A stretch of DNA of 64,000 nucleotides, from positions 1,922,001-1,986,000 of the forward strand of contig CM031558.1 in NCBI GenBank assembly GCA_018466975.1, written 5' to 3'. Position 1 is the first letter of the stretch. Each line of letters begins with the position of its first letter. Position numbers and translations under genes: made by a program. Shown piece by piece: positions 1 through 64,000 of the stretch. This DNA comes from Sparassis latifolia. Lineage: Eukaryota > Basidiomycota > Agaricomycetes > Polyporales > Sparassidaceae. The notes beneath the pieces are model-generated. The model was given only the letters and a program-made list of their open reading frames with translations, did not search any database and was not told the DNA's origin.

Positions 1-3000
1 ATCAGCCCATACTCTCTGAGAAGCTGCGGTCTTATGACACGGCAGATGCCAAGGGACGCAAGACTCTGGTTCAGAGCTTGCGCCAGAAGCTGAAGACACA
101 GTTTGTCGACACGTCAAATTATGATGACATCATTGTGGAAACTGTGAGCAGTGTTTCATGTCTGTGAGGTCCCCACTAACTCTCACCGCAGAAAATCTGA
201 GAGTGGCTCAATAACCACGCCCGCCATGCGCAGGAGAAAGCGACGAAAAAGCGTATGCATGTTTCTGGCAAGCCCAATGCCTTCAAGGTGTGGGATGCGC
301 TGGAGAGGGACAAGGTGACTGAGGCCGCGCGAGCACTCGCCGCAGATAAGGGTTGCAATGTCTCCAAGGTGTGGAGAGTCGCACGGAGTGCCGAATGGGC
401 AAAACTGTCCGAGGAGGAGCAGAAGGTGTATGAGGAAAAGGCGGAAAGTTGGCGCAATGGCACTCTGGATGATAAGACGAAAATGAAGTGCGTACCTCCT
501 GTCACGTAGCATAAGGCAAATCCTGACCTAAGACAGGCTGAGGGAGCAGCGAATGATGCAATATCTGAAGAAGTTTGCCAAGACTATGTGGGACACCATG
601 GGCATTCGCATGGCATTCATGCTAGCATATCCGAAGGAAGCGGGGAGTCTGAAGGTAGAGATGTGAGCGTAGACCGTCCGACTGTCGCCATCTGCTAACC
701 CCCGAGTGAAGGGTGGAGGTCAACCACGCCATCACCAATGGAACTCCATTCGGGGCCTATCCTGGGTGGCTGCATGCTTACCAGCCTCTAGCAAAGGTGT
801 TCTCTGAGTGGGCCAAAGGTGAATACGGTAAGAAGACCTCAGTTGCATTGTCGCTGGCACACTGACCTGAATCCTTAGGTGTGACTGAGACTATGGTGAC
901 GGTGAAGAAGACACCTGCCGATTGCATGCGGGCCATGGACAAGATTCAGTTGACGGCCAACGGTTTTCCTCTGCTCCCGTCAGTGCCCGAAGGTATGGCG
1001 GAAGCGCCTCTCAAGGTGATGAACGTACAAGTTCGAGACTTCATGAATCATCACTACGGTATGACACTCCCACTGGGTGTTGAGAGATGCTGACCAGTTT
1101 ACAGCATTGGCGAAGGGTGTTCGGAACTGCAAGTCGCCATGGACGAAGCTGAACAGCATAGACGACATCAATGAGGTTATTCCAGCGGAGATGCTACCTG
1201 AGAACTTCCAGTGGATTGATCCCTCAAAGATGACAAGTGTTCCCGTTCGTGCCCTCCTCGACCACTGGCGGGCACGCCAAGAGGAACATGGACCTGAGCA
1301 GACCATGCGATTCACCCAGTACTTCGACAAGGATGGCGAAGCTGCTCCCGCCAAGTATGATCCTCTTCCACCACTTGACGGATCAGCACAGGCATTAGAA
1401 GAAGGATCTGAACATGAGGTCCAAGAAGCACTCACACCTAAGAAGGCGGGGAAGGCGAAGAAGAAGGGTAAACCTGTGCGCAAGGTCACGGGAAAGGCGG
1501 CATCGAAGGCGACAAAGGGCAAAGCGGCCCCTGGCGGAGCCAAAGGCGGTGGGCGTAAATGCAAGACGAAAGATGCATACGACTCGGAAGATGATGCCAG
1601 AAGCAGCCAAGACTCTGATCGGAGTTCGCCAGATATACCCAGCATGGCTTCCGAAGAAGATACGGCCAGCGATGAAGATTCAGGGGATGGCGAGAGCGTG
1701 ATTGCGAATAAAGCGAAGGGCAAGGCAGTCGCCACCACCAATGGACATAAGGCTAACAATGGTGGTGCACCTCAAGCGAGTGGTAGCGGTGGTGCCAAGA
1801 CGAAGGCAAAGCGAGGTCTCCAAGACCTTCCTCTGGGCGAACTGCACAGATTTGACACAGAGGAGACCGATGAAGCATCGAGTGAACTGGAGCCCAGTAC
1901 AAAGGAGCTCAGGCTTGAGCGTCAAGGCCGAGCCCTGCGTCTCACTGGTGGGAGTACTGTGGGGAGTACTGTGCCCCACCTTGTGAAAAGGAGAGACGTG
2001 TTTCTCGCCACCCTTTCCGTCGAACCGCGATACCAGGATATGCTGAAGGAAGTCAAGATTGCGACTGTGGTGAGCTCCTTTCGTGGGGATTCATAGCCAC
2101 TATTGATCATCCGTCATATAGCCCCAGGTGTATCGTTTCGACAGGTATGATCCGATTCCCTGGAGCGAATGGTCGTATGGCCAGCGCTACCTCCCGCCGT
2201 CATTTCATGCGGTGGACAACTTTGACATCGTCGAGAACTGGTTGGGCGACAAACCATGGCTGACAAAATATCGGTTCTTACATCCACAGGGCGTACAACA
2301 ATCTGCACTCGTGATTGGTATGGCGCTGAGGGACCTCACACGATCTCAGTTCATTGAGGAGGGCGAACCGACCAACCTTCCCAACTATGTGGTGAACTCG
2401 GCGATCTCATTTGATGCAGTAGAGCAGCTGCTTCGCTGTTGCGAGATCATTACCTTGGACATGGTGGAAGGGAACGTCACCCATGCCATGGTGAAGCCAG
2501 TGAGCAAGCCTGCCATACGCGGTGCCCCACAAGGTGGCGATGGCCTTGGGGGTCAGGAGGAGCAGGAAGGTGATGCCTCTGCAAGAACTCACGATGGTGC
2601 TGCTACTGCTGCCAAAGTTCACAAGGCTCACCAGCCTGCCCCCATGGCTGACAAACCAATCATTCCAAGTGGAGGAGACGAAGGGCCGAGCCAGGAGACC
2701 AGTGGTGGGGCCTCTGACGATGGCGAAGAGGACGATGCACACTTGTCCGTACCTAGCAGTGGTGCTGAACGACCACCACCGCCTCTGTTTATACCTAAGA
2801 CGAGGAAGGCCGCAGCCACAGAAGACCGTCTGTCAGCTCAAGCCAAAGCGCTCCAGGGAAGGTCGATCACCGATGCCCTTCAGAGTAATATCCCCAGCAG
2901 GATCACTCGCAGTCAGCGTCAAGCGATGGATGAGTCGCCCGCCAAGAATACCCGCAGTCAGCATCCACTAGGAGCTGTGAAAGATTTGAAGAAGCTTCCT

Positions 3001-3357
3001 GATCCAAAGCAGAAACGTCAACCAGCACGTCCCGAGCCCGATGGCGAAGACAGCTCTGGCGAAGACAATCCGCCACCTCGGAAGCGTGGACGTGGTACTC
3101 GGGACGAGTTGGTAGTGGCCTCGCCGAGGAAGAAGAATGCGAGGGCCGAGGACTCGGATGATGGTGACAAGCCTCCCGCAAAGCGAAGACGAGCTCTGCC
3201 TCAGACCCCGGAGGTCAAGGACAAGGGAGAAACCAAGCTGAAGCCGGTCCGTCTGGGGAAAGCACGTTGCGAACCTCAATGCCAGCTCGACCGTGTTCCA
3301 AATGGGGTACATTCTGAGGGACATTCGTGGCGAGGCGTATCGCAGGAACTGAACTAG
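1..3357 (+). CDS. HMG-box-like, low-complexity Agaricomycete protein (5' partial)
   Basis: A multi-exon gene that enters from outside the window and stops at TAG 3355-3357. Visible exons are about 1-143, 200-488, 537-661, 711-831, 880-1061, 1107-2067 and 2127-3357, separated by 45-60 nt GT-AG introns. The second exon holds an HMG-box-like block (NAFKVWDALER, then KLSEEEQKVYEEKAESW, 260-470). It is followed by a globular part (LKKFAKTMWDTMGIRMAF, then GAYPGWLHAYQPLAKVFSEW) and a long Lys/Ser/Glu-rich tail with basic stretches such as PPAKRRRALP. I recognise the layout as a large, copy-number-variable Agaricomycete family of unknown function; the HMG-like block suggests nuclear DNA or chromatin contact, which is inference. 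Oddity: the natural acceptor at 191 leaves an in-frame TGA at 198-200, so either the acceptor lies a few bases further on or this copy is damaged. Confidence 0.65.
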
Positions 3358-3439
3358 TGTCTTTGAGCGTTCTGGTGTTAGCAATATATGACCGCTATGT
3401 AACAGCTTGTATATCAGTACAAAATGGATACATTCACTT

Positions 3440-4896
3440 CTGCATCACTAAGCTCTAAAGCCCATCGCTCCTCCAGTGTACTCTTGAGATGGGCGGACTG
3501 CGCTCGCCATCACCAAGGCATGTTGTTGCCAGCAATTGGCCCATCGCCAAAGGACCTGAGTGAAAGCTTCACTGCATGGGAATATTGCTCCCCCAGCAAA
3601 GGGCCCACTGCCAAGGGTCAGAGGGTTGGCCATCGCCAAGCCGTGTTTTCGCCACCAATTGGCCCTCTGCCATGAGTGCTGGTGAGTGATGGGTCCACCG
3701 GCAAAGGTCAGAGGATTGGCGATCACCAGAGCACGTCATCACCACCAATGCGCCCGGAAACTGCAGGGCTGTATGTGACAATGGGCCCATTGGTGGCGAT
3801 GACATATCCTGGTGATCGTCAACCCACTGGCCTTTGGCGGTGGGCCGATTGCTGGCGATAACATGCTCTGGCGTTGGCCAACCCACTGGCTTTTGGCGGT
3901 GGGCCGATTGCTGGCGGAAACATGTCCTGGTGATGACCTATCCCATGGGTGCTTGCAGTAAGGCCCTCACTGAGGGTGCTTTGGCGATGGGCCGACTGCT
4001 GGCGATAACATGCTCTGGCAATCGTCAACCCTCTAACCTTTGGCGGTGAGCCCATCCTTCAGGTTACACTCTGGGTGATCGGCCCACTGCTCATTTGTCA
4101 TACTCTGGTGGTGGGCCGATTGCTCAGACAAACATGCTCTGGCCATGGCCAACCCTCTGACCTTTGGCGGTGGGCTGATTGCTGGCGGAAACATGTCCTG
4201 GCGATGACCTATCCCATGGGTGCTTGCAGTAAGGCCCTCACTGAGGGTGCTTTGGCGATGGGCCGATTGCTGGCGATAACATGCTCTGGCAATCGTCAAC
4301 CCTCTAACCTTTGGCGGTGGGCCCATCCTTCAGGTTACACTCTGGGCGATCGGCCCACTGCTCATTCGTCATACTTTGGCGGTGGGCCGATTGCTCAGAC
4401 AAACATGCTCTGGCCATGGCCAACACTCTGACCTTTGGCGGTGGGCCCATCCGTCATCTCATTCATCATACTCTGGCGGTGGGCCGATTGCTCAGACAAA
4501 CATGCTCTGGCCATGGCCAACACTCTGACCTTTGGCGGTGGGCCCATCCGTCATCTTACACTCGTGGCGATGGGCCCACTGCTCATTGATCATACTTTGG
4601 CAGTGGGCCCATCGATGGCGATAACATGCTCTGGCGTCGGCCCACCCTCTGACCTGTGGCGGTGGGCCCATTGCTTAACGGTTACAACACTGTAATATGC
4701 CCTGCTAGTGGGCCGAGCACTGGGAGAAGAACACTAGTGGTGGGCCCACTGCTAGTATCCCACACATGAAAGATATGGGCCCACTGCTGGTAGAGGTCAA
4801 CATGGTGACAATGGGCCGACGTCCGCTGGCTGTCCAGTTCATGACAATGTCAGGGTAAATGGGAGTTCAGTTCAGGTAACATGACTGAAAGGTGTG
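3440..4896 (+). mobile_element. Minisatellite block ending in the foldback-element terminus (solo arm)
   Basis: Degenerate tandem repeats built on a GGGCC(C/G)A(T/C) core, for example GGCGGTGGGCCGATTGCT, alternate with ACATGCTCTGGCCATGGCC. They run from about 3440 to 4790. They end in an 85-bp single-copy stretch (4810-4896) that matches both ends of the element at 7222-14618, with the same last bases (CATGACTGAAAGGTGT). The left edge has no matching terminus, so this looks like one arm of a second copy. Short frames run through it in several phases because the unit is repetitive; I see no gene. Confidence 0.6.
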
Positions 4897-5740
4897 TGAC
4901 ACCAACACGCCTCACTGTCTATGTCACCAACCACCCAACAGCACAGGTGGCACTAATGGACCCAAGTGCACTGATGTACCACAGCTGTGCAGTGGAGCCC
5001 ACAGCAGCCACAGTGCAGGATGCAGATGTTACACCTGACATGCTGCCAGTGCTGAGGGCACACCATGCTGTCTGCACCATAAACCACCCGATGGTGCCCA
5101 CAGACTCGAGCACAATGGAGCCTACAGCAGCTGAAGTGCAGGAGGCAGATGATGTGCCTGCCATGCTGCCAACACTAGGGGGGTGCGTCACGACAGCGCC
5201 ATGACCCAACCATGCCCCGCACTGTCCACACACCCTGCTACTGTGTTGACCACACGACCCTCTTCCCTGTTGACCACATGACCCCGTTCCCCATCAACCA
5301 TGCACCCCATGTCCAACACCTATGATGGACAGCCACCACCCTCCTGTGCCATTGAGCAGCTGACCTCAATGATGCCAACAGGCTGTGATACAGCACCACT
5401 GCATTGCACCCAAGACACCCCCAAGGCAGCAGATGCACAGGCCATGCACAATGCCCTCATCACACCAGCAGCATCTGTGTATGATGGTGCACAGTTGCTG
5501 CCCCACCCACCCTCATTGACATTGTGTGGACTGCTCGTGTTTGGTCCTGCCATCTCCATGTCGACTCTCCTACTATCCATTCCACCTCTGCAATTTTGAT
5601 GGCCCAACTCTCGACTTTGCCACATCAACCGGTGCTGTCAGTGGACCCACCCACAGGACCCATGCCTCCCAAACCACTGCGTGCAGTCTCCTCAGACAAA
5701 CTCAGTCATTATCTATGGAACTGTAACCTGAGGCGGTGCC
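4897..5740 (+). other. Coding-like remnant with an internal duplicated unit, unknown
   Basis: Immediately outside the terminus at 4896 is a stretch of compositionally coding-like DNA. A 107-residue open frame (4881-5204) contains two copies of a unit reading NHP... then EP TAA.VQ.AD..P.MLP.L (4930-5054 and 5092-5178), followed by more Pro/Thr/His-rich sequence to about 5740 in shifting frames. I do not recognise the family. It could be the tail of a gene cut by the neighbouring element or an ageing satellite; no convincing splice sites or start connect the pieces. Confidence 0.3.
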
Positions 5741-5905
5741 AATGGATTTTCTGGAGTGGGAGGGAGTGTGCGCATCACACAATTATCTTATGATATACAC
5801 TTTTCTTTATTCCTCCTACACGTGGTATGCCTTACTTTATGATATGCCCATCTGTTCTCCTCCTCTTCCATTCTTCTCTCCTGGGTTGTTTCTGGTGGGT
5901 GAGGG

Positions 5906-6120
5906 TGTAACGGGTCGGTTCTGATGACTGTTACTTGTTATGGACTGCTTACTGATTATCTAAGCAAGTTGCTTTTAATCTCCTACACTCACCATCTAGC
6001 TGTACCTACTCAGTCTTAGCTTACTATTGGCTATATATTGAGTCCACTACAGCCCTGGTGAGCCTGAGGATATAGGCTGCTTACATAGTGAGACTCAGGA
6101 GACTGTAGTGGTGTCTCACA
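5906..6120 (+). mobile_element. Possible solo LTR
   Basis: A 215-bp stretch begins TGTAACGGGTCGG, contains a TATA-like CTATATATTG near 6031 and ends TCTCACA, so it has TG...CA ends and LTR-like internal order. No second LTR, tRNA primer site or polyprotein is visible, and no 5-bp duplication flanks it, so the call is tentative. From 5741 to 5905 and from 6121 to 6550 I see no gene. Confidence 0.3.
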
Positions 6121-6559
6121 CAGACTGGGTTTTTCCTGATGAATCACCATCTCCTAACCCCCGAAAATGGCCTATGAGGGATCCTATGTTGCCCTTCTTA
6201 ACTCGAGACTACAAGTGGGAGGGTGCCTGGAAAAGGTGTAATGTGCCTTGTGCTTGATTTTTAAGTTCCCCCATGTGGCAGATTATGTTACCAGTTCAGT
6301 TCTAGTGAGTGTGTATGTTGTTCCAATGTTGGTAGTAAAGCTAGGTAACAGGCATTCACTGCCCTTAAGAATCCTCCCCAAAGCTCCGGACTCAGAGAGG
6401 AGGTTTCACAATAAATACCCTCACAGTTCACCGAAGGTATGTGATTTGTAGGTCATTCAGTGAGTGTCCTCTCGCAATTCCAGTCAACACTACTTTGGTT
6501 ACTGGTGCCCACTGCCCAGTCTGAGTCCTCACAAGTCATATCATAGTATTGATACAGCA

Positions 6560-6598
6560 AAGCTCATATTGATACAGCAAAGATCATATCATCAAGGC
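6560..6598 (+). repeat. Left fragment of a split inverted-repeat (MITE-like) element
   Basis: The sequence GATACAGCAAAGATCATATC followed by ATCAAGGC matches, in inverted orientation, the far end of the repeat at 23275-23305 (GGCCTCATGATATGATCCTT then ACTGTAAT). Its continuation is found at 22807 onward, on the other side of the 16.2-kb insertion. Confidence 0.55.
6591..6598 (+). repeat. Target site duplication, left copy (ATCAAGGC)
   Basis: An eight-base direct repeat immediately outside the left terminal inverted repeat, identical to 22807-22814. Confidence 0.75.
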
Positions 6599-6633
6599 AG
6601 GATCTGGGCAACTTCATCAAAGCCCTATCCGGA
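6599..6633 (+). repeat. Left terminal inverted repeat of the 16.2-kb transposon
   Basis: It begins AGGATCTGGGCAACTTCATC and ends CCCTATCCGGA. All four differences from the right end are T here versus C there, as expected from cytosine deamination on one arm. Two subterminal motifs CCTCAAATATGC follow at 6651 and 6674. Confidence 0.75.
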
Positions 6634-7214
6634 AAATCGTCCAAAATCGGCCTCAAATATGCAAAGTTTGGCCCCTCAAATATGCTAAGTCGGATAGGAT
6701 GATCACGTTGTCACAGTACATCATGAGGAATGTCACAGGTTTTGTCACGCTTTTGCTGGATGCAAAAGGGGTGAAAAACTGCATTATGTGGATGCTACAG
6801 GTGCCCTACATGCTCCCGAACGATCACAGTGGATAATATAACATGAAAGAAACATATTTGAAGCTGCAGCAACCACATACAAAGGTTATCTCTCATATTT
6901 GGTGCATCTTTCCTCCCGGTATCTTGATTGTAAGCTTGATAATTTTCTGGACCTTTGGCTTGCTCAGGGACTGCCATCGAGCTGTGGCGATGTCGTTGAG
7001 CATCATATTATCTGGTTTTCCACTCATCGCACCATAGCCCAGGTTGTACAGAAGCTGTCCAACTTTAGCATCTGTATGCAGATTAGACGAGTGATGGCAA
7101 CACGAAAAATAGGGCGCAGAGGTGGGCTCATTGTCCATCTCGTCATCTTCATCTTCACTTAATTCTTGACCGGTTGAATCCTTTAATTCAAGTCAGTAAG
7201 TATGCCAACAATGC

Positions 7215-7221
7215 ATGCACT
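7215..7221 (+). repeat. Target site duplication of nested element, left (ATGCACT)
   Basis: This seven-base direct repeat is identical to 14619-14625. It sits the same distance (9 bases) outside the shared terminal motif CAGTCATGT on both ends. One more base outward is C here and G there, so an ancient 8-bp duplication is also possible. Confidence 0.6.
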
Positions 7222-7309
7222 TACACCTTTCAGTCATGTTACCTGAACTGAACTCCCATTTACCCTGACATTGTTATGAACTGGACTGCCAGCGGACGTC
7301 GGCCCATCG

Positions 7310-8425
7310 GTTTGTGTAGAGAGCTGTCAGCGATGGGTCCATGGCGATGAAGGGAAGGCTGGAGTGATGGGCCCACCACCATGGGGGTAGTTCTGAGCAA
7401 TGGGCCCACTGCCATAGGAGTACTTCTGAGCAGTGAGCTCACCGCTATAGGAGTACTTCTGAGCAGTGAGCCCACCGCCATAGGTGATGTTCTGAGCAGT
7501 GGGCTCACCACCATAGGGGTACTTCTGAGCAGTGGGCCCACTGCCAAGAGTGTAAGATGAAGGATGGGCCCACTGCTAAAGGTCAGAGGGTTGGCCATCG
7601 CCAGAGCATATTACTGCCAGCAATAGGCCCATCGCCAAAGTACCCTCAGTCAGGGCCTTACTGCAAGCACCCATGGCATAGGTCATCACCAGAACATGTT
7701 TCCGCCAGCAATCAGCCCACTGCCAAAGGCCAGAGAGTTGGCCATCGCCAGGGCATGTTTCTCCCAGCAATGGGCCCACCATCAGAGTAGTCAAAGGTCA
7801 AAGGGTTGGCCATCACCAAAGCATGTTATCGCCATCAATGGGCCCACCGCTAGAGTATAATCAAGGAGCAGTGGGCCCATCGCCACAAGTGTAAGATGAA
7901 GAATGGGCCCACTGCCAAAGGTCAGAGTGTTGGCCATCATCACAGCATGTTTCTCTGAGCAATGGGCCCACCACCAAAGTATGATCAATGAGCAGTGGGC
8001 CTATCACCATGAGTGTAAGATGAAGAATGGGCTCACCACAAAAGGTCAGAGGGTTGGCCATCACCAGAGCATGTTATCGCCACCAATAGGCCCATAGCCA
8101 GAGTACAATAGCTGAGCAGTGGGCCCATCTCCAAGAGTATCAGATGAAAGATGGGCCTACTGCCACAGGCCAGAGGGTAGGCAATCATCAGGACATGTTT
8201 CTCCTAGCAATGGGCTCACTGCCAATGTACAATAAATGAGCAGTGGGCCCACTGCCATAGGTGTTGTTCTGAGCAGTGGGCCCATCATCATGATGCTATT
8301 ATTTACTGATGGGCTCACTGCCATAGGGGTATCTCTGAGCAGTGGGCTCACCGACATGGTGTTATTAGTCAGTGATTGGTTGACCATCATAATACTGGCA
8401 GTGCCTGAACTCAGCAAGACACCTA
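7310..8425 (+). repeat. GGGCCCA minisatellite, left arm
   Basis: About 33-bp degenerate units such as GTGGGCTCACCACCATAGG, GGTACTTCTGAGCA and AGCAGTGGGCCCAC. Toward 7560-8100 they are mixed with longer TCAGAGGGTTGGCCATC...AGCATGTT units like those at 3440-4790, in reverse orientation. Confidence 0.8.
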
Positions 8426-8439
8426 ATCGCTAACCTGAC

Positions 8440-10690
8440 ACTACATCTCTGGTGGAGTTTTTACAATATGGAGTCCTGCCTGAAACTTATCGTAGCTGTC
8501 GTATAGAGTGCAGTGCCACCATGTTATGAGTTTCTGATATATGGTGAACCATGGCTTTATATTCTGGTGATGGTGAGACTCAATTTGCCAAAAAGTCGCC
8601 AACCTGGCTCTCCTTCTTTGGCAAAGTTTGTTAAACTTGGAGGACTGTCTGAAACTTGTAGAAGAGGATTTATAAAGTGCAGTACTGCTATTTCAGACTT
8701 CCTGCATATATGGAGAGCCATGGCTTTACATTCTTGTGATGGCGAGAGTCAACCAGTAAAAAACTCAGCAACCTGGCTCTCCTTTGGTGAAGTTTGTCAA
8801 ACTTGGAGGTCTGTCTGAAACTTGGAGAAGAGAATTTATAAATACCATTTTATGAGTTCCTGATATATGGCGAGCCATGGTTTCACATTCTGGGGATGGT
8901 GAGACTCAACTAGTAAAAAAGTCGCCAACTTGGCTCTCCTTCTTTGGCGAAGTTTGTTAAACTTAGAGCACTGTCTGAGACTTGTAGAAGAGGATTTATA
9001 AAGTGCAGTGCCACCATTTTAGACTTCCTGGGTATATGGCGAGCCATTGCTTTACATTCTGGTGATGACGAGACTCAATTTGCCAAAAAATTGCCAACTT
9101 GGCTCTCCTTCTCTGGTGCAGTTTGTTAAACTTGGATGACTGTCTGAAACTTGTAGCAGAGGATTTATAAAGTTAAATTCCATAATTTTATGAGTTCCTA
9201 GTATATAGTGAGCCATGGCTTTACATCCTGGTAATGGTGTGACTCAACTAGTAAAAAACTCGCCAACCTAGCTCTCCTTCTTTGGCAAAGTTTGTTAAGC
9301 TTAGAGCACTGTCTGAAACTTGTAGAAGAGGATTCATAAAGTGCAGTGCCACCATTTTAGACTTCCTGGGTATATGGCGAGCCATGGCTTTACATTCTGG
9401 TGATGGCGAGACTCAATTTGCCAAAAAGTCGCCAACCTGGCTCTCCTTCTCTGGCGAAGTTTGTTAAACTTGGAGGACTGTCTGAAACTTGTAGAAGAGG
9501 ACTTATAAAGTGCAGTGTCACCATTCTCTGAGTTCCTAGTATATGGTGAGCCATGGCTTTACATTCTGGTGATGGTGAGACTCAATTTGCCAAAAAGTCG
9601 CCAACCTGGCTCTCCTTCTCTGACGAAGTTTGTTAAACTTGGAGGACTGTCTGAAACTTGTAGAAGAGGATTTATAAAGGGCAGTGCTGTCATTTTAGAC
9701 TTCCTGGGTATATGGAGAGCCATGGCTTTGCATTCTGGTGATGGCGAGACTCCACCAGTAAAAAACTCGCCAACCTGGCTCTCCTTCTCTGACGAAGTTT
9801 ATTAAACTTGGAGAACTGTCTGAAATTTGTAGAAGAGGACTTATAAAGTGCAATGCCACCATTTTATGAGTTTCTAGTATATGATGAGCCATGGCTTTAC
9901 ATTCTGGTGATGGTGTGACTCAACTAGTAAAAAACTCGCCAACCTGGCTCTCTTTCTCTAGTGCAGTTTGTTAAACTTGGAGGACTGTCTGAAACTTGTA
10001 GCAGAGAATTTATAAAGTTAAATTCCATCATTTTATGAGTTCGTAGTATATGGCGAGCCATGGCTTTACATCCTGGTAATGGCGTGACTCAACTAGTAAA
10101 AAACTCGCCAACCTAGCTTTCCTTCTTTGGTGAAGTTTGTCAAACTTGGAGGACTGTCTGATACTTGTAGTAGGGGATTTATAAAGTGAAGTGCCACCAT
10201 TCTATGAGTTCCTGGTATATGGCGAGCCATGACCTCACATTCTGGTGAAGGTGAGACTCAACCAGTAAAAAACTCAGCAATTTGGCTCTCCTTCTCTGGC
10301 ACAGTTCACAAAACTTGGAGCACTATCTGGAATTCATAGTAGTTGGTATATAAAGTAAAGCACCACCATTTCATGAGTTTCTGATAGACGTTGAGCCACG
10401 GCTTCACATCCTGATGATGGCTAGACTTAATCTGATGATTCTCCACTAACCTGGCGGTCCTTCTCTGGTAAAGTTAATTCAACTTGAAGCACTGTCTGGA
10501 ATTGATAACAGCTGTTATATAAAGTGAAGGGCCACCATGTTATGAGTTCCTGATTGATGGCCAGCCATGGTTTCACACATAAACATGCTAAACGACCAGC
10601 TGCTTCTGTAATGAAGTCTGGATGCAATGGAGTATTATCTGAAACTTATGGCCAAAGTTATATACTGTGGAGTATGAACTGTAACTTGGA
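8440..10690 (+). repeat. 169-bp tandem repeat array, left arm
   Basis: About twelve units spaced near 169 bp. Each has ACTGTCTGAAACTTGTAG, TTTATAAAGTGCAGTGCCAC, TATGGCGAGCCATGGCTTTA and CGCCAACCTGGCTCTCCTTC in that order. Divergence grows toward the core (10300-10690). Short open frames through the units are an effect of the repeat. Confidence 0.85.
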
Positions 10691-11427
10691 GTAGCAATAT
10701 CATATTGTGACTTAACAGCTATTAATTCTCAATAACAATTAAGTGTAATTCTTTGAAGAGAGCTACACTTAAGTTCATGAAGTGTGTTTTGCTTTTCATA
10801 TAACTAAATGCCAGACATTTGTTAGAAAATGACAGATGTATCTTTTTCAAGACAACATGTAGTCAACTGTAATGTTAAGTGATTGGCAAGCTTTACTTCT
10901 TAAAAAACAGCCAAGTTCACTTCTGAAAAGTTAGCAATATTTCACTCTGAGCTCTATAGACTTCTTATAAGTGTGTCAAGAATCTATCTAGCTCTGATAT
11001 AAGGTCTATGTAATCACCATCCTTTAATGTAGATAGAAAAATGTATTGAAGAAGAATCTCAAATATATAGAAGAAAACACATATAGGAGCCATTATGTTC
11101 ATGTAGATGTGTGTGCACTTGGAGACTAAAAAGAAAAGTGTGATTCCTTGACCAGTTCAGCAAGTCACGTGAAGTTCATTAAAGGTAGACAATATTGAAT
11201 TATTCACATAACACTAAGTGATTACAATCAATACTAACCACAACATCATATTTTGCATATAAAGTGTCATAGTATCATGCAGAGAAATGGTGAGTTGTAT
11301 ACTGAACTTCTCAAAGTGTTCACAGATCATTAGAATGGCTGTGTGTATCTTGCTAAACTTCAAGAAGTAATGCAAGGCTTCCAATTTAGAGCATACAACT
11401 GCTGTTGTAAGATTTAGTCACTCTTTC

Positions 11428-11465
<38 letters not shown>

Positions 11466-11820
11466 ATTATCACAGCCGGTTAGCATGCTAACTTGTGAAT
11501 GTGTTTAGGATGATTAGATGTGGCTCAAAACCAACTACGAAGTCATACAGCACTGGCATTGAACAGTAATGCAACTGCTGCTCTTAGTTTTGAAAGACTT
11601 AGATACTTCACTTTATAATAAATAGCAGATTGTCAGCATTGAATCTCAGTGCATCCACACTTTGCCAAAATGTACAAACACAGCTTGACATCAGCCAGAA
11701 GTCCATATAAAAGGACATCACAGTATATAGCTACTGCTACAACTTATAGTTAGTACTTTATATCATATAAAATTCATCAGTGTATATGAAAAAAGAAGTA
11801 TCAGATTGCCAGTTACATTT
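10691..11820. other. AT-rich unique core of the foldback-like element
   Basis: Single-copy, AT-rich sequence with no open frame of note. It contains a (TA)n run at about 11438-11463 next to GCCGGTTAGCATGCTAACTTG. I see no gene or recognisable signal in it. Confidence 0.6.
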
Positions 11821-13640
11821 TCCTTGTGGCTCACCATCTATAAGGAACTCACGAAATGCTGGCACCACTTGATATAACATTTACTTAAATTTTTAAACAG
11901 TGCTTTAAGTTAGACAACCTTTATCAGAGAACAAGTGCCAGATTGGTCATTCTTTTCCTGGTTAAGTCTAGCTATTATCAGGATATGAAGCTATAGCTCA
12001 CCATTGATCAGGAACTCAGAAAGTGATGGCACTTCACATTATGAAATGTCTACTATAAATTCCAGACAGTGCTTCAAGTTTGACTAACTTCATCAGAGAA
12101 GAAGAGCCAGGTTAGCGATATGTTTATTGACTAAGTCTAGCCATTATCAGGATATTAAGCCATAGCTCCCATCTACAAGAAACTCAAACAATGATGGTGC
12201 TTCACTCGATACCGCAGCTACTATCACTCCCAGACAGTCCTCCAAGTTTGACAAACTTTACTACAGAAGGAGAGTCAGATTGCTGAGTTTTTTACTGGTT
12301 GAGTCTCACCTTCACCAGAATGTGAGGCCATGGCTCACCATATACCAGGAACTTATAGAATGGTGGCACTTCACTTTATAAATCCCCTACTACAAGTATC
12401 AGACAGTCCTCCAAGTTTAACAAACTTCACCAAAGAAGGAGAGCCAGGTTGGCGAGTTTTTTACTAGTTGAGTTACACCATCACCAAAATGTAAATCCAT
12501 GGCTCGCCATATACTAGAAACTCCTAAAATGATGGAATTTAACTTTATAAATTCTCTGCTACAAGTTTCAGACAGTCCTCCAAGTTTAACAAACTGCACC
12601 AGAGAAGGAGAGCCAGGTTGGCGAGTTTTTTACTAGTGGAGTCTCACCATCACCAGAATGCAAAGCCATGGCTCTCCATATACCCAGGAAGTCTAAAATG
12701 GCAGCACTGTCCTTTATAAATCCTCTTCTACAAGTTTCAGACAGTCCTCCAGGTTTAACAAACTTCGCCAGAGAAGGAGAGCCAGGTTGGCGACTTTTTG
12801 GCAAATTGAGTCTCACCATCACCAGAATGTAAAGCCATGGCTCACCATATACTAGGAACTCAGAGAATGGTGGCACTGCACTTTATAAGTCCTCTTCTAC
12901 AAGTTTCAGACAGTCCTCCAAGTTTAACAAACTTCGCCAGAGAAGGAGAGCCAGGTTGGCGACTTTTTGGCAAATTGAGTCTCGCCATCACCAGAATGTA
13001 AAGCCATGGCTCGCCATATACCCAGGAAGTCTAAAATGGTGGCACTGCACTTTATAAATCCTCTTCTACAAGTTTCAGACAGTGCTCTAAGTTTAACAAA
13101 CTTCACCAAAGAAGAAGAGCCAGGTTGGCGACTTTTTTACTAGTTGAGTCACACCATTACCAGAATGTAAAGCCATGGCTCGCCATATACTAGAAACTCC
13201 TAAAATGATGGAATTTAACTTTATAAGTCCTCTTCCACAAGTTTCAGACAGTCCTCCAAGTTAAACAAACTTCACCAAAGAAGAAGAGCCAGGTTGGCGA
13301 CTTTTTTACATCCTGGTGATGGTGTGACTCAACTAGTAAAGCCATGGCTCGCCATATGCTAGGAACTCATAAAATGATGGAATTTAACTTTATAAATCCT
13401 CTGCTACAAGTTTCAAACAGTCCTCCAAGTTTAACACACTTCACCAGAGAAGGACAGCCAGGTTGGCGACTTCTTGGCAGCTTGAGTCTCGCCGTCACTA
13501 GAATGTAAAGCCATGGTTTGCCATATATCAGGAACTCAAAAAATGGTGGCACTGCACTCTATACGATAGCTACGATAAGTTTCAGGCAGGACTCCATGTT
13601 GTAAAAACTCCACCAGAGATGTAGTGTCAGGTTAGCGATT
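11821..13640 (-). repeat. 169-bp tandem repeat array, right arm (inverted)
   Basis: The same unit as 8440-10690 in reverse complement, for example GAAGGAGAGCCAGGTTGGCG and TAAAGCCATGGCTCGCCATA. The first units (11821-12240) are degenerate, as in the opposite arm near the core, so the arms mirror each other in decay as well as order. Confidence 0.85.
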
Positions 13641-13649
13641 AGGTGTCTT

Positions 13650-14520
13650 GCTGAGTTCAGGCACTGCCAGCATTATAATGGTGAATCAATCACTAACTAA
13701 TAACACCATGTCGGTGAGCCCACTGCTCAGAGGTACCCCTATGGTGGTGAGCCCATCACTAAATAATAGCATTATGGCGATGAGCCCCACTGCCCAGAAG
13801 TACCCCTATGGTGGTGGGCCCATTGCTAAATAATAGCATTATGGTGATGGGCCCACTGCTCAGAAGTACCCCTGTGGCGGTGGGCCCACTGCTCAGAATA
13901 ACACCCATCGCTCAGAACACTACCTATGGCGGTGGGCCGATAGCTGTATAGTAGCCCCGAGGTGGTCGGCCGATGGCTCAGAACTTACCCCCTGGCAGTC
14001 AGCCAATCACTCAGTACTATCACGGTGGCGGTGGGCCGATGGCTGTATAATAGCACTATGGCGGTGGGCTGATCACTCAGAAATATACCTATGGCGGTGG
14101 GCCGATTGCTCAGAACACTACCTATGGTGGTCGGCTGATGGCTGTATAATATACCTATGGCAGTGGGCCCATCGCTCAGAACACTACCTATGGCGGTCGG
14201 CCAATGGCTGTATAATATCCCCAGTGGTGGTGGGCTGATCGCTCAGAAATATACCTATGGCAGTGGGCCCATCACTCAGAACACTACCTATGGCGGTGGG
14301 CCGATGGCTGTATAATAGCCCTAGCGGCAGTCAGCCGATCGCTCAAAAATACACCTATGGCAGTGGGCCGATCGCTCAGAACTATCACTGTGGCGATGGG
14401 CCCATGTCTATATAATAGTAGCACCATGGCGGTGGGCCGATCACTCAGAAATACTCCTATGGCGGTGGGCCGATCGCTCTAGCATTCCCTTTCTCGCCAT
14501 GAGCTGATTGCTTACAACTT
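13650..14520 (-). repeat. GGGCCCA minisatellite, right arm (inverted)
   Basis: Units of about 32-34 bp alternate between GGGCCGATGGCTGTATAATA and GGGCCCATCGCTCAGAACAC, forming a higher-order dimer of about 65 bp near 14030-14330 that is not seen on the left arm. Confidence 0.8.
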
Positions 14521-14618
14521 CTTACACAAACCGATGGGCCGACGTCCGCTGGCTGTCCAGTTCATGACAATGTCAGGGTAAATGGGAGTCCAGTTCACAA
14601 ACATGACTGAATGGGCTG

Positions 14619-14625
14619 ATGCACT
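14619..14625 (+). repeat. Target site duplication of nested element, right (ATGCACT)
   Basis: Identical to 7215-7221. It lies 22 nt inside the transposase intron that begins at 14640 on the minus strand. Confidence 0.6.
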
Positions 14626-16157
14626 AAAGAGAGAACTTACAGCACCAAGTGTGAGAGGTAAGAAAATGAGTAGGGACAGGTACGATAGTCCAGTGCATGA
14701 AGTCGCAGTTTGCACGGATCCGTGATGATTACTAATTTTCTTATAGATGTCGAGCACTTGACCAATATACATGCGGGCCTTGTTTTTCATAATAACATAG
14801 CACCCGCAGTGCAACAGATTGATTTGACTTACATTCTTGCTTGCGACATTTGGAAGCTCTAAGACATGGTATATCACTTTGAATATATTATTCTCGAAGA
14901 CCAGGCTGATCACATACCATTGTTCGAGAGAATGCGCTGAACTTCTTTTGCGGTAGACTGCCAACATAATTCTCGAGTTGTCTTGGTTCTTGTGTTGGTG
15001 GCATGTAGAGCTTGGACAACGCGCACACAGTGAGAGGCTTTATGTACACTCATCTTGCCCAACAGTCCCACCTCAACATCTTTGAGGCGACGCAGCACGA
15101 ACTTGGGATCGATCACGACCACTTGTTCCGATCTTGTCATCGTTCCTGACTGATGCCATTTGCGCAGTGCGAGCATTGCAGATATCGATATTTTGTCTCC
15201 ATTGTCGAAGATTTCGCTGCAGAGGACTGGGTTGGAAATGCTGCCCGATGTTGGGGGAGCACTGGTTGCAGCAGGAAGTGCAACTGTGATGTCAGGCAAG
15301 CATACATCATCAGAGGGCCTTTTCTCTAGCTCAGAGAGGCTTTCCTCATAGTCTTGAGAGAGCACAGCATATTGAGCTGCATCATATGACGCAGCCTCTG
15401 CAATTCCCTGTGCAGTGTCAGTTGGATCACTGGACTCAGGACCCGCAGTGTCATCGGGGTCACCATCATCTTCATCTGAATCAGAATCATTGCTTGATTC
15501 ATTGTCGAACACTGCATCTTGTATCTTGGGGCCCTTCCTTCTAGCATTCTGGCTTGATGCAACAAAAGGTGCAAGTGTAATCGGGAGGCTCAGAGCTGTG
15601 ATTCGAAGCACTTGCTTGCATATTTGTGATGCCTCCTTGAATGCTAGGACCACAAGGTTATTCATGTCTTCGTTAGTGAGCTGAACTCAGGCTCGTTCAA
15701 GATCTTCGGGTGTTAGCAACGAGGCATCAATAGTCCAAAATATATCCAGACCTAGAATCACGTTCCTTCTTGGCCTTAAAATGACCCGAGAGAAGAATTT
15801 GCTGGTGGAGCATGACATGTTTGATAAGTTTCAACAGCTCTGCATAGGTGAAGTTGGGCAGGAGGGTACGAGCAAGCCCAAAGAAGTGTTCTACAAGCTC
15901 AGTGCCAAGCATCCAAGGGCAGAACGGTTGATCAGGATAATGGTGTGCATATGCGAGTGCGAGGAGGACTAGGCTATCACAGAGGTGGTTGAAGATATTG
16001 AAACTTGCCAACGAGATGAAGGATCGACTAGTCGAGTACAAATTGGGGAAATGTCGAGACATATCCTTGATGTAAGACCACCAGATATAGAGAAAGAAAT
16101 GTGCCCGGAGAGCGGCAAGGACACATTCTTGTGTTGTAAGATGCACCAGTGGTGCCT

Positions 16158-16375
16158 ACCATTGTAATACAATCCCTCACAAAGGGTCCAAATTGTTGTG
16201 TATAACATGGTGACCTTGTAATACCTTGTAATTAAGATGATGAGACCATTGTAATACAATTAACAATTGACAAAAGGCAATGTTCACACCAGGAATTGAA
16301 CTCTGAACCTTGCAAAGTTTTGACAATTTATTACAATGACTGGTGCTTTAGACCACTGTGAAATTCATGAGAAGA
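16158..16375 (-). mobile_element. tRNA-like SINE fragment inside a transposase exon
   Basis: Read on the minus strand, CAGTGGTCTAAAGCACC resembles a Pol III A box and AGTTCAATTCC (16304-16292) fits the B-box consensus GTTCRANTCC, at tRNA-like spacing. A body follows with a perfect 16-bp direct repeat ACCATTGTAATACAAT at 16158-16173 and 16245-16260. It separates the transposase segments VYLFIFG and HLTTQECVLAALRA, which normally lie close together in this protein family. The outer edges are approximate. Confidence 0.45.
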
Positions 16376-19094
16376 AATGTACCAAAAATGAAGAGATACA
16401 CGAAGATGCCAGAGAATCCATCTTTGACTGTTCGCTGATTATTGTTAGTATCTGTAGCCGCAGTCAATGCAACATAATGGAACATGCGACGAGCTGCCCC
16501 ATCATCCTGCTTGTCCACATTCTCGACATCATGTAAGACTAAGCCGGAGTCACTGGCTTCGTAGAGGTCAATCAATGAGTGATCCACAATATAACCCTCA
16601 CCGCAGCTAGCTGTATGAGTGCCATGTTGCGGTTGATTCCTTGTGGTCTTCCTTGCATGTAGTGGATCTGTTACAGACATAAGTGGTCCTGTCTGCTTGA
16701 AAACAGGTGCCTTGAGTTCCACCCCATACAACGTGTATGCATACGACAAGTGTGGCAGTTCAGATGCAACATTATCCATCATACCTTGAGCTGCAACCTC
16801 TGATGCAGCTCCATCTGCAGCACAAGAGATGACGAGGATCTTAAGTTGGGCTGCCATTGCAAGCATTTGCATGTGCTGAGTATGGATCAACTCCACATTG
16901 TCAGTACCCTCAGTTGAAATGAGTGCGACCACGAGTGGAGGAATCTGCGGTAATGGTACCTTAAGACAAGTGATGACTATACACACCTACAGTTGAGAAA
17001 GAGTCCTAAATACCTTGATAAGAATCACCCTTGTCTGCATTGCCATCGCCTTCTTGCTCTTGATGTGATTAATCACCCCCTCGATGGCTTCGGGATTGTC
17101 TACGAAGCATTCTTCCATTGAGAGAACCGATCCGAGAATATGACTGCTGAAGTCATTCGAATATGTAAGTCGCTGTCGAACCTTTGTACAATCACCAGCT
17201 ATGGCGACCAGACCCGTGTAGTGAATTGAATCCACAAGATGTTTGACACGTGCCATGTTCTCGAAGTCGAGGAATGGCTTCTGTAAACAGTCGGGTGAAC
17301 GTGATATCACATAGCTAGCCATTGTGTAAGTCAGTAAAGGCATATGCAGAGTAGAGATGACACAAACCGCAGAAGGCGAGGTGACAGTCCTCCTATCTGA
17401 GAGGTGAGAATTCCATATTGTTGAGCAGAATTCTGTCCATACGAATGCATGAGCGTCATAAAATTGAGATAGTTTTGTGGATAGCACATTCCATTCTTGA
17501 GTTTTTGGTTATCATCGAAGTCACGGTGTACACGATCAGTAAGGACAGCACAGATATCCATAAAAGTCTCATGATTCGACAGCTTGCCTTCCTTGGTGTG
17601 TTGGTATAACTGTAAAAAACAACTCAAGTGGTCGTCTCATTCTAGAACGTTCCAAAGGCCATAGAGCAAAGGATCCTTGAGCTTATTTTGAAGGTCGCGT
17701 GCTTGCATGCTTCGAAAGGTGTTGGGTGCATACTTTTCATGTGCAACATGGATCGTATGTTGTTTGTCATCTGGCAAATTTGCCTCGCTATTTGCCTGGT
17801 GAATATGCCAGTCAGAAGACATACAGAAGATTGCAAGGGTGAAGACTTGACCTTTCGTACGACCCTCTTAAAGGGCTCATCTGACGCTAACTTCTCGCAG
17901 GTCTCACAAACTTCAGACATGTTCTCTGTGGTGCCTTTGCACTGCGCGGAGCATACAAACCCTTCGTGGTAATCAACCTGCCATTGCGCCCATGCTTTCA
18001 GTGTGAAGTCAAGTTTCTTCCTCTCAGCATCTGTCCAACAGTACTCCGGCATATGCTTGTTTCCATCCACAGGGACTTCAATTTTCACCTTGACACAACT
18101 TGACTGGTTTTGTTCAGCATCAATGTTTGATACATTCATGTGTATGGTGGGGAGGTTCTTGTACGGGAAGAGTTGTCGAGCAATGCGTGCTTGGAACATG
18201 GGTGAGATACCGCCCAGTGAACAAGTATGTGTCCGGAGGATATACTCCAAGTAAATGCCACCATGCAGATGTCTACATGGAACTCATGTCAGCTCTGCTT
18301 TTGGCTGAATGATGACAGCGGCTGATGATCAATCGATGGTGGGAAAGATGTGTGCTATAGATGGTGTCTGCGCAGAGTGAGTAACCAACTGATACAATGA
18401 GTAAAATGTGAAATGTATTGACTTACAGCCTTCACAACCTTTGTCACATAGGAAACTTTTGTTGGCTTTATGCCTTCCAATTTATAATCATCTATTGCTG
18501 ATTTTAGAGCTGCAGTTTTCCGGTCTTTGGTGGATCCATTGACTGCAAAGTAGCTCACTATCGAAGGAGCTCCCAATAATGTTACCTGTACAGATCATAG
18601 CATCAGCGACTGTACATATATCATGAGAAGTGTCAGCATACCTCCCACAAATTAGATGACGTTTTCTTTGCAGCGGCAACTTGTACGTGCTTCGTGGTTA
18701 GCCCAGTGATCTGCAGACACTTACTTTTGTGCACCTTCCAGTTTGCTTCATCATATTCACGGTCCATCCGCAACTGGATCCAGCGGTTGCAATCATGACA
18801 TCGTGCACTGCTTGTCTTGAGCTCCTTGATCCATTCATCTTCTCATAGTATGGCCTCTCTGGCATTGGTGGTCTTCCTCTTTTTGCGATGCACCCCTCTA
18901 GCTTTTGTTAGACATTTCGCATGAGATTATTCACCAGTGTCGTAATCTTCGGAATCCGAGGTAATATATTGCTTACGGCTGCTGATAATGCTCAGAAGGG
19001 ACCGACACTGGTAACGAGAAACTGAAACTCACTTCTGTCCAGACAGCTTTGATGCTCGCTCATCAGCAGTGCTACTTCTGGACTCAAGCACGTT

Positions 19095-20023
19095 CAAAGC
19101 CACTGGTAACGAGTCAGATACTGCAAGTGCTGAGAGATAACCCTTGCGTGCTCTCAGAACACGTTCTCTGACACTGTTGGTTATCAGTTCCGATCCTAGG
19201 TGTGCACCAATGATTCATGATGTATGGTAGCATGAGAAGAGCTTTTAAGGCCCCAGCCCTGATGTCCTCTTTCACACTCTCTCCGACAATCTGATAATTC
19301 AGCCCATCGCTGAAGGCTTGCATCGCCATCATGATGAACAGTCCACATGACCACGAATCTATCTGACACTCAAGTTCAGGTGGGGAGATGACTCAAAATG
19401 TGCATTTATTATCACTCAAACACTGCCATGGGCAGTCAATGTGTGTAAGAATTTGATTCAGTGTCTGGAGTAGTAACTGCAAGACCAGTTCTCGATAAGT
19501 GTGTAACTCCGAAGCAGTAGGAAATAACTTACAGGTTTTGCCCAATCAACAGCATCATTCTCTGGAATGCTATCAAAGATCCCAGTGTCGCGCGAGGTAA
19601 AATCTACCCAACCGAGCACCCAGTGTGGTGGCGAACCACCACACAGAGGGATGGCCCAGCGAAGCCTTTTGCACATCTCTGTCTTGTTGCCTTTCGGACT
19701 CTAGACAGAGGTGAGTAAACCAATATACCTACTTGCGAGCATGCCGACAAACATACTGTAGCCAGTATATGTCCTTCGACAGAACCTGCATGTCCGTCAT
19801 CCCTCTCCGCACCTATAACAATCTGAGGAAGCCACGATGAGAAGATACAAAAGTCACCATCACCTCTGTGTTCAGCCACTTGTTGCAGGTACATGCCGAA
19901 AGCATTGATAGTCATGCATGAGACTTTCTGTGTGCGACTGGGAAGCAGAGGCTCCAAATCCTGTCAGATGACCTGAATGTCTCGAATTTGGCGAACTTGC
20001 AAATCCAGCGGTGATTCAGTCAT
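19095..20023 (-). pseudogene. Ulp1-like (C48) cysteine protease relic
   Basis: The minus-strand pieces carry the order expected of a Ulp1/SENP-type deSUMOylating cysteine protease: IPLCGGSPPHWVLGWVDF with the catalytic His (about 19624), GIFDSI with the Asp (about 19573), and ECQIDSWSCGLF with the oxyanion Gln (19364) and nucleophile Cys (19346). A start MTESPLDL is at 20023. Two in-frame TGAs (19966-19964 and 19395-19393) interrupt it, each one C-to-T change from CGA, so I call it a pseudogene. It lies upstream of the transposase on the same strand and could have been its N-terminal part or a separate accessory gene of the transposon. A SUMO protease role for a mobile element is known from some plant MULEs; here it is inference. 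Confidence 0.65.
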
Positions 20024-20099
20024 TGTGGGGTGTAGATAGGGTGAATCAACATAGTTGCAGCCCCATGAAATATGTTTTCAACTATTCTATTGTGCCAGT

Positions 20100-21229
20100 G
20101 GCGGCTTGGTGGCGGCACTGTACACTAGGGCTTGGCCACACCACTGGCTCTCAAATACAATAGTAAACATATGTAGTCTTAAGACTTTGATGCCACTTTG
20201 TCACATTGATTTGTAAGGTCTTATGGCTTATACACGCAAATCTTTTTAAGCTCTTACTGCTCATAGACATGAGTTAAAAATGAGATCTTCTTTATATTTT
20301 TGACTAACATCATCTATAATATCTAGAATTTCATTTATTGTAATTGCATTCATTGGATGTGACTATTGTACTCAAATCTTGCACATATTCTTTAAGCTAA
20401 GGTCAGTTGACTAATGTGGCTTGAGCCTTGCTACAAGTATAAGAGCTGGTCCCTCTAGCTGCTCTATAATACAGCCCATTTGACAATTTTGAGTTACAAT
20501 ATTTGCCGATAGCAATAACTTCTTCTTGACTGAGGAAGAGGTTTTTGCCTGAGATGATAGCTCTGACATGCTTCAGACTGTGGAAGTGATCTTAGGTTGT
20601 GTGCAATAGTTAAATTGAATGAAAAAATTGATTATTATATATATATATATAGAATGGTCAGTGCACCTGCAGCTGCAAAGTGTTCAATATAAAGGAGTGC
20701 TGCAATTTTGCATACAGATAATTCACTATCTATGTATTTTACAATCACTCATAAAGCTCAATTTTGTTGCAATTGCATTCATTATGAGTTCTGGTTCTTT
20801 TAAATATAGAAATGTTTTAGTTTTAGTAGTAGCTACAATTTTTTGTCTTTTTCAAATTTTAAAAAGATCAGACTGAACAGTGTTACAAAAAGACTAAACT
20901 CAAGTGAAGTATGTGTAAAGTAGAGAAAGACTAGGCTGAATTAAAGAGTAGAAATTGCAGTAAAGACTGAGGTGAATTGATGCAAGGCATGAGGCAAATA
21001 GTAAGATTAAGTGGAAGTTTCAACATCAACAAAGATAAAAGAAAGCTGAAGTTGTCTCAGTGTATTTAGTAAGATTAAGATTAAGCTAAGTCGGAGAGTG
21101 AGTCTTATGGTAAATGCTGTCAAGAGCTAAGATGAGCTGATGTAAGACCTGAGTTAGATGGTGAAATTAAGATGAACTGGTGTAAAACTCACAACAGATA
21201 AGTATGAGACTATTCTTAAACTTTAGTAC
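20100..21229. other. AT-rich subterminal stretch of the transposon, no gene
   Basis: AT-rich sequence with a short (TA)n run near 20636-20653 and one 85-residue AT-biased open frame (20619-20876) with no recognisable features. I see no gene. Confidence 0.4.
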
Positions 21230-22160
21230 AACTTGTAGTGTGTAGTAAAATTAAGCAGGGCTGACTGGAGACTAGTGTTTATGCAGGTCAGAGGCAATAC
21301 TAGTAAAATCAAACAGGTCAGAGATGAGACTAATAACATCAAATAGGCCAGACATCAGACCAGTAAGATTAAGTCAGATAGAGGTGAGACTAGTAAAATT
21401 AAGCAGGCCTGACATGAGACTAGTATTCAGATACTGCAGAGATGAGACTAATAAGATGAAGCAAGACTAATATAAGACTTGTAAGATTAAACTGGCTAAA
21501 TATGAGCCTGATAAGATTAAGCTGGCTAAAGATGAGACTAGTAAGATCAAGCAGCTCTAATGTGAGACTAGTAACACATAGCTACTGCAGATGGGAGACT
21601 AGCAAGATTAAGCAGACCAGATATGAGACTAGTAAGCCTACTAGTGCTTAAGCAGGTAAGATGTGAGACTAGTAAAATTAAGCAGGCTTGATGCGAGATG
21701 AGTAATATTTTGACACTACAGAGGTAAGACTAGTAAGATGGAGCAAGATTAATATAAGACTTGATCAAACTGGCTAAATATGAGACAAGTAAGATTAAGC
21801 AGGCTATAAGTAAGATTAAGCAGGTCTGACATGAGACTAGTAACATTTAGCTACTACAGATGCGAGGGTAGTAACATGGACCAGATCAAATATAAAACTA
21901 CTAAGATTAAGCAGGCCACTAGTAAGATTATGCATGCCAGCTGTGAGACTAGTATATTAAGCAGGCCACTAGTGAGATTGAGCAGCATACTAGTAAGATT
22001 ATACAGGTAACTAGCAAGATCAAGAACACCAGATGTGAGACTGATCAGATTAAGCAGACTAGAGCAGGTCTAATATCAGACTAGTCAGTAAGCAGGCCTA
22101 CTATCAGACTAGTAAGATTAAGCAGGCCACTTGTAAGTATACATAGGTTAGTAAGATGAA
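21230..22160 (+). repeat. Degenerate GAGACTAGTAAGATTAAGCA minisatellite
   Basis: About thirty imperfect copies of GAGACTAGTAAGATTAAGCA plus GGCC(A/T), spaced 25-60 bp, lie in the right subterminal part of the 16.2-kb transposon. No matching array is visible at the left end. From 22160 to 22650 the DNA is AT-rich without a gene. Confidence 0.75.
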
Positions 22161-22771
22161 GTAGAATAGTAAGACTTGTGACAAATGACTGTAGGACTAA
22201 ATCAGACCCATTATAATAGATGAGAATATTAAAATGAGTCTTATATTGAACTACTAAAATATCAAAAGGAACTTTAGCTAAACTTATACTAATATAAAAA
22301 ATTATCTTATTAAATGTAACCTAGTGTTTAAACACTTGACTCTATAGCACTGAGGATTTATATGATATATCTTCTGTTTGATGTACATATTATTTAAAAT
22401 CTACTTAATAGCATAATGTAATTCTTTAAAAATGCCCCATAGATATTATCTCAATACAATTTCAATTACTCTGCTTCGAGTTGCAAAAGAAAAATAGTAT
22501 TTAGTATTTAAAATGAATTTATATAAATCTACTCTTATTAGTTTAGCATGAGGTCTTACTATTCTCAATATAAGATCTTATGCATTTAACAGGAAAAGCT
22601 TACAGTAATAGCTGGTGTAATACACTGATTAAGCTTAAGACTATTATTTACGTCCACTGTCAAATATGCTAAATCCGAATAAGGATTTCGGTTTTGGAGG
22701 CTCTCCGAGGGCCTCAAATATGCTAATCCGGATAAGGATTCGGTCGTTTGGGGCCCCTCAAATATGCAAAC

Positions 22772-22806
22772 TCCGGATAGGGCTTTGGTGGAGTTGCCCG
22801 GGTCCT
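22772..22806 (-). repeat. Right terminal inverted repeat of the 16.2-kb transposon
   Basis: In reverse complement it begins AGGACCCGGGCAACTCCACC and ends CCCTATCCGGA, matching the left end from the first base. CTCAAATATGC-type subterminal motifs lie inside it near 22661, 22714 and 22757. Confidence 0.75.
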
Positions 22807-22814
22807 ATCAAGGC
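22807..22814 (+). repeat. Target site duplication, right copy (ATCAAGGC)
   Basis: Identical to 6591-6598 and directly adjacent to the right terminal repeat. Confidence 0.75.
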
Positions 22815-23311
22815 CCATGGTCAAAAAATTGTGCATAGGCGGCCTTTGGGCAGTCTGCAAAAAAAAGCTCCCAATAGGTGGGACCTTAGCCGCTTACACC
22901 TGGGTGTGAGCAGCCCAGGCGGCGCAACTTGGTGGCACCATGGTGCATGGTGGCGCCACCACCCACCTGAATTACCGGAGTGTTTGATCTCACAGTCCAC
23001 ACTGTGAACAGCTTTTTTTGAAGGGGCCTATTGATATGATCTTTACTGTAAGCCCCTCCAAAACATCCATTCACAGTGCGGACTGCGAAATCAAACGCTC
23101 CGGAATCTCAGGGTGGCACTGGCACTGCCAGTGCGCACCGGTGTGCCACCAAGTCGCGCCGCCTGGGCCGCTCGCGTCCGCAATGTCCCTGCATCCCGGC
23201 GAGATGCGAAGATCAAGATCCCGCCTTTTCTTCGCAGACCGCCCAAAAGCAGCCTGTGGACGATTTTTTGACCAGGGGCCTCATGATATGATCCTTACTG
23301 TAATATTGTGA
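22815..23311 (+). repeat. Right part of the split inverted-repeat (MITE-like) element
   Basis: GGTCAAAAAATTGTGCATAG, CCTTTGGGCAGTCTGC and CCCAGGCGGCGCAACTTGGT recur later in reverse complement (CGATTTTTTGACC, CGCAGACCGCCCAAAAG, ACCAAGTCGCGCCGCCTGGG), giving an imperfect hairpin. GGGGCCT(A/C)(T/A)TGATATGATC occurs at its centre (23018) and end (23275). Non-coding. Confidence 0.6.
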
Positions 23312-23664
23312 GTAGCCATCCACACCATTTCGTGGCAATCTGAGAAGCAAAACCCTGTTCTTCAAGCTCGTGGTGCGGTCATCATAACTGGGGTATTTGA
23401 AAAGTTTCGTGATCATCGTTACGATGTCTCTAGATCTCACCTTGTGCACTCGGTCTATCGACCGATGTTTCACCTTATGCACTCGGTCTGTCGACCGATG
23501 TCGCACTGGCATCCCGAATGACCTTGGCGGCCACCCGTCCATATCTTATGCGCTTATCGAGTGGTTATCCTTCGTTAAATCATGAATCCGGAGCCGGTCA
23601 CATAAGACCCCCGCACTAGCTTTTCCATCCGTTCAGCAAACCTATCGGGCAGTGGAAGTGCTCA

Positions 23665-24698
23665 ATGGCTCCCTCAAACATCACTGTGCAACGCATTGAC
23701 AAGCCTAGTGGTCAGTCGATTCAATGTCAGGTTCATCACCATTCACTGATAATAATGCCTGTGCCAGAGGCTATGGTTGAGGAAGCAGTGAAAATTTTCT
23801 CAGATCTCATGCCGGAAGGCCAGTCTTCGTGCAACCTCACGAGGATCAACTTGCTCATAAGGTCTCCGTTTAGATCCTCTGGCCGTAGCGCTGACGGGCG
23901 GAAACCCTACGATCATTTCCATCATGGTCCGCGCAATGATCAAGCCACTGGCCCTTGTGTCTGGGAAATGTACACCGCTACTGACCAAAGCGGTGTCATG
24001 GTAGCCTTCACTCTCTGTACAAGACCTGGAAGGAATCTCTTCGACACGTACGCGTCTTACACCTCCCGTATCACCCATGTCTCATTGGACAGTGCAGGGA
24101 AGATCAGTTGGAATTAGGCTACCAAGATCTCATGAAGGTATTGTCGGAAGAAGGCAAAGCTTACCATTCACAAGCAGTACGTAATATCAGTAAGCGTGTT
24201 GTAAGGTCGTTCACACAGTCCATCCTAGCTCAAGAAAGACTTCCCTGCCTTCATCGATGAAAGCATAGGTATCACTAATGTACGTTTCTTTCAAATGCGT
24301 TCTCAGTTGCCCTAGATACTAAAGTGCTTGATAGACCGAGCTGAATGGCTACTGGTGCAATTTTGCGTTCGTCCGCAAAGATTATCAAGGCAAAGGGATA
24401 GCCAAAGCCCTGTTCAAATTAGCTTTCGACAAGGTACATGTCGAATTGATGTGAGTGTGCAGCGATCAGTCTGACATCTTGCAAATAGGCGAATGGTGAG
24501 ACCTTCGGGTTGGCCACAACGAATCCGATAAATGTGAGCAACGGGCGTTCGCCATTGTTGTCGACCCTAACGTGCTTTGCGCAGGTACAAATCTACGAGA
24601 AGATTGGCCTGGAGCTGAAAGGATATAAGCTCATGAAGTCTCCGTGGATCGATTGGCCTGTCTGGATATTCGCGAAGAAGGTAGAAATAGTGTCTTAG
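23665..24698 (+). CDS. GNAT-family N-acetyltransferase
   Basis: A small acetyl-CoA-dependent N-acetyltransferase of the GNAT fold; the substrate is not predictable. Exons splice to MAPSNITVQRIDKPS, then EAMVEEAVKIFSDLM, EMYTATDQSGVMVAFTL, EDQLELGYQDLMKVLSEE, KDFPAFIDESIG, LNGYWCNFAFVRKDYQGKGI and finally VQIYEKIGLELKGY. The segment VRKDYQGKGIAKALF (near 24373-24420) is the acetyl-CoA pyrophosphate-binding motif A (Q/RxxGxG/A), and VQIYEKIG is the usual GNAT C-terminal 'YEKxGF' strand. Introns are 45-75 nt; the first is 23711-23767. It ends with TAG near 24698. It is the first host-like gene after the mobile-element region, on the opposite strand from the paladin gene. No frame damage is evident, although the exon between SDLM and EMYT is loosely defined. 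Confidence 0.7.
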
Positions 24699-25669
24699 GA
24701 CTAAGGTCCTCCATGAGTGTACAGTTTATTATTCCCTAGAGACAATGGCGCAAGACGTTATACCAGGACGGACAGTTATACTGTGTGAATTAAGGACATT
24801 AGTAGCCATGCCTCCATCATAACTCCAGGGTCTATCGCAATCTTACTCGACGTTCTGTGAGTGTTTCTCCTTTGTGAATTATTCTCCGTCCCTGGATGAG
24901 TTCCAAATAGCCAAGGACGGCGATGAAGATCCGCGCAAATGTTTCCATTTAGCGAACTGATCCTACAGCTATCGCCTACTCCAGTGGTATCTCAAGTAAC
25001 ATCGCAGAAGCGATTACACTAGACTGTATGTTTGAGCACAAAGTATCAAGGTTGCAGCCTATCGTGCTGATTCGCATTCGCTTTCACGCTAATTTTGTGA
25101 ACCGTATCCAACAAGCTTAATGCAGGTAACGGTGTCATCTGCCGCCTTGTGTGACTAGTTCACCTTTCGGATTCACTCTTTCACAGTAATACTGTATTTT
25201 CAAGTCGTTGAACCCTGGTCACACGCGAGTGCAGCAATGAAAGGAATGATGGCATCGAATACAGACATCTACTCTGAGTGCGTTTGAAATTGTCATGTCG
25301 CTAATGCGTGTGGTCCTCATACGCGAGCGAAGTGTCCCATGGGTCTTCGTATTCAGTCTAGTGACCTGCGTCCCAAGAGCCTGGTGATTTCCCTCCGCTC
25401 CCTAAGCCACGCGGGAAAGGGCACATCCGATCCTTGCAACTTCCCTTCCCGCGCCTCGATGAGATAGTTGGCGAATACAATCATCGTCCCATAACGATAC
25501 CTGGGTGTTATTTAACACGCCTCTTGCCACGACGTAGAGGACATGAACTTACAGGTAATTCACGCCGAGGTCCATCAACTTGGACTGTCGAGCGCTGCCT
25601 TTCTCGCTCGCATTCACTTTCAGTTTATAACTAGTCGTCGATTTAGGCCATCAGGTAAATAACATAAGC
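24699..25669. other. Intergenic, no gene seen
   Basis: Nearly 1 kb between the convergent GNAT and paladin genes, likely holding their 3' regions. Only a 66-residue open frame (25434-25634) without features is present. Confidence 0.4.
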
Positions 25670-28600
25670 TCATTGAGAACGCACTCGTATATAGCCTTGC
25701 GCAAATTCTGTACGTCTTGCATAAGGTCGATCGCTTGGTCGGTAAGCCGCTTTGCTACCTTCCCATGCGAGAGTACCCCGACGAGTTGCAAGATAACCTT
25801 GTACTCTCCTATCGAACATCATCGGTGAAAGCAACTGCATGACAGGGAACGCGGAACGGATACCTTGTAAGTACGCCTCTTCCTCAGAAGGCCCATCAAT
25901 TAAGTCGTATTGTTCTAGTCCATATTCACTTTCTATTTTTGGTGACAGCAGACCCCTCTCCAATTCATGCTCCCAACTCAGCGTTGTCGAGATAAGGCAC
26001 GCAGCAATCATGCCAGTCGTTGTGCGACCCCGACCCATCTGGCAGTTGAAGAAGAAATCGCTCACTCTACCACTGACAAGTCCTGAGCGAACGCGCTCGA
26101 GCAATTGCCAGAGAGCATCAGGGAGTGGTGCTTGTTCGTCCGTCTACCGATTCATATTTTGTTGTCATGACAAAGACCATGAAAACATAAGAATTAACAT
26201 AGGAACGTACCACGGCGATCCGGGCATAGTCCACCTGCGATCTGTGAGTAGACGCGACCTCTGATGAATGGAACACGCTTACCTTGTAGTCTTCTCTTAC
26301 CATGAGGTCAAAGACATCTCGCGGTGTCATGATGTCTTGATCAGTGACGTCTTCCCAGATGGGTATGATAGAGAATACACCGGGACGCTCCTCAACTTCA
26401 TCGTGCAGCAGGATGCGGCCGCCGCCGGAGTGAACTTCGTTCAAGACGTCCTTCTTGAAGTTCTCTTCCATTGCTTCCACCATAGCAGTCGTCACACCAG
26501 TAGCTCTGTACCATGGAGTGTCAACGGCAAGGAAAGACATAGTAAGACAATGCTTACTCGACGTTCTCTAATGGCTTGTCTATGAGGCGCAAGACATGAG
26601 GTCTGCCAGCGATGTATATTACCGGCTCCTGAGAGATTGTTCAGACAATCACCTTGCCTACGAAATTTGACCTGACCTCTCGCAGCGATGTCCAATAGAC
26701 CATGTTGTGGCTGTCTGGGCTACAATCCACTCGTGCTAATGCACGCCTCAGCCTATGTAGTGTTATGAGTAACATATATGTATGCTGAGGAAGGAAATAT
26801 ACCCTTGCACCGTGGGCATTCCACTACCGTCCACGACCGTCAGTCACCAAACAAAAATAAAGCAGAGACCAAGACGAACCTTCCACAGACCCACCTACCG
26901 TCAGTCACAGTCTCAGTCAAGAAGTCCGCCTGGTCAGGGGCCGACAAGGTATCGGAAGATACTAGGCGGAGCTTAAGTGGGACACGTCGGAAATTAGGTG
27001 CCCCCTCTATCCGTCTATGTACCTCTTCAGCAGAGCAGCAACGGCAGATGAGATGCGACTCACTCGGGCAGACTCATCTTCTGCAGGTTTGAGAAAAAAT
27101 CACTCTTGAGGATAGTTGAAGCAGAGAGAATACTTCCGGCGCGGTTGGTGACGACCTGTCGAACTTCGTCTGGTAGAGCAACACCATCTGCGAAGTCCGC
27201 CCGTTCCAAGGGCTGTAGGGTACTCATATCGTCCACAGTCAGCTCCTTTTCAAAGGTCTTAATCACTGATGCAAATCTCACGTCGGTAAACATCTCTGAA
27301 GAATGAAGGTGTGAACACACCAGGACGGCTCTTTACGAACGACTCAAACGTTTCAAAGGACTGCATGGTATCTGGCTCGACAGATTGCAGATACGCCTGA
27401 AAGAGGATGAGCTCGAAGTAGCGTCTGAGATAGTGCAATCCTGTGATGCATTAATTTCAGTGGGCGTGTCATGATGCGCAAATTGGAGCGAAGATTATAC
27501 TTGCCTTTGTGTGCGTATGAACGCCTCCGCTGCTGGTCTGTAGCTTGTTCCGCTTGCGCTCTCGCTTCCTCGATGGCGTCCCGCAAGTTCACAACTTGTG
27601 CGCACTGATCTATCGCGTCGTCTACAATGCCCTTCACGGCAGGTCCTTTGCGGATGACACGCAGGAGGTCTGGAATATTGGTGCTTAGGCTCGCACTCAG
27701 CAATTGAACCAAAAAAAGCATACTGTTGATGACCTGATAGGAATGACGTGATGGTAGATGCCCGTTGATGCCGACGCGCCTTGCAGTTGACGATGAAGTA
27801 ACCGATCGGCTGCGTACACGCGGTATAGTGGATGATTTAACTCTGGCAGCATCTTCTAGCCACTGCTGTATGAGAACTAAGATAGTCTTTGTACAAATGC
27901 AAAATGAACCTCATGGCAGTGCACAATAACAAGCGAACGCTAACTCACAGAAGTCAAGGTGCTCCTCCCGCGCCCAAGCTGACAATTGATTACGATAGGT
28001 GTATGCGATCCGCTGTTGCGAACGACCACGTCGATCAGCTCGCTCAAATCGGAGAAGTCTGGCGGCCGTTCGGCCGTTATGGGTATGCGCGCATAGCAGA
28101 GCTCAGCTTCATCTCCAATGTGCTTGCGCACAGCCATGACATCCTTCAACACGGAAACATTCTGGTTTTCTACTTCTTCCCAAACTGGTATGACAGCTCC
28201 GTCCGGAGTCTCCGTGTGTAGGAGCAGCCTGAAGTGTCCGTGTGCTCAGCATGGACAGTAATACGGTCTGAGGATTACTGACCTGCCTCCGAAGGCGTTC
28301 AGCTCCGCAAGCACATCGTCTCTGAGCCGCTCCTCAAGTACCTCCAACCTCGAAGCGGATATACCGCCGTAGTCTATGACCACACTCCGATCACTGCCCA
28401 TACTCCAGCAGGCAAGTGTTAACGTACCTTTCATGTTGCGGAGCGAGAACCGCTCGCGTCGCAGGCAGTACGGTGCACCATTGACGTACACAATCGGCTC
28501 TTCCCTGAGTGTAATCCACATCACGCGGTCCGCGGATGGGTGCGCGCTGCGTACGCGCCTCACTACCTCGTCGATGGCCTCCAGTGTCGGTTGGCCGAGC

Positions 28601-31480
28601 GCATATATTTTTGTGCCGGGAACATTCCGGAAGTTGATGGCACCTCTCACGCCGTCCTCGACATGATGAGACTGGCTCAGCCACAAGTCGGACTTCAGCA
28701 AAGTTCTGTAAATTTGCTCCAGTCGATGACACTATCGCGCACTTAGCAGAATACACTGACCCTTCTCGCAAGATAATCCCACTACGATTCTATACACAAT
28801 TAATTCATACGTTCAAGCGCTAAGGCGAAGAGACTTACGTTAATGACATGATCAGAATATTCGTCGCCCAGTATCTGTCCTCCAGAAATTGCGACATCGT
28901 TCCGCCGTCCAGGAACTAAGACCCCACCTTGAGAGCCCGTCTTGGACAGTGACGAAAGGTCGCTGACGGGCGCGAAGACGTTCAGAATGGACCCATACGA
29001 TCGGCGCAGAAACATGACTTGGCTAGAGTGCGATGATTTAGCAGAATAAGACTAGCTCTGAAAGGTGTAACTTACTTCCAGATCTCTGACCTTGCCTGTG
29101 AAAATCAGGTGCATCAGCCATATGGCTCATGTTCTCGCAGAATAGATATCCGACCTTCAGCCAGCTGGAGAAGCTCTGCGAGAAATCCGGCTGCGTGTCG
29201 ACGTACTCGGCAAAGGCAATCAAGAAAAAGCTGAAATCATTTAGGTCATTGTTGCTTAAAAGAACTCGAATACACTACGCACTACTTCTCAAGGGCTTGA
29301 ACGGCCTTTTTCAAGAAGGTATCCCGTTCTGCTTCGTCCATCGTCGTCGTCAGCGAATACTTCACTCGGTACATAAAGATGTCTTCCCGCAAGTTCGTGA
29401 CATGATCACCTTGTGGAGTAATGTCATCTCACGTCAGAGGTGTAGTCAGTGGTGACAAGTAATACAGTGGCGCACAGGAATCGATGACTCTGTCGACGAG
29501 CCTTTTCGACTTGAGTCCATGGTCAAGACAGCCCAACAAACTCAGAATGATACCGTAGTTGCCCATGTGTGCTTTGCGCAGACTCTCAAGAAGCGCGGGC
29601 TGAGTAAGGAGCAGTTCAATAGCGGACCGCGAGCTCTTTGTGTCAAGGCCTGTGTCGGAGCGTGTAAGGCGTAAGAAATCATTCCTGACCGAAAATAATC
29701 GGGTCGTAAAAAGAAATAAAAGGTCCTTACATTGCTGTATAATGTAGGTGATCCGGAGGAGTGACCTATTGTGATCTTGCTGCGCGCTGGCCTGCTCTAA
29801 TGCCTGTGCGATCTTCATATTGGACAGCTGTCGACGGCGATGACAGTCAGTCGCGCGTGCATCAGGCGTTGCTGGAGGATATATAAAACCTGGCTCACCT
29901 GGCTGTTTGACGGCTTATCAAAGATCGCATGAGCACAACGCGTATACAAGGCCTGACTAAGATCTGTGTACTTACAGTGCTAGTACCCGACTTGATCTTG
30001 CCGGCGTACGGGTCGTCCATCCCACGAGCAATCAGAAGCTTCCGTCGAACGATACACGCAGCTACCATGGCGAAGGTAGTTCTCACGACGCCCATACCAC
30101 AGTTAAATACCAGAGCTGTCGATGACGGATCCGTATGTTGTATGACGCGTAAATATGCATCGAGGTAGTTATCCTGGTGAGCGGAGTGAGTATTTTGATA
30201 TATCCTGATGAATATGTGTTCCCACCTCTATGGGTCGCTCAGGAGATATCGGGATACTGCGGACATGATCAGTTCGCGTGTTCTGCTCATCAACGAGATG
30301 CCTACCGGTGATACTGAGGTGAGCTCAGAGAGTTAGAAGTGGGTAAATCTATAATTTCAGTAACCTTACCTCGACATTCCAGCCGACGTTGTGCATGTTC
30401 TCCATTAACTCTCGAGTAGTTCTGACATTTGCGGTGTCGACTGCAGTCCATGTGGGCAGAATAGGGCCATCTCCAGTATCAGAAGCTGGAGAAATTGTCA
30501 TTCGAGAATAATGATGTTATCAGCTTGGTATCCTTACCGACTTCATTGTGAGTAAGTATTAACCCTCCGAATCTAGGCATCGTAAGTTGATTCAGCACAT
30601 TATTCGAACAGACTGAAGCTTACTTGTTGGCTTCTACAAGAATGTCATTTTTCAGACGTAGTTCAATAGCTTCCAGATTTTCCGCGCGATCAGATAGCTT
30701 CAACGTCCGCCGAGGCTCAGACGCGTCACGCAGAACAAATGGTCGACCAGATATATAAACTTTCAGAAAAAGTAAGCTATGGTCAATATGTGTACCAGAA
30801 CGAGCCGGCGGAGATAGTCAGGATGCATCGCGACAGACTAAGACGCTGCTACACAACTTCGAGCCTGCACGCATGTACATTGACAGAAATCAGCTCACCT
30901 ATTGGCTCTTCTCGTGTACAGAACCACACCACATGAGTAGGGTTAGAGGCATTTGGCCGGCAGCGTAGTACGGACAGGATACCACGAAGACCTTGTGTGC
31001 GTGGCTGCGCCACGCCGAACACGTTCAGGTTGCCATGTCTGGGAGCTCTGAAGTTCGGGGCTCCGTGTACATTCAGGTCAAGATCCAGAGCGCGTCCTGC
31101 AGATTTTCAGAGGTGAATCAAGAGTAAAATGTACGCCATCCATAAGCACGCAGCTAACCTGATGGGTAGTGATCCGTCTTCAAGATGAATCCTCTCGAGA
31201 GCACGCTTCCTGTTCGCGTCTTCACAACCGACGGTCCAGACCGTTCGAGCTGAGGCATCAGATCTATAGTCGTACTAGTGTACGAGCTCTCGGCGGTAGC
31301 TTGTGCTGATAGACGAGGTTGAGAGGGGGGGAGAGCCATAGCGGGAGGGCGTGACAGGCCAGAAGACGATGGTCTGACGACGTCGACACCGGGAGGTGCG
31401 GACGGAGAGCGTCCATTTTCACTACGAGACGTTGACAAGTGTGACAGTTGTGCGAGACCTAATGGCGAGTTGGAAGACAT
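25670..31480 (-). CDS. Paladin-like protein with three PTP-like (CX5R) domains
   Basis: A large multi-exon gene (roughly 1,300-1,400 residues) that I recognise as a fungal paladin / 'inositol hexakisphosphate' PTP-like phytase-domain protein. It has three tandem phosphatase-like repeats. Each repeat opens with a block such as ALGQPTLEAIDEVVRRV followed by W.TLREEPIVYVNG.P, and each carries an intact Cys-X5-Arg loop: FNCGMGVVRTT (about 30105-30075), INCQLGRGRST (about 28000-27960) and FNCQMGRGRTT (about 26060-26030). The start at ATG 31480 opens a Ser/Pro-rich N-terminus (MSSNSPLGLAQLSHL). The stop is TGA 25672-25670. Whether the loops are catalytic is unproven for most paladins; conservation of Cys and Arg in all three suggests activity or phospho-ligand binding. 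Introns are about 50-70 nt. It is transcribed away from the mobile region's right boundary and shows no obvious damage. Confidence 0.75.
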
Positions 31481-32342
31481 GTCGGACAGTGCGTTGTCGT
31501 GGTTAGAGTCAGAAATGCAAACTTATATTCCATCCGCCACTTACGTAGGTAGGCTGAAGATCTTATCTTCACGGATAGGTAGTCCACAGCTGCGGCAAGC
31601 GCCGTCTGAAATACAACATTTATTGATCACTGACAGACCATCCCACCAGAGTCAGACCAATATTGGTCAATCGCGTAGTATCTCAAGCCAGACGATCGTT
31701 GGTGATAGTCTCGCAAGCCAGACATTCATAGACATTCACACTGTGCCGCTCCTCAGCTCCGCCTCGGAGGCTGCCGGAAAGTAATATGTCGAACGTCGAA
31801 AAAACCATGGCAGCCAGCACAGTAAAACATTTGGTGACTTTCGGTACAGCGGGTGCAGATAACTCCCTGGCTTCTCCTCCCGCCGCCAGCTATCTCGTAG
31901 CTACCTCCCTTTCCCCACTATCCTGCTCAGTGATCTGGCGTGGTGAGATACTCAACACGCGAAGTCAACCCACATGAAACAGAATTTGAGTACGAAACAT
32001 AATACAACGACTAGACAGTGATGCAGACCTGGGCAAAGTCGAGACGAACCGCAGTCCGAGTCTCCGAGCAGACATGTTCTCTTCCATGTACACCATTCAG
32101 CGGGGATCAGGCAGGATGGAAGGCAGCCGGAATACGAGGCGCTCAAAGGTGTATGTATAGGCTCATAGATACAGCCTCTAGTTACCTGCAGGAAGACAGT
32201 CGTTCCTTTGTAATAGAGGCTGAGATCATTACCGATGACCCGCTGAGAAGTCTCCCGTGGGAAACCGGACTTTGAACGATGCCGACGGCAATTCGACGCA
32301 CGAATCTTTAGCGCTCAAGTCGCGTGCAGCCACAGGCGCGTC
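31481..32342. other. Region between paladin start and helicase relic
   Basis: This should contain the promoter of the minus-strand paladin gene. Several short open frames of 60-105 codons on both strands show no recognisable motif. I see no gene. Confidence 0.35.
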
Positions 32343-33882
32343 TTACCTGTGTACAAGCTTCGCGTGCTGTAAAAAGTTCTCATGGCGACGGTTCCACCTA
32401 CTGACGACATCCAGGATGATGGCGACATATTCGGATCTGTACATATGGGCCCTCAGGTACTCAGCCGATCCTTCAGTCTTCCGCAGATATCCCAGCCTGC
32501 CAGTGGCTATCCGTATCATTTTATTCATCGTGAGAATGTCACCACACTAACGTCGGATGATTCTCATAAGCCTTATGTATAGATTTATCTCCTGGTGTAA
32601 ATACTCAGGATGATAGTGAGTTCGGGATGCACTCGAGGTCACTGAGCTTAGCGGAATCGGAGTCAGGGACTCAGGACAACTCGGAAATTTCACGAGGTCG
32701 CGCGCATGTGCACAATGGCCTGCAAGATGTTCGCTATGCACGACGGGAAATGCACGGAGGTTACACAGCATCACTTTACCCCCCGCTACGATCTAGTCCA
32801 GTTTCGCCGACGCGTTCGCGCGCGCCTTTGAATCTGCTCATCCCGCAAGTGTCTACATATGCAGTTCAGCACCGCTCAAACGGTCCTGTACGAAGCGTTG
32901 TCGGTACGTCGCAGGCATGAATGAGTTGTAGAGTTTAATGATCTTGTTGCGATGAGGTACTGCTTCAGGGATAAGGCGATCGAGAAAAGACATGATTTTG
33001 TAGCCGAGCTCGATAGTCTGGCAAAAGATCAGAGTTGTTGTGATATCGGTGGTGGAAGCCATCTCCAGGGGTATCAGGAAGCTGATGTCGAGGAAGTCCG
33101 TGCCAGAGACAGCATGCTCGAAGAACCGCGGGATATATTTGATGTTGGAGCAGTCAACCGAGTACCGAGCATTGACATAGTGCCCAGGTTGGAAGCCCAG
33201 ATTTTCAGCGAGAACCAGAGTCCGAGATGGAGTCGCCGTGCCAGTGAACGCTGCCCAAACTGTCCGAGCTGACAAGATAGCGCGCATAGTCTTGATGGAC
33301 TTGAAGATCTCGATCCACTCGCCACTCTGTTCGTCGACGAGGTGGGCTTCGTCAACGAAGAACCAGCAGACAAGACTCTTGACAGCTTGCTGCGACAGCA
33401 GGCTACGAACGCGTTTTGACCGGAGCATTTGAGGGCTCATGATGGCGAGACGAATGTCCTCTTCGCTGACAAGCTCGGCCAGAAGATCGCGATTGTTGTG
33501 GTATGCTTCTCTCATAGTGTCTTCGTTGATAGCCAGTGCACGAATTCCGCGGCTATTGGCCACAGTTTCCTATACTCAAGGTCAGAATGAAACTACTGTC
33601 GGTGTGCTTGTCAGCACGACAGTATCTGCTGCAATGCTAGCAATTTAGTAGGCACAATCATGAGAGCTATTCCTATCTTCATCTGGGCTTGTGCAGCCAG
33701 TAGCGGAGCATGCATAACCGTCGTCTTCCCTGGCCCGGCGCGATGACGAGGAACAGATCCTTGCCGCGGATGAGGTCCATGCCATGGCGTAGCTGGAAAT
33801 CGCGAACCGAGGGAACTCCGCACTTCTGAACGATCAGCGACTCGAGCCATTCTGAAGAGCTTTCTGCAGGTATGATGGACAT
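32343..33882 (-). pseudogene. RecQ-like DEAH helicase relic
   Basis: The main exon (33563-32853) reads as an SF2 RecQ-type helicase: motif Ia region with IMSPQMLRSK, a Walker B motif FVDEAHLVDEQSGEW (DEAH), motif III FTGTATPSRT, and the second RecA lobe TTTLIFCQTIELGYKIMSFL. The upstream exon has the N-terminal block PSVRDFQLRHGMDLIRGKDL, but the Walker A coding is out of phase. IAPGQG and the following GKTTVMHAPLLAAQAQMKI are in different frames, a one-base shift near 33740. The second lobe breaks off after YRQRFVQDRLSGAELHM at a TAG, where homologues continue into the motif V/VI region; only fragments follow (to about 32343). RecQ-like copies are often expanded in Agaricomycetes. I call it non-functional, barring sequencing error. 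Confidence 0.65.
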
Positions 33883-33949
33883 AGAGAACGGTGTGGATTA
33901 CAGCTACGTAGCATACATACAGAGTTGACGCGACTGACATCTCTGCCAC

Positions 33950-36900
33950 CGACGCGTTTTGGGAATTATAGTTTAGTGCCGATGACGCAGCCGTCCCTTC
34001 CGCTGTCTGGCACGTAGCTCAAAAACTCCCACGGGGGACTTCTCAGTGGGCTCCCGGATAATGATCCTAGACTAGTGTATGTACAGCTATGGCGTGGACA
34101 TCGCACGTATCCTCGTCGATGGCCACCTTAAAGATGCATAACACCTCACCTTGATATCCCCCATCCGAGTCGCTCTTAGAATGCACGTTGAGTGCGATAG
34201 TCGTCAGTCGACATACATGGAGGTGAGCATCGCTACTTAAGTGGCACTGAGGAAGGGGCCGTGGATGGGTGGTTGGGTGAAAGTGCTGAGCAGCGGCGAA
34301 TAAATACCTGCTGTATATACAAATTTTGGGAGCGGGTGGGTGGAAGGTAGGAACTAGACACTTTGATCGACGCCGCGTGGTTGTAGAGAAGAAAGTGCAA
34401 ATGGAGTCACCCATGATCAGAGATGCAAGCCGGAGTTAGTCTCTATGCGACTCACCGCCCTTCGTAGATGTGCTGGAAAGTGTCGCCAAGGTCGACTGAT
34501 GTGCGTATAAGCAACGGGTCTTCTAGCACAGATAAAGCATAAATATCCATGAAAACACAGGACGACAGTAGGAGATACTGTAACTGTCGCAAACTGCGAG
34601 CTAGGTTCCTCGACTTTGAATCATTCAGCCTGCTGTGACACAACTGTAACTGCACACCTCACTCCCAACGAGGATCCAACATTCGGAAACAGAGGACTAG
34701 GGAAAAGACCAGACTTCCGCGGTCTCCCATCACAATCAGGAGATATGTAAACGGGTAACGACAATCACATCTCAACAGCTAAACCGCGCGAGGACTCTCG
34801 CAGCAAAGAACTTACCAGCTACGCCCTGACTTTAAATTTTATGATGGTCTCCGTCCGGCTAGGCACCAGAAAGGCAGACGGTACACTCTTTGTTTTAACC
34901 CTCGTACCTCCTCTGTATCTGACCATCCGGTTCGCGTTCCCGATTAAGGCGTCACACATTCTCGCTAGAAATGTTGGTATGGCACGGCCGTACGTTCTTC
35001 ACGTTGAGGCAGCAATGAGCACTGTACCGCCGACCGCACTTGGACGCGGTATGTTTGGGGCAGCCCGCACTACCAGCAGCCGGTAGCTACGGAGCCTGGA
35101 CGACGTACTGTGCTTGGAGTGACTGCCGTCATCATCGTGTGGTAACAGGCTTGCTCGGTGGGCGCAGGACGTCTGCGGATTGAACGAAACTTACTTGAGG
35201 AAGGATCGTCTTGGATCGGAAAGGCCGCCTTCGCTCGGTGGCAACAAACCAGCGAACAAGCTGCTGGCGAGCGAGCCTGCATCGGCGTTTCGCCGGCCCC
35301 GCAGAACACATGAGGCGTCGAGCACGCAAACAAGTCGTTCGGGCTTGATGCACGAGGATGCACGGGCGATCGACACCCCCGCCTAGGGTTCTCGCCCGCA
35401 CGAGCCGCACGTCGCGGCCCTCGCGGAGTGAGCGGCCACTGCCCGAGCCAACATCGCGTGAGTGGCGCACACGTCCGCGAGCTGGCACTTACCCGGGTCG
35501 CGCTGCCATCCGTAGGCAGGGCGCTGCCAGCAAAAGACGCACGGAACGCGTTCGACGCACATTCTGCACCGCGCGAGTTCGCATCAGCATTTCACCAGGC
35601 CCGAAGGACACACGAGGATGCCGGCAGGTCGTCCGGGCAGCAAAACCTCAAGCTCGCTGCTCCTGGAACAGGCGATCAAACCTCCAGCCGCACGGGCACT
35701 AGCAGCTCGCTCACACACGTCGCAGCCTCTTGCGGGGTGATGAGTGCGGAACTGAGTCACTCTCTCTACTATAACTGCAGTGCATACGTTGCGTGGGGCG
35801 GTACCCGGACCGCGACGCCTGCAGTTCTTCATCCATGGACGGGGCAGCACTAGCAAAAGGGGGGATGGAAACGTTGGGTAAGTATACGCGAATGTTCCCT
35901 GTTGGGCTATGCACCGCATCGCGCTGCGCGCGTGCAGCGGCGGGCTCAGCGAAATGACTCACAACGGGGGCTGTAAATAAACGGGAAGACACGAACGATG
36001 GTTTCTGATTGAATGATTGATGGCGCTGGAATATTCGGATGCGGCCCGCTCCCGAGCGTCCAGCTGTGACGCGCATCTACAACGGCTCCGAGACCGCCAC
36101 CGTCAGAGCGCTGTCGCAGCGCGGATTCGAGAAAAGAGAAAGAGGAGAGTCGAGATGGGCGCCGGTGCAATACAGTGGCGCTGGTGGTCGAGCAGCACGT
36201 GACCTCGGAACGGAAAGGCACAGACTCGGGATCAGAAGGACGCCGTCCAAAGAGTCCCGCCCAGCGTCCGCGCGCGCCGCCAGCGCGTGGCGGCGCAGCG
36301 CCACTGTCAAACCGAGGCGAAAAGTGGTGGCGGAGGGAGAAAGAGGCCGAGGAGCAATGTCGCCCGCGGGGCGCTCCATCATCGGCGTTTCCCAGGCGCG
36401 CCCTGATTGGCTGGGCCTATATGCCGGCTGATCGGGAAATAGCTATAAGGATTCGCCTCCCTCACGCTCTTTCCCTCCTCCCTCACCCCCGTCCTTGCTC
36501 CCGCTATCCCCGATCGGCCTGTCTTCCCTGCTTGGCCACTCTCTGCGTTCATATACTCCTCCTCGTTCGTCCATCGTCGGGCGTCCCAGCGCGCCCGACG
36601 GCCCGCTTCTCGTGCAACGCGACACTGACACCTTCCCGTCGCGATCCTCGACGCCTTTCCGCCCCCTAGCAACAAGGTTCGGCCCTGATCCACAAGGTAT
36701 AATTCTATTCCCGAACATAATAATAACAGATACGAATGCTGACACAAAGCCATTAAATTACTTCTATTAAGATTGCAAATAACGTCGGTTGGGGGGTATT
36801 ACAGCACCAGAACGCACAAATGCGCGGCTGTACGAAACGGTAGCACACAGAACGACACAAAGCAGGTAAGGATTAACTATCGACAGAACCCGAACGGGGG

Positions 36901-36960
36901 GAACAGCGAGCGCGGAAGCATCTACAATCTCGAAAAAAAATGGAAGCAAAACGGTGAGTA
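33950..36960. other. GC-rich intergenic region with a degenerate duplication
   Basis: No supportable gene in 3 kb. From 35200 onward the DNA becomes GC-rich and long overlapping frames arise on both strands by composition alone. A degenerate direct duplication pairs 35278-35345 with 35581-35647 (GCATCGGCGTTTCGCCGG versus GCATCAGCATTTCACCAGG). The stretch 36400-36560, with TATA-like CCTATATGCC followed by CT-rich DNA, looks promoter-like but leads to no gene I can support. Confidence 0.35.
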
Positions 36961-36974
36961 GATCATGTGACTTT

Positions 36975-39628
36975 TCATAGCAGCAGCAGGTTCCGCCACT
37001 GGTTGCACAGCGTCTCCCGCCACTCGACCACCGTGACCAGCGACGACCCGTGGATGGGTGCGCTCCTGCTCCAGATGTGCTCCAGCAACGTCCGCGCCTG
37101 CATGATGTGGCCCAGCCCGTCGTCCACCAGCGCGAACCGCTCCTTGATCACGTTTTGCAGCAGCGGGTCCTCCGTCATGCTCCCCGTCAGGAACAACGGG
37201 AAGATGAGCGCGCGGTCGTAGTCCGATGGCGGGAGCTGGTTGAGCAGCGCCACGATGGTGCTCACGCTCTGCACGATCTCCGGGACACCTGCAGCAGCAA
37301 ACACGCAGACAGAACGGTCAGACTCGCTAACCCCGTTCTCACACAGGCGGCGCGTGAACACATACCCCGTATAGATTCGCTCAACACCGTGTGCAGGTAT
37401 AAAACCGCCGTCTCCCGAAAGATGTCCGCCGTAAGCTGCCGCACTTCCTCCATCGCATACGACCCGACCGCGGACACAGCCGCGTCCGCCTGCTCCAGCC
37501 CCGGCTGTTGCGCGTCCGCCGCTGCCGCCGCCGCCTCTTCGACGTCGGCATACTGCCGGGGCACCGCCAGCTGCCTCAGCTGCTGCTCGATCAGGTCCCC
37601 GCGGCGCACGAGCTCGCGCATGCTGAGGCTGCCGCTGCGCTGCTCCGCCGCCTTCCAGTGCGCGAGCGCCGAGATCTCCGCGATGGCCAGCACGGCCTCG
37701 TCCGGGCACCCCGTCAGCGCGTCCATTCGCAGATCAAAGTGCTGCTGCTGCGAGTTCGCCCAGAACCCGCCGCCGCCCGCGAAGAGCCGCCGGTAGAGCG
37801 GCAGGAAGCGCGGCGGCTGCATGAACGTGATGCTCGAGAAGACGTCGATCCACTGCGCGGGTTCGCACGCGGAAGGTCAGTACATTGGGCGGGGAGGAAG
37901 GGGGAAGAGGCGGCAGGGACGCACCATGGTCGCCTTGGCCGCGTACCGCGCGGCGGGGCTCATGTTGAGCAGCGTGAGCTTGGGGTTTTGCTCCTCGTGG
38001 ATCCTGCTCTGGCCGAGCCAGTCGCACGCGACCTCGAGCAGCGCGGGCCAGTCGCCCCAGCCATTGGCGAGGACGGAGAAGGAGATGAGCTGCACGGCGG
38101 CGACGGCGTCCGCGTCGGCGTACTGCGCGCCGTGCGCCTTGGCGCGCGCGATCTGCGCGAGCGCCTGGTCGTAGAAGTACTTGGGCATCGACTGCTCCGG
38201 GTTCTGCACCGGGGCCTCGAGCCGCTGCGCGATGCGCACGCGTGTAGAGTGTAGACTAGATAATGCGCAGATCGCGTGGGCGACGACGCCCGATGGGTCC
38301 GCGGCGACGATCTGCGGAACGAGATCTGAGCGATCGAAGTGTGATTGAGATTGAGGGCGAGAGACTTACGGGGTAGAGCGTGTTGGTGAGCGCGGGCCCT
38401 GCGAACGCGTATTGTACTTTTTGGACGTAGTTGAAATAGTACCCGAGGTACTCGTCCACGGTCGTGAACGGCCCCGGGGCGACGTGCGGCGAGGGCAGCG
38501 CCAGGCCCGCGGAGTGCGGCGCGTCCGTCTCGTGCGCGGCGGGCAGAAATGGTGTGTACGGTACGGGCTCGGGTACAGGCTCATTAGTTGGAATTGGTAG
38601 TGTAGGGGACAGCGAAGCGGGGTGATACGGAAACTCCTGCACGTCAAAGGGTGCGTCCATCGGGGCAACGAACGGCACACCAAGAGGGTAGTGCTGGGCA
38701 GTAGGGCTGCTGCGCGCACTGACGGTCCCTGCGGAGGATAAAAGCAGCACGTCAGCGGTGTCTCCGCGCGCGGTGGCGGGGCCGGGGGCATGACAAATTA
38801 GCGCGCCACTCACCTCGGCCGTGGACGAGCCGGTGGGGGTGGTGGTAGGGCGACGCGGCGTAGGCGCGCCGGAAGCTCGCGTCGCCCTCGCCGAAGCTGT
38901 GGTTGCGCCGCAGGGTGCTGGGGCCGGGCCCCGCGACACCGAGCGGGGGAGGGGGCGGCGGGGGCGGGTGGAGGTGCCCGAAGGTGGTGCGGGGCTGCCC
39001 GCGGATGCGGCCCTCGCGCGTGAGCTGCTCCTTGATCTCGGCGCGGTACGCGGCGACGCGCTCCTTGTCCTAGAGCGCCACGGTGAGTGCGCGCAAACAC
39101 AGACGGAGGCAGGGGGGAGAGCAGGGAGAGAGAGAGAGAGAAGTAGCGGACGTACGCGCATCCAGTCTGGCCGCTTGACGCCCCAGCCGAGGCACTTGAG
39201 CCCGAGGCGGAGACACGTCTTGCAAGACTCGCCCTCGCGCTCCTCGTCACATTTCTGCGGTGCGCGCGGTCAGCGGTGCGCACACGAGGATGGATGGGTG
39301 AGACACACCTTTCGCCGTACGCGGCAGGTCCTGATATGCGTACGTGCAATGCGTGATCAGACGTCAAGTGGAGGACGGGGAGGGGGAGCGCCGAGCGCAC
39401 GTACCAGCAGCCGCCTTTGCCAGCAGAGTGCGGGCGCGTTGTTTCGGGGGCGGAGCGCGCGGGGGTGCTCGTCGCGCTGCCTCTGCCAGAAGAGTCGCCT
39501 TCGTCGAACATTGCTGGTGTCATATTGAGGGAAGGTGAAGCGGAGACGGGAGAGGCATTACTGGACGGCACGTCAGAGTAAAATTCGGGGGAGGACTGGG
39601 CGGGCTCGTCCAGTGCCTGGTGGGCCAT
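36975..39628 (-). CDS. Zn2Cys6 transcription factor, fungal-specific (paralogue 1)
   Basis: ATG 39628 opens a Ser-rich N-terminus. The binuclear zinc cluster is split by two introns and reads GGCWY, TCRVRRKKCDEEREGESC, then KTCLRLGLKCLGWGVKRPDW (39415-39170). All six Cys are present in the CX2CX6C...CX2CX6C pattern typical of GAL4-type DNA binding. A proline-rich linker (GHLHPPPPPPP) and a long all-helical middle domain follow (DEYLGYYFNYVQKVQYAF, then AICALSSLHSTRVR, WIDVFSSITFMQPPRFLPLY, VLAIAEISALAHWK), matching the 'fungal specific transcription factor' trailer. The protein ends EWRETLCNQWRNLLLL with TGA 36977-36975. It should be a nuclear regulator; its target is unknown. It is a paralogue of the gene at 42381-44767 (same GxKRPDWMR after the cluster and the same AIAEISxLAHWK block), so a local duplication is likely. 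Confidence 0.8.
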
Positions 39629-39889
39629 GTGGAAGAGAAGAGACGTGACGGAGAGCGTATGATTATAGCGATGCGCAGTGCAGCATGTAAGTAATATAGA
39701 ATGCGGAGGCGGGGAGCGGGGGCAGTGAGAGACTCGGCAATTGTGACTGTAAAAAGGCGAGGCGTATGTTCTTGCGGAATGTCAGCGACCGCGAGAACTT
39801 GGGAGGATTGTTGTTTTTCGTGACTGAAAATCACCGCCACGCCGGATCGCAGCACGCGCGACGGGCTGGGGAAATAGCTACGGGAGCAT

Positions 39890-41280
39890 ATGTTTCGCCG
39901 CCGTCCTGTGCGCAGAGCGTGCACCCAGAAAGTGCTCCATCACCGACGCCACCCGTTTCGACTCCGATCCCATTCTCCGCACCACCGACCTCCGAACCGC
40001 CGTACAGATCCACTAGCCTCCGGTGCTCGTCCTCCGGCACTTCGCTACTACTCATCCTCCTTCCTCTCCGGCGTTCCCAGACCCCGTCACTCCAACGCCA
40101 CCGTCTTCGACACCCCGTATACGTCTACGATCATGTAAGCCCCGTCCTTCCGGGGCGTCTACCATATCAGGCCCAACCACGTACTCACACCTGTCTTCTC
40201 CCTCGACCACACCATCAATCCTCCTGCCATCCACGAGGGGAAACTTCCGGACGAACGCACGTCTGCCATCTCGTGCCTAGCCCCACAGATCTACCGCTCG
40301 AAGATCGCATTATTGCGTCCCGTCGCTACCTCTTCCTCCCTAACAACCGTCTTCTGCACATGCTCCTCACGGCGTCGAGCTGCCCGCGCCCAAAGCTCAA
40401 GGCTGCGAGTCGACGTCGCTGTTCGGGACTTGTATGGAGCCAACTAGCTTTTCCGAGGCGATGCCCCCCCAGAGCACGCTGTGTTCCATTTCTAGAGAGA
40501 AATAGCTGTATTTCGCACAGCCACCGCGTCCTCGAGTCCAGCGCGAGGAGCGAGGTCTATTTACCAATTTACCGCGTACAGCTCTAGTCGTCTCCTTTGG
40601 TGCCTGCTGCACAGCTGGACGTCCTCGAGTCGTCTGTACGAAGTAGCAGCGGTAGCGACTCTCAGCATGACTCACCATCTCGGCTCATCAACACACCATC
40701 TCACCAACGCGAGCCACCGGATGGGCTCGCTGCACGATCCCCACACGTCTGCTGTCAGAGAAAGTACAAGGCGACGACGGGCAAGGTCTGCTGCACGCAG
40801 TCACAAGGGACATGAACTTCGCATCAGAAAACGCGCTGCTCTCCGACGTCGACTCGTCGGGAAGGGCACGCGCAAATAAGGCAGTCCTTGTATTGATGAC
40901 GACGACGACGGCAGGGACCAACCCGCCGCGCTGTCCACGCACGTTCAATTGATGCGGTGCGCGTGCAGCCGTCCCCTCGGAGAGCAGTATCCATCGCTGG
41001 TGACGACCGCCTCCGCACACACCGGAGCGCCTGCCCACCGCGACAGCGCGTGTCCGCGACCCCTCATAAAGACGTCCTCGCCGTCCTCGAGGCTCCCAAG
41101 CTCTTCCGGCCCAGAAGCGCACGCAGACTCCTCCCCAGCGCCCCCGCTGATCCTGCCACGGCCGAACCAGTCCGCGCCCTCGGACACACAGACGCCCAGA
41201 CGAAAACCTGTATTCCAGCACCCGATCGAGCCAGATGAGTGTAGGTCCACATTTGCAGCGCGTGCCGAACGCTGAACACG
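39890..41280 (+). pseudogene. Relic coding sequence between the two regulators, unknown
   Basis: Plus-strand frames here have protein-like composition. One runs 39890-40135 (SSSFLSGVPRPRHSNATVFD, then TPYTSTIM), meets TAA and continues in the same frame as APSFRGVYHIRPNHVLTPVF and SLDHTINPPAIHEGKLPDER to about 40450. The TAA could be CAA with a C-to-T change. A second open stretch (40949-41275) reads SRPLGEQYPSLVTTASAHTG and ends FQHPIEPDECRSTFAARAER. I do not recognise either, and no start or consistent splice set joins them. GC-rich DNA can mimic coding sequence, so confidence is low. From 41280 to 42380 I see no gene. Confidence 0.25.
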
Positions 41281-42380
41281 CAGCTTCTGGATCCCCCACC
41301 GCCACATCCGAATCACCTTCGTCGAACCCACCACCCTCAAAAAGACCCACTGCCCGCAATTGCAAGGCTCGAGGCAGAAGAGGACCCACTTTCGTATCTC
41401 GGGTCCCCCGCACGCAGAACGCAGACGGAGCCCAGGAAACGCCGGTGGAGAATCGAGCGCTTCCCGGGGGCCGGGGGGGACCACGGAGCCTCCGGTGCGC
41501 CGGACGTTCGTCCTCGTTATCGCTGCTGCGAGCCCAAACGGGGCAAGCGCCAGACGGGCGCACGCCGGGGCCCCGGTGCGTGGCTGCCATATCGGTGCGG
41601 CTAGGCGCTCATAATGGAAGGCGCCCTCGTTTTGCCTCGTTACGATCGAGTTAATAATGTGGTGGTCGTTGCGGTGCGGTGCGTGTGCTCTGCGAATCAG
41701 TGTTTTAATCGTGGTGCGAAGCTTCTTCGCTCTTATCGGCGCCTGTGCTCCCCCGACACTATGATACCCTGTTCTGCGGCCGTGCACGGTGCACCTGTGG
41801 TCGTGTGCAGAGGGCAGAGGGTCGACGGCCGATAAGCCCACGGAACGTGTTCGCGTCTTGGAACCGGAAGCCTTCCTTCTCATGATCAGTCTTGGAATAG
41901 AACGACGAGCAGCCCGAAATACATCCCGAAATAAAGGAGGCCAACGAAGGTATGTCCGTGCATTGGGAACATAGAACAACAGCTGGGCGGTCCGGGGCGG
42001 GGCGGGAATCCGTAGACGGGGTGGTGTAGTACACGTAGCGTATTAAATTTACAGTTACGCTACAGCAGCTGCGGGGGAGCGAGACATAAAACGTAGCATG
42101 CGAACGGTCATAAAATTCGAGGCGGGAACATACGTCGTGAACACGGGGAACCGGCGGAGAGCATGAACGGGGAGAGCCTCGTCTGGTGTAATATTTACAT
42201 TGAGACACTGGAGAGGAGGCGAACTTGACGCGCACAGCATAAAACACGGAGCAGCGGAAGCAGAAAACAAAGCAAGCAGGAAGAGAGCAGATATGGCGTT
42301 GGGCTTTTATTGAATATCGTGGACTGTAACAGAGAAGTGGATGCGGGAGTAGGAGGAGGAGGGGGTTTCGCATCGGCGAA

Positions 42381-44767
42381 CTAGACGAGCAGCAGCAGGT
42401 CCCGCTGCGACTCGCGCATCACGTCGCGCCAATTGACGGGCCCGCCCTGGTTGCGCTCGCGGCGGGCCCACACGTCCTCCATGAGCTTGCGCACCTCGGA
42501 CACGTTCCCGACGGACTCGCCCTGCTGCGACTCGAGCATCTTGAGGAGGAACGCGCGGTGGCGCGGGTCGTCCGTGAGGCACCCGCAGATGCATATCCCG
42601 AACACGACGCTGCGCACCACGCCGCGCGAGACCGCGGGCAGGTGCGTCGGCACGCGGCGCAGGCACTCGATCGTCTCCGCGACGCCCGCGATGATCTCCG
42701 GGCACGACGGGAAGTCGCCGGAGAGGACGGTGTGCAGGTACACGCGCGCGGACGCGCGGAAGATGTCGTTCGTGAGCTGCCGGCGCGCGGCGACGTCGGG
42801 GTCCGCGGCGAGCGAGCTCGGGTCGGGCGGCGCGTATGCGCCCGCCCCGGCGGAGAGGTAGCGGTTCTCGATGTCGACGCCGCGCTCGACAAGGCGCGGG
42901 ACGCTGAGGCAGCCGCGCGCGCGGTGGCTCTCCTTCCAGTGCGCGAGGCTCGATATCTCCGCGATCGCGAGCACGATGTGGTTCTCGCAGCCCATGACGG
43001 GCAGCATCGAGATCTCGGGCGCGGACGCGAGCGGGTCGTCGATGTACGCGCCGCTGCGGCCAAAGAGCTGGCGGTACGTCGCGAGGAAGCGCGGGACCTG
43101 CTGCGTCGTCACGCTCGCCAGCACGTCGAACCACATCGTCGTCTTGATGATGAACCGCGTCGACTCGGAGCAGCGGCGGAGCACCTCTTCTGGCCCGTAG
43201 AACCGCGGGTTCGTGAGCACGCTGTCCACGAACTGGCTCGCGATGTCGAGGTACGGCATCCACGCGCCCCGCCCGCCGGTGAAGAGGAAGGTCGACACGA
43301 TGTGCAGCCCCGCCATCGCGTCGCCCTCGTTGTACCGGCTCTTGGAGGACAGGGTGCTCTCGATGCGCCGGAAGATGGCCGTTACGTCCGAGGAGTGAGC
43401 GCGCGAGGGGAAGCGCACGCATTGCAGGTGGAGCGACGAGAGCGCGCATGCGGCGTCTCGCGCAGACGAGCTCTCCTGGAGCAGCCTGAGCATGAAGGCG
43501 CTGATGGACGAATCCGCCAGCAGATACTGGATGGGGAGCACATTTTGGAGGTAGTACTGGATCATATCAGAGTGTTCTGCGGCGATGGGCAAGGCATAGC
43601 CATTCAATGTAGGGGGTATCACAGGGCCCGTCGGGCTGGTGGTATCGTTGAGGTCTTCGTCGTCGTAGGTGAAATTGTAGTACGCTGAGAAGGGCGTGCT
43701 CGAAGATGCCGGGGAAAGGTATGTTGAAACAGTTTGTTGCTGTGCGTGTTGCGCAGAAGACGAACCACCCGCCGGGAGCCCTGCCAACAAACGAGGGCAT
43801 TAAGCACAATACATTCATAATACACTAATAACGGTACGGAGCCTTACAGGACGACGACGAGGAAGACAAGGGCACTAGACTAGTAGAAGACGGTAACATA
43901 GAAGTGGATGGTGTGGGATACATGTCGGACAAGTTCGGCAGCATGGTGGTGCTCCGAGCCATCGACGGGTCATGATGCCCCATGTCGGGAATATGGGGTT
44001 GCCAGCCTAGAAAAGGTTACTACCGAGCGGGAGCCCATACGAATAGGAATACACACTGGAGGCAGAGTATGGAGGCTCGGGCTGCATTGGCGGGTAATGA
44101 GAGCCGTCGCGAACGAAGGACGTTGCGAGGCCGTTGTGTGGCCGGTGGCCATCGCTGGAGCTTGCAGACAGAGTGGGAGTGGGAGGGCTGGAGGGGGATG
44201 CGCGCAGGTTGTCGACGAGGACGAGCATCTGCGGCTCCTGTTCAGAGGCGCGAGGGCCCGAGCCAGAATGGCCCTTGATCATTCCCTGGGAGGCGAGGAA
44301 GGTCTTGATCTTCTCGCGGAGCTCGGTGACGCTATTGTTCTCCTGCAGGAATGTGTGGCGTCGTTGGCACGCGCCCCTATCTGATGCAAAAAAAAAGCTC
44401 ACTCTCATCCAGTCTGGACGCTTTGCACCGAAACCGAGACACTGCAGGCGAAGACGGACGCAGGTCTGGCAGGCGCCCTCAGTGTTCGGTTGTTCGTCGC
44501 ATTTCTGTGGAAACCAAGGATGCGCCACAGGGGGTGGAAGAAAGAAAGGGAGAAATCGGTCAGCGTCTAGCGAGGGAGAAAGGAAGAGTGACGAGCGGGC
44601 GTTGGCGCGCAGAGACAGACCTTTCTGCGGATGCGACAGGTGTAGCAGCCCGACTTGGCGCGGACGGCGCCTTTCGGCTTGGGCGCTCCGGATTTCTTTT
44701 GGGAGGATCTGAGCTGGGCGGAGGTGGAGGAGACGGACTTGCGGGGAGTCGACGGAAGGTCGGGCAT
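42381..44767 (-). CDS. Zn2Cys6 transcription factor, fungal-specific (paralogue 2)
   Basis: ATG 44767 begins MPDLPSTPRKSVSSTSAQLR; a basic patch precedes the zinc cluster GCYTCRIRRK, KCDEQPNTEGAC and QTCVRLRLQCLGFGAKRPDW, which is split by one intron at the same KK position as in the neighbour. A coiled segment (ENNSVTELREKIKTFLASQG), a Ser/Pro/Tyr-rich linker, and one long exon (43790-42381) with the helical trailer follow: MIQYYLQNVLPIQYLLADSS, then ACALSSLHLQCVR, WMPYLDIASQFVDSVL, VLAIAEISSLAHWKESH and RDVMRESQRDLLLLV. The stop is TAG 42383-42381. The C-terminal ends of both paralogues (LLLL / LLLLV) and their order match. It is a predicted sequence-specific nuclear regulator; the target is unknown. 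No damage is seen. Upstream (44768-44830) is CT-rich when read on the minus strand, as is common in fungal promoters. Confidence 0.8.
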
Positions 44768-45954
44768 AGAGGACGGAGAAGGTGGCGGTGAGGAGGAGAG
44801 GCAGAGGACGACGTCGAGTAGACGGGACGAGGCGGTGGAAGGAGGGAGTGGCCGTATATGTACCCCAGGGCGCTGGGGTGAACCCGTGCGAACTGCGAAG
44901 GAAAACGGTCATGTCTTCCCTCCTTCCCCTTCCAGCCGACTGAACCTTACCGCCAGCTCCCCGATCACCCCGCCCCGCGTCCCCCGACGACTCCCGTCTC
45001 ACCGCCTCGGCCGGCACGCACCAGCCAATCACCGCCCGACCCCTCGGCTTTTTGATCATCTCCCGCCCGTGCCACCTCGCCGAGGGTTGGTGCAAGCCTG
45101 GGCGTGCGCAGAGCACACTGAGAGGTCGAGTGCAGCTCACCAAGCACGCCGAAGCTCCAAGAGCAGATGGAGAAAGGTCAGACCACTGCGACGGGCGGTG
45201 GCGCCCTCGTGTGCGGTTTCGCGGGGCTGCAACGGTCACAAGGACGCCCATTGTAGGAGCATAGCCGCGGAGATCAGATACCGTATCATGATGCGATTCT
45301 ACAGGCACGCGCATCGGTCGGCGCACGCCCAGGCCTCGCCCTCGCTGGCGCTCCCATCTGAACATATCCGTCTTAGGCGCGCACAAACCCCGGCACCGCA
45401 GTCAGCCACCGGCGCTCTCCCCGGCCACCCCTCCTCGTGCATATCCACCGTGGGAGGCGCCCGTTCTCGACGCTGACAGCATTCCATGCCAGTCCGTGCC
45501 AAGCTGCCGTTATCAGTGCCCAACACGCCACCAAACGCAGCTTCCTGAAGGCCTGACCACTCGGTGGCCCACCCAACGCGACATATGACCTCGATGCCAC
45601 CCTACAGTCCAGAAGACGAGAACCAGCTGGCGCTTAGGTAAAGCTGCGACAACATCGCAACCAGACACAATCAAGGAAACACCGTGTCCTTGACAGATGC
45701 CCCCTCGGAACACGATGGTGCGAGCCTACCCCGGTGAATGATGATGGTCGCAACCCTCCGCGGACCCTGTGGTGGCTGCAGAAAGCGGACAGAGCAGATC
45801 CCATGTTACCGAATAAACGCTAGTGTACAACGAGAACTCATCTTTGCATCACCCAACGGCGCAGCGAGCAGCGGCACCATTCCCTGAGCGTCCCCGATCC
45901 TCTTATCGCCATCACCTCCCACCCAAAGCTGTGCCGGGGGAAACAGCCAGCAGA
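44768..45954. other. Intergenic, no gene seen
   Basis: It contains the promoter side of the minus-strand regulator. Long overlapping open frames on both strands are GC-driven and share no motif I recognise. Confidence 0.35.
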
Positions 45955-46304
45955 AGGACCCTGGATAATCCCCCCAAAGGTCGTCGCCAAAACCCCCCCA
46001 ATTCACAAAAATCTGTCCGGCCCATTTTTGGCCGGTTTAGGGAGTTTTTTGTCCGGAAATAGCGACATCCTCGCTCTGGGGACTTCCATTTTAGGCAATT
46101 TGTGGCTATTTTTAGCCATTTTCGGCTTTTTCCGGCGATTTTCCGGCGATTTTTGCCCCAGAACAGTTCTATGTCCGGATAGTACGACGGCTACATGGTC
46201 CTTAGGGGGTCCATTTGTCCGGACATGACGACGGCGTGAGGTCGATTTTCGCAAAAATCTGTCCGGATTTGGCGACGACCTTTGTGGGGATTATCCAGGG
46301 TCCT
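45955..46304. mobile_element. 350-bp MITE with AGGACCC ends and 8-bp TSD
   Basis: Terminal inverted repeats AGGACCCTGGATAATCCCC (left, 45955) and its reverse complement (right, ending 46304) continue inward as AAAGGTCGTCGCCAAA on both sides. The 8-bp direct repeats CCAGCAGA flank it exactly at 45947-45954 and 46305-46312. The interior repeats TGTCCGGA followed by GACGAC-like motifs four to five times. Non-coding. The first seven bases and the duplication length match the 16.2-kb transposon at 6599-22806. Confidence 0.85.
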
Positions 46305-48131
46305 CCAGCAGAGCGCCGAACATAGAGATTACCTTTCCGATGCCGCTTCCGCTGGAACATTCGCCGTTCCCCCACTCACGCTCAGCCGCCGAGCAATCGA
46401 GTCCTTCCGCCTCCCTCCTCCTGCCCCCGCCCGCGCCTACGCCCACCCCGCCATGTCCGTGTTCCCCGATCGGAGGATGCATGCTAGACGCCAGCACCTT
46501 CCCCGACGACGCGGACGCCACCACCGCGTCCCCGGGCACGACCCCAGCCCCAGACCGCCGTGCAATAAGCGCGCGCACCGCACTCAGCCACTTGATCTCC
46601 TCCTCTTCGCTCGGAGCACACAGCAGCAACGTCCGCTTCGTCGTCACCACCTTGAACGTGTGTGCGTGCGCACGCTCGCCCTCGTCCCCGTGCATCGCTG
46701 CCTGCGGTGGCGACGCCACCCCCGGCGACCCCACGCCCACGCTGGGCGTGTGCCGGTCGTGAGGCAGGTCGTATTCGAGTGCGTCCAGGATCTGTCCAAG
46801 AGGTATCTGCCGGTGCGGCTTCGTGTCCTGTCGCGGGCGTCATCATCAGCATCATGAGCAGAAATGGATAGCCACAGCCACGTTCCCCAAGCTCCGCGAC
46901 CGGTCGCAATACAGACAAATGGAAGCCCGAAGCGTGGCACTAATGACTGAATTGCGAAGGCGAACTGAACACGCACCATGTGGCTGCGCGAGTAGACGAG
47001 CTGCTCGCCGCTGAGAATGAACCACCGTTTGTGCCAGTTGTGCCTGCGCGACGCGCATTTCATCAGGTACCCTGCAAGCACGACTTTTGATGGGTCCTTG
47101 ACCCCCCCTGGGTACTTGGATGGCGAGGATAAGAGCTCGCTCTGCACCGATAGCGGCTGCGGTGGGGCAGAGGCGGTGCCGGTATTGCTTGGCGAATTGT
47201 CGTCGGATTCGGACGAGGTCAGCTGATGGGTGGTATATGCAGACTGGGAGAGCGAACGTGATAGCTGTGACGCAGCAACCTGTGTGCGCGGACCGGATGT
47301 CGAGCTAGGGATGGGCACCGGAGCCGTGGCGGATGACTGCGTCGAGGTCGAGAGCAGAGACGTGCGGGCATCGTTGATCGCCCTCACCCACTCCTGCACG
47401 TTCCTGGGGCTTTCGGCCTGGAGGTAGAACGTACGTGTGGGAGAGACCAGGCCGATCGTGTTCGCATGCTTTTTGAGCACAACAGGCGTGCACGAGTGTA
47501 TGTCGGAGAGATCGAGCAGACGGAGGAGCTTGTACTCCGCCTCGGTCTTGTAGAACGCGAGGTGGGCAGAGCGCAGGACGAACCACCGCTTCTTCCACGT
47601 CTGCACAGGCAATTAAGAGAGAGACGCAGCGCGGCGCCAGGTCAGCGTCAGCGCCCGGTGGCGAAGCGCGACGGGCAAAGTCTCACCTTTCGCCGCTCGC
47701 CCTTCTTCCACAGGTACCCGGTCTTGATCACGGTTTCGTCGAGGGAGGCGCGCGCGCGCCGCAGCGTCTCTGTGGCCCTCGCCCTCGCCGTAGCCCTCGT
47801 CGTCGTCGTCATCCTCCTCCGACTCCTCGCCGCTGGCAGAGTGCCGCTCCGCGATGGACGAGAGCGGCGGGTGCTGCGAGGAGCTGCTGAGCAGGGACGT
47901 GGACATGGGGGCGTTGGCGGGGTCTGAGCCGAACGCGGAGTCCGAGTCAGACTCGGTGCCCGATACGGGGATGGGCACGATGGCGGTCTTCTGCGCGACG
48001 CGCTCTGTGTCAGATAGGCTGGCGCTGAAGGGCAGCGGTGGCGAACGCACCTTTGGCGGCGACCTGACTATGGAGAGCTTGCGCGCGATTTCCTGGCTCG
48101 AGGGTGGCGGGACAGTGCGAGAGGTAGACAT
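46291..48131 (-). CDS. Double pleckstrin-homology (PH) domain protein
   Basis: ATG 48131 starts a Ser/Pro-rich N-terminus (MSTSRTVPPPSSQEIARKLS) with an acidic stretch. Two PH domains follow: IKTGYLWKKGERRK plus TWKKRWFVLRSAHLAFYKTE to VQEWVRAINDA, and VLAGYLMKCASRRHNWHKRW plus FILSGEQLVY to EEEEIKWLSAVRALI. Both have the PH signature of a GYL strand, KRWFxL and the C-terminal Trp helix, so the protein probably binds phosphoinositide membranes as an adaptor; the partner is unknown. Oddities: the N-terminal frame and the frame of the first PH domain (ETLRRARASLDET) differ by one base near 47765 with no intron in sight, so a frameshift or a sequence error is present. The last four residues EDPG and the TAA lie inside the MITE, so the insertion reset the C-terminus. 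It is divergent from the ACBP gene across about 600 bp. Confidence 0.7.
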
Positions 48132-48739
48132 GGTCAATACTTGGGTATCGTCTTCGTCGTCGTGGTGTGCGACGAGGAGAGGAGGATGGGGAATGGAGAG
48201 TATCTAGGGCGATGATGCAGTTGTTGCAGAGGAATATGTGAATGCGCGGGTTCGCGCCTGTCGGAGCTGTGGCGGAGTTCATTCTGCGCCACACGAGCCA
48301 CCCGCCCTTTCCCAGACGGGCTGTGCGCCCGCGCGCATTTTTCAAGCGAGCCAGCATGGTGAGGGTGAGCATGACGACGCGGAGACGGGTGTTGTTGTTA
48401 CGGTTTGAGAAGCACTTATATGCTCTTCTACCGCATGTTGTGTGCGTCTTCCGCCACCGTTCGCGCTTCGTAGCTAGGCTCGGGCGGAGTCTCGGCGCGC
48501 ACACAGAATCGCGGTTCCGAACGATCTCTCGGACGGATGCGGTGAACAAACGGAAAACACAAGGATTAATATTCTGTCTCGAATCATGTCAATCGCAGCC
48601 ATCGATGCTTGGGGCAGCGCACTCGCAGCTTGGGGTCGCTGCAGGCTATAAGCGGAGTCTGCCGGATGCGCACTGATCACCCTCCTCGTCCTCCACACCC
48701 ACACCAGCATCCTCCAGCACCGCCTGCACCGCCGCCGCC
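48132..48739. promoter_or_regulatory. Divergent promoter region of the PH and ACBP genes
   Basis: About 600 bp separate the two divergent starts. A TATA box is visible on the ACBP side; nothing equally clear is seen on the PH side. There is no gene in between. Confidence 0.4.
48648..48653 (+). promoter_or_regulatory. TATA box of the ACBP gene (TATAAG)
   Basis: GCAGGCTATAAGCGG lies about 90 bases before the ATG at 48740, with CT/CA-rich sequence and CACACCCACACC between, as in highly expressed fungal housekeeping genes. Confidence 0.5.
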
Positions 48740-49300
48740 ATGTCCGAGGCCAAGTTCAACAAAGCCGTCGAGATCATCCAGAGCCTCCCCAAGGACGGCC
48801 CCGTCAAGCCGACGCAGGACGACCAGCTTTACGTGAGTCGCCGCACGCGTCCGCGACGCGCCCTGCTGATCATCGTCGCGCCATCGTGCAGTTCTACAAG
48901 TACTTCAAGCAAGGTGCGTCATCGTATCCACGCTGCATCACCAAGCACGGCGCGTCCTGACGAGCGTGGGCGCCTCTCGCAGCCACCGTCGGAGACGTGA
49001 ATACGCCCCGCCCGGGCATGCTCGATTTCACCGGCAAGTTCAAGTGGTATGTAAACCCCGTTGATTTTCCCCATGTCGATCTCGAACCCGCGTCCTGACG
49101 CGCGCCCAGGGACGCGTGGAAGTCGGTCGAGGGCACCCCCAGGGAAGAGTGCTGGACCAAGTACGTCGAGAAGCTGATTGAGGTACGCGCCCTGCGTGAT
49201 TGAGCCTTCCGGACGCTCACCTGCCATGCGAATGCAGATCTTGAAGCGGGCAGACGACGAGGAATCGAAGAAGTACCTCGCAGAGGTCGAGTCGGTGTAG
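48740..49300 (+). CDS. ACB1: Acyl-CoA-binding protein (ACBP)
   Basis: A small cytosolic carrier of long-chain acyl-CoA esters, supplying lipid synthesis and vesicle trafficking. Exons splice to [84 protein letters not shown] and [20 protein letters not shown], about 104 residues, close to the usual 86-105. The ligand-binding residues of the family are present: the Tyr/Lys pair in YKYFKQAT, Lys and Trp in KWDAW, and Tyr in TKYVEKL. Four introns of about 50-75 nt split it, including a tiny exon (FYKYFKQ) near 48889-48912. The start follows GCCGCCGCC directly, a good context. TAG is at 49298-49300. I use the yeast symbol for the orthologue by family. Confidence 0.9.
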
Positions 49301-50949
49301 ATGGCTGGCTGGCACGAAGCAAAGCCCGTGCTGTACTTTTCCTAGCTCGTGTTGTATGACTAGAAGAGAACGCGACCAATACCTTGACACCGTATGCGTC
49401 CGACTGACGACCAGTTGCAACAATCAGCATCGAATGCGTCGCTCTAGGACATCCAGCAGGCCGTCGCCACGATTCCAGTGCAATGTTACCATCTGGCAGC
49501 AGGCTGCTCCGACCGGTCGGCTGTTCCAAGAGGAGAAACAAAGGCATTGCAGCAACAGCGATACGATACGTGCTCCATGACGGCATCCCGCCTACCATCC
49601 AGTCCTGAGGCCTGAAGGCTGACAGATCGTGGATTGTCGGTAAGTGGGTAAGTGCACATCACCACGGGCGGCTGATGCCCGCGCTTCCACTTCCCGGGCG
49701 TTCCTGCTGCATCGGACGAAGCCCAAAAGACTGTCGTACTATGAAATACCGTCCGACCACGTCTGGGGGCCGCGATGGGTAATTCGAGTTAGTGCGCCAT
49801 GCGTGCAGCGGCTGCGCTGAGCGCTCAGTTACGATTGCGGCGAAATCTGATATCTCCCAGGTTCGAATGGGTATCATAATGGATCCGTCCGGACCCGCGA
49901 AGGCAGGATTGCAGTGTTGCACGGACCCTTGCTGACTGTCCCCGTAGCCAGTGCCGCTGCGTCGGGAGATGACAAACGCCCGTCGGCATCGCTGACCCAC
50001 GTACCTGCCCGCCATCAGCTTCGCGACTTCGCTGGGGTCGGTGCTGCTGACTAAACGCCCGAGGATTCCTTTCGGGCGGGTCGGCCGTGCATATTGCCTG
50101 CGGCTGATAAAAATAAATATTCGTCGATGAGGAACACCGGCGTGGCGACCGGCGCCGGGACACGCACTGTGATCTCATCGCGCAAAAATAACCTGGCCAG
50201 CGCGATCGGTGCGCCTATCTATTTGGTGAGTAACTTAGTTCAAGTGCGGGAGAGACTGCGCCCGGTGATTTCTGCCAGTGCAGCTATGTGCTAAACGGTA
50301 TCAATTCCAACTTACGGCCTGGGTGTCAGCTGGACATGCATCGCATGCACCGACGTTGCGGTTCGTCGAATTTTCTAAATTGCAATAATTTGTATTCAGT
50401 TCGGTAGTAGTCAGCCAACAGTGACGAGCCGGTGCATGGTAGCGATCATAGGCGCATATGGAAGATAATTCTCGTGGTGCCATGCTAGCTGTACTTTGTT
50501 CAGATGCTGTCGTAAGATGCGAGACTGATCGGCGACAGCGCTAGGAGCAGCGAGCGCCTGCAGATACGAAGATTCTCCCTTGTACCTCCAACGAGGAGCG
50601 TCAAGGTGCGGCCAATCTGGAGCGCAGACCCTTCGATAAAATTGATGAGAGAAATCGTACAACAACAGTATATTTTTCCATGATAGTCTTCTGCACTTGA
50701 GCGTTCACATGGTACGTACACAGAAGCACAGACAAAAGAGAAGAACGGGAAGCAGGTCGTAAGCAAGATGTATCGAGTTCGTAAATCATGAGCATCGTAA
50801 TATTGTCACAGAAGGTCAGAAGAAAGGCACGACAGAGGTATAACTTAGGCCGTAAGATAGGGTGTGCCCAAGGAACGGGATATTCTAGTGTTCGCGAGCG
50901 GAGAAAAAATCCTGAACGGACAGAAAACCGGCGAAGCAGGGTAGTAAGG
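49301..50949. other. Intergenic, no gene seen
   Basis: 1.65 kb between the convergent ACBP and kelch genes. No open frame has recognisable motifs, and I found no tRNA-like fold or repeat. Confidence 0.4.
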
Positions 50950-53900
50950 CTATGTGGAGTCGGACCTTCTTTGATCAGGATTTGCGACGAACAGCGAGGG
51001 CTTTGGGACCACGCCATACGTGCTCGGACGGTCCTTCCGGATGCGTAAGGGCGCAGTATCCTCCTGCTGCGACATGCGCCGCTCAAAAGCCTCCACACGC
51101 GCAGCAACGTTCCCTCCTGCTGCGAGGCGCTTCGGGGGGCTTACCTGAGGGTGACCTGGAAGGGCGGGCAGCCTCGACTGGGATGCCTCAGCTTCCGTCG
51201 TTTCCATGGGCGACTGCACGGGATTCAGCACTTCGTCGTCGCCGCTGGCAGGGAACATAGCAGACTGCGAGAGGCTCAGCTGGCGCTGAGGGGCATCCGC
51301 GTCGCTGTAGCTCTGCGAGCCGGTGCCGGAGCCGCTCGCATGCGACGTGAGCGTGCTGTTCATCGCGATGTCCATCGTGCGCCCCATTTTCTCAATCATC
51401 TCCGAGTCCGCGGTCTTCGACGTCTGCAGGGACGACGCGGAGCGCCCGTGCTGCGTGTTCGAGTACAGCCGTGCACGAACGTGGCCACTCTCCTGCCGTG
51501 AGGGTGGGGAGTCGGGGTACGTGTGCGTCGACTCTTCGATGGGGATGAGCCGTGGTGGCGGGTTCGGGTCTCGAAAGTCGAGCGGTCGCGGAGAGTCTCT
51601 CCTGCTGCCCACACTCAAGCGCCGATCCAGAAGAGGTGTTTTCGCAAAGCGGGTCCACCAGCTGTCTGAGCGGCGCATCGGCTGCGTGGGGGAGGGGTTT
51701 GCATCGAGGATAGAAGAGGGTCGAGGACGCAGGGAACGGGAAGTCTCAGCCGAGCCGCTAGAATGATCAGTAGAACTCGGCCCTGCATTGAATGCAGTGA
51801 GGAGAGACGAGTCAGATGTTGTCGCAGGATTGGAAATTGTGGCAACAGAAGGATGTTCCGAGAGCGGGGAGAGACGAGTCACGTTCACAGGAGTGGGTGG
51901 GACTTTGATGTTGGCAAGCGGCGGTGGAGGGGGGTCTGAGAGAGACGGAAATCCGTGGTCCGCAATGTCCAAATCTATATCTCCGCCCGCTTTGGTTTCC
52001 TCGACGTCGTAATCGGCAAATGGATTCTCGTAATGCGAGTACGATGTTCCTATTGTCGCTTCAGATGCCTGTCGCCCACCTCGCGGTCTTGCGGCTCGTC
52101 CGACGGGTGCACCATTGATCAAACCCACGTCGTCTGCGACAGGAGTATAGGAATTCTCCTCCCACCATGCTGTCGACCGAGATCCTGCACTAGCTTCTCT
52201 CGACTTCAAGCCGCGCGATCCAGTAGCATACGCTAGCATCGTGCCCCCAACGGACCGCAGCGAAGCCAACGACTCGCTTAGGGAGTCCCCGATACCGTGA
52301 TGCCTGTGGGGAGCGCCTGAACTGCTTGAAGACTGCCCACTGCTTGTGTCTCTGCGCACGTTGTACCACGGTACTGCATCCTCGTCGGCCAGCATATCAC
52401 GCCGCTCTTGCTGTGGCAAGGGGCGGCCGGGAACGAGAGCTCCAAGCTTACTCTTCACGTTCTGAACAACATGAGGCAAGGCCTTCTCGCGGCCTGCGAC
52501 AAGTACATCGGGACTGCTTTCGTTGTCGGAGCCTCTCAGAGCATGGAAGCGGTCCTGTGCAAGCTGCCGCCGGACGTACCATGTAACCGCAGTGGTACCC
52601 GCGATAAGTCCCAGGACTCCGAAGACAGTGCTTAGCGCGATGGTCGAGGCATGACTACTGTGCGCAGATGGCTTGCCGCTGCTGCTACCGTTACCGCTGG
52701 TTCCTCCACCGCTTCCTGAGCCACCACTGTTCGCCCCACCGGTTGAACTTGGAGGATCGTCACCTGCTGTACCGGACGCGCCACCAGACCCGCTACCCGA
52801 ACCTGAGTGCTGAGGATCTGACGATCCAGTTGGACTTGAGGCCTGACCTGTTCTGCTGGGACTAGGCCCTGGGATCGTATGTGACGTGGGGTTGGTCACA
52901 GAGGAAGAAGGCGTATAGGTCGAGACAAATGATGCCGACGGAAGGTCGAACAACTCAAGCGCGGCAGGGGCAGCACCATTATTGGCATACCCTTTGCCAA
53001 ACAACGAGTCAGATAAGTGTAAAGGAAGGCACGAGGCAGAACCTACCGAACCCAAACAGAACCTGAGAACCTAGTCCAACGGCGAAATGATCCCGCCGCG
53101 GTCCAAGCTGAGATAACGTGTCGATAGAAGACCACACCATCGGGCTTCTGGTCGTGTCGAGAACCCACCCGTCGCTGAGTGTCGTCTGCATTTCTGCGTC
53201 GGCTCCGCCATGAATAACGACCTGCCCTCCTTCCAGAAGAGTGGCGGCGAATCCCCGCCGAGGAGAGGGTACACTTGCATTAGACACTGACAACGTAGCC
53301 CAGCCGAGTGTAGACTGTGTGGTATCCATCGCCCAAACTGTGGTGAAAGGCAAGAGGGTGTTCTCTGACTGACAGTATCCTCCAAAAACAATGAGCCATC
53401 CGTTCGAGAGGACGATCGACGCGTGGCCATAGATGTCAGGGGGTCCGTTCGTGGAGGGCAGCTGAGTAAATGACGGTGTCTTAGGGTCGAAAACATAGTG
53501 GTCGGAGTACGCATTGTTAGACCCATCCGTCTTCAGCCCACCAACGATGTAGATTTTTCCGCCGCTGGAAGAAGAAGAATGATACATTCGACGCATCGGT
53601 TCGTCGGCCCAGGAATCTGCCTCGAGATACCACACTGGAGTCTGAGCACTGCTGATGCCTACCAGCGCAGCAGAATCTGCACTCTCCGGAACAGGTGCAG
53701 TCGTACCAAGGTCTCCGCCGAAGAGCAGAAGCGTGGACGTATTAACCGCGGATAGAGTGTGCCAAACCACCGCGGGAGCCTGGGATGAGGAACAGTTTGA
53801 GCAACCGGCAACATAGTCCCATGGCGGTGACGAGATGTTGAATGATGACGACAGGAATAATGAGAGTACATCGTTGTTGACGGGTGCGGACGTGTATGAA

Positions 53901-54108
53901 TACGAATTGTACAGATCTGTCCTGCCGCCAATCACGAAAATTATGTCCTCGACAAGGGCTGTAGCCTGGCCCCATCTTCATATTCACACAATTAATTACA
54001 TCCCTTGATACTTCAACACCCAACTCACCTCGATATCGGCGCGTATTGGGCTGAACAGAACTCATACACGAGAGAAAGCACGGTGAATGCGCGGAGAATA
54101 GCTCCCAT
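50950..54108 (-). CDS. Kelch-repeat single-pass membrane protein
   Basis: ATG 54108 gives a signal peptide (MGAILRAFTVLSLVYEFCSA, likely cleaved before QYAP). An extracellular kelch beta-propeller follows in exon 2, with the double-Gly strands IIFVIGGRTDLYNSYSY, LLLFGGDLG, IYIVGGLKTDG, WLIVFGGYCQSE, QVVIHGGADAEM and a final LFGFG. A Ser/Gly/Thr-rich stalk leads to one transmembrane helix (LSTVFGVLGLIAGTTAVTWY, near 52640-52580). The cytoplasmic tail of about 500 residues is Ser/Pro/Arg-rich and ends at TAG 50952-50950. There are three exons, with introns near 54028-53985 and 53048-52996; total length is about 1,000 residues. Propeller plus TM plus disordered tail is a common basidiomycete 'galactose oxidase/kelch' layout, suggesting a cell-surface or wall-sensing role; that function is inference. 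Confidence 0.8.
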
Positions 54109-54488
54109 GGTCAGTAGCGTGTGTGGTCGACGTCAAAGTTGTAAAGAATGCATGAAACTTCTTCTCGTCGTTACAATAGATCGTAATGTCGTCAAATCCA
54201 AGGCCAGCCAAGAGTAGGGAGCTCTGGAGTAGCGGATGGAGTACTACCACACCGCGAGACTCCCAAGCGCCTGGTTGGATTCCGATCTAATCTTATCGGG
54301 TCAGGACGGGCCTCGCTCAATCGTATCGACGCAACCGTCGAATTCTCTTAGAACATCTAGCATACACGGCTCTTCAAAGCAATTCAATACGATACAATGA
54401 GTCCATATACGCATACAAAACACCACCGCAAAGTTGCCCGGATAGAAACCGAACGCGTAGCGTGCTTCCGACATGCAGCTGAAAGTAA

Positions 54489-55998
54489 TCAGAACCTCCA
54501 ATGCATAGCCTTTTTGAGATTTTGCCAGCGTGAAAGCTGAGCCTTTTCGGTCTCAGGGAAAATGAATTCCCACCTGTAGTGGATCGGTAAGGAGCGAATA
54601 GCAGAAGCGGGAAACATCACTCACTTGACCAATAGGTCCCCCTTTCCGACAACTTTTTCCCTTTCTCGGATGGGCATGCCAGCACCGATGAGGCGTGTCC
54701 CATCTGCACCTTCGACGAGTGTGCGAGGTAACGGGAGTGCGAACTCTTCACCGTTCATTCCCTGCACGAGTATTTCCTGCTCCTCGGTTCCTGAGTCACT
54801 GTATTCTGAGTCGTTTCCAGTGTCTCTGCGTGGTCGCGAGTGGAAATCCACCCAAGGTACTTGAATAGTGTAGACAAGATCGTCTTCTACTCTCCTATAC
54901 CGCGGATGAGGTGCTTCTTCAATTATGAACACGATATCCTGGAACGACCCGTCCTTGCGTTCATTGCCACCGCCTGGCACGCGGATCTGCTTCCCTTTCT
55001 GCCAGCCCGCAAGAACGTCAACGTCGATACGCACGGTCTCGTTTTTACCAGACCACAGCGTTCGAGTGATGCGATAGTGGTGTCTGGCGCCGAAGTACAG
55101 ATCATCCAGCGTGACCTGCAGAGGAAATATCCAGTCCTGGGCGAGATTGCCCTTTGAAGCGGGCGATCGGAGAGGGTTGATCGGATCGCCCACGATGTGA
55201 GCCTTGTGATTATTTTTGCGCAGCTTCGAAGCGTCGGAGAAAGCGGCGAACTTCATTTTGACAAAGTCGCTGTGAACGTATCATTAGCTCAAGTACAATT
55301 GTGGGGGCGCCGTAGTACGCACTCGTCGTCTGACCATTCGTCTGACTCATAGCCATGCGAGTGTGCATATGAACACTGAGATGGATGTTTCTTGCTTTGA
55401 GGAGAAACTCGTGCACGACGAGGTGACGAGTGATGAGAAGTGTATTGAGGCCGTCTGGTATGAAGAAGCACCGTGTCAGCAGACCCGATCGCACAAGCAG
55501 CAACGCATAAAGAGCGTTCTCCTCACCGATCATCTCCATGCGGTCTGTTGAGATCTTCTTCTGAACTCGACGACATTCCGGACGCGCTGGAGGCTGAAGA
55601 CGACGCGTGTGCCGATGATGTGAACCACCGAGACGACTGGCTGTCGGTGTGCTCTCTTCGCCTTCCATCTTTTCTCTGGTTCTCAAGGTGCTTCAACAAC
55701 GTCCGATAGGCTTCGTTGATCTACGAAGAATACGCAGACATCCTTTCAGATATCATCTTCTGACTGAGAAGAAAGGTAGACTCTCACTTCGACGAACTTC
55801 ATTTGGGCTTCTTCTTTGTCAGTGACATGGCGGTCAGGGTGCCATTTCAGAGCCTACAGGAAACATCAGGAATTGGTGAAGAAAAGCAGCCGTACGACAT
55901 ACAAGTGTTTTGTATGCTGCCCTGAGATCTGCTTCTGTCGGATTTGCTGTCAGTCCTAGGATCTCGAAGTCGGTAGTCTTGGGTACAGCTACAGGCAT
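54489..55998 (-). CDS. DnaJ/Hsp40 co-chaperone (class II-like)
   Basis: ATG 55998 opens the J domain: MPVAVPKTTDFEILGLTANP, TEADLRAAYKTL, then after an intron ALKWHPDRHVTDKEEAQMKF and INEAYRTLLKHLENQRKDGR. The HPD tripeptide that stimulates Hsp70 ATPase is intact. A Ser-rich linker replaces the usual G/F region. The C-terminal substrate-binding domain begins VTLDDLYFGARHHYRITRTL and includes LAGWQKGKQIRVPGGGNERK and DIVFIIEEAPHPRYRR, ending KWEFIFPETEKAQLSRWQNL and a TGA at 54491-54489. There is no Cys-rich zinc region, so it is not class I. It acts with an Hsp70 in the cytosol or nucleus. It lies 2.5 kb downstream of, and on the same strand as, a Sis1-like DnaJ (58476-59790) that shares the C-domain pattern. 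The N-terminal part of the middle exon has loosely defined borders. Confidence 0.75.
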
Positions 55999-58475
55999 TT
56001 TGAGCAGAAACGTCGTCCGCCAGCGAACGAATTCGTAAGTGTGTCGTACAGAGACTTAAGAGACACAGAGGACCAGCCAGTGGTCGGTTATATGTGATGG
56101 TGTAATCTAAAATGAGGCCGCAGACAAAGAACCATCGGATCTGCTCAACCACGGAACCACGGAGCATTAAACGAGATGACGACTTAAACTTCCACCTGAT
56201 GCACGACTCTTCCACCTGGCCTCGTGGTACCGGTGACATGTACTGCTTCTGAAGCCTCCGAGGCTGGTGGCAGGTGAAATTTCCGGTGACCGGCAGTACT
56301 GCTTGAAGAGGATATAGTCTGCGCAAGCCTCCGAGACTGCTTTCGGCTGTGGTTAAAAACAAATTTCCACCATCAAACTCAGCAACCCGCCGCCCATGTG
56401 GTCTGCACGCAAAAAGTGGAGATAATACCGAGGCTGGACAAGGGTCTTCCACTTTTCGACCGCCTGAGGCGGATGATCCTGATTTTTTCAAGGCTCCCCA
56501 AGGTAAACATGCCCGACACGGCGTGCACTGGCAGAAGAAAACTCTTCATTGAAGATTTCTTGCACGTGACTTTTACGCGTCGCGTTTCCCACGTGCACCG
56601 TGTAGTTTCCTGCGCACTGGCTGGCTAAATTTTCTACAAGATGCATAATTTTCGCTCTATGTGATAGTCATCTTCCTTTTTGGTTCGAATCAACTTGGGT
56701 AGTCTATTGGTCACTCGAAACTCGTCTGGAGACATGTCGGCGACTGCTACCAGAACTTCTGTACCGCATCGTGGTTCTGCAGTCTTGCGTCTACTTGCCC
56801 ACCTAACACTTTGTGGCTTTCTTTGTCTAGACTCAGACCCCGACGTGTTTCCCGACGTCGAAATTATCTAAAAAATATTCTCACTAAGTGACGTAAAACC
56901 CGCTCGGGAAAGGTGGAAGAACTGATGACCAGCTTGCAGGCGACCAACATCCGGCGGTGGTTAGTGAGTTGTCTGTGAATGAATCTTTTTGCCACCAAAT
57001 TGACGATTGAGGAGGTTAGTTCGCATCTCTACACATGTTCTACTAGAAGACTTCCCTCTTCTCGACCGCTGGTCGGTGTCAGGCAGGCAAATCACCACGC
57101 CGTGGGCTGTCTTGAGGCTCAGACTGACACAGGCCAGCGAGGCAAGAGCATTGTGCGAATAGTCCGCCAACTGGTCCTGCTGGGATTTGCTCCCGTTGGC
57201 AAGGAAAGAAATTCCAAGGTATTTCGGTGATGGAAATCCTAGCTGTGAGGTGCGCATGGGTACGGCGTTGCCGTGGCCGGGAAACTGCAATACGTACGTC
57301 GTACTCATCATAGAATCACGTCTGTCTACCAATGTGGGGTGTTCACTCACGGCAGAACCCTAATGCCGCTGCCAACCGAGATCAAATTGGTGCTCTTGAT
57401 GCTCGTGGATTTTCTACATACCGAGTGCGCCCTTTCCTGGCATCAGTAGTACAATAATGTGGCAGTACCTCAGCCGACAGGACGGCCTCGTTTCACGACA
57501 TGTTGCGGCCCCAAAATCCGTTCAACGAGATCTGCGGGTCACAGGCATTCTAGTGCATCGTGCGGAGCCGGCGGACAATTCATTTTCGGTGATTCACTGT
57601 TTCCCCCGCATTCGTTGCTCCCTTCCATGAGGTTTTTGTCCCCATTTACGCAGATGTGCTACTTGATGCATCTCAACATCGTCGGCCAGTTCCGACCATT
57701 GTTCACAGCGTTCCTAGAGTCGGACGCATTTCCGTCATATCAACTCCGTGAGCAAAACTCCCGGTATTGTATCCTCACTGCTCTTATCGACGATCTCATG
57801 GGCTTCTTCCCTAGTCCATGCATTTCGAGTGTGTTTCGCTCGCTCTAGCAGCCGTGAAGAGCAAAACGCCTCAAAATGAAAACGAGTAGTCATCGTGCTA
57901 CTTCACATTCCATCTGCAAATCTCACAGCCGAGCAGGTCGGTCGCACAGTCTGCCCTTGTCTTTTGCGATTGGTATTTACTTCGACACGTTCCCATCGTT
58001 TCTTTCTTCACTGCAGCTCTACATCACGTTCATCAAAACGACGGCCACTCTTCCAAGGTACGAAGTCACTACGAACACCAGCGTGTTACAAGCTTCATGG
58101 CATTGACAGGTGTGCGATATGACGAGAATCTCACGGCTTGAATATGATTCGGGGAACATCCTGTATCAGGAAAGGTTGCCTTACTACCCCCGCACGCCGG
58201 TACCAGAAATCTGATTACCTTGCTTGCGAGGTCTCTCCACCCTGTCATGGAATTGTCACATTTTTCAACTCCCAGTTCCTCTCATGTGTCGGAATCCTGC
58301 ACAACCAGTCCCAACTCGGTGCAGCATCTCAAGCTCAAGTTCGAATCTGAGGAGTGACAAATTTGGCAAGCAATGTCTCTGCACTTCCCTTGTTATTAAA
58401 TAAATCCACATTGCAGGTACACTACGGTTATACTGTAACATTGTTATTGAACGTCCTAAAAACAGTGCACCCACT
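55999..58475. other. Intergenic between two Hsp40 genes
   Basis: 2.5 kb without a supportable gene. A short direct repeat AAGCCTCCGAG(G/A)CTG occurs at about 56249 and 56321, and a TTCCACCTG motif repeats near 56185-56220; these lie upstream of the minus-strand DnaJ start and may be regulatory. Several open frames of 75-130 codons (57459-57848, for example) have no recognisable features. Confidence 0.35.
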
Positions 58476-59790
58476 TCATCCTAGCACTTTGCGAAGGCCC
58501 TCCTTCTGCGCAGCTGTGAGGCGGTCTGGGAATGTGATATCCCACTTGACGATCAGATCTCCCCTCCTCCTCACACTGCTGTCCTTCCGGATCGGCATAC
58601 CTTCGTTCGGCACGGTCGTTTGCGACCCAGGCTTCACAATGCCACTGGGAAGGGATACCTGTAGCTTCCTTCCGTCGAGCTGCTCGACGGTACGCTTGCC
58701 GCCATCGCCTGCGAGGGCATCGACAAGGGGTATGGATACATGGCAAACAAGGTTGCTACCCTCACGCACGCACCGGTCGTGCGGCTTCTCCTCCACGACG
58801 AACACCAGGTCCTGCGGCTCCCCAAAGGGCTGTTCGTTGCCCGCACGCTGGAAGCGCACCTTCGTACCGCTCTTCCACCCTGGTTGAACATGGATTTCGA
58901 GCACCTTCTCTTCCGTACCGCCGTGAAGTAACTTCCGGCCCACTTTTAGATGCTTGACGGTACCGGAATAAAGTTCCTCCAGCGAAACTTTCAAAGGGCG
59001 TGTGATTTCCGCCGGGCCGCTGGCTGGTACGGGAGTGGGGGGACGTCGAGAATTGCCTGACGGTCGACCAGATGGCATTGCCCCTGGCATGCCGCCAAAG
59101 TACGTGCCCGACATGTCGTCATCATGGTCACCTCCAAACATGCTGGTCGTGTTCCTCCTGTTACCGCCGCCGCCGCCGCCGAAGCCACTCATGCCCCCAA
59201 GTCCACCAAGTCCGCTCATCCCGAAGAATTGCCTACAAGGAAGCATATTAGTACGTAGTCCCATACAACGTCTTGCAAAATACCCACTCGAAAATCTTGT
59301 TAGGATCTGTCGGTGAAAAGCCGCCGCGACCGCCCGGACTCGATGTGAACGTGAACGTGGATCCTCCGCCACCGGGGAATCCGCTGAACCCAGAGAAGCT
59401 GCCCCCAGGACCGGCGCCAGCACCTTGTGGTGGCATGCCGCCGCCCTTCAGGCCCTCCTCACCGAGCTGATCGTAGATCGTTCGTTTCTGCTTGTCACTG
59501 AGTACTTCAAACGCCTCAGAAATCTAGAATATAGCATGAAGCGTTAGCAATCGCATGTTGCACATTTAGATCAGTGCAGCAACGTGCTCACCTGCTTGAA
59601 CTTCTTCGAAGCTTCCTCTGATCCGCCATTGCGATCCGGGTGCCATTTCAAGGCCTGAAGTACACCTATGAAACCAGTCTGTGACGCGCATTAAATATGT
59701 TGCACTTACCATTTTCTTGTACGCCTTCTTGATTTCGTCGTCGCTCGCATCCTTCTCTACTCCAAGGAGCTTGTAGTAGTCAGCGCCCAT
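58476..59790 (-). CDS. SIS1: Class II DnaJ (Sis1/DNAJB1-like Hsp40)
   Basis: ATG 59790 begins a canonical J domain: MGADYYKLLGVEKDASDDEI, KKAYKKM, ALKWHPDRNGGSEEASKKF (HPD intact) and ISEAFEVLSDKQKRTIYDQL. A Gly/Phe-rich region (GGSFSGFSGFPGGGG), a Gly/Met stretch (FFGMSGLGGLGGMSGF) and the two-part C-terminal peptide-binding domain follow: LKVSLEELYSGTVKHLKVGR, VLEIHVQPGWKSGTKVRFQR, LVFVVEEKPHDRCVREG and GMPIRKDSSVRRRGDLIVKW. The stop is TGA 58478-58476. Length is about 370 residues, as expected for Sis1. As the essential cytosolic/nuclear Hsp70 partner it feeds clients to Hsp70. Four short introns. A heat-shock-element-like site lies about 150 bases upstream. Confidence 0.9.
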
Positions 59791-59936
59791 GCTTCGTTAT
59801 GACTGACGTAATGAGAATAGAGAAAAGGTGGTGTGCGTTATGAATCGAAACTTGAGGATAATGATGTTGCGTAGAGAACGGTAGGACGAAGATAAATATG
59901 AGAACGAGGGGTATACATGTCGTCCCAGAACACACG

Positions 59937-59951
59937 AGAACGTCCTCGAAA
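59937..59951 (-). promoter_or_regulatory. Heat-shock-element-like site upstream of the Sis1-like gene
   Basis: AGAACGTCCTCGAAA fits the alternating 5-bp heat shock element nGAAn-nTTCn-nGAAn with one mismatch (TCC for TTC). It lies about 150 bases before the ATG at 59790, and also between this gene and the divergent VTC1-like gene. Hsf1 binding is inferred. Confidence 0.4.
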
Positions 59952-60101
59952 CGGAGCGCGCTGTGACGTTCGTCATATATTACGTAACTCACATACCCGT
60001 TAGGCCGGGGGAAATATCGTGGGAATCTGGAATTGCAGTCTCGGTGTGGCGAACTACTCTCCGTCTTGGCACTGGCAGAACATTCGCGCTCGCTGTTCAC
60101 G

Positions 60102-60958
60102 ATGAGTTCGACGGCAGAGCAAATACCGAGACCCCCACGTAATGGAGGCGTTGTTGAGGACGACCATCGTCGCGATTCTCTCATTCGACGATCATGGTAC
60201 GCAATGTCGGACTTGCTTTCGCCCTTCTCTTCCTCCGCGCTAGCTGCACTGCCAAAGAGATTCAGACCCCACCCTCGCTATACTCGCGCCGACCACATCC
60301 CAGATACTACTCGCGACGAGGAGGGCCACCAGCCCACCGTGCGGGATTATCATTCTATAAATTTACCGCCGCAGGTGAGAGTGCCCAAGAAAATCGCTAC
60401 GCCAATCAAGGTCGAAGGCAAGGTTTGGTTTGCCAATGAGAGGAGTGCGTTTCGGGTGTCTTATTCCCACTTTGCGTGACGCTGCTGATTCTGATTATTC
60501 GCAGCTTGGGTGTCATACCTGAATATTTCCGTTCTTATCGGATCCCTGGCAGTGGCCTTATTCAATGCATCCAAGGACAAAATAGCGCGCGACTTCGCCT
60601 ACGTATACGCTGGGATCAGTATAGGTGTCCTGGTGGGCCGCATTTTTTGCTTCTTGCCAGCCATCTGTCTGACTGCGACGGTGTAGATATACGGTTATGC
60701 CATCTATCAGCACAGGATTACCATGATTCGCAGACGGGATCCTGGATCTTTTGGTACGTGCGTCGATATCTTGTAACAGGTGTGGACGGTTGACTTTCCT
60801 TTGCGACAGACCAAGTTATTGGTCCTGTCTTAATTAGTCTTTGTTTGTTCGTTGCAGTTCTCGCTAACTTCCTCATTCGACGTGAGTCATCCCATCGTTC
60901 TCTGAAACTTCAATTGAACATATTCATCTCACCGGTCGTGATAGTTCACGAATTGTAA
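60102..60958 (+). CDS. VTC1: VTC1-like vacuolar transporter chaperone subunit (DUF202)
   Basis: Exons splice to about 205 residues. The cytoplasmic N-terminus is divergent (MSSTAEQIPRPPRNGG) and a basic segment VRVPKKIATPIKVEGKVWF leads into the conserved FANERTWVSYLN block. Three membrane helices follow: ISVLIGSLAVALFNA, FAYVYAGISIGVLVYGYAIY and VIGPVLISLCLFVAVLANFL, ending IRLHEL with TAA at 60956-60958. The motif KVEGKVWFANERTW plus HRITMIRRRDPGSF is the VTC-family membrane domain. There is no SPX or polymerase domain, so it corresponds to VTC1, the membrane subunit of the polyphosphate-synthesising complex at the vacuole. Introns are 50-65 nt. It is divergent from the Sis1-like gene across about 310 bases. 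Confidence 0.8.
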
Positions 60959-62590
60959 GCTGTCTCTTTTCATACACTGAACCCCCGCTTACCAGTTGCT
61001 TAGGCGAAGGAAGAACATCCCTATACCCGGCTCATCGCTATTCACATTCTGAAGTCATGTAAGTGCAAGGTGCTGCACGTTAATCATGGACAATGTCGCC
61101 ACCTACATAGCCTACAACTATCATGTACAAAACTTTGTATTTATTTAGATGTGTTATAGCTTACAATGTCTTTCGTTGGTTCCCCTTAACGATAATCCCA
61201 GCAGGCCTTACATAGTTTCTATACTCCGTATGATTTGCATCCGATCTGCCCTGGTTTGGTAGCCTCGTTCGCGTTGTCTAGACCTCCCATATGAGGTCAC
61301 ATACAAGCACGCACCGATCTCGATCTGGGACGGTGCAGTGACGGTGCATTCTCTCTCTTCCCCGGGCCTCAATGTCACAGTTCTCAACCGATGCAGCTGT
61401 TTCTCCATTTTCTCTGTTACTGCTAGAAGTCCGAGCAGCACGATCAGTGCTAGCCTCGATGACAAATTACAAAACGAACCTCTCGTAGATGTTTCGCGGG
61501 GGTTATTTTCAGGAAACAGGCTCGCGAAACCGCAGAGACCCAAGCGAGCCTTCGCCCAGCCTGAGTGGTGCTTATAATGTTGTCGACACAATTTATGGTG
61601 GCTGTAGCTAAAGGCGCACACTTCCACGCTGTCCATGCAATGTAAGGTACACGAAGATAAGCTCGCTCTAGGCACAGTCTTTGTCGGACACCTACTCACT
61701 GGTCACAAACGCCAAGTATACGCTCACAGCTCGAGTTCGGCCGGTGTAGTGTCAATTTGCGACTCGTAAGTAAAACGGATTTGCTCACTCTCCGGTGCCT
61801 CACAGATTGTACCGAGCGACCACGAGCTACGCCACTTCCGGGTGATCCGATGAATACCGTGGCTGTATGAGTTTCAGACTCTACTGTACTCTCGTACAGT
61901 CCCCTCGTACTGCTCTCCTAGAGCGGTGATTCCTCTCAACAGGTATGGGTATGATGGTGGTGGTGCAACTGCCGATTTAGGTCCTGTTTGACGCATGGCT
62001 GTGGCTGCGCTTATAAACGCGATACCCTTTTGAGCTTATCGCTGTTCATGACGCCCTCTCGATCTCATGGATTTTTCAACTCGGAGCGCCCAGCAGCCAC
62101 CGCGGTGTCCGGATAACGCGCCAAGTCTCGAACAGGATGACTGTATCCACACTGTCAACTGCCGTGATAACGAAACAGCGGAGGCAGAGGCGGTTCTACT
62201 TCTCCTTGGCTCATTTTGCGTCGGCTGGGAGCACAGATTGGACGAGGAAATTGAATAGTGAGTGCACCAACTACGCTCAGCTCATAATATATCTCGACGT
62301 CGATGTCACATGCCGCGATAGGCTCGTCCGCTTTTCGCACATTTCCTCCCTGATCACTCCTCTAGTGATCAGGTACATGCGGATTGGATCGGTGTCATTG
62401 GCGATAGAGCTAGCTCAATGAAGATATCTGATGATGCACCTCACACGACTCAGGTCCAAAATTTTCGTTGACTTCGTATATAGGAGAAGACCGAGAAGGC
62501 TACGCGCTTGCGTTCACTCGCTGTGTTACCCGTCCTTGCAGCAGTGTTGGCCACAGCCGTGGCCGATTGTCCGATTAGACTCGCGACAAA
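60959..62590. other. Intergenic, no gene seen
   Basis: A minus-strand open frame of 163 codons (61208-61699) and short plus-strand frames show no family motif and overlap each other; I do not call a gene. The last 150 bases should hold the promoter of the downstream membrane protein. Confidence 0.35.
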
Positions 62591-63828
62591 ATGTCCAACT
62601 CGACCGCGTCCAATTCCACCTCGGTTGTCCCCAACCCCGTCTTCCAGAACGCGTACTACATTGGCAACAATATCAACGGCATCTTGTACGGTATGATGAC
62701 AATTTTCTCATTGTTTCATCGACTGACACGTTGAATCGATGTCCCGCTTTCCCTGTATCAGGAGTAGAGCTCGTCCTATACTTTATCAGCATCCGGCAGC
62801 TGGTCGAGTCGTACAAGGCAACGAAGAAACGAGTTGATATCTTCTACATGTGGTTCAGCACTGGGCTGCTGCTACTCGTTACAATCTTCGTAGCCGTCCA
62901 AGCAGTCTTCGGCGAGGAGATGTGGATTGTGAACGCAGGCTTTCCAGGCGGTGATGCCGCGTATCTGAAGATGTACGCTTCTGTCTGGTATCAAACGATG
63001 GGCACAGCTTCTACCGTCATTCTCAACCTGCTGACCGATGGACTCATGGTAATGTCTCCCAAGTTTAGATCGCACGCGTTGCTAACGTCGGTCAGATTTG
63101 GCGTTGTTTCGTCATCTGGAATGATGCCCGCATTGTTGCTTTCCCCTGCCTTTTATATCTTGCTACACTTGGTGAGTACAGCAATTGGTCTATCTCCCTT
63201 GGAACGGATCGAATAATCCGAACACCTTGCATAGCTATCGGTACTACACAGCTATATTATTCGGGCTTACCCAGCGGGAACTTCTTCGCGGGCCTCGCAG
63301 CAGACCTTGGTCTGGCGTACTACACGTGTTCCATTGGACTCAATGTCCTTGTTACATGTTTCATCTGCGGGCGCATTCTCGCCTTCGCAAGACGCACCAA
63401 GAAGACCCTTGGCCGCGAAGCCATGCGCACATATACTAGCACCGTCTCCATCATCATCGAATCTGCGCTGCCGTACAGTCTGTCCGGTATCGCCTTTCTT
63501 ATAACCTATGGGCTCAATAGCGACATTTCCATCTTGTTCCTCTCCTTCTACATTCTTTTCACGGTACGAAATTTTCGTCTGCATTTTACACGTGCGGTGG
63601 TGCTGACGACGTCGCCACACCCAGTGTCTCTCCTCTCAACTTATCATTCTTCGGGTCACTTTGGGACGGGCATGGACTAGGGAAAGGGCTTCGCAGTCAG
63701 TGAGTACATTATCGTTCACGTTTCGCCCGACACTCTCCGTGTACACTGGCAACACCGACGCCACCGCTATCAACCTGCGCACTATGGCGAAGTCAAACGG
63801 CTCGGCAGTGGAAGTGGGGAAGGTGTAG
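62591..63828 (+). CDS. Seven-helix membrane protein, Agaricomycete family of unknown function
   Basis: ATG 62591 opens an outside-facing N-terminus with N-glycosylation sites (MSNSTASNSTSVVPNPVFQN). Exons then give about seven hydrophobic helices: VELVLYFISIRQLV, FYMWFSTGLLLLVTIFVAVQ, TASTVILNLLTDGLMIWRCF, VAFPCLLYLATLAIGTTQLY, YTCSIGLNVLVTCFICGRIL, TVSIIIESALPYSLSGIAFL and ISILFLSFYILFT. A soluble tail RVTLGRAWTRERASQSVSTL follows, ending NGSAVEVGKV with TAG 63826-63828. The pattern WxDGLxIWRCFVIW after helix 3 is typical of a large basidiomycete 7-TM family seen in many copies per genome; receptor function is often suggested but unproven. Five introns of 45-65 nt fit without frame damage. 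It is about 340 residues and the last gene in the window; 63829-64000 is its 3' flank. Confidence 0.8.
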
Positions 63829-64000
63829 TGCGGGCGTTCTGTGTAGATGTTTGATTAAAACATTGTATCGCTTACGTCTGATCTTGGGAATTGCTGTTAC
63901 TGCTGCTGTTGTTGTAACATGAAGACGATCAAACAAAATCTCATCCTCCAGGCAGTTCACCTGAGAACCTCCTCTGAGAGTCCAGGCTGATGCACCGAAG

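Follow-up and report, generated by a model that had tools for sequence, protein, structure and literature searches.

The FB element of Drosophila has a target duplication of 9 bp. Foldback elements at large have mostly been assigned to the Mutator superfamily, with Galileo of the P superfamily as an exception, and for Tetris, which makes duplications of 8–10 bp and of which the copies described hold no conserved open reading frame, an autonomous partner was not found (PMC4079207). For an inversion in Drosophila buzzatii, Galileo copies that have exchanged their target duplications have been described (PMC2775673). In Agaricomycetes, TET-positive families of Kyakuja elements are characterised by 7-bp duplications and 5'-CA..TG-3' termini (Kojima 2025, PMC12730594), two Kyakuja families of Laccaria being described as lacking terminal inverted repeats (TIRs) (PMC12730594). 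The mobile elements KDZ1-3 of Cryptococcus neoformans, which encode CxC1 proteins and measure about 9–11 kb, carry TIRs of 139–241 bp and generate duplications of 8 bp in the case of KDZ1 and of 4–8 bp in the case of KDZ2 and KDZ3 (PMC12810828).

The locus considered here lies in a 64-kb stretch of contig C7, called the window in the following, to which all coordinates refer unless another contig is named; the genome searched comprises 41.4 Mb on 22 contigs, labelled C plus number. The product of a gene nearby shares 99% identity, over 98% of the query, with a protein of the cauliflower mushroom Sparassis crispa, which is therefore the probable host. The window harbours a Foldback-type element with a perfect 7-bp duplication at both sides (Table 1). 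Judged from sequence comparisons, this element is very probably a non-autonomous transposon of Foldback architecture, which for its cut-and-paste movement would depend on the KDZ transposase supplied in trans by Kyakuja-type elements of about 20 kb that occur in this genome and have the same termini.

Table 1. Coordinates of the Foldback-type element, its parts and its surroundings in the window
Feature	Position	Strand	Remarks
Neighbouring KDZ/TET element, L-end part	1..4896	-	C7 1912625 (R end) to 1926896 (L end)
Host gene, last exon (DSTGQE...HQI)	6893..7180	-	Junction and homologue alignments
Target site duplication, left copy	7215..7221	no strand	ATGCACT
Complete Foldback-type element, L end to R end	7222..14618	+	7,397 bp; ends match those of other copies and KDZ elements
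Left terminal inverted repeat, ~85 bp	7222..7306	+	L tip (T/C)ACACCTTTCAGTCATG; 97.6% identity with L end of C8 KDZ element
Left outer arm, 33-bp-type minisatellites	7307..8367	+	Tandem Repeats Finder and KDZ comparison; 33-bp array at 7368..7546, then longer-period arrays up to 8367
Left inner arm, 169-bp tandem units	8502..10577	+	12.4 copies (Tandem Repeats Finder); no match in C8 or C7 KDZ elements
AT-rich core between 169-bp arrays	10578..11826	+	No match in C8 or C7 KDZ elements
Right inner arm, 169-bp tandem units	11827..13638	-	10.7 copies (Tandem Repeats Finder); inverted relative to left inner arm
Right outer arm, 33- to 100-bp minisatellites	13689..14479	-	Tandem Repeats Finder; CpG-richer than left outer arm in the window copy
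Right terminal inverted repeat, ~85 bp	14534..14618	-	R tip CAGCCCATTCAGTCATG read inward; 93.9% over 82 columns to L end of C8 KDZ element, inverted
Target site duplication, right copy	14619..14625	no strand	ATGCACT
Host gene, exons upstream of insertion	14641..18199	-	Gene start probably further upstream

An earlier, sequence-only reading of this DNA had described a Foldback-like build with inverted minisatellite arms, of a 33-bp type and then of 169 bp, that enclose an AT-rich core of 1.1 kb, and had placed the ends of the element directly at the ATGCACT repeats. The build is borne out by the arrays that Tandem Repeats Finder delimits and by the inverted match between the arms, of which 1,138 nt are complementary at 91%; the best match of the element to its own inverse reaches 1,820 bits, a score to which none of 20 two-base-block shuffles comes closer than 30.7 bits. 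Both ends proved exact, as the same ends recur in other copies and in KDZ elements, and the core is indeed AT-rich but measures about 1.25 kb between the 169-bp arrays. No transposase gene was found within the 7.4-kb element, and a search of positions 6500-15500 against Rfam returned no family at gathering scores. Elsewhere in the window, degenerate tandem repeats of about 30 bp (TAGTAAAATTAAGCAGGCC-type) extend from 21243 to 22128.

The insertion splits a gene. When the flanks are joined with one repeat, a 56-nt intron of the form GTAAGT...AG results, in agreement with the earlier proposal that the element sits inside an intron, and alignments of homologues across the intron junction point in the same direction: among 71 homologues of the host gene, 57 match the C-terminal part and 37 run through in one continuous alignment that extends at least 40 residues past the junction on either side. 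Most of the homologues named belong to mushroom-forming fungi, and the weakest ones include those of Rhizophagus and Melampsora. The gene itself had been taken for that of a transposase, an identification that is unproven, as no Pfam transposase domain was found in the tested pieces and an Ulp1 protease domain (PF02902) is present in several homologues. Over 657 residues, the predicted host protein gave no Pfam match at E≤1, and the gene belongs to an uncharacterised fungal family, several members of which have Ulp1. At the DNA level, an insertion-free copy of the host gene was not found in the same genome, the sole match being the window itself. Since the genome otherwise holds only distant protein paralogues (on C3 and C6, with 29–31% identity), the case for an empty site is made by the homologues in other fungi.

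In its outermost 1.16 and 0.92 kb, the foldback element matches the ends of KDZ/TET elements of about 20 kb. Comparison with two of these, namely a 19.9-kb element on C8 and the neighbour on C7, from which about 5.7 kb of the C8 element is absent, yielded 115 and 122 local matches (E≤1e-3), all of them within positions 2-1158 and 6477-7397 of the foldback element and, among the matches listed, with 71–100% identity. For the middle 5.3 kb there was no match in the C8 or the C7 element, and the inner arms and the core are therefore foreign to both. CA..TG termini and 7-bp duplications are likewise common to the foldback family and the KDZ elements. The C7 neighbour, the only element between such ends that was scanned with Pfam, contains KDZ (PF18758, 1.8e-31), CxC2 (PF18803, 5.5e-26) and Tet_JBP (PF12851, 3.6e-20) domains, and the solved chains closest to the TET piece of the partner are CcTet (3.5e-25) and a second TET/JBP protein (5.5e-25). 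Placement in the P superfamily, based on the 7-bp duplication, was dropped once the KDZ, CxC2 and TET domains turned up. We assign the partner to the Kyakuja type by published features, i.e., the 7-bp duplication, the CA..TG termini and the presence of KDZ together with TET/JBP, rather than by a transposase tree.

These partner elements are numerous. The 26 best genome matches of a 260-residue KDZ piece show 87–100% identity over 187–260 residues, 16 of them being stop-free within that piece, which in the 14 copies checked lies 4.3–6.5 kb inward of an R end. With the L-end probe of the C7 element, at least 38 near-full ends of 86–100% identity were detected, some of which stem from foldback copies. 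The part of the C7 element that reaches into the window ends 2.3 kb from the foldback element and shows two plus-strand open frames (1077-2096 and 2128-3357) that have no Pfam match at E≤0.01.

The foldback element is itself a member of a family. A probe from the core (10690-11410) gave at least 28 near-full matches (30 listed) with 88–100% identity, the window copy included, and 10-kb stretches around 20 of the core matches were taken for the analysis of ends. Both ends were present in 15 of the 20 stretches, so that together with the window copy 16 full copies of 5.3–9.3 kb are available, which are located on several contigs and all have the parts in identical order. In a search for the tip patterns, one L and one R tip were found in 16 of the 20 stretches, R only in three and L only in one, and two tips of one kind in none; L019 was not counted as a pair because both of its tips are on one strand, the L tip coming from a nested insertion. 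The L tip (CACACC in the family, TACACC in the window copy) and the R tip (CAGCCC) are unlike each other, yet almost constant between copies, as seen for the L tips in 15 copies and the KDZ elements. Arrays of 169-bp units also occur at C10 2940361-2941152 and C11 479833-480195, two sites without a core among the core matches listed. In the region C10:4330448-4364946 (L016, L019, L101) an apparent nesting is seen, with a foldback copy within the R arm of a KDZ element and the L end of that same KDZ element enclosed by the 169-bp arm of a second foldback copy.

Target duplications were compared at 19 foldback end pairs (the 16 full copies plus L013, L014 and L027), where 12 pairs of 7-mers are identical, three agree at 6/7 and four do not match. 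Since L020 and L021 share their 45-nt flanks on both sides, they probably represent one event that was later duplicated, which leaves 11 independent identical pairs with 11 different 7-mers; the left 45-nt flanks of L029 and L092 are alike, too. At 19 L/R end pairs of KDZ elements, in correct orientation and 19.3–34.7 kb apart, we counted nine identical 7-mers, one at 6/7 and nine that do not match, and the 7-mers of the C7 neighbour are unlike (AAAAATC vs GGTGTCA). The pairs that lack a matching duplication, in both kinds of element and at the C7 neighbour, count against our preferred explanation; recombination, a wrong pairing of ends or the assembly are possible causes. Two further observations concern the flanks. 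The 7-mer ACGCTTG is common to ends on C19, C2 and C7, the longer flanks on C19 and C2 being different, and two KDZ copies of opposite orientation on C10 (495586-515388 and 538596-560016; L034, L035, L060, L061) have their 7-mers GATGGCA and GGGTGAC swapped, as could be expected after an inversion of the intervening 23 kb by ectopic recombination or from an assembly error between inverted 20-kb repeats.

One could argue that there is no mobile unit at all and that a KDZ end pair with a one-off expansion of the 169-bp repeat was spread by segmental duplication or recombination, as the flanks common to L020/L021 and to L029/L092 and the four of 19 pairs without a matching duplication would suggest. 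From our point of view this is very unlikely, given that 11 different exact 7-bp duplications, with L020/L021 taken as one, are found at independent sites and that a host gene is split. An artefact of the assembly has to be considered as well, because assemblies are prone to fail at long inverted tandem arrays and the sequence is known from the assembly alone; its probability is next to negligible, however, as the parts follow in the same order in all 16 full copies, which are spread over several contigs, and as the two sides of the insertion form one gene in homologues.

With regard to descent, the tandem repeats inside the arms could also mark a relative of Drosophila FB (MuDR/NOF) or of Galileo (P superfamily), with a transposase of MuDR or P type as its mover, and the 7-bp duplication would fit Galileo (PMC3573991). 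Both outer arms, however, correspond to those of KDZ elements, and the one element of this kind that was scanned with Pfam encodes KDZ, CxC2 and TET/JBP domains; we consider such a descent exceedingly improbable. The element is best read as a passenger of Kyakuja with a convergent Foldback architecture and not as a Drosophila FB element.

For such a Kyakuja passenger, we propose that the KDZ transposase of the partner would act on the shared termini and thereby produce the 7-bp target duplications. The outer arms are the partner's own subterminal minisatellite ends, and the inner arms with their 169-bp units as well as the core probably joined the element at a later time. The inverted arms would then recombine or undergo gene conversion with each other, which would flip the core and render the arms alike. 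The core is indeed found in both orientations relative to the tips (+ in eight and - in eight of the 16 full copies). The + and - groups part on a core tree (FastTree, 21 cores, midpoint-rooted, without support values), and one inversion could therefore suffice. At element positions 91-330, 10 of 15 copies score higher with the KDZ right end than with the left one (72–77% identity to the right end; 74% in the window copy, where the right end likewise scores higher), and the other five (L024, L028-L031) have 90–95% identity to the KDZ left end. This likeness of left arms to the KDZ right end suggests an exchange of arms between the ends of elements or with copies of KDZ, in which the tips at the very ends kept their differences. 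The two kinds of tip have probably been kept because the transposase needs one of each.

Exchange between arms was also assessed for 273 of the 169-bp units; L021, whose flanks are as those of L020, was left out here and in the comparisons of tips and arm likeness. The nearest neighbour of a unit belongs to the other arm of its own copy in 25 cases vs 9.2 expected from shuffled labels, to the same arm in 10 vs 8.8, and to another copy in 238 vs 255. Since 238 of the 273 units are thus nearest to another copy and since the mean unit identity (about 0.77–0.78) is the same within as between copies, homogenisation within copies is weak at most.

The element further bears what may be a trace of methylation. 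CpG observed/expected is 0.15 in the core, and C>T and G>A make up 205 of the 408 differences from the majority base among 21 core copies. With the same rule of column selection for both classes, T occupies 46 of the 160 cells that belong to CpG-type sites (8 columns) vs 87 of the 2,274 that belong to the remaining C sites (114 columns). In the left outer arms of full copies, CpG observed/expected is 0.14–0.36 vs 0.54 in the left arm of the C8 KDZ element, and in the right arms 0.20–0.78 vs 0.72, such that depletion is not seen in every right arm. The CpG depletion of core and left arms fits a long cytosine methylation of the element. One could speculate further that the CpG-bearing subterminal arrays common to foldback and partner serve as a cis platform for the partner's TET/JBP enzyme, in that methylation of the arrays would gate the binding of the transposase, and the dioxygenase encoded alongside it would make the arrays accessible. 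Lacking a transposase gene but equipped with two large inverted arrays, the passenger would then compete for the enzyme or, if transcribed, provide double-stranded RNA against Kyakuja ends, for which the Mu killer locus of maize is a precedent. We regard this platform as rather unlikely.

Overall, the Foldback form is met here in another superfamily, KDZ, and in a fungus with a probable partner that is multicopy in the same genome. It thus becomes possible to test in one organism how Foldback arms have arisen repeatedly and what part the unlike L and R tips play. As the partner carries a TET/JBP gene, the family could moreover reveal how a methylcytosine oxidase carried on a transposon serves the elements with the same ends. 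Among open-licence PMC papers, covered by their titles and the starts of their abstracts, no earlier description of a Foldback-type KDZ element was found, and to that extent the remark of the sequence-only reading that a basidiomycete equivalent had not been described is not contradicted. Its comparison with Drosophila FB holds for the shape, that is, for the long inverted arms of tandem repeats. It does not hold for kinship, as the duplication measures 7 bp instead of 9 bp and as KDZ (Kyakuja-type) elements of this genome have the same ends.

With Tetris and the Foldbacks assigned to Mutator, the element has in common an arm that consists of an outer end, an intermediate domain of tandem repeats and an inner part; it differs from Tetris, with its 8–10 bp, in the 7-bp duplication and the KDZ ends (PMC4079207). 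Galileo combines Foldback-like arms, tandem repeats in one subfamily and a 7-bp duplication, and chimeric copies with non-matching 7-mers are described for it (PMC3573991). The C10 pair of KDZ elements with swapped 7-mers also resembles the Galileo inversion case (PMC2775673). Unlike Galileo, however, the present element has a KDZ partner in place of a P-type transposase, and its host is a fungus. Membership of the KDZ superfamily, long TIRs and a basidiomycete host are shared with KDZ1-3 of C. neoformans, whereas CxC1, the duplication lengths and the size of about 9–11 kb are peculiar to the latter, for which no Foldback form was found in passages of that paper (PMC12810828). From Kyakuja, the foldback element is set apart by its inverted minisatellite arms, by the lack of a detectable transposase gene and by a core that has no counterpart in the C8 or C7 element, and the TIRs of about 85 bp in the foldback and KDZ elements contrast with the two Laccaria families, for which none are described (PMC12730594). 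It is nevertheless Kyakuja with which the 7-bp duplication, the CA..TG termini and, in the partner, a KDZ transposase accompanied by a TET/JBP gene are shared (PMC12730594).
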